Source of the DNA: Pigmentiphaga litoralis | GTDB lineage: Bacteria; Pseudomonadota; Gammaproteobacteria; Burkholderiales; Burkholderiaceae_B | Assembly: GCF_013408655.1 (NCBI RefSeq) | Contig: NZ_JACCBP010000002.1 | Location: 558,001 to 622,000, forward strand | Length of the DNA: 64,000 bases | Reading direction: 5' to 3' | Shown here: positions 1 to 64,000 of the stretch, piece after piece | Position numbering within the stretch: the first letter of the stretch is position 1 | How the letters are laid out: each line of letters starts with the position of its first letter | Position numbers and translations under genes: made by a program | The notes under the pieces: model-generated | Databases searched by the model: none | Told to the model about the DNA's origin: nothing | The model's input: only the letters and a program-made list of their open reading frames with translations

Positions 1-552
1 TTGGAAGTTGGAGGGAACACTCGAGAACTTAAGAGCCGGCATGTTGCGAGAGCTATTTCGCGATCTCGGATGGTGTTGCAAGGGATGGCCGAAATAGGTT
101 CAGCCGCTTGTGACGCACGCATCCCAAAATCGAATCGCCCAGCCGCGCTTCGCCTGGAGGACAGCACACTCAAGCTTTCAGCTCGATTGCCGCGTGCGAT
201 AAAACGCCTTTTCTATCGCTTGACCGAGGGCCTTCCTGACAATGTCCTATGGATGGTAGGCCTATGTACGCCTGGTTCTCCGTATTTGCTTAGAAGGGAA
301 GAGATATTAGCCCTTAATGCAGCAGGACTTACGTCACCGGAAGCGTTAATGCAGGGGTCGGCCGATGCTGATGCTGCTAGGACAACAGCGCTTATTGGGG
401 TGAAAGCCGGCCTCCAGGCCAAGGCAAACTGGCTTCGCGACGCATGCCGAATTTGGAAGGCGAACCAGAGCAGCCCAAATGCAAAAAAACGTGCCAAAAA
501 AATGTCTAAAAGAGCACCTGATAGATTTCTTTTATCTAGCTACTGGAAATGA
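1..552 (+). CDS. C-terminal part of a large protein, possibly helicase-like (truncated by window edge)
   Basis: The reading frame is open from the first base, so only the last ~183 residues of a longer protein are visible. Residues ~75-150 are mostly helical and include a segment (LRREEILALNAAGLTSPEAL) resembling the helix-hairpin-helix or winged-helix tails of DEAD/DEAH or Hel308-like helicases. No helicase motor motif lies inside the window, so the helicase reading is inference. The extreme C-terminus is Lys/Arg-rich. It overlaps the next gene by 74 bp in another frame, which suggests co-translation with the nuclease and reverse transcriptase. Codon use is A/T-richer than in the chromosome beyond 3 kb, as expected of island DNA. 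Confidence 0.55.
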   Translation: MEVGGNTRELKSRHVARAISRSRMVLQGMAEIGSAACDARIPKSNRPAALRLEDSTLKLSARLPRAIKRLFYRLTEGLPDNVLWMVGLCTPGSPYLLRREEILALNAAGLTSPEALMQGSADADAARTTALIGVKAGLQAKANWLRDACRIWKANQSSPNAKKRAKKMSKRAPDRFLLSSYWK

Positions 553-985
553 CTTCGAGCGAGCGTTCGAGGAAGTGTTAGGTTTCTTGAAAATAGAAAA
601 CAAACGGCTGGATGACAACAGTAAGAAGGGAGCGCTCGACTATTTCGTCCAACTGCCCAGTTTTCCGCCCCTGATCCTGGAACTTAAGTCACGCGAAACA
701 GGTAAGTTAGTTGATCCTAACCGAGCCGTTGAAGTGTTAGCCGCCTCAGAGGTTCATGGGTACAAGGACGCTTTTGGTGTGACTCTATGCCAAACGAGTG
801 TCGACCCTAGCGTTCCCAGCGTAATAGCGTCATGTAGCCGTTTAGCCGTGATCGAAGCGGTCGATCTAGGAGAAGCGCTTCTGCGATACTGCGAAGGCAC
901 TCTCTCTGGAGAACAGCTATACCGTTGGCTCGTCACTCCAGGGCAAGCAGTTGCCGCCGATCTTCCCTATGGAGACTATGCATAA
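479..985 (+). CDS. Small PD-(D/E)xK-type nuclease-like protein
   Basis: A 168-residue protein with the spacing of a PD-(D/E)xK nuclease core. Asp54 sits in ALDYF, followed 14 residues later by Glu68 and Lys70 in LILELKSR, with helices rich in Glu around residues 25-40 before it. This arrangement (D...ExK after an N-terminal helix) is typical of restriction-like endonucleases. The rest of the protein has no recognised domain. The ATG at 479 lies inside the upstream gene; an in-frame GTG at 491 is an alternative. It sits between the upstream helicase-like gene and a reverse transcriptase, with only ~100 bp to the latter, so the three are probably one transcription unit. Nuclease activity is inferred from the motif only. 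Confidence 0.65.
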   Translation: MQKNVPKKCLKEHLIDFFYLATGNDFERAFEEVLGFLKIENKRLDDNSKKGALDYFVQLPSFPPLILELKSRETGKLVDPNRAVEVLAASEVHGYKDAFGVTLCQTSVDPSVPSVIASCSRLAVIEAVDLGEALLRYCEGTLSGEQLYRWLVTPGQAVAADLPYGDYA

Positions 986-1085
986 GAGAGCGCCGGGTCT
1001 AAGGTCCTTGCAAGACGTCAACGGAATCGTTTGTTAACCGTTGCCGCAAAGTATTCACGTTAACCAATTCACTGAGGCGGCCAAA

Positions 1086-2570
1086 ATGGCAGGAACAGCA
1101 GATTTTATAAGAGCAGACTTTTCAGGAACACTTTTTCCCATGAAGACCAATCTGATTGTTCTAGAGCATTATGAGAAAGAGTTGGCAGCGTACATATCTA
1201 GCCGGGTCCTTTCAGAGGATCACCCCGCTGATAGTTTTCTGCCACAGCAGACAGTTCACGCCACAAAGCCTCGCGGGCACCTCCGCCGCACTGTCAAATT
1301 GGACCCTGTAGCGGAATACTTCCTCTATGACGTTGTGTACCGAAACAAAGCCCTATTTCGACGACAAGTCAGTAACGAGCGACGGAGTTTTGGTTATCGG
1401 TTCAAGGACGGAGAACCTATCTCAGTCCATACAGCCTACCTTGACTACAAGGCCAGCATTGAAGAGCTCGCAACCTCCTTCAGCCATCGCCTGCAGTTCG
1501 ATATTGCCTGTTACTTCAATTCCCTATATCACCATGACATTGCCCACTGGTTTGCGGGCAATGATGGTGTATCTGAAGCCGACGCTGATGCCGTTGGCAA
1601 GTTTTTTCGAGAAATTAACGCAGGCAGAAGCGTCGACTTCTTACCTCACGGTATCTATCCAGCAAAGATGGTTGGCAATGAATTCTTAAAATTTGTCGAT
1701 CTTTCGGGCATGCTGAAATCAACAGTAATCTCGAGGTTTATGGATGACTTTAATCTCTTCGACAACGACGAGGCTGTCCTTCGCCAAGATTTCTATCGCA
1801 TACAGCAACTGCTAGGACAGTTTGGCTTAAATGTAAACCCCAGCAAGACGCATTTTGACAACAATTCTGGACGAGTTGAAGATACCCTTTCCGCACTTCA
1901 TGACTCGCTGAGTCATATAGTTCAGGGTATTGCGCAACTTGAAGGAGCATCCGGGGTTGATTTTGTGGAGGTAGAAGAAGAAGTTGTGCTAGGCCTCTCG
2001 AATGAGCAGGTCACGTCACTACTTACGCTACTCCGAGACGAATCACTTGAAGAGGCAGACGCTGATCTCATTCTTGGCTTCTTGCGATCACATAGCGACG
2101 ACATCCTCGAACACCTTCCCACTCTGCTTAGACGATTCCCTAATCTGATTAAGCATCTATATTCGCTCTGCGCAACGATCACGGATAAGCCAGCACTTTC
2201 TTCTATTCTGCTGGACTATCTTAAAAGCGAGTCATATTTCGTTGAGTACCAATTGTTCTGGATTGCTTGTCTGGTAGAGGACCACTTGATGGGCGCAGGC
2301 TGCTATGGTGAAGTTCTAGTGAGGCTGTACGAGTTGTCTCGAGATTTCCGCATTGCACAAGCTAAGGTGCTTGAAATACCGGAACAAGGCTATGGCATGA
2401 AGGAACTTCGAAGCGAAATCCTAAAGACTGGTCAATCTGACTGGCTATCGTGGGCTTCGGCGTCAGGAACCCGTACACTAAAAAAGGCCGAACGTAACTA
2501 CACGCTCGACTATTTCTCGAAGTGTTCGCCGCTCAACTTCGTCATTTCTGAAAGCATAAAAAGGGTGTGA
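1086..2570 (+). CDS. Reverse transcriptase of the UG/Abi (defence-associated) type
   Basis: A 494-residue protein with recognisable reverse transcriptase motifs. Motif A is FDIACYF (Asp139), motif B-like LPHG at ~186-189 replaces the common LPQG, motif C is FMDD with Asp220 and Asp221, and NPSKT at ~251-255 marks the start of the thumb. Residues ~290-480 form a Leu- and Glu-rich helical region with no maturase or integrase domain, unlike group II intron RTs. A helical C-terminal extension is typical of Abi and 'unknown group' RTs involved in phage defence. The ATG at 1086 is chosen because GAGG lies 8 nt upstream; an in-frame TTG at 1041 would add 15 residues. The gene follows the nuclease-like gene directly. 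The exact DRT/UG class cannot be assigned by eye. Confidence 0.85.
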   Translation: MAGTADFIRADFSGTLFPMKTNLIVLEHYEKELAAYISSRVLSEDHPADSFLPQQTVHATKPRGHLRRTVKLDPVAEYFLYDVVYRNKALFRRQVSNERRSFGYRFKDGEPISVHTAYLDYKASIEELATSFSHRLQFDIACYFNSLYHHDIAHWFAGNDGVSEADADAVGKFFREINAGRSVDFLPHGIYPAKMVGNEFLKFVDLSGMLKSTVISRFMDDFNLFDNDEAVLRQDFYRIQQLLGQFGLNVNPSKTHFDNNSGRVEDTLSALHDSLSHIVQGIAQLEGASGVDFVEVEEEVVLGLSNEQVTSLLTLLRDESLEEADADLILGFLRSHSDDILEHLPTLLRRFPNLIKHLYSLCATITDKPALSSILLDYLKSESYFVEYQLFWIACLVEDHLMGAGCYGEVLVRLYELSRDFRIAQAKVLEIPEQGYGMKELRSEILKTGQSDWLSWASASGTRTLKKAERNYTLDYFSKCSPLNFVISESIKRV

Positions 2571-2886
2571 CCGAGTAACGCTTCATTTTCCTCATAACCA
2601 CGGATTGCCTACGCACTTTCAAAGCGTCCCTGTGAACGATAGCCGACAACAGAAACGTTTGTGGCAGACACTGCGTGTCCTATTTTCTGCGACGCAAGCA
2701 GCAATTAGCAGATGGCAAATGTCTTCTCATACCACTGCACCAAAATTTCGGTACCGTCGAGGCATAGCGAGCATTTCTTATCACTTCACCTAAAATTCGG
2801 CAATCTACTGATCTAAAGAAACCTTTACTTGTTTCAACCTGCGCACGAATTTGACCCGTCCCTGCAGAAACGCTGCGAATCACCAA
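2571..2886. other. Island-end spacer without a convincing gene
   Basis: This stretch separates the reverse transcriptase from the tRNA-Leu fragment. It is A/T-richer than the chromosome to its right. A short open frame (2605-2793, +) has no clear ribosome binding site and an unconvincing composition. No integrase fragment or insertion sequence is visible. Because several defence RTs use an adjacent non-coding RNA, the segment could hold one, but I see no strong hairpin that would prove it. Confidence 0.4.
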
Positions 2887-2939
2887 TTCAAAATCCCCCG
2901 CCGCGAGGCGTGCCGGTTCGATTCCGGCCCCGGGCACCA
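2887..2939 (+). repeat. tRNA-Leu(CAA) 3' fragment, attachment-site half
   Basis: The sequence reproduces the 3' part of a tRNA-Leu gene: anticodon loop TTCAAAA (anticodon CAA), 3' strand of the anticodon stem (TCCCCC), long variable arm (GCCGCGAGGC), T-arm (GCCGG TTCGATT CCGGC), acceptor strand CCCGGGC, discriminator A and encoded CCA. The bases upstream of the loop (ACCAA) do not pair with the CCCCC strand, and no D-arm or 5' acceptor strand precedes it, so this is a fragment and not a gene. A duplicated tRNA 3' end is what tyrosine-integrase islands leave behind. The intact tRNA should lie beyond the left edge of the window. Confidence 0.85.
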
Positions 2940-2945
2940 GACATG

Positions 2946-2983
2946 AAAAGCCGTTGACTGCGATCAGTCAGCGGCTTTTTTTC
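2946..2983 (+). terminator. Rho-independent terminator after the tRNA-Leu fragment
   Basis: A long stem AAAAGCCGTTGACTG / CAGTCAGCGGCTTTT around a CGAT loop is followed by further T residues. The run of A at the 5' side and T at the 3' side makes it potentially bidirectional. It is probably the original terminator of the chromosomal tRNA-Leu gene, now left on the chromosome side of the island junction. Confidence 0.85.
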
Positions 2984-3032
2984 GTCCTTTTGTTTGGCCC
3001 TGCTGTTTAGTCCATCAGGGAGCCGGTTGCGA

Positions 3033-3932
3033 TCAAGCGGTCCGCACACCCCCACCCCCAGCCTCCCCCAGCAGCCAATCCCGAAACAACATCACAAACG
3101 GATCCCCAATCAACCGATTCGGATAGATCAAATAAAACGCATCCCCCGAATCCGTCCGCTGCCTAAACGGCGCGACCAGCCGCCCCGTCCGCAAATCCTC
3201 TTCAACCAGCGCCAACTGCCCTAAAGCCACCCCCGCCCCATTCATCGCCATCTGATACGCCAGGCTGACGCTTTCAAAAGTAATACCTCGATCAGGATCG
3301 ATGTCAGACGCACCAGCAGCCTCCAGCCACTGCCGCCAATAACCGGGCCGGGCGGCGGACTGCAGCAGCGTCGCGCGGGTAAGGTCGCCGGGCCGGGTCA
3401 TCGGCCCCAGACGTTCCAACAGCGCCGGACTGCAGACCGGCGTGAGTTCGATATCCACGAGCCGGTGGCTGGCGCATCCGGGCCAGGTGCCTTGGCCGAT
3501 GCGGATTGCGACGTCGGTGGTGCGCGCGCTGAAGTCGATCGGGCCGAGTGACGTGGTGAACACGACGTCGCGGTCGGGCTGGGCGGCGCGGAAGGCCGGC
3601 AGGCGGGGCACGAGCCAGCGCAGGCCGAACGTCATGGGGCACCAGATGTGCAGGGGGTCGCGGCCTTTGGTTGATTTAATTTCATCGGTGGCATCGCTCA
3701 GGCGCTGCAAGGCGTCGCTCACGCTTTGCAGATAGAGCGTGCCGCTGTGGGTGAGGGTGACCTGCCGGTGGGACCGTTTGAACAGGCTAATGCCCAGGTG
3801 TTCTTCCAGCAGACCTATCTGGCGGCTGATGGCGCCGGGCGTCACCGACAGTTCTTCGGCAGCGTGTTTGACGCTGCCACGGCGCCCCACGGCTTCGAAA
3901 GCGCGAACAGCATTCAGCGGGGGGAGGCTCAT
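3033..3932 (-). CDS. LysR-family transcriptional regulator (GcvA-like)
   Basis: A LysR-type regulator of about 300 residues. The N-terminus starts PLNAVRAFEAVGRRGSVKHA and continues as the winged helix-turn-helix (SVTPGAISRQI), followed by the linker helix and a type 2 periplasmic-binding-like effector domain. The wording of the N-terminus is that of the GcvA branch. The ATG at 3932 is preferred because it places the family's usual MSLPPLNAVRAFE start; an in-frame start at 3959 adds nine residues. It is divergent from the RraA-like gene at 4048 and probably controls that hydroxyacid/aldolase operon and itself. The effector is unknown. Confidence 0.92.
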   Translation of the reverse strand: MSLPPLNAVRAFEAVGRRGSVKHAAEELSVTPGAISRQIGLLEEHLGISLFKRSHRQVTLTHSGTLYLQSVSDALQRLSDATDEIKSTKGRDPLHIWCPMTFGLRWLVPRLPAFRAAQPDRDVVFTTSLGPIDFSARTTDVAIRIGQGTWPGCASHRLVDIELTPVCSPALLERLGPMTRPGDLTRATLLQSAARPGYWRQWLEAAGASDIDPDRGITFESVSLAYQMAMNGAGVALGQLALVEEDLRTGRLVAPFRQRTDSGDAFYLIYPNRLIGDPFVMLFRDWLLGEAGGGGVRTA

Positions 3933-3957
3933 GACGCATCTCGATTCTGAAAAACTC

Positions 3958-3972
3958 AACTGAACCGCAGTT
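3958..3972. promoter_or_regulatory. Candidate LysR operator (AACTG-N5-CAGTT)
   Basis: A perfect inverted repeat, AACTG AACCG CAGTT, lies in the divergent space between the LysR gene and the RraA-like gene. Dyads of this length next to a divergent LysR gene often serve as the regulator's recognition box. The assignment rests on position and symmetry only. Confidence 0.35.
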
Positions 3973-4047
3973 TAAATCGCTTGAGCGGGCCTTGCCCATG
4001 CACAAGAATTCGGTCCATCCAACGCAATCAATAAGGGGAGACATTCC

Positions 4048-4776
4048 ATGCAACAGGAAAAGCGACTGACCGGAAAGATAGCTGCCGACCGCATTCGCCA
4101 GATGGCCGTGCCTCGTGCCGATCCGGCCTTGCTGGCTGCCTACCGCGCGCTGGGCGACGCAAGCGGTGTGCTGTCTGATGTGATGGACCGGTTGGGGATT
4201 CCGGGCGTGGTGGGAGCGTCCACGCTGGCGCCGACGCTGCCCGGCAAGGTGATGGTCGGCACGGCGCTGACGGTTCGTAATGTCATGCAGCGGGGTCATG
4301 AGTACGAGGCGGCGCGGGCGGTGGTGAACAAGATGGCGGAGTTCGAGGCGCATAACCTTGCTCAGCCTGACGACGTGCTGGTGATCCAGGGCGTGCCAGG
4401 GATTTCCAATATGGGCGGCATTTCGGCGCAGTTGGGCAAGCGGCACGGGGAGGTGGGCGCGATCGTGATGGGCGGCGTGCGGGATGTGGCGCATTCGCGC
4501 TCGGTCGGGTTCCCGGTGTGGGCATCGGAGATCACGCCGCGCACGGGCAAGTGGCGGGTCGAGACGGTGGAGATCAATGGCGACGTCGAGATCGACGGCG
4601 TGCGGGTGTGTTGCGGAGACATCGTGTTCGCGGACGATACGGGGGTGTGCTTCATCCCGATCGCGCGCGCGCAAGAAGTCCTGGTCATGGCGCAAAAGAC
4701 CGTCAAGGACGAGGAAATCAAGTGCGCTGCGATCGATGCGGGCACGCACATCGCCGATCTGCCAAAAAGCGATTGA
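4048..4776 (+). CDS. RraA-family protein (4-hydroxy-4-methyl-2-oxoglutarate aldolase-like)
   Basis: A 242-residue RraA/dimethylmenaquinone methyltransferase-like protein. The family's catalytic signature is present as GGVRD with Arg145 and Asp146, after the Gly-rich strand MGGISAQLGKRHGEVGAIV. Family members are metal-dependent class II pyruvate aldolases or decarboxylases, although RraA itself inhibits RNase E. The catabolic neighbours (Bug receptor, hydroxyacid dehydrogenase) favour the aldolase role. The ATG at 4048 is preceded by AAGGGGAG. It is the first gene of the operon divergent from the LysR regulator. The exact substrate is unknown. Confidence 0.88.
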   Translation: MQQEKRLTGKIAADRIRQMAVPRADPALLAAYRALGDASGVLSDVMDRLGIPGVVGASTLAPTLPGKVMVGTALTVRNVMQRGHEYEAARAVVNKMAEFEAHNLAQPDDVLVIQGVPGISNMGGISAQLGKRHGEVGAIVMGGVRDVAHSRSVGFPVWASEITPRTGKWRVETVEINGDVEIDGVRVCCGDIVFADDTGVCFIPIARAQEVLVMAQKTVKDEEIKCAAIDAGTHIADLPKSD

Positions 4777-4976
4777 GTTGAACCCCGCGGTATGGACAGT
4801 CTTGTGTCTGCGCCGCTGTGTACGTGCGCGCGGGTAGGGGCCGGCCACGATCACGCGCGACGGTCATCAGTCGCTGCGTGAGGGTGCTGCCTGCGTACCC
4901 GTGTGCGTGTGCTCGTCATGGTGCTGTCGCCGCGCAGGTTGCGCTTTCACCCCCTTCTTAGCAGGATCGCGAGTCA

Positions 4977-6035
4977 ATGTCAGACCAAACAAGCAACCGT
5001 CAGTCGTCTTCAACGAAGGCACACGACGTTACGTTGAAAATCCAGGCCGTCTGGAGCGAGGACTCGGTGCTGCACGAGTTCGCCATGGACTACGTCGATA
5101 TCGTCAATACGATCGGAGCAGGGCGGGTGCGCCTGGAGATGCTGCCGCGCGGGGCGGTGGTGAGTCGCGGTGGCGATCTGTATGGCGCGGTGGCGTCGGG
5201 CGCGCTGGATGCGGCCCATGGCGTGGCGTCGAACCAGTATGGCAAGGACAAGGCGTATGCCCTGTTCACCACGCCGCCCTCATTCGGCTGGAATTCCACG
5301 CAAATGCTGGGCTGGATGCGTCACGGCGGCGGCCAGGCGCTGTATGACGAACTGGTTCAGAAAATCCACGGCCACAATATTTCCGGGTATCTGGTGGGGC
5401 CAATGCCGACGCAGCCGTTGGGCTGGTTCAAGAAACCCATTCATTCTCCGGAGGACCTGAAAGGCCTCAGGTTCCGGACCGGTGGACTGTCGGCAGACGT
5501 ATGCCGCGTGATGGGCATGGAGCCCGTGCTGATTCCCGGAAACGAAACGGCAGAAGCCTTGGCGAGCGGTCGTGTCGATGCCGCGGAATATCTGAATCCG
5601 ACCATTGACCGTCAGGTCGGCCTGGCCAAGGCTGCGCCCCTGTACATCGTTCAGGGCTACCACCAGGTGTGTGAGTGCTTTGAGATCATCTTCAACAAAT
5701 CAAGACTGGATGCGCTTGGCGATGAAGTGAAGCGCATTCTGGAGATCGCCGGGGACGCTGCGTCATCGTCGATGGCATACAAACAAATGGTCTATTACCC
5801 ACGCGATCTGGAACAGCTGAAGGTGGTCGACAACATCACCGTCGTTCAAGCGCCGGAAAGCATTCTGGATGCGCAATTGTCGGCGTGGGCCACCGTCATC
5901 GAAGACCTGTCTGCCGACCCTTTCTTCAAGAAAGTCATCGACAGCCAACGTGCCTGGACAAAAACGGTGGTGGGGTTCGATCTGGTGTGGGACGCGCCGC
6001 GCGAGCGTGCCTTCGACTTCTTCAACCCTTCATAA
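4977..6035 (+). CDS. DctP-type solute-binding protein lacking a signal peptide
   Basis: A 352-residue protein with the TRAP-transporter DctP fold: strand KIQAVW near residue 22, the conserved PLGWFKKPI and LKGLRFRTGG segments, and the ETAEALASGRVDAAEY motif that lines the carboxylate site. It resembles the FcbT1/YiaO and dehalogenase-operon branch. The first residues (MSDQTSNRQSSSTKAHD) are hydrophilic with no hydrophobic core or Tat motif, and an in-frame stop lies at 4959-4961, so the frame cannot be extended to give one. The protein is either cytoplasmic, or an upstream frameshift has cost it its leader. No TRAP permease genes are adjacent. It sits between the RraA-like gene and a Bug receptor. 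Confidence 0.82.
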   Translation: MSDQTSNRQSSSTKAHDVTLKIQAVWSEDSVLHEFAMDYVDIVNTIGAGRVRLEMLPRGAVVSRGGDLYGAVASGALDAAHGVASNQYGKDKAYALFTTPPSFGWNSTQMLGWMRHGGGQALYDELVQKIHGHNISGYLVGPMPTQPLGWFKKPIHSPEDLKGLRFRTGGLSADVCRVMGMEPVLIPGNETAEALASGRVDAAEYLNPTIDRQVGLAKAAPLYIVQGYHQVCECFEIIFNKSRLDALGDEVKRILEIAGDAASSSMAYKQMVYYPRDLEQLKVVDNITVVQAPESILDAQLSAWATVIEDLSADPFFKKVIDSQRAWTKTVVGFDLVWDAPRERAFDFFNPS

Positions 6036-6100
6036 GACCCCCAGCCTGGATAGTCCTTTGCGGTCCTGAAATTTCAAAAAGAAAAAACTAGGAGACGAAT

Positions 6101-7069
6101 ATGTTGTTGAGGACACTGCTGTTGAATCTGGTTGCCGTTACTGTCTTGAGCCCCGGCATGGTCAGCGCGCAGGCGCGCTCGGAACCGATACGGCTGGTTG
6201 TGGGGTTTGCGCCGGGCGGCCCGACGGATGCGGTGGCTCGCATCGCGGCGGAAGTCCTGACCGCCAGGCTGGGCGCGTCGGTATTGGTGGAAAACCGGCC
6301 CGGCGCCAGTGGCGCCATCGCGGCGACTGCCGTGGCCAACGCCAAGCCCGATGGCAACACGCTGCTGGTCAACGTCGTGGCGGACATCGTCAACCCGGTG
6401 ATCGCGCGGGAAAAAGACAACGTCATCACCAAACGATTCATGCCCGTGGTGCTGCTGGCCGAGTCCCCCAACGTGCTGGTCGTGCATCCTTCGGTCAAGG
6501 GCAATACCGCGAAGGAATTCATCGACATCGGACGGACCAGCGGCAAGGACACGTTCAGCTATGGGTCGGCGGGTCTGGGCACCGTCAGTCACCTGTCGGG
6601 TGTGCTGTTCGCCGATGCCACCGGTATACCCATGCTGCATGTTCCGTACAAGGGGACGGGCCCCGCGCAGGTGGACCTGCTTGCCGGCCGCATTCCGCTC
6701 ATGTTCGACAACCTGATCAACGGGCTTGCGAATGCCAAGGCGGGTAGCGTCAGGGCGCTGGCTGTCACCTCGACAAAACGCTGGCCCGGCGCGCCCGAGT
6801 TGCCCACGCTGGCAGAAGTCGGTCTGCCTGATACTGACCTGGTATCGGTGTTCGGACTGGTTGCTCCCTTGGGTACGCCCAAGGCGGCAGTCGACCGCAT
6901 CGCGTCCGCATTGCTGGAGGGCATGGCCACGCCTGCCATCCGCAACCGGCTCAATCAGATCGGCGCCGAGCCTGGTACCCTGAATGCGCAGGCCTATGGG
7001 ACCTACCTGGATACGCAAACGCAGCGTTGGGAAAAGCTGGTCGCGGCCGGCAAGTTCGATTTGAAATGA
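6101..7069 (+). CDS. Bug/TctC-family extracytoplasmic solute receptor
   Basis: A 322-residue Bug receptor. The N-terminus has a Sec signal peptide (hydrophobic core LLLNLVAVTVL, cleavage near VSAQA). Family landmarks follow: IRLVVGFAPGGPTDAVARI, VENRPGASGAIAA, the SYGSAGLGTVSHLSG and HVPYKGTGPAQVDLLAG loops, and LPTLAEVGLP. These proteins bind carboxylates, often for tripartite tricarboxylate transporters, but most are orphans, as here. AGGAGA precedes the ATG at 6101. The gene lies between the DctP-like gene and the hydroxyacid dehydrogenase, so its ligand may be a hydroxy- or oxo-acid used by those enzymes (inference). Confidence 0.93.
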   Translation: MLLRTLLLNLVAVTVLSPGMVSAQARSEPIRLVVGFAPGGPTDAVARIAAEVLTARLGASVLVENRPGASGAIAATAVANAKPDGNTLLVNVVADIVNPVIAREKDNVITKRFMPVVLLAESPNVLVVHPSVKGNTAKEFIDIGRTSGKDTFSYGSAGLGTVSHLSGVLFADATGIPMLHVPYKGTGPAQVDLLAGRIPLMFDNLINGLANAKAGSVRALAVTSTKRWPGAPELPTLAEVGLPDTDLVSVFGLVAPLGTPKAAVDRIASALLEGMATPAIRNRLNQIGAEPGTLNAQAYGTYLDTQTQRWEKLVAAGKFDLK

Positions 7070-7090
7070 CCTAACTGTCGGGAGACACGC

Positions 7091-8050
7091 GTGAAGATTG
7101 CCGTTCTGGATGACTACCATGGTGTCGCCGGCACCTATGCCGACTGGAAAACGCTGGGCGACGACGCACAGGTAACGACCTTCCCGGACTATCTGCCGGA
7201 AGGCCCGGAACGCGACGCGGCCTTGAAGCCTTTCGACGTCATCATTGCCATGCGTGAGCGCACGCCGTTTCCGGCATCCCAGCTCGCCGCGCTTCCCAAC
7301 CTGAAGCTGCTGGTGACGACGGGGATGAAAAACAATTCCATCGACGTGCCGGCATGCGTGGCGCAAGGCGTTGTGGTGTGCGGCGCGCCTGGCAGCGCCG
7401 ACGCCAACTTTGCCACGTCGGAACTGGCGTGGACCCTGCTGCTGGCATTGTTCAAGAACCTGCCGCATGAAAATGCATCCATGCGGCAGGGGCAATGGCA
7501 GACGCGCATGCCCTTGCCCATCGCTGGGAAGCGGCTTGGCGTGGTGGGCCTGGGCAGGCTCGGCGCCGCCATGGCAAAAGTGGGCCTGGCATTCGGCATG
7601 GACGTGGTGGCGTGGAGCCCCAACCTGACTGACGACAAGGCGGCTGAAGTGGGTGTCAAACGGGTCGACAAGCACGAACTGTTCGCCACGTCCGACGCGA
7701 TCAGTCTGCATGTGGTCTTGAGCGCACGGTCTCGTCACGTGGTGGATGCGGCGGCGATCGACGCCATGAAGCCGGGTGCCTTCCTGGTCAACACGTCCCG
7801 CGCGGGACTGGTCGACAACGACGCATTGATGCGCGCATTGAAAGCCCGCAGGATCGGCGGAGCCGGGCTCGACGTGTTCGATCTGGAACCCCTGCCTGCG
7901 GATGACCCCATCCGCACGCTCGACAACGTCGTGCTGACCCCGCACCTGGGTTACGTCAGCGAAGACAATTTCCGCGCGTTCTATACCAACGCACTGGCTG
8001 CCGTGCAGGCCTGGAAAGCAGGTAAGCCGATCAATGTGTTGAGTAAATAA
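7091..8050 (+). CDS. D-2-hydroxyacid dehydrogenase family protein
   Basis: A 319-residue NAD(P)-dependent 2-hydroxyacid dehydrogenase. The dinucleotide-binding loop GLGRLG is at residues 153-158. The catalytic triad is visible as Arg237 (NTSRAG), Glu266 (DLEPLP) and His285 (TPHLGYVS). Such enzymes interconvert 2-oxoacids and D-2-hydroxyacids. The start is a GTG at 7091 with GGGAGA about seven bases upstream. It begins 21 bp after the Bug receptor, so the two are almost certainly co-transcribed. Together with the RraA-like aldolase the operon points to breakdown of a branched hydroxy- or oxo-dicarboxylate, not identifiable from sequence. Confidence 0.93.
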   Translation: MKIAVLDDYHGVAGTYADWKTLGDDAQVTTFPDYLPEGPERDAALKPFDVIIAMRERTPFPASQLAALPNLKLLVTTGMKNNSIDVPACVAQGVVVCGAPGSADANFATSELAWTLLLALFKNLPHENASMRQGQWQTRMPLPIAGKRLGVVGLGRLGAAMAKVGLAFGMDVVAWSPNLTDDKAAEVGVKRVDKHELFATSDAISLHVVLSARSRHVVDAAAIDAMKPGAFLVNTSRAGLVDNDALMRALKARRIGGAGLDVFDLEPLPADDPIRTLDNVVLTPHLGYVSEDNFRAFYTNALAAVQAWKAGKPINVLSK

Positions 8051-8228
8051 GCGGAAGCCATGCCACGCCGCGAGCCTGCCTGACGCACGCTCCGGCACCT
8101 TCAAACGCATGCCCCGACGGCGTTTGCGGCATGCACCGTGGCCCTTGGCGGCGGACCGGTACGTAACTTGCTGATACGGCTGCGACAGATAGCATCCCAG
8201 CTAGACATCGCTACCAAGGAGGCAGTCA

Positions 8229-8657
8229 GTGGCCCACGTCATCGACCATCGCTACAGCGTCACGTTGTACCCGTTGCACGCCGTATTTCTGGCAGGCACC
8301 GTTCCCCTGTTCCTGGGCGCCATGCTCAGCGACATGGCTTACGCCAAGACCTTCCACATCCAGTGGAGCAACTTCGCATCCTGGCTGATTGCAGGCGCAC
8401 TGGTGCTTGCGGGCATCGCGCTTGTGTTTGCGCTGGTGGATCTGTTCCGGCCGTACCAGCGCGCGCGGGGCAGTGTCCTGTACTTCATCGTGCTGCTGGC
8501 GACGTGGATCCTCGGGTTCATCAATGCGCTTTGGCACGCTCGTGATGCGTGGGCGGTCATGCCGATGGGACTGGTCCTGTCGGTCGTCGTCTTCCTGCTC
8601 GCCTGCCTGGCCACCTGGCTGGGTTTCCGTACTCCACGCGTCCTGGGGCCACTATGA
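8229..8657 (+). CDS. DUF2231-type integral membrane protein
   Basis: A 142-residue protein with four hydrophobic helices (about residues 17-35, 50-70, 82-100, 110-132) and conserved His residues near the N-terminus (PLHAVFLAG), the pattern of DUF2231 membrane proteins of unknown function. The start is a GTG at 8229 preceded by AAGGAGG. Its stop overlaps the start of the next gene (ATGA at 8654-8657), so it is translationally coupled to the PQQ-type dehydrogenase. It may anchor that enzyme or pass electrons for it, but this is inference from coupling only. Confidence 0.8.
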   Translation: MAHVIDHRYSVTLYPLHAVFLAGTVPLFLGAMLSDMAYAKTFHIQWSNFASWLIAGALVLAGIALVFALVDLFRPYQRARGSVLYFIVLLATWILGFINALWHARDAWAVMPMGLVLSVVVFLLACLATWLGFRTPRVLGPL

Positions 8658-10144
8658 CCATGAAATACGCCAGCTCGCTTGCCATCGTTACCCTGTCCGC
8701 CCTGCTGGGCGCTTGCGGAGATAAACCCGCGCCTGTGCAGGTGGGTGCCGATCCCCAGTTGCCGGAGCCGCAGCGAGGGCTTCTGCCCAACATGGTCATT
8801 GCCAAGCCCGCACCGTGGGGGGACAAGGTGCCCGTGGTGCCGACGGGGTATACCGTGACGGCGATCGCCACGGATTTGAAAATCCCGCGCCAGACATTGG
8901 TCTTGCCGAATGGCGACATCCTGGTGGCGGAAGGAAAGGGCGGCAACGCGCCCAACCTGAAGCCCAAGGACTTGATTGCTTCCATTATCAAGGCCAAGGG
9001 CACCAGTTCCGTCAAGGGCGGCAACCGGCTGACTCTGTTGCGGGATGCGGACGGAGACGGCAAGTATGAAACGGCGACCGTGTTTGCCGAGAACCTGAAC
9101 GCGCCGTATGGCCTGGCCTTGGTAAACGGCACGCTCTATGTCGCCAACCAGGACGCCCTGGTGAAGTTTGCCTACAAGGATGGCCAGACTCAGGCCAGCG
9201 GCGCGCCGGAGGTGGTCACCTTGTTGCCGTCCGAGATCAATCACCACTGGACGAAGTCGCTCGCAGCAAGTGCCGACGGGCAGTACCTGTATGTCGGTAT
9301 CGGGTCCAACAGCAACATTACCGAGCGAGGAATGACGGCGGAAGTCGATCGCGCCATGGTGTGGCAGATCAATGCGCGCACGGGTGAACACAAGCCTTAT
9401 GCCACCGGCATACGCAATCCAACTGCGTTGACCATCCAGCCCGAAACCGGGCAGTTGTGGGCCGTCGTGAATGAGCGCGATGAGTTGGGCCCCGACCTGG
9501 TGCCGGATTACCTGACGTCCGTGCGTGAAGGCGCTTTCTACGGCTGGCCGTACAGCTACTGGGGCCAGAACGCGGATGACCGCGTCCGGCCGCAGAATCC
9601 CGATAAGGTCGCGGCAGCTGTCAAACCCGACTACGCGTTGGGCTCGCACGTGGCTGCCCTGGGGGTGCACTTTTCGACCGGAACCATGGGAACGCAGTTT
9701 GCCAACGGCGCATTTGTTGGCCAGCACGGCAGCTGGAACCGCAAGGATCCGGTGGGCTACAAGGTGGTGTTCGTGCCCTTCAGCCAAGGCCGGCCGTCGG
9801 GTCAGCCCGTGGACTTTGTGACCGGTTTCCGGGACGACGACGGCACGACGCGGGGCCGCCCGGTGGGCGTGACCGTGGATCCGCGCGGTGCGCTGATCGT
9901 GGCCGATGACCTGGCCAATACGATCTGGCGCGTGGCGCCAACGCAGGCCGTGTCCGCGCCGCCAGCCGCAGCGCCGGTCACGCCCCCGGCTACCCCGCCG
10001 ATGACGCCACCGGTCACCCCGGCGGATCCCGCCACCGGCGCACAAACCCCGCCCGCCGACCCCGCACCGATGGCCCCGCCTGCGTCACCGGCACCCACCG
10101 ACCCCGCCCCGGCAACGCCAACGCCCGCGCCGTCCTCAACCTGA
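8654..10144 (+). CDS. PQQ-dependent sugar dehydrogenase-like lipoprotein (sorbosone dehydrogenase family)
   Basis: A 496-residue protein with a lipoprotein signal (TLSALLGAC, lipidated Cys) followed by a beta-propeller of the soluble glucose/L-sorbosone dehydrogenase family. Recognisable blades include the GYTVTAIATDLKIPR start, LPNGDILVAEGKGGN, NAPYGLALVNGTLYVANQ, TGIRNPTALTIQPETG and FVGQHGSWNRKDPVGYKVV. The last ~60 residues are a Pro/Ala/Thr-rich low-complexity tail that probably spans the periplasm. The family oxidises sugars or aldehydes with PQQ in the periplasm. The ATG at 8654 overlaps the stop of the DUF2231 gene. A bidirectional terminator follows directly. Confidence 0.9.
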   Translation: MTMKYASSLAIVTLSALLGACGDKPAPVQVGADPQLPEPQRGLLPNMVIAKPAPWGDKVPVVPTGYTVTAIATDLKIPRQTLVLPNGDILVAEGKGGNAPNLKPKDLIASIIKAKGTSSVKGGNRLTLLRDADGDGKYETATVFAENLNAPYGLALVNGTLYVANQDALVKFAYKDGQTQASGAPEVVTLLPSEINHHWTKSLAASADGQYLYVGIGSNSNITERGMTAEVDRAMVWQINARTGEHKPYATGIRNPTALTIQPETGQLWAVVNERDELGPDLVPDYLTSVREGAFYGWPYSYWGQNADDRVRPQNPDKVAAAVKPDYALGSHVAALGVHFSTGTMGTQFANGAFVGQHGSWNRKDPVGYKVVFVPFSQGRPSGQPVDFVTGFRDDDGTTRGRPVGVTVDPRGALIVADDLANTIWRVAPTQAVSAPPAAAPVTPPATPPMTPPVTPADPATGAQTPPADPAPMAPPASPAPTDPAPATPTPAPSST

Positions 10145-10161
10145 TAGCCGACAGCAAGCGC

Positions 10162-10199
10162 AAAAAAGCCGCTGCCCTCCAAGAGCCAGCGGCTTTTTT
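10162..10199. terminator. Bidirectional Rho-independent terminator
   Basis: AAAAAAGCCGCTG pairs with CAGCGGCTTTTTT around a 12-base loop. It lies between the convergent PQQ dehydrogenase gene and the GGDEF-EAL gene and carries A- and T-tracts on both sides, so it can stop transcription from either direction. Confidence 0.9.
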
Positions 10200-10231
10200 G
10201 ACGCCAGAGACGCCGCGAACCAGGGCGCCGT

Positions 10232-10376
10232 GGATCTGGCTCCGCCAGTCCACCAGCGCCGCCCCTGGGGGAGGCGCGAAGCGCCGAGGGGGGGCCACAT
10301 CCCCAGGGCACAGCGGATCTGGCTTTGCCAGTCCGCCAGTGCCGCCCCTGGGGGAGGCGCAAAGCGCCGAGGGGGG
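10232..10376. repeat. Two-copy 62-bp intergenic repeat
   Basis: Copies at 10232-10293 and 10315-10376 share the sequence GGATCTGGCT...CGCCCCTGGGGGAGGCGC...GCGCCGAGGGGGG with a handful of mismatches. Each contains an internal hairpin (GGCGC/GCGCC). The unit resembles the GC-rich dispersed intergenic repeats seen in many Burkholderiales genomes. It lies downstream of the terminator and overlaps no supported gene. Confidence 0.75.
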
Positions 10377-10378
10377 TC

Positions 10379-12526
10379 CTATATCGGCGCGGGTTTGTGC
10401 AACGCGAAGCCCTGTGCGTAATCAATATTCAAAGACTTCAGCAGCGGAATCAACGCTTCCGACTCCACCGATTCCGCAATCGTCCGCATATTCATCGTTT
10501 GCGCCACCTTGATCACCGCTTCGACGATGATCGCGCTGGCGGGTTGATCCAGTATCGCCTTCACGAATTCGCCGTCGATCTTCACATAATGCACAGGCAA
10601 GTGCCGCAAATACGTGAACGACGCCATGCCACTCCCGAAGTCGTCCAGTGCAAACTGGAAGCCCATCGCGATCAGCCGGCGCATGGCGTCGGCCGTGCGC
10701 TTCACGTTCGATAGCGCCGCGGTCTCCGTCACTTCAAAACAGATGCGGCTGGATCGGACCAGCGGATACGCTTCCAACGACGCTTCGACAAACGCCAGAA
10801 AGCCCGGCGCGCTCAGCGTGATGCCCGACAGGTTGATGAAGTAGCAGGGTGTCTCGCCAGGCTGCGTGGACTGCGCCTGGATGTGCGCGAAGGTCTTGCG
10901 GACAATGTGGCGATCCAGTTCCTCGATCAGGCCGAACCGTTCCGCGGCAGGAATGAATGCGCCTGGCAACACCACCGTCCCGTCCAGATCCTGGATACGG
11001 GCCAGCACTTCGCAGAACACCTCCTGGTGATCCGCACCCGCGTGGAAGGGCACGATCCGCTGCGCATACAGCAGCACGCGGTCTTCCCGCATCGCGTCTT
11101 TCAGGCGCGTCACGCTGTCCATGTCCTGCTGTTGCTGCCGGATCTCTTCATCGCTGGGCAGGCTGACCTGCACCCGGTTCCGGCCCTTTTCCTTGGCCAG
11201 GAAGCAGGCGGCGTCGGCTTGCGCCAGGGCGGACTCGAACGACAGACCCTCGGGGTCGCCCGCAAAGGCCACGCCGACGCTGACCGTGACGCCGTAGCGC
11301 CGGTCCTGCCACATGAAGTCGATGTTCTCGATCGCGGCGCACAGGCGGTTCGCCCATTCCAGCGCATCGTCAGGTCCACAATCGGGCCGGACCAGCACGA
11401 ATTCATCGCCGCCGAATCGGGCAAGCAGATCGTCGCTCGCGCAGGTTGACGTCAGCAGATTGGCCACCTGGATCAACAGACCGTTCCCGGCCGCATGCCC
11501 CCGGCGGTCATTGATGATCTTGAAGTGGTCGATGTCCATGTACAGCAGCGCATGGGGGCCGGGGCCGGCAATGTGCTCGGTCCGCGCCGTGAACTCACGC
11601 CGGTTGATCAGACCGGTCAGCGCGTCGTGGGCGGCCTGATAGGCGATTTCCTGGCCCAGCTCATAGGCTTCGGTCACGTCATTGCCCTGCAGGAAGATGC
11701 CGCTGACAGCACGGTTGGCGTCAAAGATGGGCTGGTAGATCAGGTCGATGAAACGCTGTTCAAGCTCGCTGCCCGCTTCGCGCTGCAGTTTGATCGGCAT
11801 GGCGCGGCCCACAAAGGGCGTGCCCGTGGCGTATACGCTGTCCAGCTTGGCCAGGAAGCCCTGTTCGATGACTTCCGGCATGACCTTGGAAAACGGGTGC
11901 CCGATGATGGTCCGGTGACCGGCCAGCTGATAGTAGGCGTCGTTGGCCAGCTCGAAGACATGGTTCGGGCCTTGCAGCACGCAGATGAAGCCGGGCGCCT
12001 GCTTGAACAATTGCTGCAGGCGCTGGATTTCGCTTTGAAGAATGTTCTGGATATTCCGGGTCCAGCGCTGTGTGGTCGCCTGCTGGCCGGCCATCAGGGC
12101 AACATCCAGCGAGCCCGGATCCTGATGATCCTGCTGGACCAGTTCGGTCACGTCCGCGGCGCAATGCAGAATCCCGCGCAGCACGTCGTCGCTGTCGAAC
12201 AAAGGCGTGTTCGACACCGTCCAGTAGCGGTCTTCGTGCGTGCCCTGCGCGGCGACGGAATACTGGATCTGCGAGATGTGATGCGGCCTGCGGCTGTCCA
12301 TGACCCGCTGGTACGAATCGCGCATGATCTCGGACTGCTGATCGTCCGATCCCGGAAAAATGTCGAAGATCGGCCGGCCAAGCATGACGGCGCGATCCTT
12401 TTGCACGGCGTTTTCATACGCACTGTTGCAGGCCAGCACCGTCAGGTTGCAATCGAGCAGCAGCGCCGGGCAGGGCGCCTCCTCGAACGCAATCTTGAAA
12501 CCTTCCTGAGTGATCGCCGTAAGCAA
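10379..12526 (-). CDS. PAS-PAS-GGDEF-EAL cyclic-di-GMP protein
   Basis: A 715-residue cytosolic protein. Two PAS-like sensor domains lie at about residues 10-130 and 165-290, a GGDEF domain at about 295-450 and an EAL domain at about 465-715. The GGDEF A-site is intact (RFGGDEF at ~370-376). The residue expected to be the Arg of the RxxD inhibitory site is Ala (ASDDLLARF), so product inhibition is probably absent. The EAL half has EVL for EAL and keeps the FINLSG, VTET, DDFGSG, VKID and AESVE motifs, so phosphodiesterase activity is plausible. A TTG start at 12526 is chosen because AGGAGG lies seven bases upstream. It is monocistronic; the signal sensed is unknown. Confidence 0.93.
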   Translation of the reverse strand: MLTAITQEGFKIAFEEAPCPALLLDCNLTVLACNSAYENAVQKDRAVMLGRPIFDIFPGSDDQQSEIMRDSYQRVMDSRRPHHISQIQYSVAAQGTHEDRYWTVSNTPLFDSDDVLRGILHCAADVTELVQQDHQDPGSLDVALMAGQQATTQRWTRNIQNILQSEIQRLQQLFKQAPGFICVLQGPNHVFELANDAYYQLAGHRTIIGHPFSKVMPEVIEQGFLAKLDSVYATGTPFVGRAMPIKLQREAGSELEQRFIDLIYQPIFDANRAVSGIFLQGNDVTEAYELGQEIAYQAAHDALTGLINRREFTARTEHIAGPGPHALLYMDIDHFKIINDRRGHAAGNGLLIQVANLLTSTCASDDLLARFGGDEFVLVRPDCGPDDALEWANRLCAAIENIDFMWQDRRYGVTVSVGVAFAGDPEGLSFESALAQADAACFLAKEKGRNRVQVSLPSDEEIRQQQQDMDSVTRLKDAMREDRVLLYAQRIVPFHAGADHQEVFCEVLARIQDLDGTVVLPGAFIPAAERFGLIEELDRHIVRKTFAHIQAQSTQPGETPCYFINLSGITLSAPGFLAFVEASLEAYPLVRSSRICFEVTETAALSNVKRTADAMRRLIAMGFQFALDDFGSGMASFTYLRHLPVHYVKIDGEFVKAILDQPASAIIVEAVIKVAQTMNMRTIAESVESEALIPLLKSLNIDYAQGFALHKPAPI

Positions 12527-13118
12527 TGTGTCCCCTCCTGTCTGGCAGCGAATAGTGGTTGCAACCGCCAAACGCGTTGCATTGGTACAGGCAGGAGTTT
12601 AGGTGTTGCCGGCGTTTTGCGATGTGGACAGGGCACGACGGCCTTTCTGGCGTCCTGGGGGCCGAAAGCGCGAATGCCCCCGACAGGCCAGTGAAATGGG
12701 CCTCGCGGCGCGCCGCCGGTTTGACCTTGTCAGTGACGCGCACTTACACTCTCGCCATGATCGGCCTTCCCAGACACGCCTGCATTGCCCGCGCTGCCTC
12801 GTCATCGAGTCTGCTGCGGATGGCGGTGCGCGCCGATATCCCCGTCTATTCTGCACGCATCCGGGTCCGTTACGCGGGCGCAGTTTCCTGAGCCCGGCGA
12901 TACCTCCCCCCCTTTTCTGATTTGCGCATTGTTTTCATCGCCGGGCCAAACGCTCAGCGCGACTGACGCCGCTCGTTTCGTTCGAGCGCGTTGTTCATGG
13001 AAACACCGATGTCGTCACCTTTTTCGTACGGGCCTGCGCCACGTCCGCAGGCTGCGTTCGCCAGCCCAGTCTTACCCGTCTTCCTGATGCGTCCTGCGCC
13101 GTTGCAGAAGGACGCGTC
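12527..13118. other. Long intergenic region between divergent genes
   Basis: This 592-bp stretch separates the GGDEF-EAL gene from the beta-solenoid gene. Open frames exist on both strands, but all are Arg/Pro/Ser-rich and typical of high-GC chance frames. A T-rich patch around 12910-12945 could hold promoter elements. An inverted repeat lies at its right end and is listed separately. I see no RNA gene. Confidence 0.4.
13089..13115 (+). promoter_or_regulatory. Hairpin over the ribosome binding site of the beta-solenoid gene
   Basis: GCGTCCT at 13089-13095 pairs with AGGACGC at 13109-13115 around a 13-base loop. The 3' arm contains the AAGGA ribosome binding site of the gene starting at 13119, so the stem could mask translation initiation. 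Whether it regulates anything is unknown. Confidence 0.4.
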
Positions 13119-14000
13119 ATGACCGACCTTGCGCTTGCGGACATCACACGCAACTTCATCAAGACCAAGGCACCGTGCGCTGCCGGCTACCGGTGGTTCC
13201 TTCGGCGGCAGGAATTCGGCAGCAGCTACCAGGCCTTGCTGGATGACCTAGTCCGGGACGGCCGGGTGGACGACGCGTGCTGGCTGCTGGATCAGCTCGG
13301 TCCGACCAGCGATGTGCTGCAGCTGGCCGGAATGGATGCCGAGGCCCTGGTGTTTGCGGGCCAGGTGGAGTGCACCGGCAGCGTCGACGTCGGTTCCGTG
13401 CTGCGGACCGGGCGCGGCCTGACGGCACGCGGCGGTGTCTTTGTCGGTGACCGCCTGCAGGTGGGGGACAGCCTGCTGGTCGATGGCGCCGTCCAGTGCG
13501 GCGGCGCGATCCAGGCAGGCGCGGACGTACGCGTCGAATGGGGCCTGGACGCGGCGGGCGCCGTTGTCTGCGAAGGCAATGTGCGGGCCGGGTGGGGATT
13601 CACGTCCGGCGCCGAGGCCCGGGTCGGCGGCGAAGCGCTGATCGGCCAGGACATGCAGGTGGCTGGTGATCTTGTCTGCGGGCAAGGGGTCAAGGTGGGG
13701 GGCGACCTGCTCGCGCAAGGGCAGGTCCACGTCAGCCGGGGCATTCACGCCGGTGGGTCGGTCAGCGCAACGCGGCACGTGCGTGTCGGCTGGGGCATCC
13801 GCGCCGGCGGCGACATTCTGTCTGGCGGCGCGATCCGCGCGGGGGAAAGCCTGCTGGCCACAGGCGTGATCGAGGCGGGCGAAGGCTACGGCGTGTTTGC
13901 GGGCGTGGATGTCTGCATGGAAACCTGGGAAGACAGCGCCCGCGTCACGGCTCGGAGCAGGCCCGCGCGCCTGCTGAGCGGCTGGTGGCATGCGCCATGA
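13119..14000 (+). CDS. Predicted beta-solenoid repeat protein of unknown function
   Basis: A 293-residue protein in two parts. Residues 1-75 form a helical domain (NFIKTKAPCAAGYRWFLRR ... DDACWLLDQLGP). Residues ~75-275 consist almost entirely of six-residue units of the type hydrophobic-x-x-Gly-x-x, for example VRVGWGIRAGGDILSGGAI, giving roughly 30 repeats. Such runs fold as parallel beta-helices, as in hexapeptide-repeat and polymer-forming proteins. No signal peptide, membrane helix or catalytic residue is evident. The ATG at 13119 has AAGGA about nine bases upstream. Gly-rich composition follows from the repeat. No operon partner is present and no function can be assigned. Confidence 0.75.
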   Translation: MTDLALADITRNFIKTKAPCAAGYRWFLRRQEFGSSYQALLDDLVRDGRVDDACWLLDQLGPTSDVLQLAGMDAEALVFAGQVECTGSVDVGSVLRTGRGLTARGGVFVGDRLQVGDSLLVDGAVQCGGAIQAGADVRVEWGLDAAGAVVCEGNVRAGWGFTSGAEARVGGEALIGQDMQVAGDLVCGQGVKVGGDLLAQGQVHVSRGIHAGGSVSATRHVRVGWGIRAGGDILSGGAIRAGESLLATGVIEAGEGYGVFAGVDVCMETWEDSARVTARSRPARLLSGWWHAP

Positions 14001-14192
14001 ACGGGTGATCTGTTGCTACGTGAGTTTGCGTAAGCCTCTTCCGCTTACACCGCGTGCAAAGGCAGTGCTTGTCTCGGAACCGTTAGTCGACGTGTTCCCG
14101 GGATTTGCGGCCTGTCCACAGGCCGTCCGCTATGTGGTCGGCCTCAGGGGGGCCCGACACCGACCACGGCGGCCACGGTGGCCAGGCTTGCG

Positions 14193-14900
14193 TCAGCCCG
14201 CCGCCGGCGGAAAGTTTGACGGGAACAGCGACCGGCGCGTTTCTTCGTCATTCACCTTCTTGAACTCGATGTCCTTGCCGACCGCACGCGCGCGTGTCGC
14301 GGCTTCGCGGGCGTTGACGGTGTCGAACAGGCGCTTGATGTTCGGGTAGGCCGACAGAGGATCGTCGACGCCCTTGAACACGCGCGGCGCACGGTCCACC
14401 CAGCCCCAGGCCGACATGTCGGCAATGGTGTATTCATTGCCGACGATGTACTCACGGCCTTCCAGGTGGTCGTTCAGGACCTGGTAGTGGCGCTCGGTCT
14501 CGCGGCGATAGCGATTGGTGGCGTACGGGCTTTCGTTTTCGGCGGCGTACTGGAAGTGCACGGCCTGGCCGGAAAACGGGCCCAATCCCGACGAGATGAA
14601 AAACAGCCACGACAGCAGTTCCGGCTTGTCGGCCGGCGAACCCAGGAAGCGGCCCGTCTTTTCCGCCAGGTACAACAGGATGGCGCTGGAATCGAACACC
14701 CGCGTGTCCGAACCGGCCGGGCCTTCCGTGTCCACAATCGCTGGCACCTTGCCGTTCGGGTTGATGGCGCGGAATTCAGGCGCGTGCTGCTGGCCCTTGC
14801 TGGTGTCGACCGGAACAACCTCGTACGGCAGGCCGGCTTCTTCCAGAAAGAGGGCGACTTTGGCGGGATTGGGCGTAGGGTGGAAGTAGAAACGGATCAC
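14193..14900 (-). CDS. Glutathione S-transferase family protein
   Basis: A 235-residue GST. The N-terminal thioredoxin-like domain (MIRFYFHPTPNPAKVALFLEE, then NPNGKVPAIVD and the DSSAILLYLAEKTG glutathione-binding turn) is followed by an all-helical C-terminal domain with the N-capping box YTIADMSAWGW. The wording is close to the YghU/Ure2p-like branch, with Asn in the catalytic position instead of Tyr or Cys. The start is a GTG at 14900. It stands alone, convergent with the beta-solenoid gene. It probably conjugates or reduces hydrophobic electrophiles or peroxides. Confidence 0.92.
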   Translation of the reverse strand: MIRFYFHPTPNPAKVALFLEEAGLPYEVVPVDTSKGQQHAPEFRAINPNGKVPAIVDTEGPAGSDTRVFDSSAILLYLAEKTGRFLGSPADKPELLSWLFFISSGLGPFSGQAVHFQYAAENESPYATNRYRRETERHYQVLNDHLEGREYIVGNEYTIADMSAWGWVDRAPRVFKGVDDPLSAYPNIKRLFDTVNAREAATRARAVGKDIEFKKVNDEETRRSLFPSNFPPAAG

Positions 14901-15038
14901 GGGGCGTCCTTGGTGGCTGGGCGGTAGCGGGGGGAAGACAGTCAGACCGCTAACGTAGGCGACTAAGGGGTGGGAGCACTACAGGGTTTACGCGAGGTAC
15001 CCTGGCAGATCTCGACACTACGCCAGTGCCGCCCCCCC

Positions 15039-16031
15039 TCAATCCAGCCGGATCCCCGTCTCCTTCACCACCCGGCTCCACTTCGCCAGTTCCACCTTCT
15101 GGAACGCGGCGAACTCCGCCGTGTCGGCGCGGGACGTCTCGAAGCCCATCGCGGCCATCTTTTCCTTGATGTCGGGCAGGGCCGACGCGGCAATCACGTC
15201 CGCCGAAATCTTCTTGACGACGTCGGCGGGAGTCGATGCCGGCACCCACAGCGCGACCCAGGTCGAATCCTGAAAGCCGGGGTAGCCGGCCTCGGCCAGG
15301 GTCGGCACGTCGGGCAGCATGGCCGACCGGGCAGCGCTGGTCACGGCCAGGGCCTTAACCTTGCCGGTCTTGATCAGCTGCAGGGTGGCGGGCATGGCCA
15401 GGCTGGCCATTTCCACCTGGTTGCCGGCCACGGCGGACGCGGCCGGGGGCGCGCCGCTGAAGGGCACGTGCGTGACCGGCACGCGCGCAATGTGTTTGAA
15501 CAGGTATTCGGCTGTCAATTGCGGGGTGGTGCCCAGGCCGGGGGACCCATAATTCACGCGGCCGGTACGGGCCTGCTCGACGGCTTCTTTGAGCGTGGTC
15601 GCCGGGAAAGCGGAACTGGCGATGATGACGTTGGGGGCGGTCGCGACCATGACGACCGGGATGAAGTCACGTTCGGCGTCATAGCCGGGCTTGGTCATCA
15701 CGGCGGGCGTCAACGCAAACGCGCTGGAACTGAGCAGCACGGTATAGCCATCGGGCGCGGCCTTGGCCACGGTAGCGATCGACAGCAGGCTGCCGGCGCC
15801 AGGGCGGTTTTCGACGATGACCGGCTGGCCCCATTTTTCGCTCAGCTTCTGGCCAATGATGCGGCCCATCACATCTTGCGGGCTGCCGACCGAGGCGGTC
15901 ACGAACTTGACGGGTTTGGCAGGCCACGCGTGCGTGTCGGCCAGGGCCATCGACACGGGCGCTGCGATCGTCGTCGCGACAAGGGCTTTGACGACAACGG
16001 TGTGGGCGGCAAGCCGGAAAGTGTTCAACAT
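15039..16031 (-). CDS. Bug/TctC-family solute receptor
   Basis: A 330-residue Bug receptor. A Sec signal peptide (VVVKALVATTIAAPVSMALA) precedes the mature start WPAKPVKFVTASVGSPQDV. Family landmarks are VENRPGAGSLL, NYGSPGLGTTPQL, HVPFSGAPPAASA and VPTLAEAGYPG. AAGGAGA lies upstream of the ATG at 16031; a longer in-frame extension lacks a binding site and would bury the signal peptide. It is divergent from the AraC-type regulator at 16343, which may control it. No permease genes are near, so it is an orphan receptor of unknown ligand. Confidence 0.93.
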   Translation of the reverse strand: MLNTFRLAAHTVVVKALVATTIAAPVSMALADTHAWPAKPVKFVTASVGSPQDVMGRIIGQKLSEKWGQPVIVENRPGAGSLLSIATVAKAAPDGYTVLLSSSAFALTPAVMTKPGYDAERDFIPVVMVATAPNVIIASSAFPATTLKEAVEQARTGRVNYGSPGLGTTPQLTAEYLFKHIARVPVTHVPFSGAPPAASAVAGNQVEMASLAMPATLQLIKTGKVKALAVTSAARSAMLPDVPTLAEAGYPGFQDSTWVALWVPASTPADVVKKISADVIAASALPDIKEKMAAMGFETSRADTAEFAAFQKVELAKWSRVVKETGIRLD

Positions 16032-16342
16032 GGGGCGGTCTCCTTGCCCGTTCGATAAGGCGGGGCATGCACGCCGTGGCGTGTCGATGGTTGTTGGTCT
16101 GAACGAATCATAGAGATCGGTGCATCGGGGGACTTGCCTGCCCATGCCACCGGTATTGTCTGCCCGCGCACCGGGTGGCGTCGGCGCCCCGCACCGTGCC
16201 CCATCAAGGGTTTGTCCTAGCCGCCCAGGCTGCGCCCGCACGCGCTTTTTCCCGTAGATTCTCGACAGGTCAGCGATCACTATGCATCGGATAGCCGTTG
16301 CTGCCCGCCCAGCCATCACGCCAAAAGAAGTGCGGAGACACC
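16032..16342. other. Divergent promoter region between Bug receptor and AraC regulator
   Basis: A 311-bp space with no convincing gene. It must contain the promoters for both divergent genes. An A/T-richer patch at ~16085-16120 is the best candidate for the receptor promoter, and one at ~16250-16285 for the regulator. I see no clear operator dyad. Confidence 0.4.
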
Positions 16343-17317
16343 ATGTTTTCCTATCGATCGTTCACGCGCGAAGACGCTGCGTCGGCCCCGCAGCGGCCCG
16401 ATTTTTCGTCGCAACTCGATTCGCTGTTCTCGGTCGCGCTGGCCTTGCGGCCGTCGGGAACGCAGCCGCTGCGCACTGAAATGACGGCGTATCGCGGGCG
16501 GTCGCTGCACTTCGCGCAACTGGTCTTTTCACCGCATACGACAACGTCCGCCGGCGGCAAACGCACGGACCGCCTGCTGCTCAGCCTGCAGAAGGAAGGC
16601 GAGGTGGAAGTCACGCAGGACGGGCGTCGCAGCGTGGTGCAGCCGGGGGAATTCTTTGTACTGGCGCCCGGACGCCGCTTCCAGATCACCACCGGCACGA
16701 TGCGCGCGCATTCGATCTACATCCCGATGGATCGCATGCGCACGCTGATGCCGAATGTGGAAGACGTGACGGCGCTGGCGGTGTCGGGCGATACGGGAAT
16801 CGGTGCGGTCTTTCGCGCGGCGCTGGACGAGATCTTCCAGCTTGCGCCGCACCTGAAAGAAAGCGAGGCCGACCAATTCGCTGACGCCGTCCCGCATCTG
16901 CTGACCGCCGCGCTGTCGTCGTTGCGGGCCGATCACGACGTGGCGCCAGCGCACATCAAGCAATTGCACTGCGACCGCATCCGCCGCTTCGTGCTGGAAA
17001 ACCTGAGCGATTCGGACCTGTCCGCCAGCCGGGTGGCTGAAGCCGTGGGCGTGTCGGAACGCTACGTGTACAAGCTTTTTGCGGACGGCGACCTGGCGCT
17101 GATGAAATGGATCTGGCGCGAGCGACTGGAACGGTGCCGCAGCGAACTGGCCGATGCCGGACGGCAGGACCGCCGCATCGGCGAAATCGCCTATGGCTGG
17201 GGCTTCAACGACCTGGCGCACTTCAGCCGGTCGTTCAAGGAACGGTACGGCTGTTCGCCCCGCGACTTTCGCAAGCAGGCGCTCGATCACACAGAAAAGC
17301 CAGCACGGCTTCGGTAA
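16343..17317 (+). CDS. AraC-family transcriptional regulator
   Basis: A 324-residue regulator. The N-terminal half has a cupin-like sensor (LSLQKEGEVEVTQDGR, VQPGEFFVLAPGRRF) of the AraC-binding-domain-like type. The C-terminal ~100 residues are the AraC/XylS DNA-binding domain with two helix-turn-helix motifs, including the signature GEIAYGWGFNDLAHFSRSFK and YGCSPRDFRK. The ATG at 16343 has GGAGA upstream. It is divergent from a Bug receptor gene, which it may regulate. Its 3' end overlaps the convergent hydrolase gene by 83 bp. Confidence 0.92.
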   Translation: MFSYRSFTREDAASAPQRPDFSSQLDSLFSVALALRPSGTQPLRTEMTAYRGRSLHFAQLVFSPHTTTSAGGKRTDRLLLSLQKEGEVEVTQDGRRSVVQPGEFFVLAPGRRFQITTGTMRAHSIYIPMDRMRTLMPNVEDVTALAVSGDTGIGAVFRAALDEIFQLAPHLKESEADQFADAVPHLLTAALSSLRADHDVAPAHIKQLHCDRIRRFVLENLSDSDLSASRVAEAVGVSERYVYKLFADGDLALMKWIWRERLERCRSELADAGRQDRRIGEIAYGWGFNDLAHFSRSFKERYGCSPRDFRKQALDHTEKPARLR

Positions 17318-18056
17318 AGGCGTGCGGCGTTTCGATGGCGGCCAGGTGTGGCGCGCCGTCGAGCACGTGCAGGGCGCTGCCGGGCACGCACGCAGCAAGT
17401 GCCTTGGCGGCGTCAACCGGCGTGGCGGCGTCCGCCGATCCTGCAATGCACAGCGTGGGCACACGAACCTGCGACAGCGCCTCGACATGATCCAGCTGCT
17501 GGATCGCGCGGATCGACGCGCGATAGGCGTCAGGCGGCGTCTGCGTGATCATGTCCGACACCCACGCCATCACCTGCGGTGACGCTTCCTGGAACGCGGG
17601 TGTGAACCATCGCGCCAGCGTGGCATCGACCTGGCCCGGCATGCCCGTGACCTCGGCCGCTGCCCAACGTTCATCCCACAGTGTGCTGACGATCGGGGTC
17701 GTGCGCGCTCCGCAGTGCGCAAGGACCAGCGCCCGGACACGCGGCGAATGATCGATGGCCATGCGCTGCGCAATCATGCCGCCGAAGGACACGCCGACAA
17801 TCATCGCGCTCCGGATATCGAGCGCATCGAGCGTAGCCACCACGGTATCGGCATACCCGGCCAGGCCGTCTGTCCGACCGTCCAGGCCGGCCGACGCGCC
17901 ATACCCCGGCAGGTCGATCGCGTGCACACGAAAGCGCCGGCTCAGTATCGGCACCTGCATGGCCCACATGGCGGACGATGTGGCGATGGCATGGAGCAGC
18001 ACCACGTCGGGTGCGCCGACAGGCCCCGTGCTGTGAACCGCAAGCCGCTGCGTCAT
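17235..18056 (-). CDS. Alpha/beta hydrolase (3-oxoadipate enol-lactonase-like)
   Basis: A 273-residue alpha/beta hydrolase. The oxyanion strand is VVLLHAIATS, the nucleophile elbow GVSFGG has Ser90, the acid is in AGSADAATP and the catalytic His in GAPHLAAIE. The overall layout matches PcaD-type enol-lactonases and related C-C or ester hydrolases. The ATG at 18056 is chosen because it overlaps the stop of the upstream dioxygenase gene (ATGA), indicating translational coupling; a start at 18071 is possible. It is the last gene of the ring-cleavage operon, where it may hydrolyse a ring-cleavage product. The last 83 bp overlap the convergent AraC gene. Confidence 0.9.
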   Translation of the reverse strand: MTQRLAVHSTGPVGAPDVVLLHAIATSSAMWAMQVPILSRRFRVHAIDLPGYGASAGLDGRTDGLAGYADTVVATLDALDIRSAMIVGVSFGGMIAQRMAIDHSPRVRALVLAHCGARTTPIVSTLWDERWAAAEVTGMPGQVDATLARWFTPAFQEASPQVMAWVSDMITQTPPDAYRASIRAIQQLDHVEALSQVRVPTLCIAGSADAATPVDAAKALAACVPGSALHVLDGAPHLAAIETPHAFTEAVLAFLCDRAPACESRGANSRTVP

Positions 18057-18880
18057 TGGCCGATATCCCATGCACCAATGCCGATGCCCGTGTACCAGTT
18101 GCCGACTGCCTTGTAGTACTGCGTGGCGAACTGCGCACCGCGCGCCGCGCCATGCGCGAGCAGCCAGGTCCGGATTTCTTCGGCGCCATTGCCGGCTTCG
18201 TGCACGTGATCGGTCGCGTAGCGGACCAGGGCATCGTCATCGCCCGAGGCCAGCAGGTCAAGAAAGCGGCGGTCGAAATCTTCGTTGACGAGGCCCATGC
18301 GCGGCGTGGCGATGTCATGGCTGAGACCCCCGGTGGCAAGCACCGCAATACGTGCGTTGCCCGGATACCTGGCGATCGCCTCACCCAGAAACCGGCCCCA
18401 CTGCAGGCAGCGCCGCATCGACGGGAAGGGCGGTTGCACGCAGTTGATCATGATCGGCACCACGTGAACTTCAGACGTGATGCCGGCCAGTTCCAGCGGC
18501 GTCAGCACGCCGTGGTCCAGCGTCAGGTCCATGGAAAATGCCGGGTCGAAATCGGCGGCCAGGGCTTCCTGCAACAGGTAGGCGCCCAGCGCAGTGTCGC
18601 CAGGCAGCACGCTTTTCGGCGCCTTCAGCCAGTGTTCGATCGGCGTTGCATACTGCGGGGCGGCGCCGATGCAGAAGGCCGGAAAGTTATCCAGAAAGAA
18701 GTTGTGCAGATGGTCGTCCGAGATCACCACGACCACATCCGGACGGCAGCCGCGCAGCGCGGCGCCCAGCGACTGGAAGGCATCGAACACGGCTGCGCGT
18801 TCCTGGTCGGGAATGGCGTCCGGAAAATTCAGCATGACGGGCGTGTGGCTCGCCGCAAAAACCCCGACCAGCTCAGCCAT
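18053..18880 (-). CDS. Class III extradiol dioxygenase, LigB-type catalytic subunit
   Basis: A 275-residue protein of the LigB family of Fe(II) extradiol ring-cleavage dioxygenases. Expected metal ligands are His12 (FAASHTPVM), a His in SDDHLHNFF near residue 60 and a Glu in GNGAEEIRTW near 236; LATGGLSHDI holds the likely catalytic base His. Protocatechuate 4,5-dioxygenase is the best-known member, but gallate, 2-aminophenol-type and other enzymes share the fold. The ATG at 18880 overlaps the end of the LigA-like gene. It probably forms a complex with that subunit in the cytosol to open a hydroxylated ring. Confidence 0.9.
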   Translation of the reverse strand: MAELVGVFAASHTPVMLNFPDAIPDQERAAVFDAFQSLGAALRGCRPDVVVVISDDHLHNFFLDNFPAFCIGAAPQYATPIEHWLKAPKSVLPGDTALGAYLLQEALAADFDPAFSMDLTLDHGVLTPLELAGITSEVHVVPIMINCVQPPFPSMRRCLQWGRFLGEAIARYPGNARIAVLATGGLSHDIATPRMGLVNEDFDRRFLDLLASGDDDALVRYATDHVHEAGNGAEEIRTWLLAHGAARGAQFATQYYKAVGNWYTGIGIGAWDIGQ

Positions 18881-19178
18881 GATCGGGCTCCTTGGCAACG
18901 GCGCGCAACGAGCGCAGGAAATCGGCTTCGGGCATGCGCAGGCCCAGGCAATGGGCGCGCAGCAGATAGGGGTTGGCGCCGGCCAGATACAGGTCGCCGA
19001 TCTCGTTGTCGCGGATCGCGGCCTTGAGCGTGTCGGGCAGCGGAATGTCTTTCAGGTACGCGTCCGCGCTCTTCAGATAGCGCGCCAGATCGTCGGGCTG
19101 ATGGTGCACGTCGTACAGCACGCGGTCGATCCAGTAGGCATCGGGGGTGGGCATGCCATGTTGCCAATTGCCGCTCAT
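18873..19178 (-). CDS. LigA-type small subunit of extradiol dioxygenase
   Basis: A 101-residue helical protein of the LigA family: YWIDRVLYDVHHQPDDLARY, then LPDTLKAAIRDNEIGDLYLAG and NPYLLRAHCLGLRMPE. In protocatechuate 4,5-dioxygenase this alpha subunit caps the active site of the beta subunit. GGAGG precedes the ATG at 19178. That ATG overlaps the stop of the upstream hydrolase (ATGA), and the gene's own 3' end overlaps the LigB-type gene by 8 bp. Such tight packing supports a two-subunit enzyme. The aromatic substrate is unknown. Confidence 0.9.
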   Translation of the reverse strand: MSGNWQHGMPTPDAYWIDRVLYDVHHQPDDLARYLKSADAYLKDIPLPDTLKAAIRDNEIGDLYLAGANPYLLRAHCLGLRMPEADFLRSLRAVAKEPDHG

Positions 19179-20335
19179 GCTGCCTCCTGCCCGGATGCGC
19201 GGTCGTTGAGACGCGCAACGATCCATTCGACGATGGTGGGCAGCGTGCGCGGCGTGTGGCCCATGTGCCCGCCGGGAAACAGGCGCACGCTTTTCGGGCT
19301 GCCGTGCTCGGTCAGCAGATGCACGTCGGCAATCGGACACTGCTTGTCGAACTTGCCGTTGACCAGCAGCAGCGGCGCGCACGGTTGGTCGAGCAGGCCC
19401 TGATCCAGCAAGGACAGCCGTTCAAAAAAAGCCAGGTAATCCGCATCGGTGTCGGCGCCGAGCATACGTTTGCGGGTCTCAACCAATTCCATCAGGTAGC
19501 TGTCGGGGTAGCGGGATGCCTCGATCCAGTCCGCCTGGAACATGAAGTGCGCGCCGCCGCCCCAGTTCACCGCGCCGGCCAGGCGGGCCGGGTACAGGTG
19601 CGCCAGCTTGGTCGCCCAGTAGCCGCCAAACGAGCGCCCCAGGCAGGCCGGATGCGCGCCGTCCAGATCGTCTTGCGCCGCGGCCCAGTCCAGCACCGGC
19701 AGGAACTGCCGTTCGGCATCAACCACGCCCTTTACCGGCGATTCCCCGGTGCCGGCGTTGTCCATGGCAATGGTTGCCACGCCAGCGGCCAGGAACGCAT
19801 CGCAGGCTTCCGTCATCTGTTCCTTCCAGGCGTCGACGCCGCCCCACATCACAACGACGGGCGGGCGCTTGATGCCGGGCGGGCGACGGTACAGAAACAC
19901 CACCTCGGACCCTTCACCGGCGCGGCCCGCAAACGGCACCGACACGCGTTGCACCGGGGCATCCCAGAAGGCGCCCGCCGCCACATAGGCATCGCGTTCG
20001 CGTTCGGCATTGCGCAGCTTGTCGGGGTGGTTGGGGCAGGGGAAGCGGCCCAGGAAATACAGGCCATGGGCTTTCATGTACAGCGATTCGGCATCCGCGG
20101 CATCTTGTGCTGCGGCGGCGTCGGCCTGCGCGCGGACCTCGTCGCCGGCCCCGCCCCATACCCGCGCCCACGATGCGCCATCCAGGCCATCCAGGGATGC
20201 GATCAGCGCCTGGCCTTCCACGGGGTCGATCAGATTCATCGGATGCTGGCGCGCGGCCAGCTTGTCGTTGAGCCACACCTTGGCTTCGGCCAGGGTGCGG
20301 GGGCGGCCGGTGGGCAGGCTGGATGCAGAAGTCAA
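19175..20335 (-). CDS. Alpha/beta hydrolase (FrsA / dihydroxypseudooxynicotine hydrolase-like)
   Basis: A 386-residue protein with an N-terminal helical cap of ~140 residues and a C-terminal alpha/beta hydrolase domain: VVVMWGGVDAWKEQ, MDNAGTGES, nucleophile elbow GRSFGGYWA, and catalytic His in GGHMGHTPR. This layout is that of the DUF1100/FrsA-like and 2,6-dihydroxypseudooxynicotine hydrolase group, which includes C-C bond hydrolases. A TTG start at 20335 is chosen because GAGGAGA lies 6-8 bases upstream; a longer frame would have no binding site. It heads the ring-cleavage operon and is divergent from the FAD monooxygenase. A role in cleaving a ring-fission or side-chain C-C bond is inference. 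Confidence 0.85.
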   Translation of the reverse strand: MTSASSLPTGRPRTLAEAKVWLNDKLAARQHPMNLIDPVEGQALIASLDGLDGASWARVWGGAGDEVRAQADAAAAQDAADAESLYMKAHGLYFLGRFPCPNHPDKLRNAERERDAYVAAGAFWDAPVQRVSVPFAGRAGEGSEVVFLYRRPPGIKRPPVVVMWGGVDAWKEQMTEACDAFLAAGVATIAMDNAGTGESPVKGVVDAERQFLPVLDWAAAQDDLDGAHPACLGRSFGGYWATKLAHLYPARLAGAVNWGGGAHFMFQADWIEASRYPDSYLMELVETRKRMLGADTDADYLAFFERLSLLDQGLLDQPCAPLLLVNGKFDKQCPIADVHLLTEHGSPKSVRLFPGGHMGHTPRTLPTIVEWIVARLNDRASGQEAA

Positions 20336-20549
20336 AGGGGTCTCCTCAAGGTGCGTACGATCGTCGCCGCGTCCAGCGAATTTGACCGCGGCGCAGCCCC
20401 GCGGCCTTGGCTGCGCGTGCACGGTCTCTTGACTGGGAGCGCCACGCCATGCCGGCCGCCGCAGTCAACGCGCGGTGCGGGCTGGGTCAAGTGCGCGCAG
20501 GGCATCTGCCCTAAGCTCGTCGCCGACAGTGCTGCATACGGAGACAGGC

Positions 20550-21671
20550 ATGGCAGGCGTGAACAAGGTATTGGTGGTGGGGGGCGGAATCGCAGGCATG
20601 TCGGCGGCAATCTCGCTGCGCAAGGTCGGGGTCGAGGTGGACCTGATCGACGCCGATCCGCAGTGGCGGGTCTACGGCGCGGGCATCACCATCACCGGCC
20701 CCACCTTGCGCGCCTTCCAGCACCTGGGGGTGCTCGACGACGTGCTCGACGTCGGCGCGACAGCCGATGGATTGAAGGTGTGTTCGGTCAGCGGCCAGAT
20801 GCTGTCCGAGATCGTCACGCCCCGCCTGGGGCCCGGCATCCCCGGCGCAGGCGGCATCCTTCGCCCGGCCTTGCACCGCATCCTGTCATCGCGCACACAG
20901 GACAGTGGCGTGTCCGTCCGATTGGGTGTGTCCGTCAACCATCTGCTTGACGGTGTCAACGATATTGCCGTGCGATTCACCGACGGCAGTTCCGATCGCT
21001 ACGATGCCGTGATCGGCGCCGACGGCGTCTTTTCCACGGTGCGCGCGCAGGTCTTTCCCGACGCACCCAAGCCCGCCTTCACGGGCCAGGCCTGCTGGCG
21101 GCTGATGATGCCGCGCCTGCCCTCGGTCGACAAACGCCATTTCTTTCTGGGCGGCTCGGTCAAGATCGGCCTGAATCCGGTGTCGCCGACCGAGATGTAC
21201 ATGTTCCTGCTGCAAGGCATGACCGAGCGCCAGCGCTTCCCGGACGACATGCTGCACGTCGAGCTGGCGCGCCTCATGGCCGGTTACGGCGGCATCCTGG
21301 CCGACGTTCGCGACCAGCTGTCGCCCGACTCGCGCATCGTCTACCGGCCGCTCGAAGCCGTGTTGCTGAAAGACCCCTGGTATCGCGGACGCACCCTGCT
21401 GATCGGCGACGCCGCGCACGCCACCACGCCGCAGCTGGCGTCGGGCGCGGGCCTGGCGGTCGAAGACGGCCTGGTCATCGCCGAAGAACTGGGACGCGGC
21501 CCGACGGTGCAGGCAGCGTTTGAACGTTTCATGCACCGGCGATATGAACGCTGCCGCATGGTGGTCGAAAATTCCTTGCGGCTGGGCGCGCTGGAAGTCG
21601 AAGGCGCCAGTGTCGATGCGCAGCGCGGCCTGCTGGAAGAGTCGCTGGAAACGTTGGCTGAGGCGATCTGA
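20550..21671 (+). CDS. FAD-dependent aromatic monooxygenase
   Basis: A 373-residue group A flavoprotein monooxygenase. The N-terminal Rossmann motif is VVGGGIAGMSAA, the FAD/NADPH loop is YDAVIGADGVFSTVR and the second FAD motif is LLIGDAAHATTPQLASGAG. The family hydroxylates aromatic rings (3-hydroxybenzoate, salicylate, 6-hydroxynicotinate and others). GGAGA lies upstream of the ATG at 20550. It is divergent from the ring-cleavage operon, so it most likely makes the dihydroxylated compound opened by the LigAB-type enzyme. This pairing is inference from position and pathway logic. Confidence 0.92.
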   Translation: MAGVNKVLVVGGGIAGMSAAISLRKVGVEVDLIDADPQWRVYGAGITITGPTLRAFQHLGVLDDVLDVGATADGLKVCSVSGQMLSEIVTPRLGPGIPGAGGILRPALHRILSSRTQDSGVSVRLGVSVNHLLDGVNDIAVRFTDGSSDRYDAVIGADGVFSTVRAQVFPDAPKPAFTGQACWRLMMPRLPSVDKRHFFLGGSVKIGLNPVSPTEMYMFLLQGMTERQRFPDDMLHVELARLMAGYGGILADVRDQLSPDSRIVYRPLEAVLLKDPWYRGRTLLIGDAAHATTPQLASGAGLAVEDGLVIAEELGRGPTVQAAFERFMHRRYERCRMVVENSLRLGALEVEGASVDAQRGLLEESLETLAEAI

Positions 21672-21692
21672 CGAGGGCGAGGTGATCGGCGC

Positions 21693-22562
21693 ATGCTACG
21701 GTGGAGCCCCGGCCCACCCCACATCGCCCCGCACGCCATCGTGAAACACCTTGCCTCTGTCCTCGGCTTCTGCCGGAAGATCAATCAGCACGACTTGTTC
21801 AACGGCGCCGCCGTGCTTGGGTTCTACCTGACCCTGGCGATCTTCCCGGCCATCATCCTGATCATGGCCTTGCTGCCCTACCTGCCCGTGCACAACGTGG
21901 ACCGGGCCATCATGGACCTGCTGGGCCAGGCCCTGCCGCCTGAATCCGCCACCATGTTCCAGGACGTGGTCAAGGACGTGACCGAGCAGCCCCGGGGCGG
22001 CCTGCTGTCGTTCGGGATCGGCGCCAGCCTGTGGGCCACGTCCACCGGCATGTACGCCATCATGCAGCAGCTCAACACCATCTACGGCGTGCCTGAAGGG
22101 CGGGGCGTGTTCCGCGGCCGGTGGGTCGCGATCTGCCTGAGCCTGCTGTTCGTCGTGCTGGTGATCCTGGCGTTTTCGCTGGTGGTGCTGGGCGGGCTGC
22201 TGCAGGAATGGCTGGGTGACCAGCTCGGCATGTCGGGCCTGTGGATGGTGATCTTCGGGACGTTGCGCTGGGTCATCATCCTGTCGGGCCTGATCCTAGG
22301 CTTTGCGCTGATCTACTACCTGGCCCCCAACCGCAAGCAGCAATTCGTGCTGATCACGTCCGGCAATCTGGCCGCCGCCGGCCTGCTGGTGGTCTCGTCG
22401 CTGCTGTTCGCCCGCTATGTGCAGACCTTCTGGGACTACAGCGCCACGTACGGCAGCATCGGCGCGGTGATTGTGCTGATGCTGTGGTTGTACATGGCGG
22501 GGTTTTCGATGCTGATCGGGGCGGAACTGAATGCGTGGCGGCACGCGGGGACGTCGGCCTGA
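21693..22562 (+). CDS. YihY/BrkB-family inner-membrane protein
   Basis: A 289-residue membrane protein with about six transmembrane helices. It has the YihY/virulence factor BrkB signature: AAVLGFYLTLAIFPAIILIMAL near the start, GIGASLWATSTGMYAIMQQLNTIYG, and YGSIGAVIVLMLWLYMAGFSMLIGAELNA at the end. The family is often called putative ribonuclease BN or a transporter, but its function is unknown. The ATG at 21693 has GAGG upstream; a GTG at 21741 is an alternative start. It is convergent with the aldehyde dehydrogenase gene, only 18 bp away. Confidence 0.9.
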   Translation: MLRWSPGPPHIAPHAIVKHLASVLGFCRKINQHDLFNGAAVLGFYLTLAIFPAIILIMALLPYLPVHNVDRAIMDLLGQALPPESATMFQDVVKDVTEQPRGGLLSFGIGASLWATSTGMYAIMQQLNTIYGVPEGRGVFRGRWVAICLSLLFVVLVILAFSLVVLGGLLQEWLGDQLGMSGLWMVIFGTLRWVIILSGLILGFALIYYLAPNRKQQFVLITSGNLAAAGLLVVSSLLFARYVQTFWDYSATYGSIGAVIVLMLWLYMAGFSMLIGAELNAWRHAGTSA

Positions 22563-22580
22563 CCGTCCCGGCGCCCTCCA

Positions 22581-24014
22581 TTACATCTGGCTGACGAACT
22601 TGGTGGTCAGGTAGCTTTCCAGGGACTCACTGCCGCCTTCCGATCCGTAGCCCGAGTCCTTGACGCCGCCAAACGGGGTTTCTTCCACCGAGATGTTGTA
22701 GGTGTTGATGCCCACCATACCCGATTCCAGTTGCTCGCCCAGTGCGATCGCGCGGCCGTTGTCTGCTGTGAAGGCATAGGCGGCCAGGCCCACCGGCAGG
22801 CGGTTGGCTTCGGCAATCGCGTCGGCCTGATCGTCGAACGCATTGGCAATGATGACCGGACCAAAGGGCTCTTCGTTCATGATGCGCGCTGATAGCGGCA
22901 CGTCGGCCAGGATCGTGGGCTGCCAATAGAAGCCGGGCGACGGGCCGCGGCGCCCTCCGGTCACGAGCCGGGCGCCCTGTGCGACGGCATCATTGATCAG
23001 CGCTTCCATGGTGGCCACTCTGCGCGGGTTGGCCATCGGCCCCATGCCCGTGTCCGCATCCAGACCGTTGCCCAGCTTCAGCCGTTCCACCGATGCCGCC
23101 AGGGTGGAGATGAATGCGGAATGCAACGATCGATGAATATGGAAGCGCGTGGGTGAAATGCACGACTGTCCGCTGTTGCCGAACTTGCGCATGGACTGGG
23201 CGGCCACCGACTTGATATCGGCATCTTCAAAGACCAGCACGGGAGCATGTCCGCCCAGTTCCATGGACGTCGGCTTGGGCCCCATAGCGGCCAATGCCGC
23301 GATCTGCCGGCCCACCGCCGTTGATCCGGTAAAGGACACTTTTCGAATTATGGGGGATCGGATCAACTGCTCGGACACCTCGGCCGGCACGCCAAAGACG
23401 ATGTTCAGGACTCCCGGTGGAAGGCCCGCGTCGACCAGACACCGCAGGATTTCAAGCGCGCTTCCCGGCGTTTCTTCTGCCGGTTTCAGTACGCACGAAC
23501 ACCCGGCCGCTAGCGCACCCCCGATCTTGCGAACCGGCGTCAGCACCGGAAAATTCCAAGGCGTAAAGGCGGCCACGGGGCCCACGGGCTCGCGAACCAC
23601 GATCTGGCGGTGACCGGCCATCCGCGACGGAATGACCCGGCCGTAGGCGCGACGGCCTTCTTCTGCATACCAGTCCAGGGTATCCGCGGAAAACAGCACC
23701 TCGCGTCTGGATTCCATGAGCGGCTTGCCTTCCTCGCGCGTCATGACGTAAGCCATGAAGTCTGCGCGTTCGCGCATCAGCGCGGCGGCCTTGTGAAGGA
23801 TGGCGGCGCGATCCGGCGCCGGGGTCCGGCTCCAGATGTGGAAGGCGTCGCGGGCGGCGTCGAGCGCGCCGTCCAGATCGGCGGGGCTGGCGAGGGGAAG
23901 GGCAGCCAGCGGTGCTTCGGTGGCCGGATCGATCACCTGGAACACCTGGCGGTTATCGCCCGTCAGCCACTCGCCGCCAATATGCAGCGCCAGGTCAGGA
24001 TAGGAATGCGTCAT
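22581..24014 (-). CDS. NAD(P)-dependent aldehyde dehydrogenase (succinate-semialdehyde dehydrogenase-like)
   Basis: A 477-residue aldehyde dehydrogenase. Landmarks are the FTPWNFPVLTPVRKIG region, the NAD-binding KVSFTGSTAVGRQIA, the catalytic Glu in MELGGHAP and the catalytic Cys in GQSCISPTRF, with the C-terminal MVGINTYNISVEETPFGGVKDS oligomerisation segment. The wording resembles the GabD/succinate-semialdehyde branch. The start at 24014 has AAGGA upstream. It is the last gene of the operon encoding a Liv-type ABC transporter and an SDR, and probably oxidises an aldehyde derived from the imported compound after the SDR step (inference). Confidence 0.92.
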   Translation of the reverse strand: MTHSYPDLALHIGGEWLTGDNRQVFQVIDPATEAPLAALPLASPADLDGALDAARDAFHIWSRTPAPDRAAILHKAAALMRERADFMAYVMTREEGKPLMESRREVLFSADTLDWYAEEGRRAYGRVIPSRMAGHRQIVVREPVGPVAAFTPWNFPVLTPVRKIGGALAAGCSCVLKPAEETPGSALEILRCLVDAGLPPGVLNIVFGVPAEVSEQLIRSPIIRKVSFTGSTAVGRQIAALAAMGPKPTSMELGGHAPVLVFEDADIKSVAAQSMRKFGNSGQSCISPTRFHIHRSLHSAFISTLAASVERLKLGNGLDADTGMGPMANPRRVATMEALINDAVAQGARLVTGGRRGPSPGFYWQPTILADVPLSARIMNEEPFGPVIIANAFDDQADAIAEANRLPVGLAAYAFTADNGRAIALGEQLESGMVGINTYNISVEETPFGGVKDSGYGSEGGSESLESYLTTKFVSQM

Positions 24015-24042
24015 ATCGGAATCCTTGGTCAGGCAAGCGCGG

Positions 24043-24801
24043 TCAATGCAGGACGATGCCGCCATCGACCGTCAAGGTCTGGCCGCTGATGAAATCGCTG
24101 TCGGACGACGCCAGGAAGAGCAGCGCGCCGACCAGGTCTTCGGGGGTCTGGTCGCGTTGCACACAGCGCGCCCGGTGCTGCGCGGCGATCGTTGCCGACA
24201 GGACGGCGCGGTTCGCCTCGACGTTTTCGCTCATCGTCAGCCCGGGGGCGATGGCATTGACGTTGATGCCGGTGCCGGCAAGTTCGCGGGCAAGGCATCG
24301 CGTAAAGGCTTCGACGGCGCCCTTGGAGGCCACATAGTGGGTCAGGTCGGGCACCCCGGTGGCCACGGTGGTCGATGAGATCGTGATGATCTTGCCGCTG
24401 CCGGCGGCCATCATTTCCTTGACGGCGGCCTTGGCGCAGAAAAACACGCCGCGTGCGTTCACGGTCATGACCCGGTCCCAGTCTTCCTGTTCCAGGTCAA
24501 GGATGCGGGCGCGCTTGAGCTGGCTGTAGATGCCGGCGTTGGCCACCATGATGTCGATCCGGCCGAAGTCGCCAATGGCCTGTTGCACCATGGCCTGGCA
24601 CGCCTCCCAACTGGATACGTCGCTGCGGATACCCGACGCCTGGCCACCGGCTGCGCGGATCTGCGCCACGACGGTACCCGGATCGGCAATGTCGGACACC
24701 ACGACGCTTGCCCCTTCTGCTGCCAAGGCGCGTGCGTAGTACGCGCCGATGCCCACCGCGGCGCCCGTGACCACCGCGACCTTACCGTTCAACCTGCCCA
24801 T
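24043..24801 (-). CDS. Short-chain dehydrogenase/reductase
   Basis: A 252-residue classical SDR. The NAD(P) motif is TGAAVGIGAYYARA, followed by VANAGIYS, the catalytic Ser in ISSTTVATG, the YxxxK pair in YVASKGAVEAFTR and INVNAIAPGLT, and the C-terminal GQTLTVDGG. It is probably an oxidoreductase for a hydroxy or keto group. It lies between the LivF-type ATPase and the aldehyde dehydrogenase, both on the same strand, suggesting two successive oxidation steps on an imported compound. The ATG at 24801 gives the usual GKVAVVTG start. The substrate is unknown. Confidence 0.93.
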   Translation of the reverse strand: MGRLNGKVAVVTGAAVGIGAYYARALAAEGASVVVSDIADPGTVVAQIRAAGGQASGIRSDVSSWEACQAMVQQAIGDFGRIDIMVANAGIYSQLKRARILDLEQEDWDRVMTVNARGVFFCAKAAVKEMMAAGSGKIITISSTTVATGVPDLTHYVASKGAVEAFTRCLARELAGTGINVNAIAPGLTMSENVEANRAVLSATIAAQHRARCVQRDQTPEDLVGALLFLASSDSDFISGQTLTVDGGIVLH

Positions 24802-24841
24802 GCGTGCCTCTCTGCGTTTTGAATGTAGGGGCGCGGCGCGT

Positions 24842-25558
24842 TTAGTGCACGCCGACGCCAAGGTAGCGATCCACGAGTGACGGATCCTCGCGCATCGCGC
24901 TGGCCTGACCGCTCCAGGCGATATGACCATGTTCAATAATGAGCACCACGTCTGCATAGTCCAGGGCGCGATCGATCTGCTGTTCGACCAGGATCGTCGT
25001 CATGGACCGGTCCTGGGTCAGCGCGATTAGCGACGCCATCAGTTCGTCACAGATGACGGGTGCCAACCCTTCCAGCGGCTCGTCGAGCAGAAGGATTGAT
25101 GGCTGGCCCAGCAGAGTGCGCGCGGTCGACAGCATCTGCTGCTCTCCCCCCGACAGCTGGGTACCGAGATTCTTCTTGCGATCGGCCAGCCTCGGAAACA
25201 TGGCGTAGGCCTCGCCGACGGCAGACCGCGGCCGGCCCTTCAGGCCCGCCACCAGGTTCTCTTCCACCGTCAGGGATGCAAAGATGTCGCGCGTCTGTGG
25301 AACGTATCCCAGCCCCGCTGCGGCGCGGGCCGTGGTCGACAGGCCGCTGATATCGCGCGCGTCCAGCAGCACTTCGCCATGAAACCGGCGCGTCAATCCC
25401 ATGAGGCTGGCCAGCAGGGTGGTCTTGCCCATGCCATTGCGTCCCAGCAGCGCCACCCGGCTTCCCGCCGGAACGTCCAGCGTCAGGTCGTCGATGACAC
25501 GGATCGCGCCATAGCCGGCCGCCAGATGGCGGATGGACAGGGTTGGGGGTGACGTCAT
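24842..25558 (-). CDS. livF: Branched-chain amino acid-type ABC transporter ATPase, LivF-like
   Basis: A 238-residue ABC ATPase of the LivF class. Walker A is GRNGMGKTTL, the Q-loop region VPQTRDIFASLTV, the signature LSGGEQQM and Walker B ILLLDEPLEGLAP. It pairs with the LivG-like ATPase to power the fused permease. Its ATG at 25558 overlaps the stop of the LivG-like gene (ATGA). Liv-type systems import branched-chain amino acids but also aromatic acids, urea and amides; the co-operonic SDR and aldehyde dehydrogenase suggest a non-amino-acid substrate here. Confidence 0.93.
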   Translation of the reverse strand: MTSPPTLSIRHLAAGYGAIRVIDDLTLDVPAGSRVALLGRNGMGKTTLLASLMGLTRRFHGEVLLDARDISGLSTTARAAAGLGYVPQTRDIFASLTVEENLVAGLKGRPRSAVGEAYAMFPRLADRKKNLGTQLSGGEQQMLSTARTLLGQPSILLLDEPLEGLAPVICDELMASLIALTQDRSMTTILVEQQIDRALDYADVVLIIEHGHIAWSGQASAMREDPSLVDRYLGVGVH

Positions 25559-26325
25559 GCGGCTCCCTTGCCGACGCGGTCGGCATAGCGTCCCAGGTAG
25601 GCGGATCGGACCTGCGCATCGGCCATCACCTCACGCGGCGTGCCTTCGAAGATCACCGCACCTTCGGCCAGCACGACCACGTGCGAGGCAAAGCGGAACG
25701 CAAAATCCAGGTCGTGTTCGATCATCAGCACGGCCATGTCGGCAGGCAAGCTCTGGATCGCCTGCAGCATGCGTGGCACGTCGGCGCGCGACACGCCGGC
25801 TGCGGGTTCGTCCAGCAGCAGCACCTTTGCTTTCATGGCGAGCGCCAGCGCAATTTCCAGCAACCGGTGCTGGCCATACGCCGCGTTGCGGACCTTCAGG
25901 TCGGCCAGTTCGGACAGCGCCAGCCGGGCCAGTACGGCGCGCACTTCATCTTCGCGCGCCGGATCACGCCGTGTACTGCAGAACATGCGTTGTGACTGTC
26001 CGTCGCGCTGGAGCAGTGCCAGCCGGACATGATCCGCAAACGACAGGTCGAGAAACAGCCGGCTGATCTGGAACGAGCGCACCAGGCCAAGGCACGTGCG
26101 GGCAATCGGTTCCAGGCGCGACACGTCTTCGCCATCCAGAAGGATGTGTCCGGCATCCGGCCGCAAACGTCCGGCAAGCAGGTTCACGAAGGTGGTCTTG
26201 CCCGCGCCGTTCGGACCAATCAGCGCAACCCGCCCACCGCGTGGGAGGGTCATCGAGATATTGCGGCTGACCTGGATGCCGCCAAAGGACTTGTTCAGTC
26301 CCTGCACTTGCAGCAACGGCGTCAT
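25555..26325 (-). CDS. livG: Branched-chain amino acid-type ABC transporter ATPase, LivG-like
   Basis: A 256-residue ABC ATPase of the LivG class. Walker A is GPNGAGKTTF and Walker B VLLLDEPAAG; the C-terminal part has the LivG-specific VLMIEHDLDFAFRFASHVVVL. The signature segment reads AYGQHRLLEIA, so the common LSxGxQ is degenerate (AYGQH), which is usual for LivG. The ATG at 26325 overlaps the permease stop (ATGA). Together with LivF it forms the ATPase pair of this importer. Confidence 0.92.
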   Translation of the reverse strand: MTPLLQVQGLNKSFGGIQVSRNISMTLPRGGRVALIGPNGAGKTTFVNLLAGRLRPDAGHILLDGEDVSRLEPIARTCLGLVRSFQISRLFLDLSFADHVRLALLQRDGQSQRMFCSTRRDPAREDEVRAVLARLALSELADLKVRNAAYGQHRLLEIALALAMKAKVLLLDEPAAGVSRADVPRMLQAIQSLPADMAVLMIEHDLDFAFRFASHVVVLAEGAVIFEGTPREVMADAQVRSAYLGRYADRVGKGAA

Positions 26326-28205
26326 GGATTCACCTCGATGGCGCGGGGCGTTGCGCGGGGCCGGCGACGCGCACGCAGCGTCAGCAAGCCTTGCAGACCA
26401 GAGGGCAGGAAGAACATGACAACGATCAGGATCAATCCGATGGCGATCAGCCAGTGCGATGGATCCGCAGCGGCGATCGCGTGTTCGGTTGTCAGGTAGA
26501 CGACCACGCCGCCAAGGGCGCCGAACAGGGTTCCCGCACCCCCCAGGATCAGCATCACGAAAGCTTCGGCGGACCGCTCGAACGTCAGGCTGTCGAGACC
26601 GACTACCCCTGTCGTGATGGCAGCCAGGGCGCCGCCGAGACCGGCCACCATGCCCGAGACGCCGAACATGCGCACCAGGGTGCTGTTTACCTTCGCCCCC
26701 ATGGCTTCGACACGCACCGGATCGCCCTTGATCCCGCGGCACAGCAGGCCGAACGGTGAATGCACGATCAGTGTGAGCGTGCTCAGCACGCAGACAAGTA
26801 CGCCAAGGCCAAGCAGATAACCGGTTACGCCTTCGAAGTCGAACGCAAAGATGCCGAACAGCGGGGACGGCGCGATATCGGACAGCCCGTCACTGCCACC
26901 GGTCAGCCACGACAGCTTGTTGCCCAGCGCCAGCGTCAGTTGCAGGATCGCCACGGTCAGCACCAGCTGCGCAAGACCTTTGGCCCGCACGATCAAGGCG
27001 CCTGACACCAGGCCTGCAAGACCGCCCGCGACCATGCCGACGCCCAGCATCGCCACCGGATCGGTAATGCCGGCTCGCAATGCAGCGATGCCGGCGGCAT
27101 AGGCGCCAATGCCATACAGCGCAGCCTGCCCGAGCGTCGCCACACCGCAGTAACCAACGATCAGGTCGAGCGACAGGACCAGCAACGCCATCGACACCAT
27201 GCGGGACAGATAGCCCGCGTAGTCGGGGAAGATCAGGTAGGCCGCCATCCCTGCCACCGCGATGCCGGCGATGCAGACCAGAGCGACGCGACGATCCGGC
27301 CCGTCAACCGGGGTAGGCGTTGCCGCGGACGCATGCGCCGCAGCCCGGCGGCCAAGCAGCCCGTCAGGAAACGCCAAAACGACCCCGATCACGGCAACGT
27401 AGAACAGGGCGTCGCCATAGCCGGGCGCAAGGTACTTGCCGACTGTATCGATCAGCCCCAGCAACAGGGCCGCCGTCAGCGCGCCGCCAATGGACCCCGC
27501 CCCACCGATCGATACGACCACCAGGATGGTGACCATATAGCGCAGCGCGTAGTAGGGATCGATGGGCAGCAGTTCGGCGCCGATCACGCCTCCCATGGCA
27601 CCCAGGGCGACGGACAGCGCAAAGGTCAGCGAATAGATGCGTTGTGTGCGAATGCCGAGCGATGCGGCCATGCCTGCGTTGTCGACCGCAGCCCGCAGCT
27701 TGGTTCCAAAAGACGTCTTTTCGATCAGCAGCCACAAGCCCAGCGCCACGGCAAGTCCTACCGCGATTACGAACAGGCGGTGGGCCGGGATGAAGCGGAA
27801 TCCCAGGTCAACGGGGCCCGTCAGGAAGCCGGGTAACGGGATCGTACGCATCGCGGGACCGAAAAAATAGTTGGTCAGCCCGATCATGCAGAAGGCAATC
27901 CCAATCGTGATGAGCACCTGGACCAGGTAGTCATTCTTTCCGTACAACGGCCGGAACAGCGCGACTTCAAGCGGCACGGCAAGGATGACGACGCAGGCCA
28001 TGGCCAGGGGCAGGGCTGCCAGATAAGGCAGGCCAAGCGCCAGCATCGCATGCGATGCGAAGTAGCCGCCAAGCATCGCAAACCCGCCGTGGGCCAGGTT
28101 CACGACCTTCATCAATCCAAGCGTGATCGACAGGCCGATCGAGATGGTGAACAGCACCATGCCATAGGCCAGCGTATCGATCAGGATACTGACGAGTGTC
28201 GCCAT
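26322..28205 (-). CDS. Fused LivH-LivM type ABC permease
   Basis: A 627-residue protein carrying both permease halves of a Liv-type ABC importer in one chain. Residues ~1-290 match LivH (GLSITLGLMKVVNLAHGGFA near the start, GGAGSIGGALTAALLLGL near the end). Residues ~305-615 match LivM (DLIVGYCGVATLGQAALYG, GGAGTLFGALGGVVVYL). The linker (~285-305) is Ala/Pro/Thr-rich. Separate genes are the norm; fusions occur in some proteobacteria. It overlaps the LivG gene by ATGA and lies just downstream of the binding protein gene. The fusion is a real open frame, not two adjacent genes. Confidence 0.92.
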   Translation of the reverse strand: MATLVSILIDTLAYGMVLFTISIGLSITLGLMKVVNLAHGGFAMLGGYFASHAMLALGLPYLAALPLAMACVVILAVPLEVALFRPLYGKNDYLVQVLITIGIAFCMIGLTNYFFGPAMRTIPLPGFLTGPVDLGFRFIPAHRLFVIAVGLAVALGLWLLIEKTSFGTKLRAAVDNAGMAASLGIRTQRIYSLTFALSVALGAMGGVIGAELLPIDPYYALRYMVTILVVVSIGGAGSIGGALTAALLLGLIDTVGKYLAPGYGDALFYVAVIGVVLAFPDGLLGRRAAAHASAATPTPVDGPDRRVALVCIAGIAVAGMAAYLIFPDYAGYLSRMVSMALLVLSLDLIVGYCGVATLGQAALYGIGAYAAGIAALRAGITDPVAMLGVGMVAGGLAGLVSGALIVRAKGLAQLVLTVAILQLTLALGNKLSWLTGGSDGLSDIAPSPLFGIFAFDFEGVTGYLLGLGVLVCVLSTLTLIVHSPFGLLCRGIKGDPVRVEAMGAKVNSTLVRMFGVSGMVAGLGGALAAITTGVVGLDSLTFERSAEAFVMLILGGAGTLFGALGGVVVYLTTEHAIAAADPSHWLIAIGLILIVVMFFLPSGLQGLLTLRARRRPRATPRAIEVNP

Positions 28206-28230
28206 TCGAGCGTCTCCTTACCGCGGCAGA

Positions 28231-29391
28231 TCAAGGTTTGGCAGTGGGTGGAAATACCTTGATTTCCTTGTTGTACAGACGGCCATCAGTGCCTTTCTGT
28301 ACCGAGCGGATATAGACGTTCTGCACAAGTTCCCGGCTTGCCGCGTCGATCTTGACCGGACCACGCGGGCTTTCCCAGGCCAGCCCTTTTGCCGCTTTCA
28401 TGGCGCCGTCCGCATCCTTCTTGCCTTTCGTGGCTTCGATCATGGTCCGCAAGACGTGCGTGCCGTCATACGCCATGACGGTGGCCGGATTGACCGTGCC
28501 GTTGGGATACAGCTTGCGGTAGGCCGCCTGGAAATCGGCGTTTACTTTCGACTCGTGCGCCGCCGAATAGATGTAGCTGGTTTCGAGACCGATCGCGGCG
28601 TCGCCCAGTTGCTGCAGGTCGGACTCCTGGGTTTCCGACAAGCCGAAAAAGCGGATGCCTTCGGCCTTCATGCCGTTTTCCTGATAAGCCTTGACGAAGC
28701 CGAAGGTGGCCGGACCGGCTGGCAGGAAGACGAACAGCGCGTCAGGTTTCAGCAGGCGGATCTTCTGCAGGAACGGGCCGAAATCGGTGGTCGACAGCGG
28801 CATGCGGATGGATTCGATGACCTGGCCGCTGTTGCCGTAGGCGTCCTTGAACGCTGCCTCGGCATCAGCGCCGGGACTGTAATCGGCCACCGCAGTCACG
28901 ACGCGTTTAAGCCCGTTCTCGGCCATGTACCGGGCGACCGGTACGGTAATCTCGGGCAGCGTGTTCGACGTACGAAGAAAGTAGTCTGACTTGCCGACGA
29001 TGGTCGGGCCCGCCGCATTGAAAATGACCGATGGAATCTTGGCCGACTGGATCACGCTTGCCACGGCCAGCGCGTCCGGGGTGGACACGAAGCCGGCAAG
29101 GTACTGCACCTTGTCGCGGACGATCAGTTCCTGGGCCAGTGCCCGGGCACGTTGCGGATCGACGGTGGGCAGGTCGCGATAGATGTATTCGATCTTGATG
29201 TCGCCGGACAGCGGGCCTTTCTGGGCCGTGTAGGTCTCCATCCCCTGACGGAACGGCGTTCCCCATGACCCTGACAACTGGCCCGAAAACGGGCCGATCA
29301 CGCCGACCTTGACGGTCTCGGCTGCCGGAGCGGCGCTGGAAAACAGTAAGGCAGCGCTTGCCGCCGCCACCAACCAAGCTGGTCGTTTCAT
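28231..29391 (-). CDS. Periplasmic binding protein of the Liv-type ABC transporter
   Basis: A 386-residue LivK-type binding protein. A Sec signal peptide (LVAAASAALLFSSAAPAAE) is followed by KVGVIGPFSGQLSGSWG, the usual start of the periplasmic-binding type 1 fold. Later landmarks are VQYLAGFVSTPDALAVASV, RVVTAVADYSPGADAE and YDGTHVLRTMIEA. It should capture the ligand for the fused permease downstream. GGAGA precedes the ATG at 29391. It is the first gene of the operon and is divergent from the TetR regulator, with a candidate operator between them. Confidence 0.93.
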   Translation of the reverse strand: MKRPAWLVAAASAALLFSSAAPAAETVKVGVIGPFSGQLSGSWGTPFRQGMETYTAQKGPLSGDIKIEYIYRDLPTVDPQRARALAQELIVRDKVQYLAGFVSTPDALAVASVIQSAKIPSVIFNAAGPTIVGKSDYFLRTSNTLPEITVPVARYMAENGLKRVVTAVADYSPGADAEAAFKDAYGNSGQVIESIRMPLSTTDFGPFLQKIRLLKPDALFVFLPAGPATFGFVKAYQENGMKAEGIRFFGLSETQESDLQQLGDAAIGLETSYIYSAAHESKVNADFQAAYRKLYPNGTVNPATVMAYDGTHVLRTMIEATKGKKDADGAMKAAKGLAWESPRGPVKIDAASRELVQNVYIRSVQKGTDGRLYNKEIKVFPPTAKP

Positions 29392-29468
29392 GGAGTCTCC
29401 TGTCCTGGCATGCGCGTCATCGCTTTCCGCTTCAGTGGAAAGACGTGCAGCGTCTCTGCAAACGGTGT

Positions 29469-29486
29469 GTTAATCATGTGATTAAC
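29469..29486. promoter_or_regulatory. Perfect 18-bp palindrome, candidate TetR operator
   Basis: GTTAATCA and TGATTAAC flank a two-base spacer in the divergent space between the Liv-type operon and the TetR regulator gene. The length and symmetry fit a TetR-family operator. It lies ~80 bp upstream of the binding protein start, in a local A/T-rich patch, so a bound repressor could cover the promoter. Confidence 0.6.
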
Positions 29487-29627
29487 TGCGCCGATTACAG
29501 CATGACGATGTGCGCTCTCGCGAACTGATTTTTTCGATGGCTTGAAAACAAAAAGTGATGAGTGCGCGGGGGTGCGCTGTGGGTACACTGCGCGATGCGC
29601 CGTGGCACGGCCGACACCAGGATCCCC

Positions 29628-30356
29628 ATGCCCGCTATCTCGAAGCCCACCCTGACACGACCGGCACGCGCGGTGCGCAAGCCGTCGCTTGCCCTCGCCG
29701 ACGACACGCCGGCGCATGACGAAAGCGCGCGCGACCGGCTGGTTGCAGCGGCCATGGAGCTGTTCGCCCGCCGGGGCTATAACCATGTATCGATTCGGGA
29801 TATTGCAACGCGCGCGGGCGTGAACTCGGCATTGATCGCCTACTACTTCGGCAACAAGGAAACTCTGTTCCGGCACGTGTACTTCGAGGCGGCACGTCCC
29901 ATCAATGAAGAGCGCATCGTGTTGTTCGACGCGCTGGAACGCGCCTCGAAGCGGCCCACGATCGAAGCGGTCATCGCGGCTTGGCTCACGCCCATGTTCC
30001 ACATGAAGTCGCTGGCCAACGGATCACCGATTTCGGAAATGTCCTTGAGCCTGACCGCAGACCATGCCGAGCTGTCGGACCAGATGAATACCGAGATTTA
30101 CAGCGAGGTGAACGAGCGCTTGCTGGTTCTGCTGGAGTCGCGCTTGCCCGGCGCATCCCGGCGATCATTGGCGTGGCGCCTGTATTTCCTGATCGGCGCC
30201 GTCGTCACGATCACCCGGCCGCATGCGGAGGGCATGCGCCGGTTCTCGCACGGCGACTGCGCCGGGGAAGACACCGAAGAGATGATGCGCGAGTTGATCA
30301 GTTATGCGGCTGCGGGTTTTCGCGCCGTGCCGCGGTCGCAGCAAACGGCCGCGTAG
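29628..30356 (+). CDS. TetR-family transcriptional regulator
   Basis: A 242-residue TetR regulator. The N-terminal helix-turn-helix is AAMELFARRGYNHVSIRDIATRAGVNSALIAYYFGNKETLFRHV (residues ~37-80, shown in the family order), followed by a long helical ligand domain. The N-terminus up to residue ~30 is Arg/Pro-rich and extra to the family. The ATG at 29628 is chosen over upstream ATGs (29562, 29595) because AGGA lies at a suitable distance. It is divergent from the Liv-type operon and probably represses it through the palindrome at 29469. The ligand is unknown. Confidence 0.9.
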   Translation: MPAISKPTLTRPARAVRKPSLALADDTPAHDESARDRLVAAAMELFARRGYNHVSIRDIATRAGVNSALIAYYFGNKETLFRHVYFEAARPINEERIVLFDALERASKRPTIEAVIAAWLTPMFHMKSLANGSPISEMSLSLTADHAELSDQMNTEIYSEVNERLLVLLESRLPGASRRSLAWRLYFLIGAVVTITRPHAEGMRRFSHGDCAGEDTEEMMRELISYAAAGFRAVPRSQQTAA

Positions 30357-30383
30357 CGGACACCGGTTCGACAGAGCCGCCCG

Positions 30384-31814
30384 TCACTTCTTCGCCTTCC
30401 GCGCAATTTCATCCCCCGCATCCGCCGGCAGCGGGCGCACGTCGTACAGCGCCACCAGCGACAGCAGGGCGATCAGCACGAAGGCGAGCCGGAAGTCCAC
30501 GGCGGGGACGTCGGCCACGCCCAGGCCATCCTTGGCCCACGTGCCGACACGCAGCGCCAGGGCGCCCACGGCCACGCCGACGCCCAGCGACAGCTGGAAC
30601 GCCGTGCTGAACAGGGTGTTGGCGGCGCGCAGCTTGGCGGGGGGCACGTCGGCAAAGGCCAGGGTGTTCAAGCCCGTGAAGTGCAGGGACCGCGCCAGGC
30701 CGCCGACGAACAGCACGCCGAGGATCCAGCCCAGCGGCGTGTTGGGCGAGAGCATGGCGTAGCAGAGCAGGAAGACGACATTGGCCAGGCCGTTCCAGCC
30801 GAGCACGCGTTTGAAGCCGTGACGGCGGATGATGCCGGTGGTGGCGGGCTTCATGGCCAGGTTGCCAGTAAAGATGGCGACCATCAGCAAGCCGGCGTGG
30901 AAGGGGTTCAAGCCGAAGCCGACCTGGAACATCAGCGGCAGCAGCAGGGCGGTGGCGCCGGTGGCCATGCGGAACAGCGATCCGCCGCTGACGGTGGCGG
31001 CAAAGGTCTGGATCTTCAGCACACTGAGGTCAATCATGGGGTGGCTGGCGCGGTGCATGTGCCGCACGCATCCGGCCAGCAGCAGAACGCCGGCGATCAG
31101 AAAGCCGACGGCCTGGGCCCAGGGGGTGTGGTCGCCGCTGACCAGTTCAACGGCCCAGAGGGTGCAGAACAGGCCGCCGCCGCCCAGCAAAAAGCCTTTG
31201 GTGTCGAAGGGCTGCGGTGTCGGGTTCTTGTCGTTGGGGATCAGCTTCAGTGCAAAAAAGAAGGCGATGATGCCGAGCGGCAGGTTCAGGTAGAAGATCC
31301 AGCGCCACGATGCATAGGTGGTGATGAAGCCGCCGATGGGCGGGCCCAGGATGGGCGCGACGAGCGCTGGCCAGGTCAGGGTCGCGATGGCGCTGACCAG
31401 CTTTTCCTTGGGGGTGGTCTTGAGCACGGCGAGCCGGCCGACGGGCACCATCATGGCGCCGCCCATGCCTTGCAGCACGCGCAGGAAGACGAATTCCCAG
31501 AGGCCGGTGGCGAAGCCGCACAGCAAGGAGGACACGGTAAAGAGGGCGACGGCGGATGCGAATACGGTGCGGGCGCCGTAGCGTTCGGCGACCCAACCGC
31601 TGGCCGGAATAAAGACGCCGAGCGCCAGCATGTAGGCGCTGACGCCGATGCTGAGGTCGACCGCCTGCACGCCGAAGGACTCGGCCATCTGCGGAACGGC
31701 GGTCACGATGATGGTGGCGTCGAGGTTCTCCATGAAGAAGGAGGCCGCGACCAGTAATGCGATCCAGGTGCTGGCCCGGCTGTCGTAGGCCGGCACCTGT
31801 GTTGTGTTGGACAT
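30384..31814 (-). CDS. DHA2-family MFS drug/solute exporter
   Basis: A 476-residue major facilitator protein with the 14-helix layout of the DHA2 (EmrB/QacA) family. Motif C is seen in VAPILGPPIGGFIT, motif D1 in FFMENLDATIIVTAVPQM, and the motif A region in SGWVAERYGARTVF. Family members export drugs, dyes or metabolites by proton antiport. It lies downstream of tcuB with 76 bp between them, on the same strand, but a palindrome in that gap suggests its own control. It is not the TcuC type usually linked to tricarballylate uptake. Confidence 0.92.
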   Translation of the reverse strand: MSNTTQVPAYDSRASTWIALLVAASFFMENLDATIIVTAVPQMAESFGVQAVDLSIGVSAYMLALGVFIPASGWVAERYGARTVFASAVALFTVSSLLCGFATGLWEFVFLRVLQGMGGAMMVPVGRLAVLKTTPKEKLVSAIATLTWPALVAPILGPPIGGFITTYASWRWIFYLNLPLGIIAFFFALKLIPNDKNPTPQPFDTKGFLLGGGGLFCTLWAVELVSGDHTPWAQAVGFLIAGVLLLAGCVRHMHRASHPMIDLSVLKIQTFAATVSGGSLFRMATGATALLLPLMFQVGFGLNPFHAGLLMVAIFTGNLAMKPATTGIIRRHGFKRVLGWNGLANVVFLLCYAMLSPNTPLGWILGVLFVGGLARSLHFTGLNTLAFADVPPAKLRAANTLFSTAFQLSLGVGVAVGALALRVGTWAKDGLGVADVPAVDFRLAFVLIALLSLVALYDVRPLPADAGDEIARKAKK

Positions 31815-31851
31815 CGGAAATGTCTTAGTGGGGGACAGCCACCGATCTTAC

Positions 31852-31865
31852 TTGAGCATGCTCAA
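31852..31865. promoter_or_regulatory. 14-bp palindrome upstream of the DHA2 exporter
   Basis: TTGAGCATGCTCAA is a perfect palindrome 38 bp upstream of the exporter start and 26 bp past the tcuB stop. Outer bases CTTAC and GTAAG also match as an imperfect extension. It has the look of a TetR- or MarR-type operator, but no adjacent regulator gene is present, so the regulator would act from elsewhere. Confidence 0.5.
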
Positions 31866-31890
31866 CTTTGTAAGGCGGCGTCCCCCATGG

Positions 31891-33096
31891 TCAGTCCGCG
31901 CCCAACTGCAGCTTGCTGGGCTGGCGTTTTTCGATCGACCACTTGAGCAGCGCGGCGCTGCGGTAGATGCCGTGCGCGAACTTGCCGTAGGGCAGGGTCA
32001 GGAACAGCGCCATCACCACGCCCAGGTGCACGGCCAGCAGCAGGCCCATCCAGCTGGTGTCGCGCAGTCCGAGCAACAGCAGGCCCGTCACACTGATGAG
32101 CAGCAGCAGCACGATAAAGCCGCGGTCCATGGGCCGCTGCGCCACGTCGCCTTGCGCAGGGTCACGCCTCAGGTTCAGCCACAGCAGGCCGACCGGGCCG
32201 ATGATCAGTCCGATGCCGCCTGCCGTTCCGAGCAACACCGGAAGGCTGAAGAACGGGTAGGGCGCGTGCAGGTCCAGGAAGTAGTGGTACAGCGTCGCGA
32301 CCGACGTGGCGGCAAAGCACAGCATGAAGCCGTAGAACGTGAAGTGATGGAAGCGTCGGCGGCGCAGCGTGAACTTGTCGCTTTCGTCGTTGCAGCCCTT
32401 GCCGTGGCCGCCGTCCAGGTACTTGAGCTTGAGCGCGTTGCCGGCGGCTTCGGCAATGGCTTCACCGCTGGCCTCGCCCGGGCTGACGTTGCGCCAGAAG
32501 CGCGTCACGCCTATCCCCAGCGCAAGGATGGCCAGTATGAACACGCTGCCGAACATCAGGGCCAGGGTGTTGTGCGGAAAGATCGCGTAGAAGTTGCCCT
32601 GCAGCGGTTCGTGGAACAGCCCGCCGTTGATCCCGGCGGCCAGCACCAGGAACAGCGCCAGGCATGCGGCGGCAGCCATTGCGACGGTCAGGCCGTTGCG
32701 CTCGTACAGCTTGCCGAGCGGGGCGGGCCACGCAAAGTCCGAATAGGTCTGCACACGCACCTTGGCCATGGCCTGCGGCACGTTCACGCCAAATTCGTGG
32801 GGTGGCGCGTATTGACAGGCGTGCAGGCAGGCGCCGCAGTTGTGGCACAGGTTGGCCAGGTAATGGATGTCGGCCTTGCCGAACTCCAGCCGCCGGCTCA
32901 TGGCCGGGAACACCGCACAGAAGCCTTCGCAATACCGGCAGGCATTGCAGATTTCCATCATGCGGCCGACTTCGTTTTCGTTGTGGCTCAGCGCCTTGCT
33001 GTCCTTGCCCGCCCAACGGACCGGATGTTCCTTCATGGTCACGCCCGGCGTGCCAAGTGCAACGGCTTCGCGCGTCAGGATTTCAAGCTGCTTCAC
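31891..33096 (-). CDS. tcuB: Tricarballylate utilization protein TcuB (Fe-S / membrane electron carrier)
   Basis: A 401-residue protein of the TcuB/CitB family. Two 4Fe-4S motifs lie near the N-terminus ([11 protein letters not shown] and [11 protein letters not shown]), followed by about six membrane helices that form a cytochrome-b-like domain. In Salmonella, TcuB re-oxidises the FADH2 of TcuA and passes electrons to the quinone pool. A GTG at 33096 is preferred because AAGGAG lies six bases upstream; an ATG at 33111 is possible. Its start overlaps the end of tcuA, so the two are coupled. It is a membrane protein of the inner membrane. Confidence 0.92.
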
Positions 33097-34495
33097 GGCG
33101 TGCTCCTTCATTCTTGTTCAGGGCGGCAGCGGCCGCGCTGGTGCCGGCAATGCGGCCAAAGGCCGTGCCGATGGTCATGCCGACGCCGGCGGTATAGCCC
33201 TTGCCCAACACGTTGCCGGCCATCATTTCGCCGGCCGCGAACAGGTTGGGACTGGGCTGGCCGCCAAAGTGCACCGTGGCGTCCTCGTCCACTTTCAGGC
33301 CCAGGTAGGTGAATGTGATGCCGGGGCGGACCGGGTAGGCGTAGAACGGCGCAGTGTCGATGGGCCGCGCCCAATGGGTCTTGGCGGGCGTCACGCCTTC
33401 GGTATGGCAGTCGTCCAGCACCGTATGGTCGAAGGTGCCGATGCGGCAGGCGGCGTTGTATTGCTTGATGGTGTCAACGAATGCGGCCTCGTCCAGTCCG
33501 ACCGCGCGCGCCAGTTCTTCCAGCGTGTTGGCCTTGGTGCCAGGGAACACGGGCGGCATGAAACGGCCCACGGCCTTGGCGTCGATGATCGAGTAGGCGA
33601 TCTGCCCGGGCTGCATGGCGGTCAGGCGGCCCCAGATCGCGTAGCGCTTGGGCCAGAAGTCTTCGCCTTCGTCATAGAAGCGTTGCGCGTCGCGATTCAC
33701 CACCACGCCCAGCGACACACAGTCGATGCGGGTGCAGATGCCGCCGTCGTACAGCGGCGCGCGGGCATCGATGGCCACGCAATGCGATTGCGAGGGGTCA
33801 CCGATAATGTCGGCGCCGGCATCGATCATGTAGCGCAGCAGCACGCCCATGTTGTAGCGGGTGCCGCGGATCAGGAAGTTGTCGGCGGGCCATTCGCCGC
33901 GTTCATTCTGGCCCCAGGCCTCGCGCAGCCACGCCAGGTTGGATTCGAAGCCGCCCGATGCCAGCACACAGGTGCGCGCTTCGATGCGGGTGTCGCCGAT
34001 GCGAGCCGCAACAAAGCGGCCGCCATCCAGTTCCAGCGCATCGACCGTGCAGTCGTAGCGGATGTCTACGCCCAGGGCTTCGGCGCTGCGGTAGTACGCG
34101 TTGATCAGAGCCTTGCCGCCCCCCATGAAAAACGCGTTGGTGCGCGCCAGGTGCAGGGTGCCCGACAGCGGCGGCTGGAAGTTGACGCCATGCTTGCGCA
34201 TCCAGTCGCGGCAGGTGGCCGAATGGCGGATCGCCACGCGCGCCAGGTGTTCATTGGTGATGCCGCCGGTCACCTTCAGCAGGTCTTGCCAGAATTCTTC
34301 TTCGGGGTAGGCCTCGAGCAGCACGTCTTGCGGCGCATCATGCATGCAGCGCAGGTTGCGGGTGTGCTGCGAGTTGCCGCCCCGCCATTCACGCGGCGCG
34401 GACTCCAGCACCATCACGCTCGCGCCGGCCTCGCGCGCCATCAGCGCGGCGCACAGCGCGGCATTGCCGCCGCCAATTACCAGTACGTCGATCAT
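33083..34495 (-). CDS. tcuA: FAD-dependent tricarballylate dehydrogenase TcuA
   Basis: A 470-residue flavoprotein of the fumarate reductase/succinate dehydrogenase family, TcuA type. The FAD motif is [19 protein letters not shown], the middle has [18 protein letters not shown], and the C-terminus shows the [23 protein letters not shown] wording ([15 protein letters not shown]) typical of TcuA. TcuA oxidises tricarballylate to cis-aconitate, which then enters the citric acid cycle. The ATG at 34495 gives the usual [10 protein letters not shown] start. It is the first gene of a tcuAB operon; no tcuC transporter or tcuR regulator is adjacent. Confidence 0.93.
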
Positions 34496-34712
34496 CGGAA
34501 TATCCGGGGGGATTGTCAGGCCGCTACTGTAGGGCGAGCCCCCGCAAGCCGCCATCCCCGGGCGCACAAGCCCTCTTCACGAATCGTGAAGAGCCGCCGC
34601 CCGCCGATCAGGCCATATGTTGCAGCAAAAGAACGGTCCATGACTGCACCGGACGCTTACAAATCGCCCAAAACCCGCGTGCTAAATTTTTGCCTCATCC
34701 ACCGGGAACAGC

Positions 34713-36314
34713 ATGAGCGATACCCCCAAGCCCTTCCGTCTGCCGAACGCGACGCAGACCATCGACCGCCGTTCGCACGAGATCTTTGCGGCGGCGGTGT
34801 CGACGACGCGCATGCCCATGATCGTCACGGATCCCAGGCAGCACGACAATCCGATCGTGTTCGCGAACAATGCCTTCCTGACGATGACGGGCTATACCGA
34901 AGACGAGATCCTGGGCACCAACTGCCGCTTCCTGCAAGGGCCGGATACCGATGAATCCACGGTGGATGAAGTGCGTAACGCCGTGCTGGCCAATCAGGAA
35001 ATCGCGACCGAGATCCTGAATTACCGCAAGGATGGATCGACCTTCTGGAACGCGCTGTTCATCTCGCCCATCGTTAACGAGGATGGAGAAGTCATCTACT
35101 TCTTTGCATCCCAGCTGGACGTCAGCCGCCGCCGTGATGCGGAAGATGCCTTGCGCCAGGCCCAGAAGATGGAATCTCTTGGACAACTCACTGGCGGCAT
35201 CGCACACGACTTCAATAATTTGTTGCAGGTCATGTCTGGCTACGTCGAGTTGTCACGTGTTGGCCTGGAAGTCGGCGCCGGCGTGGCGCGCGTTGGCGCG
35301 AACCTTGACAAGGTCAAGGATGCGATCGACAAGGCGTCGCGGCTGACGCAGCAATTGCTGGCCTTTGCCCGCAAACAGAGCCTGAGCGGCCGGGTGCTGA
35401 GCCTGAACGGCCTGGTCGAAGACATTGTGAGCCTGAGCGATCGGACCCTGGGCGAGCATGTGCGCATCCGCAATGAGTACGCGCCGAACCTGCCGAACGT
35501 GCGGGTGGATTCGACTCAGATGGAAGTTGCGATGCTCAACCTGTTGGTCAATTCGCGTGATGCGCTGGCCGACACGCAAGACGCCACGATCACGGTGCGA
35601 ACCGAACTCGTCACGATCGAACATCACCAGCTGGTCGGTTTTGCGGAGCTGAACGAAGGCCAATACGTGACCGTCAAGGTGGCCGACAACGGCAGCGGCA
35701 TTCCGCCCGGCGTGGTCGACCGGGTGGTGGACCCGTTCTTCACGACCAAGGAATTGGGCAAGGGCACCGGCCTGGGCCTGTCCATGGTGTATGGCTTCGT
35801 CAAGCAATCGGGCGGCGCCATGAACATCGAATCTGAAGAAGGCGTCGGTACGACGGTGACGCTGTATTTCCCTGCGCTGGACGCCGAAGAAAATCCCTTG
35901 CCGACGCCGGTCAAGATCATCGAGCCCATCGGCAAGGAACGCATTCTGGTGGTGGACGACCGGCCGGAAGTGGCCGATGTGAGCAAGGCGCTGCTCGATC
36001 AGCTGGGCTACGACGCGATCGTGGCGTACACGCCCGACGACGCGCTGGCCGTGCTGGCCGGTGACACGGCCGTCGACATGCTGCTGACCGACGTGATCAT
36101 GCCCGGCAAGATGAATGGGGTGATGCTGGCGCGGGAAGCCCGCCTGCTGCGTCCCAAGATCCGGATCCTGCTGACGACGGGCTATGCCGATACGGAACTC
36201 AATCGCAAGGGCGAACGGGCGTCCGAATTCGACATCCTGTACAAGCCCTACAGCCGCGGCGATCTGTCCAAGAAAGTGAAGATCGTCATGAAAGGACCGA
36301 CCGGGGTCGGCTGA
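34713..36314 (+). CDS. LOV-domain hybrid histidine kinase with C-terminal receiver (predicted blue-light sensor)
   Basis: A 533-residue soluble sensor kinase. A LOV-type PAS domain (residues ~25-140) has the full photo-adduct signature GTNCRFLQG with Cys71, Asn103 and Asn113 for flavin contacts, and Gln134 in FFASQLD. It is followed by a HisKA-like segment with phospho-acceptor His165 in [10 protein letters not shown], a HATPase domain ([22 protein letters not shown]) and a receiver domain with Asp460 in LLTDVIMPG and Lys in YKPYSRG. All residues needed for light sensing and phospho-transfer are present. No Hpt or DNA-binding output is adjacent. It is divergent from tcuA. Confidence 0.93.
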
Positions 36315-36515
36315 TCAGATGGCTTCGCCCACGCGCAGCTTGACCCCAAACCGATACAGCCGGTGGCCGGACATGCCCGTGCGTTCGCGCGCTTCCAGGA
36401 AGGTGTCCCACAGCGCGGGGTCGGCGCCCGCCTTGCTGGCCTTGATATAGGCATCGACCATGTCGCGCGAAGCGTGCGCAAAATCGGTCAATGCATCCAG
36501 TTCTGACTGTTTCAT
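36315..36515 (-). CDS. Small conserved-looking protein of unknown function
   Basis: A 66-residue protein (start MKQSELDALTDFAHASRDM) that is mostly helical, with a basic C-terminal end. GAGGG lies upstream of the ATG at 36515, and the codon use matches the neighbours, so it is likely real. It is convergent with the LOV kinase gene and ends one base after it. I do not recognise a domain. A connection to the LOV kinase is possible but not supported by direction. Confidence 0.6.
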   Translation of the reverse strand: MKQSELDALTDFAHASRDMVDAYIKASKAGADPALWDTFLEARERTGMSGHRLYRFGVKLRVGEAI

Positions 36516-36613
36516 GGGCGAGCCCTCGGTATCGATGGCACATGCTATCGCCGTGGCCCAAGGGCTGAACATAGGTGACACGGACTACACCGGCCGGACG
36601 GGATGAGGCGATA

Positions 36614-37891
36614 ATGCATGTTGCAACGCAACCCAACCGGAGAACTCCCTTGTTGCCTCACACAATCGGCGAAATCGATCCCCCTCAACGTCTGCTGATG
36701 GGACCTGGCCCGGTCAATGCCCATCCGCGCGTGCTGCGCGCCATGGCGGCGGACCTGCTGGGGCAATTCGATCCGGAAATGACGTCGTACATGAACGAGG
36801 TCATGGCGCTGTATCGCCCCGTGTTCGGCACCGGCAACCGGTGGACCTTCCTGGTCGACGGCACCGCGCGCGCGGGCATCGAAGCGTCGCTAGTGTCGAT
36901 GGTGGCGCCGGGCGACCGTGTCCTGGTGCTGAACTTCGGCCGCTTCGGCCTGTTGCTGACCGAGATCCTGGCGCGTATCGGCGCGGTGGTCGAGACGGTT
37001 GACGCCCCCTGGGGCGAAGTCGTCCCCATGGACGCGGTGGCGGCGGCGATCGAACGCTTCCAGCCCAAAGTCGTGGCCACGGTGCACGGCGATACGTCCA
37101 CCACGATGGCGCAGCCGCTCGACGGCCTGGGCGACCTGTGCCGCGCGGCGGGCGCGCTGTCGTACGTCGATGCCACCGCCACCATTGGCGGGATGGAAAT
37201 CGCCGCGGACCGCTGGGGCGTGGACGTGGTGACCGGTGGCCTGCAAAAATGCCTGGGCGGGCCCTCGGGCTCGTCGCCGATCACCATTTCGGACCGCGCG
37301 GCCGACGCCATCTTTGCGCGCCGCCATGTCGAAGAAGGCATTCGCCGCGACGACATCACCGACGGCACCGGCATCCGCATCGGCTCCAATTATTTCGACC
37401 TGGCCATGATCATGGACTACTGGTCGGAAAAGCGCCTGAACCACCACACCGAAGCCACCACCATGCTGTACGGCGCGCGGGAATGCGCCCGGGTCGCATT
37501 GGGAGAAGGGCTGGCACCGCGTTACGCACGGCATGGCGCCGCAAGCCAGGCCATGATGGCGGGCATCCGGGCAATGGGGCTGACGGTGTTTGGCGATGAA
37601 CGCTACAAGATGACCAACGTGACGGGCATCTACATTCCCGACGGCGTGGATGGCGAAGCGGTGCGCCGCCGCATGCGCGAAGATTTCGAGATCGAGATCG
37701 GGTCGGCCTTCGGCCCGCTGCAGGGCAAGATCTGGCGGATCGGCGCCATGGGCTACAACGCCATGAAGCACAAGATCCTGATCACCCTTGGCGCGCTGGA
37801 ATCGGTGCTGCGCGCCGAAGGGTATGCCTGCCCGCCGGGCGCCGCGGTCGATGCGGCGCTGGCGGCCTGGAACAAGGCGTCGATTACTTGA
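36614..37891 (+). CDS. Class V aminotransferase (alanine-glyoxylate / serine-pyruvate type)
   Basis: A 425-residue PLP-dependent class V aminotransferase. The N-terminal [18 protein letters not shown], the central [20 protein letters not shown] and the PLP lysine in [12 protein letters not shown] are as in alanine-glyoxylate, serine-glyoxylate and PucG-type ureidoglycine aminotransferases. The enzyme moves an amino group to glyoxylate or pyruvate in the cytosol. Two starts are plausible: ATG at 36614 with GAGG five bases upstream, and TTG at 36650 with GGAG seven bases upstream. Its 3' end overlaps the convergent sodC by 8 bp. Confidence 0.92.
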
Positions 37892-38405
37892 TGACGCCGC
37901 ACGCCTGACGCGCGCCCCCGCCGCCCAGCGGCGCGGGGTGATCGCTGTGGTTGTCGCCACCGGCGTGCACCATCAGGGCCTTGCCGCTGACAGCGGCCAG
38001 CTTCAGGCGCGGGGCCAGCACCGGCTGCATGGCGTTGCCCTGCGCGTCCACGATCAGGGGGGGCAGGTCGCCCAGGTGGGCGCCGTCATCCCAGGGCATG
38101 CCGTGCTTCTTGGTGTTCTGCGGATCCAGATGGCCGCCGGCAGCGCCTGCCGGCACCATCTTGCCGCCATCTTCCTTGGCATCGCAGCTGCCCATCGCGT
38201 GCACGTGGAAACCGTGGACGCCGGCCGGCAGACTCGTCAGCTTGGGGGTAAAGACCAGACCGTATTTGCTGTCCGACAGGGTCACTTCGCCAATGGCCTG
38301 ACCCTGACCCTTTTCCGTCGCCATGTACATCGGGACGGTCGTGTCGGCGTGGACGGCGGTGGCGCCGAGCAGGCCGGCAAGCAGGGCGGGAATGAGAATG
38401 CGCAT
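37884..38405 (-). CDS. sodC: Periplasmic Cu,Zn superoxide dismutase
   Basis: A 173-residue Cu,Zn superoxide dismutase. A Sec signal peptide ([17 protein letters not shown]) precedes the mature protein. Copper ligands are in HGFHVHAMG and in the late [11 protein letters not shown] segment, zinc ligands in the [13 protein letters not shown] loop, and the structural disulfide Cys residues are in GSCDAK and RQACGVI. It removes periplasmic superoxide. It is tail-to-tail with the aminotransferase gene and monocistronic. The length matches bacterial SodC. Confidence 0.96.
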
Positions 38406-38526
38406 GGTGGTGCTCCAGGACGTGATCGAAGAGCAGACAATCTAGCCGCTGGCGGGCGATCGCGCCACTGCGGTTGTCACGCGATGTGACGGGGCGATAT
38501 GGCGCCCGATGTCGCGGTCAACCGTA

Positions 38527-38796
38527 TCAAGGACGTGGAAGCCGCTCGCCCAGGGCCGCAAGAAACGCGGCGGCCTGTTCCGCCATGGGTTGTCTCATGG
38601 CGATCATCGCGGGTTGGTCGTCCTGCGCGCTCAGCACACGCTCCATCCGCAACCGAAACAACTCGGCGGATTCGCGTTGCGCGCGCTGTGACAAGGTGCC
38701 CAGCAACGTCTCGAGCGCTTCGGCCATCACAATCTGGCGCGCTTCGAGATCCCGCATAGCCTCGGCCATTTCGATAAGGAGTTCCCTGTGTTGCAT
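38527..38796 (-). CDS. Small helical protein of unknown function
   Basis: An 89-residue protein rich in Glu, Ala, Leu and Met, predicted to be one or two long helices (residues ~5-60, possible coiled coil: EMAEAMRDLEARQIVMAEAL). The ATG at 38796 has AAGGAG upstream. It lacks a signal peptide and any motif I recognise. It lies between sodC and the molybdenum hydroxylase operon on the same strand but separated from both by more than 100 bp. Confidence 0.6.
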   Translation of the reverse strand: MQHRELLIEMAEAMRDLEARQIVMAEALETLLGTLSQRAQRESAELFRLRMERVLSAQDDQPAMIAMRQPMAEQAAAFLAALGERLPRP

Positions 38797-38948
38797 CGTG
38801 GCGTCTCTCTGTGCAGAGCTGTCATCGAGCTTAGGATTCTAGGACACCCTTTTTGAAATAGCTTCCTGCTGAGCACGTCGAAACGAGGTTTCTTTGCAGG
38901 CGGGTGATTCGATGATGGCTTCACCCGCCTGATCCGAACACGTGCTCG

Positions 38949-41243
38949 TCAGTAGCCCGGGCGGTCCGTCATCACCTTGTCCGGCGTCATGGGCGTGCTG
39001 CGCACCCGCTTGCCAGTCGCATGGAAGATCGCGTTGCAGATGGCCGCCGACACGCCCACCAGGCCGATTTCGCCAACGCCCTTCGCACCCAGCCGGCTCA
39101 CGATGCGGTCGTCTTCATCCACGAAGATCACCTCGATGTCATGGATGTCGGCATTCACCGGCACATGGTATTCGGACAGGTTGTGGTTCATGAAGCGGCC
39201 CAGGCGGTGATCCGCATGCGTCTCTTCATGCAGGGCTTCGCTGATGCCCCACACCACGCCGCCGGTGATCTGGCTGTGCGCGGTCTTCAGGCTCATGATG
39301 CGGCCGGCGGCAATCGCGCTAACCACCCGAGTCACGCGGACCGTGCCAAACTCCTCGTCCACCTTGACCTCCGCGAACACCGCGGAATGGGTCGACCGGG
39401 TGTACTTCTTTTGCTTCAGGACATTGGGCAGCAGCAGGTACTTTTCTTCGACACGTGTCTCTTTGCCAGCGGCCAGCAGCTCGGGCAGCGTGACCGAGAC
39501 GGTCGGGTCCAGCTTCAGCCGCATGTGGCCTTCGACGAATTCGACGTCGTTGAAGTTGGAGTGCTCGAAGGGCTGGCCTTCCAGCGACCGGGCCAACTTG
39601 TAGAGGCGCTTCTGCAGCTTTTCGCAGGCGCCTTCGACCGCGGACCCGACCGTAGCCACGTGCGACGATCCGCCTTCGATCGGCGCCACGGGCAGGGTCG
39701 AATCGCCCAGCTGGAAGGTGACCTTTTCCAGCGGCAGGCCCATCGATGCCGCCGCGATCATCGCCATGACGGTGTAGGTGCCCGTGCCGATGTCGGTCGC
39801 GGCGCTGCTGACGACCAGGCGGCCATCGGCATGCAGCACGGCGCTGGCGCGCGCAAACATCTGCATCGCATCCCATTGCCCGGTGGCCATGCCCCAACCC
39901 ACCAGCTCGGTGCCGTCACGCATGGACCGCGGCGCCAGCGGCCGGCTCGACCAGCCAAAGCGCTCGGCCGCCTGTTCATAGCAGGCCCGCAATTCCTTGG
40001 TCGAAAAGGGCAGGTCGTTCATCTGGTCGCGCTCGGTGTAGTTCTTCAGGCGCAAGGCCAGCGGGTCCATGTGCAGTTCATAGGCCAGCTCATCCATGGC
40101 GACTTCAAGCGCATGCACGCCGTGAGCCGCGCCCGGCGCGCGCATGTCGATCGGCGTGTATTGGTCCAGGTCGACCAGCTGATACCCCAGGCGCACGTTG
40201 TCGCACGCGTAGAGCTGGCCCGACCAGTTCACCACCACTTCCACGTAGTCTTCGATGCGCGACGTTTCGGCGATCGCTTCGTGCATGATCGAGCGCAGGG
40301 TGCCGTCGCGTTCGGCGGCGAGCTTCACATGCTGCAGCGTTTCGGGCCGATGGCCGAACGTGAACATCTGCTGGCGGGTCAGCACGACGCGCACCGACCG
40401 TTCCAGCTTGAGCGACGCCATTACGGCCAGGGTCAGCTGGTACTGCGGGCGCAGGCCCGACCCGAACGCGCCACCCACATACGGATTGCGCACGGTGACC
40501 TTGTCTTTGGACAGGCCGAATACATGCGACACGTACCAGCGGCTGTTCTGCGAGCTTTGCGTCTTGTCGTAGATGGTCAGATGCCCATCGGCATCGCGAA
40601 TCACCGTTGAAGCAAACAATTCCAGCGGGTTGTGGTGCTCCACGCCGTTGTAATAGGTGGCCGCGATCTTGACCGGGGCCGCATCGAACGCAGCCTGCGC
40701 ATCGCCGCGTTCATCGGGCGGTGGCGAATACCCGGCCTTCAGGCGGCTCGGCTTGTGCCCCCGATGCAGGTTGTCCATCAGATTGGTTTCGTGCGGTTCG
40801 ATCGCGTACTCCACATTCACGAGCGATGCAGCGTGGCGCGCGGCTTCGAAGGTCTCGGCCACGACCAGGGCAATCGGCTGGCCGCTGTACAGCACCTTCT
40901 CGTCATACAGCGGTCGGAAGGGCGAGCCCCCCGGCGCGGTCATGTCCTTGTACGACAGGTCGAACGACCGCATCTTGGGCCGGTTCTGATAGGTGATGAT
41001 GTCAATCACCCCGGGAACGGCCAGCGCCGCTTCCAGATGGAACACGGTCACGCGGCCTTTCGGGATGCTGCTGTTGACCACGACACCATGCGCCAGGTCG
41101 GCGGCAAAATGTTCGGCGGCATATTGCGCGGTGCCGGTGACCTTGGCCCGGCCATCCACCCGCGACACCGACATGCCCTTGGTCACGTAGCCCGTGCCTT
41201 CCGGGGCAACAGGCGCTTTCAGCGATTCGATCAGGTCGGTCAT
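38949..41243 (-). CDS. Molybdenum hydroxylase large subunit (xanthine dehydrogenase family, PaoC-like)
   Basis: A 764-residue molybdopterin-binding subunit. The N-terminus (GTGYVTKGMSVSRVDGRAKV) is that of the PaoC/YagR branch. Molybdopterin-contact segments include NPYVGGAFGSGL, DMRAPGAAHG and the TDIGTGTYTVMA loop. The catalytic base is the Glu in GAKGVGEIGLVG near the C-terminus. The enzyme should hydroxylate an aldehyde or N-heterocycle. Its ATG at 41243 overlaps the FAD subunit stop (ATGA). It forms a heterotrimer with the two upstream genes. Confidence 0.93.
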   Translation of the reverse strand: MTDLIESLKAPVAPEGTGYVTKGMSVSRVDGRAKVTGTAQYAAEHFAADLAHGVVVNSSIPKGRVTVFHLEAALAVPGVIDIITYQNRPKMRSFDLSYKDMTAPGGSPFRPLYDEKVLYSGQPIALVVAETFEAARHAASLVNVEYAIEPHETNLMDNLHRGHKPSRLKAGYSPPPDERGDAQAAFDAAPVKIAATYYNGVEHHNPLELFASTVIRDADGHLTIYDKTQSSQNSRWYVSHVFGLSKDKVTVRNPYVGGAFGSGLRPQYQLTLAVMASLKLERSVRVVLTRQQMFTFGHRPETLQHVKLAAERDGTLRSIMHEAIAETSRIEDYVEVVVNWSGQLYACDNVRLGYQLVDLDQYTPIDMRAPGAAHGVHALEVAMDELAYELHMDPLALRLKNYTERDQMNDLPFSTKELRACYEQAAERFGWSSRPLAPRSMRDGTELVGWGMATGQWDAMQMFARASAVLHADGRLVVSSAATDIGTGTYTVMAMIAAASMGLPLEKVTFQLGDSTLPVAPIEGGSSHVATVGSAVEGACEKLQKRLYKLARSLEGQPFEHSNFNDVEFVEGHMRLKLDPTVSVTLPELLAAGKETRVEEKYLLLPNVLKQKKYTRSTHSAVFAEVKVDEEFGTVRVTRVVSAIAAGRIMSLKTAHSQITGGVVWGISEALHEETHADHRLGRFMNHNLSEYHVPVNADIHDIEVIFVDEDDRIVSRLGAKGVGEIGLVGVSAAICNAIFHATGKRVRSTPMTPDKVMTDRPGY

Positions 41244-42295
41244 ACGGTCACCTCGGAAATGTACGGTTCACCGGTGTTGGTCACGGTGCCTTCGGCGGCC
41301 ATCGTCAGCGCGCGGACGATGGCGCGATGGGCCATCGGAATCTTGTAGTCATTGGCGCCCTGGCCCTTGGCGTTGCTCAACAGGGCTTCGGCCGCCTGCG
41401 TGAATACCGCGGCATCCGGACGGACGCCGACCAGGCCGGCTTCGATCTGCAGATCGCGCCAGGGCTTGTGCGCGACGCTGCCCAAGGCCAGCCGCGCTTC
41501 GCGAATCGTGCCGTCTTCGGCCAGGTCCAGCGCCGCCGCGACCGATACCAGGGCGAATGCATACGATGCGCGCTCGCGCAGCTTCAGGTAGACCGAATGG
41601 CCGGCAAAGGCTTGCGCTTCGGGCAGTTCCAGGTGGGTGATCAGCTCATCGTAGGCAAGGTTGGTGTCCTTGTCCGGGCGATCGCCCGGCAGGCGATGGA
41701 AATCGCCAAACGGGATCTGGCGTTTGCCGGACGGCGACTGCACATGCACGATCGCGCCCAGGGCGGCCAACGCCACGCACATGTCCGACGGGTGGGTGGC
41801 AATGCAATGTTCGCTGGCGCCCAGAATGGCATGCTGGCGGCTCAGGCCGCCGATGGCCGAACAGCCGGTGCCCGGATCCCGCTTGTTGCAGGGTACCTGC
41901 GAGTCATAAAAGTAATAGCAGCGCGTGCGTTGCAGCAGGTTGCCGCCGTTGGTCGCCATATTGCGCAACTGCGGAGACGCGCCGGCCAGGATGGCCGCGG
42001 TCAGCAGCGGGTAACGCGAACGCACCAGCGGGTGATAGGCGGTGTCGGCATTGCGGGCGAGCGCGCCCAGCATCAGCCCGCCGGTTTCCGTCTCTTCGAT
42101 CTGGTTGTACGGCAGGCCATTGATGTCGACCAGGCGCACCGGCCGCATCACGTTTTCTTTCATCAGGTCGATCAGGTTGGTGCCGCCGGCGATGAACTTG
42201 GCTAAGCCCACCGCCATGCTGTTGCCTTCATGACCGCCCAGCGCGTCGAGCGCCTCGGACGCATCGGCAGGTGCCACATAGGTGATCGGATTCAT
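41240..42295 (-). CDS. FAD-binding subunit of molybdenum hydroxylase (PaoB-like)
   Basis: A 351-residue FAD subunit of the xanthine dehydrogenase family. The FAD loop is FIAGGTNLIDLMKE and the second flavin segment NMATNGGNLLQRTRC. Beyond those, residues ~133-180 contain a Cys-rich insert (RCYYFYDSQVPCNKRD ... GTGCSAIGG ... SEHC) that in the E. coli aldehyde oxidoreductase PaoABC holds an extra 4Fe-4S cluster. That insert favours a PaoABC-type aldehyde oxidoreductase over xanthine dehydrogenase. It overlaps both neighbours by ATGA. Confidence 0.92.
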   Translation of the reverse strand: MNPITYVAPADASEALDALGGHEGNSMAVGLAKFIAGGTNLIDLMKENVMRPVRLVDINGLPYNQIEETETGGLMLGALARNADTAYHPLVRSRYPLLTAAILAGASPQLRNMATNGGNLLQRTRCYYFYDSQVPCNKRDPGTGCSAIGGLSRQHAILGASEHCIATHPSDMCVALAALGAIVHVQSPSGKRQIPFGDFHRLPGDRPDKDTNLAYDELITHLELPEAQAFAGHSVYLKLRERASYAFALVSVAAALDLAEDGTIREARLALGSVAHKPWRDLQIEAGLVGVRPDAAVFTQAAEALLSNAKGQGANDYKIPMAHRAIVRALTMAAEGTVTNTGEPYISEVTV

Positions 42296-42855
42296 ACTGG
42301 CACCGTCCCGACGACGACGCTGCGATCCGTGGTTTCGACCACTGCCGGAATGTTCATGACCTGGGTCACGGCGCCGACGATCTGCGGGTAGGCGCCGCAG
42401 CGGCACACGTTGCCGCTCATCAGTTCGCGGACCTGGTCGGCGTTCCTGGCTTCGCCCTCATTCATGAGGCCCACAGCTGAACAGATCTGGCCGGGAGTGC
42501 AGTAGCCGCACTGGAACGCGTCATGGTCAATGAAGGCCTGCTGCAGCGGATGCAGCGTGTCGCCCTCGGCCAGCCCTTCAATCGTCGTGATGTCGCGTCC
42601 GTTCTGCATCACGGCCAGCGTCAGGCAGGAATTGATGCGCTTGCCATCCACCAGCACCGTACAGGCGCCGCACTGGCCCTGGTCACAGCCTTTCTTGCTG
42701 CCGGTCAGGTGCAGGTGTTCGCGAAGCAGGTCCAGCAGGCTGACCCATGCTTCGATCTCTAATCGTGTTTCCTGGCCGTTGATGCGCAGGGTGATGGGGT
42801 AGCGCGGCGCGGCAGCCGGCGCCGCGCCGGGCCGGGGGGTGACTTGTGCGTCCAT
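42292..42855 (-). CDS. 2Fe-2S subunit of molybdenum hydroxylase (PaoA-like)
   Basis: A 187-residue small subunit with two 2Fe-2S clusters: the plant-ferredoxin type GCDQGQCGACTVLVDGKR...C and the helical-domain type CGYCTPGQICS...CRCGAYPQI. Electrons pass from the molybdenum site through these clusters to the FAD subunit. The ATG at 42855 has AAGGA upstream. E. coli PaoA carries a Tat signal, but none is visible here (MDAQVTPRPGAAPAAAPRYP), so this complex is probably cytosolic. No PaoD/XdhC maturation gene is in the window. Confidence 0.93.
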   Translation of the reverse strand: MDAQVTPRPGAAPAAAPRYPITLRINGQETRLEIEAWVSLLDLLREHLHLTGSKKGCDQGQCGACTVLVDGKRINSCLTLAVMQNGRDITTIEGLAEGDTLHPLQQAFIDHDAFQCGYCTPGQICSAVGLMNEGEARNADQVRELMSGNVCRCGAYPQIVGAVTQVMNIPAVVETTDRSVVVGTVPV

Positions 42856-42994
42856 GGGAATCCTTGGTGAGCGAGCCTGAGGCATTGCCCACGAGGCAGC
42901 AAGGCGCGTGCCCATGCGACACGGAAAAACGAACAGCCGGCAAAGGCCGGCTGTTCATCGGGGTCAACCATGCCGGCCCGAAGCCGGCGCGTCC

Positions 42995-43909
42995 TTATGG
43001 GCGGGGACGGCTAGCGCGCTGACGCATCTTGCTCGACAGGCGGATGGCCGCCCAGGCGAGCCAGCGGCCGTTGGTCACGCGCACCTGGGGCAGGCGGCGC
43101 AGGACTTCGACGGCGATGCCACCCTTGCGGTACCACAGGCGCTTGCGCTCCTGGCTGTCAGTGCGGCGGCCCACCAGCCATTCCGCCTTGCGCAGACCCG
43201 GCTTGTAGACCGGCGGTACGTTGAAGATCAGGATGTAGGCCAGGCGCGGCGCGGTCGACGTGTTCGGCGCCGTGTAGTGCAGCGTGCGAACGTCGTGGAT
43301 CGTGCAGTCACCGGCTTCCAGGGGCACCGGCACGGCTTCGGCCTTGGGGAAGTCGCCGCAGCATTCGAGCGGGTGCAGCGAACGGTCGCCGCCCGGCGAT
43401 TGGTGTTCGAGCACGTCACCCAGGTGCGAGCCTTCAAGGAATTGCATGCAGCCATTGGCCTCGGTGACCGGTTGCAGGGCCATCCAGATGCTCAGTTCCT
43501 TGTATTCGAAGTCTGGCGAGCGGAAGGCCTCGTCCTGGTGCCAGGGCGTTTCCGGACCGTACAGCGCGGGCTTGAGCAGGGCATGCTCGCCGTACAGTGC
43601 GGCGTCTTCGCCGAGCAGTTCCTTCGCCAGCGCCAGGGCGCGGCGATGGAAGGTGGTCTTGCGCAGTTCGGGAACATAGTGGCTCGGGTCATGCATGCTT
43701 GGAAAGCTCTGCATCTTGCCCGGCTCGTCGCGCCCCGAGAAATCGTATTGCGCACCCTCTTCGTAACCCGCCTTGCGGGCAAACAGACCAAGCAGGGTGT
43801 CGCGAATTTGCTGGACTTCGGAGGGCGGGCAGATGCCCTCGCGGCGCATATAGCCTTTGGTTCGATAATCGTTGAGTTCTTGTTCGGAAAGCAAGGCCGC
43901 AGTGCCCAC
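42995..43909 (-). CDS. Phytanoyl-CoA dioxygenase (PhyH) family protein
   Basis: A 304-residue non-haem Fe(II)/2-oxoglutarate oxygenase of the PhyH family. Iron ligands are HxD in PWHQDEAF and a distal His in DVRTLHYTAPN, with the co-substrate Arg in TAPRLAYILI. Family members hydroxylate acyl-CoAs, ectoine or other small acids. A GTG at 43909 is preferred because GGGGAG lies six bases upstream and the family usually starts just before the LSEQELNDYRTKGY segment; an ATG at 43960 lacks a site. It lies 139 bp downstream-to-upstream of the molybdenum hydroxylase operon on the same strand and may be transcribed with it. Confidence 0.88.
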   Translation of the reverse strand: MGTAALLSEQELNDYRTKGYMRREGICPPSEVQQIRDTLLGLFARKAGYEEGAQYDFSGRDEPGKMQSFPSMHDPSHYVPELRKTTFHRRALALAKELLGEDAALYGEHALLKPALYGPETPWHQDEAFRSPDFEYKELSIWMALQPVTEANGCMQFLEGSHLGDVLEHQSPGGDRSLHPLECCGDFPKAEAVPVPLEAGDCTIHDVRTLHYTAPNTSTAPRLAYILIFNVPPVYKPGLRKAEWLVGRRTDSQERKRLWYRKGGIAVEVLRRLPQVRVTNGRWLAWAAIRLSSKMRQRASRPRP

Positions 43910-44089
43910 GTTGGTCTCCCCAGATTGGAGGGGAAGCGCGCCCCTCATCGCAATTGACATGGGCTCTACCGTAAACGCTCTGTAACCATTGGTGCATCGA
44001 GAGAACGTCCTACTGACGCGGTGTAGAACACGCGCCCTAGTGTCATGGACTACTCCCCCTGCGGCCCAATCGAAAGACTGGGATCGTCC

Positions 44090-44656
44090 TTATTTCGGCT
44101 TGGGCACCGTCCAGAAGTAGACCTTGCGTCCGTTGACGTCCACCGTTTGTTCGGGCTCCCAATCGGGCATCTGGAAGGCGTGCGACACGATGCGGGTGCC
44201 GGGCTTGAGCTTGAGCAGGGTGGGCTTGAGCCTGGCGTTCAGGCCCGGCAGCAGGTACAGGCTGATCACCGTGGCAGGCCGCAGGTCCTGTTGAAACAGG
44301 TCGCCCTGCACGAAGCGCACCTTGTCGGTCACCTCGGCCGCCTTGGCATTCGCATTGGCTTCGGCGATGCGTTGCGGGTCGATGTCGAAACCCACGCCGC
44401 GCGTGCCGAACCGTTTGGCGGCCGTGACCGGGATGCGCCCGTCGCCGGACCCGAGATCATAGAGCACGTCGTCCGGGCCCACATTGGCCACCTTGAGCAT
44501 GGCATCGACCACTTCCGGCGGCGTGGGCACGTAGATGACATCCGGCTTGCGAGCCGCCTGGGGCGGGCTGGCGGCATGCACGGCGGCAGGGGGTGTGGTG
44601 GCCAGCAGGGCAAGGGCAACGAGGGCGGCGGGCCAACCCAGGCGGGCAGTCAACAT
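44090..44656 (-). CDS. Exported class I SAM-dependent methyltransferase-like protein
   Basis: A 188-residue protein with a Sec signal peptide (LGWPAALVALALLATTPPAAVHA) followed by a Rossmann methyltransferase domain. The SAM-binding motif I is YDLGSGDGRIPVTAAKRFG, with the acidic residue at GFDIDPQRI (motif II) and FVQGDLFQQDL (motif III). SAM is cytosolic, so an exported methyltransferase-like protein is odd; it may be periplasmic with another ligand. The ATG at 44656 is chosen over 44668 for its GGAG site. It lies 57 bp downstream of the first APC permease gene on the same strand. Confidence 0.85.
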   Translation of the reverse strand: MLTARLGWPAALVALALLATTPPAAVHAASPPQAARKPDVIYVPTPPEVVDAMLKVANVGPDDVLYDLGSGDGRIPVTAAKRFGTRGVGFDIDPQRIAEANANAKAAEVTDKVRFVQGDLFQQDLRPATVISLYLLPGLNARLKPTLLKLKPGTRIVSHAFQMPDWEPEQTVDVNGRKVYFWTVPKPK

Positions 44657-44713
44657 GGCGATCTCCATGGCGTTAGGTCAGTGCCGGATACGGCGGGTTC
44701 GAAGCGATCCGGT

Positions 44714-46138
44714 TCAGGCTCCGTGGTCGGCGTCGGCGGTGGTGGATGACGGGCCGCGGAACAGCAGCAGCACCGCGCCCGATGCCAGCACCCCCAGGCC
44801 GACCAAGGCGCCGATGCCGGTATGGACCAGGCTCGCGTACAGCAGGTAGCCGCTGCTGGCGCAGAACACCAGGGGCGTCAGCGGGTAGAGCGGCACCTTG
44901 AAGCGGCGGGGCAGGTCGGGCATGCGACGGCGCAGCACGAACAGGGCAATGCCGGTCAGCACAAAGAACAGCCAGAAGACCGGCGCCGTGTACTCGACCA
45001 TGGTGGCAAAACCGCTGCGCGTGACGGCGCCCAGCAACACCAGGCCCAGCGCGATCGCGCCCTGGGCCAGCAGCGCATTCACGGGTGCGCCCTTGCCGGT
45101 ATTCCAGACCCCCAGCGCCCGGAACATGGGCGTGTCACGGCCAAAGGCGTAATTGGTGCGGGCGCCGGTCAGGATCGTGGCGTTGGCCGACGTCAGGGCC
45201 GAAATGGCGATCAGGGTGCTGATCCACCCGGCGCCTTGCGGGCCGACCAGCGCGCGCATGGTGTCGGCGGCCACGGCGGACGATCCGGCCATGCCGCTCA
45301 TGCCCAGGCCGTTCAGGTAAGCCAGGTTGACCAGCAGGTACAGCGCGGTGACGATGCAGAGGCTCCAGAACAGGGCGAGCGGCAAGGTGCGGCGCGGTCC
45401 GATGACTTCGGCCGATACATAGGCGGCTTCATTCCAGCCGCCATAGGTCAGCATCACGAAGATCAGCACCAGGCCCCATTGCGTGACAGCGGGGGCGGTG
45501 GACGTCGTGGCCGGCGCGGCGGGCGCTTCGGCCGGCGACAGCAGCAGGCCGGCGACGATGATCAGCACCACCCCGCCCACTTCGAGCAGCGTCAGCAGGT
45601 TCTGAGTCCACTTGCCCGACTTCAGCCCGACGATGTTGATGGCGGTCAGCACCACCACCATGACCGCGGCATACACCGCCGATGAATAGGGCCCGATGCT
45701 GACCACTTGCGATGCGTAATCGCCGAACACATATCCCAGCAGCGCGATCGATCCGGTCGGGATGATGGTCAGGCGCGCCCACGCAAACAGGAAGGACACC
45801 TTGTCGCCAAACGCCAGCCGCAGGTAGTGGTAGTCGCCGCCCGCGTGGGGATGCGCGGTGGCCAGCTCGGCGTAACACATGGCGCCGACCAGCGACAGCA
45901 GCCCGCCAAAGACCCATGCCATCAGCATGTGGCCCGGGGTGGCGGCATTGCCCGCAACCAGGGCCGGCGCGCTGAAGATGCCCGCGCCAATCACCAGTCC
46001 GACAACCAGTGCGATCGTGTCCAGCGTGGAGAGTTGGGGGCGAGGCTGATTGGCGGCGGTGGCTGAACCCGTGCCGGGAGGCAGGGCGCCCGAAGCAGGC
46101 AGAACCGACCCGGAGGTCTCGGAAGTCGCAGGACGCAT
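44714..46138 (-). CDS. APC-family amino acid permease
   Basis: A 474-residue permease with about 12 membrane helices. The first helix has the APC signature LVVGLVIGAGIFSAPALV, followed by GGLLSLVGAMCYAELATAHP and GDYHYLRLAFG in the LAT/APA-type order. The N-terminal ~35 residues are a Ser/Pro/Thr-rich cytosolic tail. It imports an amino acid or polyamine by proton or sodium symport. The ATG at 46138 is the best start, although no strong ribosome binding site is seen. A second APC gene lies 234 bp upstream on the same strand. Confidence 0.9.
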   Translation of the reverse strand: MRPATSETSGSVLPASGALPPGTGSATAANQPRPQLSTLDTIALVVGLVIGAGIFSAPALVAGNAATPGHMLMAWVFGGLLSLVGAMCYAELATAHPHAGGDYHYLRLAFGDKVSFLFAWARLTIIPTGSIALLGYVFGDYASQVVSIGPYSSAVYAAVMVVVLTAINIVGLKSGKWTQNLLTLLEVGGVVLIIVAGLLLSPAEAPAAPATTSTAPAVTQWGLVLIFVMLTYGGWNEAAYVSAEVIGPRRTLPLALFWSLCIVTALYLLVNLAYLNGLGMSGMAGSSAVAADTMRALVGPQGAGWISTLIAISALTSANATILTGARTNYAFGRDTPMFRALGVWNTGKGAPVNALLAQGAIALGLVLLGAVTRSGFATMVEYTAPVFWLFFVLTGIALFVLRRRMPDLPRRFKVPLYPLTPLVFCASSGYLLYASLVHTGIGALVGLGVLASGAVLLLFRGPSSTTADADHGA

Positions 46139-46371
46139 GGGGCAGGACGCTCGCAGTGGGTAGAAGGGCCAGAGGAGAGGACAGGACGGACAAGCCGCCG
46201 TGATCCACCCGCGACTATGCCTTTGGACGCGCGGCCCCGTCATGCCCGTACATGAAAGCTTACAAAAGACTGAACGTGATCGTCAGTACGCGGATGGTCA
46301 GCCGGCTGATCTTCCGTAGGCTGATCTTCACTGTGCTGATGGTCAGTGTGCTGCTGTTGATGCGGCAACGT

Positions 46372-47778
46372 TCAATCCGGCTGCCCCGGATTGTGCAGCA
46401 CGGAGTGCCGCCGCGAATACATCGCGTAAACCACGAGTCCGACCACCACCCAGATGCCGAACGCGATCCAGGTGACCCGCCCCAGGTGCGCCATTAGGAA
46501 GACGCAACTGGCGACGCCCAGCGCCGGAATCACCGGGACCCAGGGGCAGCGAAAGCCGCGCGGCAGATCCGGCCGGGTCCGGCGCAGCACCACCACGGCA
46601 ATCGAAATGAGCGAGAACGCCGCCAGCGTGCCGATGTTGATCAGCTCGGCCAGGACACCCAACGGCACCCAGCCGGCGATCAGTGCAGACGCCATGCCGA
46701 CGGTCCACGTCAGCCGCGTGGGCGTGGCGTAGCGCGGGTGCAGCGTGGCCAGTGACGCCGGCAAGAGCCCGTCGCGCGCCATGGCGTACAGGATGCGGGT
46801 CAGGCCGTAGCCCATCACCAGAATGACGGTGGTCATCCCGATGATGGCGCCCAGGTCGATGAAGCCCGCGAGCCACCCCTGGCCCGCCACCTGCAGCGCA
46901 AGGGACACCGGATGGTCCAGGTTCTGCGCGAACTCGGTGTAGGGCACGATGCCCGTCATGATCGCGGCCACCGACACATACAGCACGGTGCAGACGAACA
47001 ACGAACCCAGGATGCCGCGCGGCAAGGCGCGCTGCGGATTGCGGACTTCTTCGGCGGACGACGCCACCGCATCGAAGCCCACGAAGGCATAGAACATCAG
47101 CGCCGCCCCGGTGTAGACGCCCTGCATGCCGAAGGGCATGTAGGGCTGCCAGTTCTCGGGCTTGACGTGAAAGACGCCCACGCCGATGAACAGCAGCACC
47201 ACGGCCAGCTTGATCGCCACCATGATGTTGTTGACGCGCTTGGACGCCTTGATGCCAAGCGACAGCAGACCCGTGATCGCAGTCATGACCAGGAACGCGG
47301 GCAGGTTGAACACCGTGTCCCGCCCCGGAATCGCATTGGGCGCTGCCGTCAGCGTCGACGGCAGGTGCCAGCCAAATCCGGCGATCAGGGACTGGAAGTA
47401 GCCCGACCATCCCGCCGACACGGCCGCGGTGGCCAGGCCGAATTCCAGGATCAGCACCCAGCCCACCATCCAGGCGACCAGCTCGCCCAAGGTGGCGTAG
47501 GTATAGGTGTAGACCGAGCCGGCGACAGGAACGGTGGATGCGAATTCGGCGTAGGCCAACGCGCAGAAAAAGCAGGCGACGGCCGCCAGCACGAAGGACA
47601 ACGAGAGGGCCGGCCCTGCAGTCAGGGCGCCTGTTCCGGTCAACACGAAGATGCCCGAACCCACCACGGCCCCGACGCCGAGCAGGATCAGATCCAGCGT
47701 GGTCAGGGACTTGACGAGCCCTGCGTCGGCGCGCTGCGCCAGCATGAGGTCGATGCTCTTGGTTCGGAACAGGCTCAT
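46372..47778 (-). CDS. APC-family cationic amino acid transporter
   Basis: A 468-residue permease of the CAT (YfnA/YdgF-like) branch: LGVGAVVGSGIFVLTGTGA in helix 1, AYAEFASTVPVAGSVYTYTYATLGE in helices 2-3, and FYAFVGFDAVASSAEEVRNPQR in the middle, typical of cationic amino acid transporters. About 12 helices are visible. The ATG at 47778 gives the usual MSLFRTKSI start. It is distinct from the APC gene downstream, so the two are not duplicates. Neighbouring regulation is not evident. Confidence 0.92.
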   Translation of the reverse strand: MSLFRTKSIDLMLAQRADAGLVKSLTTLDLILLGVGAVVGSGIFVLTGTGALTAGPALSLSFVLAAVACFFCALAYAEFASTVPVAGSVYTYTYATLGELVAWMVGWVLILEFGLATAAVSAGWSGYFQSLIAGFGWHLPSTLTAAPNAIPGRDTVFNLPAFLVMTAITGLLSLGIKASKRVNNIMVAIKLAVVLLFIGVGVFHVKPENWQPYMPFGMQGVYTGAALMFYAFVGFDAVASSAEEVRNPQRALPRGILGSLFVCTVLYVSVAAIMTGIVPYTEFAQNLDHPVSLALQVAGQGWLAGFIDLGAIIGMTTVILVMGYGLTRILYAMARDGLLPASLATLHPRYATPTRLTWTVGMASALIAGWVPLGVLAELINIGTLAAFSLISIAVVVLRRTRPDLPRGFRCPWVPVIPALGVASCVFLMAHLGRVTWIAFGIWVVVGLVVYAMYSRRHSVLHNPGQPD

Positions 47779-47911
47779 GGACGACTCCGCGACAAGGAAA
47801 GTCCATGATATGTCGCGGGTTTGCGGGAAGGCTACGCCGGGCTTGCAACAAAAACGGCGGAACACTGGCGGTACGGCAATGTGCTGCAGAGACGCCCGCC
47901 GGTGTTGCCTA

Positions 47912-48793
47912 TCAGGCCATCGCCGCTTCCGGCGACGTGACCGTTTCTTCGGTCGTGGCGCGGCGCAGCTCGCGGCGGGTCGCCATGTCGAAGGCACGGC
48001 CGCGGTGCAGGGTGGCGGTGTTGTCCCACATCACCAGGTCGCCCACCTGCCATTCATGGGCGTACACGAACTGCCGCTGGGTGGCGTGTTCGAGCAGGTC
48101 CAGCAGCAGCATGCGGCCTTCGGCCACGGTCATGCCTTCGATCTCGCACGCATGGATGCCGACGAACAGGATCTTGCGGCCCGAGCGCGGATCGGTCTGT
48201 ACCAGTGGCCACGCCACCGGCGGGATCGCATTGCGCTGTTCTTCCGTGTACTGCGTATCGCCGAGCAAAAAACGCGAGTGCAGCGCGTAGTGGATGGCCT
48301 TCAGATCCTGCAGCGCCGTTTGTTGCGCAGCGGGCAGGGCGTCATGGGCGGCGCGCAGGTCCGCGAATTCCGTGTTGCCGCCGGACCCGGGCAGCGAGAC
48401 GGCCGACAGCATCGAATACTTGGCGCGTGGCCGCTGGAAGGAACTGTCGCTGTGCCACAGCTGGTTGGCGATATTGCTGACGATCTTGGCGTGATTGCGA
48501 TCCGCCAGCGCGCCGTCGGGCGTCACGTTGGAAATGTCGGCCAGCTCCGCATAGTCGAAACGATGGGCGCCGCCCTTGACCTTGCGCAGGCCCAGATCCA
48601 GCGGACCAAAGGACGTCGCAAAAGTCATCTGCTGCGCCTGGGTGACCGGCTGGCCACGGAACACCAGCACGCCGTATTGGTCCATCGCGGCTTCGATCGC
48701 GCGCACCTGCGCGTCGTCCAGCGGCTGGGTAATGTCGATGCCGGTGGCTTCGGCGGCAAAGCCTTGGGTCAGGGGAGTGAGTTGCAGGCTCAT
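47912..48793 (-). CDS. TauD/TfdA-family Fe(II)/2-oxoglutarate dioxygenase
   Basis: A 293-residue dioxygenase. Iron ligands are HSD in LWHSDSSF and a distal His in NTATLHRGRAF, with Arg residues in RRELRRATT for 2-oxoglutarate. The order and wording resemble TfdA-like enzymes (2,4-D and related) more than TauD proper. It is probably cytosolic. It lies 67 bp downstream of a Bug receptor gene on the same strand; the receptor may deliver its substrate (inference). GGAG lies upstream of the ATG at 48793. Confidence 0.93.
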   Translation of the reverse strand: MSLQLTPLTQGFAAEATGIDITQPLDDAQVRAIEAAMDQYGVLVFRGQPVTQAQQMTFATSFGPLDLGLRKVKGGAHRFDYAELADISNVTPDGALADRNHAKIVSNIANQLWHSDSSFQRPRAKYSMLSAVSLPGSGGNTEFADLRAAHDALPAAQQTALQDLKAIHYALHSRFLLGDTQYTEEQRNAIPPVAWPLVQTDPRSGRKILFVGIHACEIEGMTVAEGRMLLLDLLEHATQRQFVYAHEWQVGDLVMWDNTATLHRGRAFDMATRRELRRATTEETVTSPEAAMA

Positions 48794-48860
48794 GTCAGGC
48801 TCCAGAAAAAGGAATCAGGTCAGATAAACAGGTGGGGAGGGGAAGAGGGGCCGGATCGCG

Positions 48861-49952
48861 TCATTCCGGCTTGATGTGCGCATTGGCAACGACCTTGCGC
48901 CACTTTTCGATCTCGCTATGGATGAGCGTCGTGTATTGCTCGGCGGTCGAGCCCACGGGCTCCATGCCCAGCTGCATCATGCGGGCGCTCAGTTCCGGCG
49001 CCTTCACCAGGGCGGCGATGTCGGCGCTGATGCGCTGGCGTAGCGCGGCCGGCACGCCGGCGGGTTCCACGATGCCGATGGTGCTCATGGCTGAAAAGCC
49101 CTTGACCGTCTCGCCGATCAGCGGCACGTCGGGCCGGATGGCGGCGCGGGTCGGACTGGCCAGCGCAATCAGCTTGAGCTTGCGTTCGTCCACGAAGGGC
49201 AGCGCCGAAAACATGACGTCGAACAACAGTTGCACGCGTCCCCCCACCACATCCTGCTGCGCCGGACTGCTGCCTTTGTAGGGCACGTGGACCAGGTCGA
49301 TGCCCGCCATGTCATTGAGCATTTCGCCTGCCAGGTGGGGGCCGGTGCCGACGCCCGCGGTCGCGTAGCTCAGCTTGCCGGGATGCTTTTTGGCATAGGC
49401 GATCAGCTCCGGAATCGAATTGATTTCCAGCGACGGATGCGCGAACAGGCCAAAGTGGGTCAGGGCCACCTGCGACACCGCATCGATGTCCTTCTTGGTG
49501 TCGTACGGGATCGCCGGCTGCAGGCTGGGGTTGATCATCAGTGCACTGACCGCCATGCCGAGCGTGTAGCCATCGGGCGGCGACTTGGCCACGATGTTGA
49601 TGCCCGTGATCGTGCCGCCGCCCGGCTTGTATTCGACAACGACGGGTTGCTGCCACGCGGCCTGCATCTTTTCGGCCATCAACCGCGCAATGATGTCGGT
49701 CGGGCCACCGGGCGCGAAGGGCACGATCAGCTTGACGGGCCGGGTGGGCCAGGCGGCGTCGGGCTGGGCATGGGCAAAACCGGGCAGGCTGGCGGCAGGC
49801 AGGGCCAGGCCGGCGCCCAGCAGGCTCAGGACGCGTCGCCGTTGGACGCGATGCATGTCGCCGGCCTGCAGGTCCTCGCCCTGCATGGCTTCATTCAAGG
49901 CAATGCCGTGCTTGCCGGCGCGTGGCCCTTCAGTGCGAAAGGGGGTCTCCAT
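48861..49952 (-). CDS. Bug/TctC-family solute receptor
   Basis: A 363-residue Bug receptor. The start at 49952 has a strong AGGAG site; the signal peptide is then preceded by ~35 residues and carries QRRRVLSLLGAGLALPAASL, a Tat-like twin-arginine context, with cleavage near FAHAQ. An internal ATG at 49856 is an alternative that places the signal at the usual position. Family landmarks are VKLIVPFAPGGPTDIIARL, VEYKPGGGTITG, SYATAGVGTGPHLAG and HVPYKGSSPAQQDVVGG. It is co-transcribed with the dioxygenase gene and preceded by an IclR regulator. The ligand is unknown. Confidence 0.9.
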   Translation of the reverse strand: METPFRTEGPRAGKHGIALNEAMQGEDLQAGDMHRVQRRRVLSLLGAGLALPAASLPGFAHAQPDAAWPTRPVKLIVPFAPGGPTDIIARLMAEKMQAAWQQPVVVEYKPGGGTITGINIVAKSPPDGYTLGMAVSALMINPSLQPAIPYDTKKDIDAVSQVALTHFGLFAHPSLEINSIPELIAYAKKHPGKLSYATAGVGTGPHLAGEMLNDMAGIDLVHVPYKGSSPAQQDVVGGRVQLLFDVMFSALPFVDERKLKLIALASPTRAAIRPDVPLIGETVKGFSAMSTIGIVEPAGVPAALRQRISADIAALVKAPELSARMMQLGMEPVGSTAEQYTTLIHSEIEKWRKVVANAHIKPE

Positions 49953-50859
49953 GGGTGTCTCCTCGTGGGGTGGAACGCCGCCGTCCTTGCTTTGAGGAGG
50001 CGGGGGGAAGTGCGGGGGATGCGGGGGGAAGTGCGGAGGGCGCCGCCTGCGCGTCCTGCCAGGCCATCAGTTCGCTGCCCGACAGGCCGCCGACATCGGC
50101 AGCGAATGCAGCGGCTGCCGCGATCAGCCGGGGGATGACGACATCGCGCAACTTGTCAGGGTTGGTCAGGAAGGAAGGGCTGCCGCAATTCAGGCTGAAG
50201 ACCTCGCCGCTCGGCACACGGATCGGCACCGCGGCAGCGTTGGTGTCGGCCTGCCATTCGCCCAGCGACACCGCGTAGCCGACGCGGCGCGCCTTGCGCA
50301 GCGCGGCCTCCAGCCGGGGCGCCAGGTCGGGGTGGCCGGCAAGGTGGCCGCCGGCCTGCAACTCGGCCAGCACGGCGTCGCGCGTGGTTGCGTCGACGCC
50401 GGCCAGCCACGCGCGGCCCAGGGCGGACGTGGCCAGTGACATGCGCGTGCCGACATCGGCGCCCAGATAGGCGACGGCCGACCGGGCGCGCGCCGCTTCG
50501 ACCACGAGCACGTCCTTGCCATCGCGCAAGGCCAGGAAGGCGGATGCGCTGCACGCTTCGGCCAGCGCCACCAGGTGCGGCCGCACCCAGCGCCGCGCGT
50601 CGATCTTGCCCAAAAAAGATTGCGCCAGGCGCACCACCCCGGCGGCCAGTTCGTACTTGTCGGAATCCGGACAGGGCCGCAACTGGCCCAGTGCGACCAG
50701 GGTCGAGATCAGCCGATAGGCCGTGGGCCGCGGAATGCCCGTGGCCTGCGCCACGTCGCCGTTGCCCAGGGGCCGGCCCGCCGCGGCGAAACATTCGAGC
50801 ACGGCAAAGCCGCGTTCAAGGGCGTTGACAGGGATGGGCGGGACGGTATGGCGGCGCAT
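49930..50859 (-). CDS. IclR-family transcriptional regulator
   Basis: A 309-residue IclR regulator. The N-terminal winged helix-turn-helix (ERGFAVLECFAAAGRPLGNGD ... TGIPRPTAYRLISTLVALG) is followed by the effector-binding GAF-like domain (SAVAYLGADVGTRMSLATSALGRAWLAG). The C-terminal ~35 residues are Pro/Ser-rich and extra to the family. The ATG at 50859 is the family-consistent start. Its 3' end overlaps the receptor gene by 23 bp, so regulator, receptor and dioxygenase form one operon. Aromatic or chloro-aromatic acids are typical effectors of this family. Confidence 0.92.
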   Translation of the reverse strand: MRRHTVPPIPVNALERGFAVLECFAAAGRPLGNGDVAQATGIPRPTAYRLISTLVALGQLRPCPDSDKYELAAGVVRLAQSFLGKIDARRWVRPHLVALAEACSASAFLALRDGKDVLVVEAARARSAVAYLGADVGTRMSLATSALGRAWLAGVDATTRDAVLAELQAGGHLAGHPDLAPRLEAALRKARRVGYAVSLGEWQADTNAAAVPIRVPSGEVFSLNCGSPSFLTNPDKLRDVVIPRLIAAAAAFAADVGGLSGSELMAWQDAQAAPSALPPASPALPPASSKQGRRRSTPRGDTHGDPLSH

Positions 50860-50994
50860 GGCGGACTCGGGGCGAAGAGCTCCGACCATAAAAGACGCCA
50901 TGCACTGCCACAAGTAAATTCAAAAACCGTTTTCATTTTTGCGGTTTAAGCGCGTTCGCGTCATCCGTCGCCGCCGGCCCAATGGCCCCCCGCG

Positions 50995-51930
50995 TCAATC
51001 CGCGCGCGCGAACAGCGCGTGGACCAACTCCCGCATCCACCGGTGCGCTGGATCTTTCTCAGTGCTGGCATGCCACACCAGCCGGACTTCATACGCCGGG
51101 GCATCGGCCAGTTCCCAGGTCGAAAGGTCGTGCCGCTGTTGCAGGCTGCGCGCGTACATGTCGGGCACGATCGCCAGCATGTCGGTCGTCAGTGCGATCT
51201 CGGGCAACGCGCCAAAGTGCCGCACGCGCATCACGATCCGGTCCGACATCTTCATGCGCGCCAGCATTTCTTCGACGCCGCTATGGAAGGTCGCGGTCGG
51301 GGACGACACCACCAGCGCCGCCTGCGCCAGGTCCCCGCGCGTCAGCACGCGGCTGCGGCGCCGCGCCGCCGCCAGCTTCACCCCCGCCGGCCGCCACGAC
51401 GGCGACGCGATCGCCACATACCGTTCGCGGAACAGCAGGTCGGTGCGGATGCCGCGATGGCGCGGCTGCAGGATGCCGATCGCGCAGTCAATCTCGCGGT
51501 TGTCGAGCGCCGCCGCCACGTCGGCCGCCCCCACTGAAATATTGGACAGATGCGCGTGCGGCGCCTGCCTGCGCAATGCGGCGGCCAGCGGGGGCAGGAA
51601 CATCATCTCGCCCAGGTCCGACATCGACATCTGCCAGCGCATCGGGCTGGTGGCCGGATCGAACGCGTCATGCCCGGCCACCGCGATCTCCAGCGCCTGC
51701 AACTGCGCCAGCACGGCCGGAGCCACGCGCTCGCACAGGCGTGTCGCCTTCAGTCCTGTGGGGGACCGCACGAACAGTTCGTCATCAAAGAAATGCCGCA
51801 GGCGCGCCAGCGCGTTGCTGGTCGCGGGCTGCGACAAGGACAGCGCCTTGCTCGCGGCCGTGACCGACCGGGTGCGATGGATGGTCGCCAGCACACGAAG
51901 CAGATTCAGGTCCAGCTGACGGAAATTCAT
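50995..51930 (-). CDS. LysR-family transcriptional regulator
   Basis: A 311-residue LysR regulator. The N-terminus MNFRQLDLNLLRVLATIHRT and helix-turn-helix LSLSQPATSNALARLRHFF are typical of the NodD/NahR/SyrM branch. The effector domain follows (MSDLGEMMFLPPLAAAL). GGAGA precedes the ATG at 51930. It is divergent from the indolepyruvate oxidoreductase-type operon, which it probably activates. The effector is unknown. Confidence 0.94.
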   Translation of the reverse strand: MNFRQLDLNLLRVLATIHRTRSVTAASKALSLSQPATSNALARLRHFFDDELFVRSPTGLKATRLCERVAPAVLAQLQALEIAVAGHDAFDPATSPMRWQMSMSDLGEMMFLPPLAAALRRQAPHAHLSNISVGAADVAAALDNREIDCAIGILQPRHRGIRTDLLFRERYVAIASPSWRPAGVKLAAARRRSRVLTRGDLAQAALVVSSPTATFHSGVEEMLARMKMSDRIVMRVRHFGALPEIALTTDMLAIVPDMYARSLQQRHDLSTWELADAPAYEVRLVWHASTEKDPAHRWMRELVHALFARAD

Positions 51931-51974
51931 GGCGTCTCCAGGCCGCCGGACGCGTCTCAGGGTTGGTCCGGATT

Positions 51975-51989
51975 ATTCATCGCATCAAT
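51975..51989. promoter_or_regulatory. Candidate LysR binding site (imperfect dyad, T-N11-A)
   Basis: ATTCATCGCATCAAT lies in the divergent space between the LysR gene and the IorA-like gene. Its arms match in five of six positions and it contains the T-N11-A spacing of LysR boxes. It is assigned by position and symmetry only. Confidence 0.3.
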
Positions 51990-52091
51990 GTAGCGCATGT
52001 GAAAAAACCATTAGTCAGATGACGGCGGCCTCCGTAAATTTCACTGGCGCCGCAGAGCGCGATCCACCATTCGCATTCTCAGGAGGCCGTC

Positions 52092-54275
52092 ATGGCAGAA
52101 CGTTCATTCGCCAAGGAAGTGGAAAAACTGCGCCTGGGGGACGGCGAAGAATTCCGCGGCGAAGGCATCCTGGCCGTGACCAAGGCGCTGCTGCAGTCGG
52201 GCGTGTCGTACGTGGCCGGTTACCAGGGCGCGCCGATCTCGCACCTGATGGATGTGCTGACCGATGCGAATGACATCCTCAACGAACTGGGGGTGCACTT
52301 CGAGCACAGCGCGTCTGAAGCCACTGCCACGGCCACGTTGGCGGCCTCGGTCAATTACCCGCTGCGCGGCGCGGTCACCTTCAAGTCCACGGTCGGCACC
52401 AACGTCGCGTCCGACGCGCTGGCCAACCTGGCGTCGGGCGGGGTCACGGGCGGCGCCCTGCTGATCGTGGGCGAAGACTATGGCGAAGGGTCCAGCATCA
52501 TGCAGGAACGCTCGCATGCCTTCGCGATGAAGTCGCAGGTCTGGCTGCTGGATCCGCGGCCCAATCTGGTCAGCATGGTCAATGCGGTGCAGCAGGGCTT
52601 TGAACTGTCCGAGGCCAGCAATACGCCGGTGATGCTGGAACTGCGCATCCGCGCCTGTCATGTCCACGGGCGCTTTCCGACGCGCGACAACGTGCGGCCC
52701 TCATTCACTTTGAAGGACGCGATCGAAGCCCCGGTGCGTGACGTGAACCGCATCGTGCTGCCGCCTGCCAGCTATCTGCACGAACAGGAAAAGATCAGCC
52801 GCCGCTGGCCGGCCGCGATCCAGTACATCCAGGACCATCACCTGAATGAATTCTTTGGCGAAGGCGCGGCAGACGTCGGCATCGTCATGCAGGGCGGCCT
52901 GTACAACGCGGTGCTGCGCGGGCTGGAACTGCTGGGCCTGGCCGATGCCTTCGGCAATTCGCGCATTCCGCTGTATGTGCTGAACGTGACCTATCCGCTG
53001 GTCGATGCCGAATTCACGTCGTTTTGCGCCGGCAAGCGCGCGATCCTGATCGTCGAAGAAGGGCAGCCGGACTTTATCGAGCAGGCGGTGCATGCCATCC
53101 TGCGCCGCGCCGACGTGCAGACCAAGGTGCACGGCAAGGACATGCTGACCCTGGCGGGCGAATACACCGGCGGCGTGGTGGTGAAGGGACTGGCAGCGTT
53201 CCTGACCCGGCATCTGCCCGACCGCTTGGTTGACCGCCCGCTGCCCGTCGCCGCAAGGCCCGCGCCTGCCCCGGCGCGGCTGGAAGGCAACCCCAAGGCC
53301 TTTGCGATCCAGGCCGCGGCCAGCCAGGTGCAGGGCCGGCCGCCGTCGTTCTGTACGGGCTGTCCGGAACGGCCGATCTTTACGGCCATGAAGCTGATCG
53401 AACGCGAACTGGGCACCCATCACGTCAGCTGCGACATTGGCTGCCATCTGTTCTCGGTGCTGCCGCCGTTCAACATCGGCGCGACCACCATGGGCTACGG
53501 CCTGGGCTGGGCAGGCGCGTCGGCGTTCAACAGCGGCGATACCGCCAAACGCACGATCGCGATCATGGGCGACGGCGGCTTCTGGCACAACGGCCTGACC
53601 AGCGGCGTCGGCAATGCCGTGTTCAATGAGACCGACAACGTGTTGGTTGTGATCGACAACGGATATTCCGCGGCCACCGGCGGGCAGGACGTGCTGTCGT
53701 CCAAGGCCGCCAACGCGATCCGCAGCACCAACAACCCGATCGAAAAGGCCGTGCGCGGCGTGGGTGTGAAATGGGTGCGGACGGTGGACGACACCTACAG
53801 TCTGACCCGCATGCGCGATGCCTTGCGCGAAGCGCTGACCACCCCGGCCAAAGGCCCGAAGGTGATCGTGGCGCAGAGCGAATGCATGCTGAATCGCCAG
53901 CGCCGCGAAAAGCCGCTGGTGCGCAAGCAGATCGCCGATGGCGGCCGCGTGGTACGCGAGCGTTTCGGCATCGACCCCGACACCTGTACTGGCGACCATT
54001 CCTGTATCCGGCTGTCGGGCTGCCCGTCGTTGACGATCAAGCCCAACCCTGATCCGCTGCGTACCGACCCGATCGCTACGGTGATCGACAGTTGTGTGGG
54101 CTGCGGCCTGTGCGGCGAAGTGGCGCATGCCGCCGTGCTGTGCCCGTCGTTCTACCGCGCCGGCATCATCAACAACCCCACCCGCTGGGACCGCTTCAAG
54201 CTGCGCCTGCGCACCGCCGTGATCGGCGCCCTGCAGGACCGTATCGCCCGCCGTCTGGAAGGAATCGCAGCATGA
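52092..54275 (+). CDS. Indolepyruvate ferredoxin oxidoreductase-type enzyme, large (IorA-like) subunit
   Basis: A 727-residue 2-oxoacid:ferredoxin oxidoreductase subunit. Residues ~20-230 form the pyrimidine-binding domain (VAGYQGAPISHLMD). Residues ~410-620 form the thiamine diphosphate domain with CTGCPERP and the GDGGFWHNG motif. The C-terminus has a ferredoxin-like pair of Cys motifs (CTGDHSC...GCPSL and CVGCGLCGE). The family oxidises aryl pyruvates or related 2-oxoacids to acyl-CoA. AGGAGG precedes the ATG. Its stop overlaps the next gene (ATGA). The true 2-oxoacid substrate is not shown by the sequence. Confidence 0.93.
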   Translation: MAERSFAKEVEKLRLGDGEEFRGEGILAVTKALLQSGVSYVAGYQGAPISHLMDVLTDANDILNELGVHFEHSASEATATATLAASVNYPLRGAVTFKSTVGTNVASDALANLASGGVTGGALLIVGEDYGEGSSIMQERSHAFAMKSQVWLLDPRPNLVSMVNAVQQGFELSEASNTPVMLELRIRACHVHGRFPTRDNVRPSFTLKDAIEAPVRDVNRIVLPPASYLHEQEKISRRWPAAIQYIQDHHLNEFFGEGAADVGIVMQGGLYNAVLRGLELLGLADAFGNSRIPLYVLNVTYPLVDAEFTSFCAGKRAILIVEEGQPDFIEQAVHAILRRADVQTKVHGKDMLTLAGEYTGGVVVKGLAAFLTRHLPDRLVDRPLPVAARPAPAPARLEGNPKAFAIQAAASQVQGRPPSFCTGCPERPIFTAMKLIERELGTHHVSCDIGCHLFSVLPPFNIGATTMGYGLGWAGASAFNSGDTAKRTIAIMGDGGFWHNGLTSGVGNAVFNETDNVLVVIDNGYSAATGGQDVLSSKAANAIRSTNNPIEKAVRGVGVKWVRTVDDTYSLTRMRDALREALTTPAKGPKVIVAQSECMLNRQRREKPLVRKQIADGGRVVRERFGIDPDTCTGDHSCIRLSGCPSLTIKPNPDPLRTDPIATVIDSCVGCGLCGEVAHAAVLCPSFYRAGIINNPTRWDRFKLRLRTAVIGALQDRIARRLEGIAA

Positions 54276-55822
54276 GTTCACCCCGCGCCATCACGATTGC
54301 GATCCTGGCCATGGGGGGCGAGGGCGGCGGCGTGCTTGCCGACTGGCTGGTGGACCTGGCCGAAGCCAATGGCTATCTGGCCCAGACCACGTCCGTGCCG
54401 GGCGTCGCCCAGCGCACGGGCGCCACCATCTATTACCTGGAGATGTTCCCCGAGGCGGCCGTGCCCGCGGGCGAAGCGCCCGTGCTGGGCCTGAGCCCGG
54501 TGCCTGGCGAAGTCGATATCGTCATTGCATCGGAACTGATGGAAGCCGGCCGCGCCGTGCAGCGGGGGCTGGTGACCGCCGACCGCACCACCTTCATCGC
54601 GTCGAGCCATCGGGTGTATTCGATGACGGAACGCACCGCGATGGGGGATGACCGCGTCGACGCCAACAAGCTGATTGCGGGTGGCCGCGCCGCGGCGCGC
54701 CGTTTCGTGACCGCGGACTTTGCGACGCTGGCCGAGCGCACCGGCAGCCCGATCAGCCCGGCGCTGTATGGCGCGCTGGCCGCGACCGGCGCATTGCCCT
54801 TCACGCGGGAACAGTTCGAAGACACCATTCGCCGCGGCGGGGTCGGGGTCAAGCCCAGCCTGATGGCGTTTGGCGCGGGGTTCGATGCCGCGGTAATCGA
54901 TGCCGCCCCCTCGGCGGACATGGCGGCGGCCATCCCTCTGAACACCCCCCAGGTGGGCGCACGCCTCACGACCCTGTCCGACCGCATCCGCCGCGATTTT
55001 CCGGCAGCTGTGCACAAGACCCTGCATGCCGGCATCGTGCGCTGCGCCGACTACCAGGACGTGCCCTACGCGGCCGCCTACCTGGACCGGCTGGCGGCCT
55101 TGCAGTCGGCGATCCCGCATAACCCAGCCGACGGCGCACCCCACACCCTGCTGAACGAAGCTGCCCGCCACCTTGCCCTGTGGATGACGTACGAAGACAC
55201 CGTGCGCGTGGCCGACCTCAAGACGCGGAGGTCGCGCTTCGCCCGGGTCAGCGGCGAAGTGCGCCTGACCCCCAAACAGCAACTGGACATCAACGAATTC
55301 CTGCACCCCCGCCTGGAAGAAATCGCGGACACCTTGCCCGCCGGACTGGGCCGCTGGCTGCTGAAATCGCGCGCGGCGCGTGTCTGTGTCGAACCCTTCC
55401 TGAAGCAGGGCAGGGTGGTGCAGACCACGTCGATCCGCGGCTTTCTGCTGCTGTACACGATCGCGTCCATGCGGGGCATGCGGCCCAAGTCCCTGCGCTT
55501 CCAGGTCGAACATCAACGTATCGACGATTGGCTGGCGACCGTGACAAGCCTGCTGCCCGATCACCCCGATCTGGCCGAACAGGTGGTGCGCGCGCAGCGC
55601 CTCGTCAAAGGCTATGGCGACACGCATCATCGCGGCTGGAACAGCTATCAGCGCGTGACCGCGATGCTGCCGGCGCTTCGGACCTTGCCCGATGGCGCGG
55701 CGCAGATGCAGGCGCTGATCGCCGCGGCACTGGCCGACGACAGCGGCCGCGCACTGGCTTCGGCCATCGACGCACTGGCCAACGCGCCCGTCCAGCGGCC
55801 CACGCAAGCCTTCGCGCACTGA
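54272..55822 (+). CDS. Indolepyruvate oxidoreductase-type enzyme, IorB-like subunit with extended C-terminus
   Basis: A 516-residue partner of the IorA-like subunit. Residues ~1-200 are the gamma-type domain of 2-oxoacid:ferredoxin oxidoreductases (LAMGGEGGGVLADWLVDLAE, PGVAQRTGATIYYLEM). Residues ~200-516 are a long helical extension of the kind found in proteobacterial indolepyruvate oxidoreductases (DUF6537-like). Classical IorB has only ~200 residues. The ATG at 54272 overlaps the IorA-like stop. Together they should form the cytosolic enzyme; a ferredoxin or flavin partner is not adjacent. Confidence 0.9.
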   Translation: MSSPRAITIAILAMGGEGGGVLADWLVDLAEANGYLAQTTSVPGVAQRTGATIYYLEMFPEAAVPAGEAPVLGLSPVPGEVDIVIASELMEAGRAVQRGLVTADRTTFIASSHRVYSMTERTAMGDDRVDANKLIAGGRAAARRFVTADFATLAERTGSPISPALYGALAATGALPFTREQFEDTIRRGGVGVKPSLMAFGAGFDAAVIDAAPSADMAAAIPLNTPQVGARLTTLSDRIRRDFPAAVHKTLHAGIVRCADYQDVPYAAAYLDRLAALQSAIPHNPADGAPHTLLNEAARHLALWMTYEDTVRVADLKTRRSRFARVSGEVRLTPKQQLDINEFLHPRLEEIADTLPAGLGRWLLKSRAARVCVEPFLKQGRVVQTTSIRGFLLLYTIASMRGMRPKSLRFQVEHQRIDDWLATVTSLLPDHPDLAEQVVRAQRLVKGYGDTHHRGWNSYQRVTAMLPALRTLPDGAAQMQALIAAALADDSGRALASAIDALANAPVQRPTQAFAH

Positions 55823-55846
55823 CGCCACGACGCCGACGCGGCATGA

Positions 55847-57500
<1,654 letters not shown>

Positions 57501-57504
<4 letters not shown>

Positions 57505-58817
57505 GCTGGGAATTTGCGGCGTGGCTGCTGCTGGGCGGCTCGACGGTGCTGCTGTTTATCGGCATGCCGGTGGCCCTGACCTTCATCACCATCAACATCG
57601 TAGGGGCCTGGCTCTACATGGGCGGCGAAGTCGGCCTGACGCAACTGGCGCGCAGCAGCGTCAGTTCGGTCGCGGCGTTCTCGCTCACCCCGATTCCTCT
57701 TTTCGTGCTGATGGGCGAGATCCTGTTCCACACCGGTCTGGCCATGAAGGTGATCGAAGGGGTCGAGCGTCTGATCACGCGCCTGCCGGGCCGGCTGGCG
57801 GTCGTGGCCGTCGTGGCCGGCACGGTGTTCTCGGCGATTTCGGGGTCGACCATCGCCACCACGGCCATGTTGGGGTCGCTGATGCTGCCGGTCATGCTGG
57901 CACGTGGCTATCACCCCAAGATCGCCACCGGCCCGATCATGGCCATCGGCGCGGTGGACATGCTGATCCCGCCGTCCGCGCTGACCGTGTTGCTGGGGTC
58001 GCTGTCGGGCATCTCGATCTCCAAGCTGCTGATTGGCGGCGTGATGCCGGGCGTGATCCTGTCGATCTCGTTCGTGATGTGGATCGTGATCCGCGTCAAG
58101 ATCAGCCCGCACCTGGCGCCCGACGACGGCGAAGGCTCCCGTCACAGGGGGTGGGATCGCTGGCGCCTGTTCTTTGCATACGTGCTGCCAACCCTGTCGA
58201 TCTTCGGCGTGGTGGTGGGCGCGTTGGCTGCGGGCTGGGCCACGCCGACCGAGTGCGCCGCGCTGGGTGCGTTCGCCACCATGGTCCTGGCGATGGCCTA
58301 CCGGGTGCTGACGTGGGACGCGGTGTTGAAGTCGCTGCGGGGCACGGCGGGCATCTCGGGAATGATCCTGTTCATCATCCTGGGCGCAACGACCTTTGCG
58401 CAGATCCTGTCGTTCTCGGGCGCCAGCAATGGCCTGGTCGAGATGATCACCGGGCGGGGCCTGTCTACCGGCATGATCGTGGCGGGCATGATGCTGATGC
58501 TTATCTTTCTGGGCATTTTCGTCGACCAAGTCAGCATGATGATGATCACGCTGCCGATCTTCATGCCGGTGGTGCAGGCCTTGGGGATCGACCCGGTGTG
58601 GTTCGGGGTGCTGTTCCTGATCTGCATGCAACTGGGTCTGCTGTTGCCCCCGCACGGGTTGCTGCTGATGACCATGCGGGGCGTGGCGCCGCCCCAGGTC
58701 ACCATGGCGCACATCTTCGTGGCCGTGGTGCCCTATGTGGCGATGAGCCTGTTGCTGCTCGCGGCGGTGTTCTTCATTCCGGGGATCGCCACCTGGTTGC
58801 CAGGCAGGATAGGCTAG
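57501..58817 (+). CDS. TRAP transporter large permease subunit (DctM family)
   Basis: A 438-residue DctM permease with ~12 membrane helices. Family landmarks are PLFVLMGEILFHTGLAMKVIEG, GTVFSAISGSTIATTAMLGS, IAIGAVDMLIPPSALTVLLG-like wording and FLGIFVDQVSMMMITLPIFMPV. It is the transmembrane channel of the sodium-driven TRAP importer. It overlaps the DctQ gene by ATGA. With the receptor and small permease it completes a TRAP system downstream of the IorAB-type enzyme. Confidence 0.94.
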
Positions 58818-58898
58818 GGCAGGGAGGGCGGTGGGCGGTGTATGCTCTTGAACCTTCAGGGTACTGATGGTTTTCGGCCCCGCTCCCGCACTCTCATA

Positions 58899-60110
58899 AT
58901 GACAACTCCGCTAGCCGAGCCTGTGGCTCAGTCGGTCCCGCCGGTACCGACCCGTCTTTCCGTCTTTCTGCTGGCCATGGCATCGTTTGCCAGCGCATGC
59001 GCCTTCCGGATCGGTGACCCGCTGCTGCCGCAGCTGTCCGTCGAATTCGGCACCACTCCCAGCATTGCCGCCCACGTCGTCACTGTGTTCGCGATCGCCT
59101 ATGGCATTGCGCAGTTCTTCTATGGACCGCTGGGCGACCGTATCGGCAAGTACCGCACGATCACGCTGGCCACGCTCTTCTGTTCGGTCGGCAGCATCGG
59201 CGCCGCGCTGGCTCCTTCTCTGGATGTGCTGGTGTTCTGCCGGGTGCTGTCGGGCATTGGTGGCGCGGGGGTGATGCCGCTGGCGCTGGCCTGGCTGGGC
59301 GACAGCGTGCCCTATGAACGGCGGCAGGCGACCATGGCGCGCTTCCTGGTCGGTTCGATCACCGGCATTGCGGGCGGGCAGGTGATTGGCGGGCTGTTCG
59401 CCGACACCTTGGGATGGCGATCCGGCTTCGTGTTCCTGGCCACCATGTATCTGTGTGCAGGCGTCGCGCTGCATGTGTTCCGGCCGGCCGGGCAGGTGGT
59501 CCCGCCACGTCGTCCAGGCCATCTGTTTTCGACCGTGGCCCATCTTTTTTCGGTCAAGTGGGCGCGGGTCATCATCCTGGCCGGCTTCCTGGAAGGCGCC
59601 ATCGTCTTCGGCATCCTGGCCTTCGTGCCCAGTTATCTGCAGACGCGCTTTGGTGTGTCGGCCACCGTCGCAGGCGCCACGGGCGCCGTGTTCGCGGTGG
59701 GCGGCTATCTGTATGTGGCGGTCGCCAACTGGTTCGTACCCTGGCTGGGCGAACGCAAGATGGTGCTGACCGGCGGCTTCGTGCTCGCGCTGGCCTTCCT
59801 GACCCTGCTGATCGGATGGTCGTGGACCTTTGCATTGCCGGCCGGACTGCTGTGCGGCTTTGGCTACTACCTGGTGCACAGCACCCTGCAGACGCAGGCC
59901 ACGCAGATGGCGCCGCAGATCCGCGGCACGGCGGTGGCGATGTTCGCGTCCTTCCTGTTCACTGGCCAGTCGCTGGGTGTGTGGGCCGTGTCGCAGATCG
60001 ATGCGCATGTGGGCGTGTCGTGGGCGTTTGCGCTTGCCATGGTCATGATGCCGATGGTGACGATCGCGCTTGCGACCGCGATGCGGCGGCGCAAGCGGCT
60101 GGTGGGATGA
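58899..60110 (+). CDS. MFS transporter
   Basis: A 403-residue major facilitator protein with about 12 membrane helices. The motif A region is FYGPLGDRIGKYRTITLATL after helix 2, motif C-like wording is ITGIAGGQVIGGLFADTLGWR in helix 5. It resembles DHA1-type exporters. The ATG at 58899 gives a short N-terminal tail; a start at 58842 would add 19 residues. It lies 81 bp after the TRAP permease on the same strand. Its substrate is unknown. Confidence 0.9.
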   Translation: MTTPLAEPVAQSVPPVPTRLSVFLLAMASFASACAFRIGDPLLPQLSVEFGTTPSIAAHVVTVFAIAYGIAQFFYGPLGDRIGKYRTITLATLFCSVGSIGAALAPSLDVLVFCRVLSGIGGAGVMPLALAWLGDSVPYERRQATMARFLVGSITGIAGGQVIGGLFADTLGWRSGFVFLATMYLCAGVALHVFRPAGQVVPPRRPGHLFSTVAHLFSVKWARVIILAGFLEGAIVFGILAFVPSYLQTRFGVSATVAGATGAVFAVGGYLYVAVANWFVPWLGERKMVLTGGFVLALAFLTLLIGWSWTFALPAGLLCGFGYYLVHSTLQTQATQMAPQIRGTAVAMFASFLFTGQSLGVWAVSQIDAHVGVSWAFALAMVMMPMVTIALATAMRRRKRLVG

Positions 60111-60156
60111 ATCTGCTTATTCGTTTTTTGATCTAACCATAGAAAGAATGCGTTGT

Positions 60157-60184
60157 TTGAGTTGTTAGCCTGACTGCCTATATT
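60157..60184 (+). promoter_or_regulatory. Candidate sigma-70 promoter for the TauD-like dioxygenase operon
   Basis: TTGAGT and TATATT are spaced by 16 bases in an A/T-rich patch between the MFS gene and the dioxygenase gene. The match to the consensus is four of six and five of six. A hairpin (GGGCAGC / GCTGCCC, 60194-60223) lies in the predicted 5' leader. Confidence 0.5.
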
Positions 60185-60254
60185 GGTGACCTGGGGCAGC
60201 ATCCATCCATGACGCTGCTGCCCTGATCTGCACCAACGCAACTCAGGAGCACTC

Positions 60255-61154
60255 ATGTCGGCGGTTCTTCAGCAGCAAGCCACGCACCCCATCACGCGCA
60301 ACCAGGAGTTCGAGGTTCGCGCGTTCGATGCGCCGCTTGGCGCGGAAATCGTCGGCCTGGACTTGTCCGTCCCGCTGTCGGACAGCGACTTTGCCCGGGT
60401 GCACCGCGCCCACCTTGACTACCATGTGGTGGTGTTCCGCGATCAGCGCATCACCCCGCAGCAGCATGTGGAATTCAGCGCGCGCTTCGGTCCGCTGCAG
60501 CGCCACGTGCTCAAACAGTTCGCGTTGGCCGGCCATCCCGAAATCCTGATCGTGTCCAACGTGGTCGAAGACGGCAAGCCGATCGGCCTGGGCGATGCCG
60601 GCAAATACTGGCATTCGGACCTGTCGTACAAGGAACTGCCCAGCCTGGGTTCCCTGCTGCACGCGCAGGAACTGCCGTCCGAAGGCGGCGACACCCTGTT
60701 CGCCAACCAGCACCTGGCTTACGACGAACTGCCTGCCCACCTGCGCAGTGCGATCGAAGGCCGCAGCGCCGAACACTCCTATCTGGCCAAGTACGCCGAG
60801 CTGCAAAAGAACGCCCCGTGGCGCCCGAAGCTGACCGAGGCGCAGATTGCCGAGGTGCAGGCCGTCGTGCACCCCATCGTGCGCACGCATCCGGAAACGG
60901 GCAAGAAGGCGCTGTTCGTCAGCGAGCATTTCACGACGCGTGTCGTCGGCCTGCCCGAAGACGAAAGCCAGGCGCTGCTGGATGAACTGTTCGCACTCAG
61001 CTCGCGCGACGAACTGGTCTACCGGCATCAGTGGGCGGATCACGATCTGGTGTTCTGGGACAACCGGTCGGTCACCCACCTGGCCGCGGGCTGTCCGGAC
61101 CACCTGCGCCGCAAGCTGTTCCGCACGACGATCGAAGGCGATCGCCCGTTCTAG
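60255..61154 (+). CDS. TauD/TfdA-family Fe(II)/2-oxoglutarate dioxygenase
   Basis: A 299-residue dioxygenase. Iron ligands are HSD in KYWHSDLSY and the distal His in RSVTHLAAG, with the co-substrate Arg in KLFRTTIEGD. The length and the order of motifs match TauD. It stands directly before an ABC transporter of the taurine/sulfonate type on the same strand, as tauD does with tauABC, so release of sulfite from an alkylsulfonate is plausible, but a carboxylate or phosphonate ether cannot be excluded. AGGAG precedes the ATG. It is not closely similar to the first TauD-like gene at 47912. Confidence 0.93.
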   Translation: MSAVLQQQATHPITRNQEFEVRAFDAPLGAEIVGLDLSVPLSDSDFARVHRAHLDYHVVVFRDQRITPQQHVEFSARFGPLQRHVLKQFALAGHPEILIVSNVVEDGKPIGLGDAGKYWHSDLSYKELPSLGSLLHAQELPSEGGDTLFANQHLAYDELPAHLRSAIEGRSAEHSYLAKYAELQKNAPWRPKLTEAQIAEVQAVVHPIVRTHPETGKKALFVSEHFTTRVVGLPEDESQALLDELFALSSRDELVYRHQWADHDLVFWDNRSVTHLAAGCPDHLRRKLFRTTIEGDRPF

Positions 61155-61338
61155 GAACCGGTTGATCGGCGTCCGCGCCGATCGTTGATGCACGCAACCG
61201 TCGCCGCGCCTGACCGGCTTCCTTTGCGCCCCATTCCCTTTGTTTTCCCGCCACGCCCGACACCGGCGTGCGGGCAGTCACGCCGGTACCCCGCGCGTGA
61301 CGATGCCACCCCGGCCACCCCTACGGAGCACCGCTGCA

Positions 61339-62379
61339 ATGACTTTCTCGACTTTCCCTGACCGCGCCAACTGGCGGCGTGTGGCTGGCGTTTTTGGTGT
61401 CAGCCTGGGCCTGATGTCGGCCGGCGTCGCCATGCCGACCGCGGCGCACGCGGAAGGCAAGCTGCGCGTGGCCGAGCAGTTCGGCATCGTCTATCTGCTG
61501 CTGAATGTCGTGCGCGACCAGAAGCTGGTCGAAAAGTATGGCAAGCAGGCCGGGGTGGACGTCAAGGTTGAATGGACGCAGCTGTCGGGCGGATCGTCGG
61601 TGAACGATGCGCTGCTGACCGGTGCGATCGACGTGGCCGGCGCGGGCGTGGGTCCGCTGCTGACGGTCTGGGACCGCACCAAGGGCAAGCAGAACGTGAA
61701 GGGCGTGGCGTCGCTGGGCAACTTTCCGTATCTGCTGTTGAGCAGCAACCCGGCGGTCAAGACCATTGCCGACTTCACCGACAAGGACCGCATTGCCGTG
61801 CCCGCCGTGGGCGTGTCGGTGCAATCGCGTTACCTGCAGATGGCGTCGGCCAAGCTGTGGGGCGACAAGGACTTCAACCGCCTCGACAAGAATTCGGTGG
61901 CGATCCCGCATCCGGATGCCACCAATGCGCTGCTGGCAGGCGGCACTGAAATCAACGCGCACTTTTCCAACCCGCCGTTCCAGTACCAGGCGCAGGCCAA
62001 CAAGGCGGTGCATGTGGTCTTGAATTCGTATGACGTGGTCGGCCCCAATTCGCCGACCGTGCTGTTCGCGACCGAAAAATTCCGCGAACAGAATCCCAAG
62101 ACCTACAAGGCTTTCCAGCAGGCACTGCAGGAAGCGGCGCAATACATCCAGAAGAACCATGAAGGCGCCGCCGACACCTATCTGCGCGTGACCGGGGGCA
62201 AGGCCGATCGTGCCGAGCTGATCCGCATTCTGGCCGACCCGCAAGTGCAGTTCACGACCGTGCCGAAGAACACCTTCCCGATGGCCGAGTTCCTGCATCG
62301 TGTCGGCGCCATCAAGAACAAGCCCGCGTCGTGGAAAGACTATTTCTTTGACGATGCGCAGACCGCTGGAGGCAGTTGA
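61339..62379 (+). CDS. Nitrate/sulfonate/taurine-type ABC binding protein
   Basis: A 346-residue periplasmic binding protein of the NMT1/SsuA/TauA group. A signal peptide (VAGVFGVSLGLMSAGVAMPTAAHA) precedes KLRVAEQFGIVYLLLNVVRD. The binding-fold wording includes LSGGSSVNDALLTGAIDVAGAGVGP, and FTDKDRIAVPAVGVSVQSRYLQ. It should capture a sulfonate-like anion for the ABC transporter encoded downstream. GGAG lies upstream of the ATG at 61339. Its stop is one base before the ATPase start. Confidence 0.93.
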   Translation: MTFSTFPDRANWRRVAGVFGVSLGLMSAGVAMPTAAHAEGKLRVAEQFGIVYLLLNVVRDQKLVEKYGKQAGVDVKVEWTQLSGGSSVNDALLTGAIDVAGAGVGPLLTVWDRTKGKQNVKGVASLGNFPYLLLSSNPAVKTIADFTDKDRIAVPAVGVSVQSRYLQMASAKLWGDKDFNRLDKNSVAIPHPDATNALLAGGTEINAHFSNPPFQYQAQANKAVHVVLNSYDVVGPNSPTVLFATEKFREQNPKTYKAFQQALQEAAQYIQKNHEGAADTYLRVTGGKADRAELIRILADPQVQFTTVPKNTFPMAEFLHRVGAIKNKPASWKDYFFDDAQTAGGS

Positions 62380-62380
62380 G

Positions 62381-63280
62381 ATGACACCCCCCGCATTGAG
62401 CCTGGCTTCGGCCAGTCACGGCCCGGCCGGTGCCTCGGCGCCCGCCGACTCGCCCTTGCTGCAAGTGCGCGGCGTGAGCCTGGACTACACCACGGGCAAC
62501 ACCGTGGTGCGCGCAACGCATCAGGTCGACTTCAACGTGTTCCAGGCCGACCGCTTCGTGCTGCTCGGCCCGTCGGGCTGTGGCAAGTCGACCCTGCTCA
62601 AGGCCATCGCCGGCTTTCATCCGACGTCGCAAGGCGAGATCGCCCTGGCCGGGGAACGTGTGGCCGAACCCGGTCCCGACCGTATCGTCGTCTTCCAGGA
62701 ATTCGACCAGCTGCCCCCGTGGAAGACGGTGCTGCAGAACGTGATGTTCCCGCTGCGCGCGTCGCGCACGCTGGGCCGCAAGGAAGCCGAGGAACGCGCA
62801 CGGCATTACCTGGCCAAGGTCGGCCTGTCGGCGTTTGCCGACGCCTATCCGCACACGCTGTCGGGCGGCATGAAGCAGCGCGTGGCGATCGCCCGCGCGC
62901 TGGCCATGCAGCCCAAGGTGCTGTTGATGGACGAGCCGTTCGCCGCATTGGACGCACTGACGCGCCGCAAGATGCAGGAAGAGTTGCTGGCGCTGTGGGA
63001 CGACATCCATTTCACGCTGCTATTCGTGACGCATTCGATCGAAGAAGCGCTGGTGGTGGGCAACCGGATCCTGCTGCTGTCGCCGCACCCGGGGCGCGTG
63101 CGTGCCGAGATCAACGCGCATCAGTTCGGGCTGCATAGCCAGGGCGGCGCGGAATTCCAGTCGACGGCGCAGCGGATTCACCGCCTGCTGTTCGATACGC
63201 CGGCGCCGGACGCGCAGGGCGCGGCAGATGCGGCGCCCGCTGTTGATGTGCCAGGGCGCGTGCGCCTGGCGGCGGTGTGA
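62381..63280 (+). CDS. ABC transporter ATPase of the nitrate/sulfonate/taurine type
   Basis: A 299-residue ABC ATPase (SsuB/TauB group). Walker A is GPSGCGKSTLL, the signature LSGGMKQRVAIARALA and Walker B VLLMDEPFAALD. The Q-loop is VFQEFDQLPPWKTV. The N-terminal ~25 residues are an Ala/Ser/Pro-rich tail and the last ~25 are similarly low-complexity. GGAGG precedes the ATG at 62381. It powers import by the permease downstream. Together with the binding protein and dioxygenase it forms a sulfonate-type uptake and oxidation operon. Confidence 0.94.
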   Translation: MTPPALSLASASHGPAGASAPADSPLLQVRGVSLDYTTGNTVVRATHQVDFNVFQADRFVLLGPSGCGKSTLLKAIAGFHPTSQGEIALAGERVAEPGPDRIVVFQEFDQLPPWKTVLQNVMFPLRASRTLGRKEAEERARHYLAKVGLSAFADAYPHTLSGGMKQRVAIARALAMQPKVLLMDEPFAALDALTRRKMQEELLALWDDIHFTLLFVTHSIEEALVVGNRILLLSPHPGRVRAEINAHQFGLHSQGGAEFQSTAQRIHRLLFDTPAPDAQGAADAAPAVDVPGRVRLAAV

Positions 63281-63291
63281 TGGCGATGTTC

Positions 63292-63329
63292 GCCATGCGC
63301 CTGCTGCGCCTGCCATGCGCCTGCTGCGC
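63292..63329. repeat. 18-bp direct repeat between ATPase and permease genes
   Basis: Two identical copies of GCCATGCGCCTGCTGCGC (63292-63309 and 63312-63329) are separated by CT in the 107-bp space between the ATPase and permease genes. It is a short tandem repeat of 20-bp period with no obvious role. Confidence 0.7.
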
Positions 63330-63387
63330 GCCGGCGAACCCGCAGCCTGCCTTGCCATGACGTCTGAACATTTTTGATCGAGCAGTA

Positions 63388-64000
63388 ATGACCACCCAAA
63401 CCGTGTTTCCCCCCATCCGCCCGGAATACGAGCTGCCGCTCGCACCGGTCGGCGATCTGCCGCTGAAGCGGGACCTGCCGCTGGCCCAGCGCCTGTGGCG
63501 CCAGGCGTGGCTGCGCAAGACCGTCATCCTGGTGCTGCTGGCCGTGTTGTGGGAAGGCGTGGCTCGCTGGCAGGACAATGACCTGCTGCTGCCTGGCTTT
63601 CTGCAGACCGCGGCCGCCTTTATCGACGGCGTGGCGACCGGCGAATTGCTGACGCGGGTGCAGGCGTCCTTGTGGGTGCTGCTGCAAGGCTATGTGGCCG
63701 GCATCGTGCTCGCCTTCGTGCTGACCACGCTGGCGGTGTCCACGCAGTTCGGCCGCGATCTGTTGAGCACGCTCACGTCCATGTTCAACCCGCTGCCCGC
63801 CATCGCGCTGCTGCCACTCGCGCTGCTGTGGTTTGGTCTGGGCAATGGAAGCCTGATCTTCGTGCTGATCCATTCGGTGCTGTGGCCGCTGGCGCTCAAC
63901 ACCTACGCAGGCTTCCAGGGCGTGTCCGACACGCTGCGCATGGGCGGCCGCAACTACGGCCTGCGCGGCCTGCGCTACGTGCTGGCCATCCTGGTGCCGG
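63388..64000 (+). CDS. ABC transporter permease of the nitrate/sulfonate/taurine type (3' end outside window)
   Basis: The frame opens with an ATG at 63388 and has no stop before the window edge, giving 204 residues so far. After an N-terminal cytosolic segment of ~40 residues, hydrophobic helices begin at ~45 (TVILVLLAVLWEGVARW), then SLWVLLQGYVAGIVLAFVL and PLPAIALLPLALLWFGLG, the last being the usual SsuC/TauC signature. It is the membrane subunit that pairs with the ATPase upstream. The gene is truncated by the window, not broken. The substrate is probably the same anion as for the binding protein. Confidence 0.93.
   Translation, partial: MTTQTVFPPIRPEYELPLAPVGDLPLKRDLPLAQRLWRQAWLRKTVILVLLAVLWEGVARWQDNDLLLPGFLQTAAAFIDGVATGELLTRVQASLWVLLQGYVAGIVLAFVLTTLAVSTQFGRDLLSTLTSMFNPLPAIALLPLALLWFGLGNGSLIFVLIHSVLWPLALNTYAGFQGVSDTLRMGGRNYGLRGLRYVLAILVP

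Follow-up and report, generated by a model that had tools for sequence, protein, structure and literature searches.

DRT5 (UG16) is published as an antiviral family of defense-associated reverse transcriptases (RTs) and is placed in class 3 together with DRT1. In purified form, DRT5S and DRT5L need no supplied template to make DNA from dNTPs and do so in the presence of RNase A; this DNA is freed only after proteinase K, i.e., it is bound to protein (PMC13275509). The synthesis carried out by DRT1, an RT plus nitrilase, is likewise protein-primed and template-free, and its priming serine is reported not to be conserved in other class 3 DRTs (PMC13275509). Template-independent DNA synthesis is also reported for DRT4 and for class 1 UG/Abi RTs, and two reviews from May-June 2026 still class DRT5 as mechanistically unresolved.

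The DRT5 of the window

The window is the whole 64,000-nucleotide stretch that we analyzed (G000:C2:558001-622000). At its left end lie three open frames, all on the + strand: the two listed in Table 1 as genes 1 and 2, and a third at 1041-2570. G+C across window positions 1-3000 was 0.47-0.52, compared to about 0.60-0.70 in the remainder. A sequence-only reading had already noticed this A/T-richer DNA and its overlapping or tightly spaced frames, and took the frames for a candidate module of three genes.

Table 1. Features at the left end of the window (window coordinates; the position in locus L004 is the window position + 15000)
Feature	Position	Strand	Description or basis
Open frame "gene 1"	1..552	+	Piece of decayed helicase gene; frame begins at window -191 (L004:14809)
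Open frame "gene 2"	479..985	+	Same gene as above, read in another frame: C-terminal PD-(D/E)xK (FokI-like) domain
Pseudogene-DRT5 spacer	986..1085	+	No stable fold, and no DNA conservation seen among relatives
Drt5 (UG16), intact, 494 aa	1086..2570	+	PADLOC, NF041750, 20-protein alignment, predicted model
Right island repeat, 52-bp copy of tRNA-Leu 3' end	2888..2939	+	Probable attachment site

The third gene is an intact DRT5. Its product matched PADLOC Drt5 at 1.8e-216 and NCBIfam Drt5 (NF041750) at 652.9 bits against a cut-off of 550, over model positions 1-483 of 484. The TIGR04416 maturase profile gave 22.5 bits only (cut-off 300), and an Rfam scan of L004 to E 1 found tRNA only and no intron or retron RNA. 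By profile, the RT is therefore of the UG/Abi (DRT) kind, as had been proposed, and belongs to neither the retron nor the group II intron RTs; the accompanying suggestion of a new or poorly described variant has to be given up because DRT5 is a named class. ATG 1086 is favored over TTG 1041 as the most likely start codon, since the corresponding position is where close relatives begin. The spacer ahead of DRT5 also holds GTTAACC twice (1033 and 1059, within window 1033-1065), which could be an operator or chance.

The RT motifs recognized earlier, FDIACYF and FMDD, were located in the third frame. D139, D220, and D221, expected from RTs in general to be the catalytic aspartates, were invariant in 20/20 aligned proteins. 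The predicted model (pLDDT 82) consists of an RT half with FMDD, a low-confidence linker, and the helical C-terminal half that had already been noted, and it aligned with DRT6, DRT4, and AbiK structures across residues 1-491. The two-part fold is thus shared with the DRT4 (UG15), DRT6, and AbiK/Abi-P2 polymerases over nearly the whole chain, although identity in the structural alignments was 12-15% and these are different families by profile. Unlike DRT1, the window's DRT5 has no nitrilase domain. Like DRT5/UG16 as described (NF041750), it is matched by the family model along its full length and above the curated threshold, carries FMDD and a helical C-terminal half, and sits on an island. It differs in sequence distance only, at 66% to a copy on a Cupriavidus plasmid, 60-62% to the full-length copies nearest to it in genomes, and about 39-45% to the remaining aligned proteins. 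It is a new copy, otherwise ordinary for DRT5.

A search of 399 genomes of the order at a threshold of 1e-30 found DRT5 in one, the window's own. Similarly, among 150 relatives, only this genome carried a Drt5 match above the cut-off, and 20 others gave weak matches (E no better than 1e-7), the level expected of other RTs. Four plasmid records (Cereibacter not among them) and four IMG/VR loci contained DRT5; none was found in phage records. The DRT5 frame was split in 5 of 24 genome contigs (L031, L037, L048, L049, and L050) through decay or assembly error, the gene was N-terminally short in L029, and the match in L052 spans 65 residues only.

DRT2, DRT3, and DRT9 need a small RNA, and the 317 bases without a recognized gene between DRT5 and the 52-bp repeat might encode one that DRT5 needs here. 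However, the Rfam matches in L004 did not extend beyond tRNA, and folding of the flanks did not improve on that of shuffled sequence (z +1.48 for the upstream flank and -0.32 for the downstream one). When we compared 350 nt upstream (with blastn) and 450 nt downstream of 29 DRT5 genes including the window's (L029, L050, and L052 excluded), the window's flanks matched none of the 28 other loci, and same-strand matches were confined to a roseobacter clade and a pair of viral contigs, plus one 23-nt match (L039-L047). We thus saw no sign of an RNA partner, with the caveat that a fast-evolving RNA could be missed by these comparisons. Purified DRT5 also makes DNA with RNase A present (PMC13275509), and overall we regard dependence on a flanking RNA as very improbable.

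Remains of a helicase-nuclease gene

Genes 1 and 2 both derive from a single gene, now decayed, that encoded a ~960-aa DEAD helicase ending in a FokI-like PD-(D/E)xK domain. In full-length relatives the nuclease domain is the end of the helicase; one of them, a Cereibacter plasmid protein (AXQ96323.1), has its motor at residues 32-200 and 311-399 (its Helicase_C match is just under the cut-off). By contrast, the window's copy is a motorless, frame-shifted pseudogene. Its start codon and first ~46 residues, which match helicase N-termini, survive at L004:14809-14946, beginning 191 bases ahead of the window. For family residues ~47 to ~585, L004 gave no credible counterpart, i.e., about 540-560 residues are missing, and the intact DEAD + Helicase_C motor is absent with them. 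What is left of the tail is split between two frames and contains stops: the frame changes near window 76 and again near 460-500, with helicase sequence in frame 1 from about 76 to about 490. Only the N-terminal ~46 and the C-terminal ~350 residues of the ~960-aa family are therefore recognizable in or just left of the window.

These results divide the earlier claims. Frame 1 does hold helicase tail sequence, as suspected, but it belongs to a broken gene, and extension to the left yielded the N-terminal remnant rather than a full first gene. The nuclease-like core (D54, E68, and K70; D...E-x-K) is present in the second frame, and its predicted fold is FokI-like. What had been counted as three genes is thus DRT5 and the fragments of a single broken helicase-nuclease gene. 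A large internal deletion together with frame changes probably inactivated this separate gene, whose remains lie upstream of DRT5.

The surviving 160-aa FokI-like domain could conceivably be made as a separate protein and act together with DRT5, either as an effector or by trimming DNA. However, the fragment departs from 7 of the 60 columns that are invariant in the other aligned relatives, two of these seven being at its frame-shifted start. In comparison, 11 of 13 relatives depart by 0-2 columns and the other two by 4 and 7. Moreover, a separate nuclease of this kind has no counterpart in 31 other DRT5 loci, and in full-length relatives the domain is simply the helicase end. We therefore consider this separate protein a long shot, and the more specific version, in which the open fragment was kept and is expressed together with DRT5, serving as a trimmed accessory nuclease, a slightly longer one. 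If true, the retained fragment would be a defense gene salvaged from another gene's wreck.

Even less probable is that the frame changes are assembly errors in an intact helicase gene. Two A7 runs do lie near one frame change, yet base-calling errors cannot remove about 540-560 codons between the N-terminal ~46 residues and the tail. The nuclease piece also has a single place in the genome, and that search gave no intact helicase elsewhere in it.

The nuclease piece was likewise confined to the window's own genome among 399 of the order. A distant full-length helicase query found none in 398 genomes, with at most two candidates scored per genome among the matches listed; lacking a positive control, this empty result carries no weight. 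The nuclease was absent from phage records, and a single-sequence query of IMG/VR returned none. We also considered Hachiman (HamB helicase + HamA) and rejected it, as the HamB-matching motor is missing here and HamA was matched by neither upstream open frame (P0004 and P0005). The intact Cereibacter relative matches HamB models through the motor region (best 2.8e-27). The family of ~960-aa DEAD helicases with PD-(D/E)xK (P0025, P0030-P0088; L025:9595-12483), whose motor is related to the Hachiman HamB models, may be an undescribed one-gene defense system. On the Cereibacter plasmid, the helicase-nuclease gene lies near DUF4433 and ADP-ribosylglycohydrolase genes, and no DRT5 is annotated in the 23.7 kb of this plasmid that the analysis covered.

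Neighbors of DRT5 and the tRNA-Leu island

The sequence-only reading had suggested that the three genes may act together and had named conservation of the trio as a check. We searched 31 other DRT5 loci with 52 helicases and 19 nuclease-side proteins, and none carried the helicase (E 1e-3) or the nuclease (E 1e-2). Upstream DNA exceeded 1 kb in 29 of these loci and 3 kb in 23; it fell below 1 kb in L029 and L037. We saw no neighbor common to all DRT5 loci examined, and the immediate upstream neighbors, judged by eye, differed: NYN-like in L030, ATPase-like in L034, methyltransferase-like in L037, peptidase-like in L039, and ribosomal S1-like in L046.

In six of the 31 loci (L027, L028, L040, L042, L043, and L051), the gene directly upstream of DRT5 encodes a HerA-like ATPase, with copies near full length and 77-98% to the L027 copy. 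We rejected it as a general DRT5 partner because these loci form a single roseobacter clade and a match in L045 spans 39 residues only. In this clade, a SIR2 family gene is annotated before the HerA-like gene in L028, where the HerA frame is split, and a SIR2-like gene is seen by eye in L040.

The three-gene system is therefore very unlikely, as an intact DRT5 adjoins a wrecked helicase-nuclease gene. Support for it fails on two outcomes named in advance as counting against it: the neighbors do not recur with the RT in the 31 other loci, and gene 1 is broken. Despite the shared strand and tight spacing, we put the chance of a truly new multi-gene DRT system here close to nil, given that genes 1 and 2 together make up a single broken, motorless gene, that the neighbors of the other 31 DRT5 genes differ and include no helicase-nuclease, and that the RT is an ordinary Drt5.

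The expectation that a defense RT would sit on an island was borne out. DRT5 and the decayed gene belong to a 12.4-kb tRNA-Leu island, which three 52-bp repeats delimit as two units. The first repeat (L004:5455-5506; G000:C2:548455) is the last 52 bases of tRNA-Leu(CAA) at L004:5422-5506. The second (L004:11089-11140; G000:C2:554089) is 50/52 identical, and the third (L004:17888-17939; Table 1) is identical to the copy at L004:5455. The decayed gene and DRT5 are between the second and third, as is an Mrr-type restriction endonuclease gene left of the window (L004:13066-13797; Mrr_cat 5.2e-13). The next gene (L004:13850-14515) encodes a 221-aa protein in which, by eye, two membrane segments are likely, and these two genes are possibly a separate defense pair. 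In a Pfam scan of nine further island ORFs, SRAP scored above the cut-off, Peptidase_M78 just below, and no integrase was recognized.

Among the 11 genomes of the genus, G006 has the repeat at C2:466177 and a second copy 40 kb away at C2:506424, joined to ~50 bases from the start of the right flank, the bulk of which follows 1.8 kb beyond. This arrangement suggests that G006 carries a different insert at the same place. Other genomes have further repeat copies elsewhere. Taken together, we think it highly probable that this tRNA-Leu island holds an intact DRT5, a putative single-gene defense system, and, upstream of it, the remains of a separate, inactivated helicase-nuclease gene.

Expected mechanism and priming candidates

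By analogy with purified DRT5, the window's enzyme would synthesize DNA from dNTPs, with one of its own residues as the primer and no template, and in infected cells this synthesis would be expected to lead to anti-phage protection. It is from the published DRT5S and DRT5L synthesis and the RNase A and proteinase K results (PMC13275509) that we infer protein-primed, template-free synthesis for this copy, and its activity and outcome are likewise expected by analogy.

The excerpts of DRT literature that we searched named no DRT5 priming site. Seven hydroxyl residues, T21, T69, Y81, Y148, S182, S451, and S481, were invariant in the 20-protein alignment, which makes them candidate primers as judged from 20 sequences. 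With this analysis, the three-gene RT system drops out as a false lead, and one more well-conserved DRT5 is added. Should priming by DRT5 occur on a conserved Ser, Thr, or Tyr, these seven residues would be the short list for its priming site.
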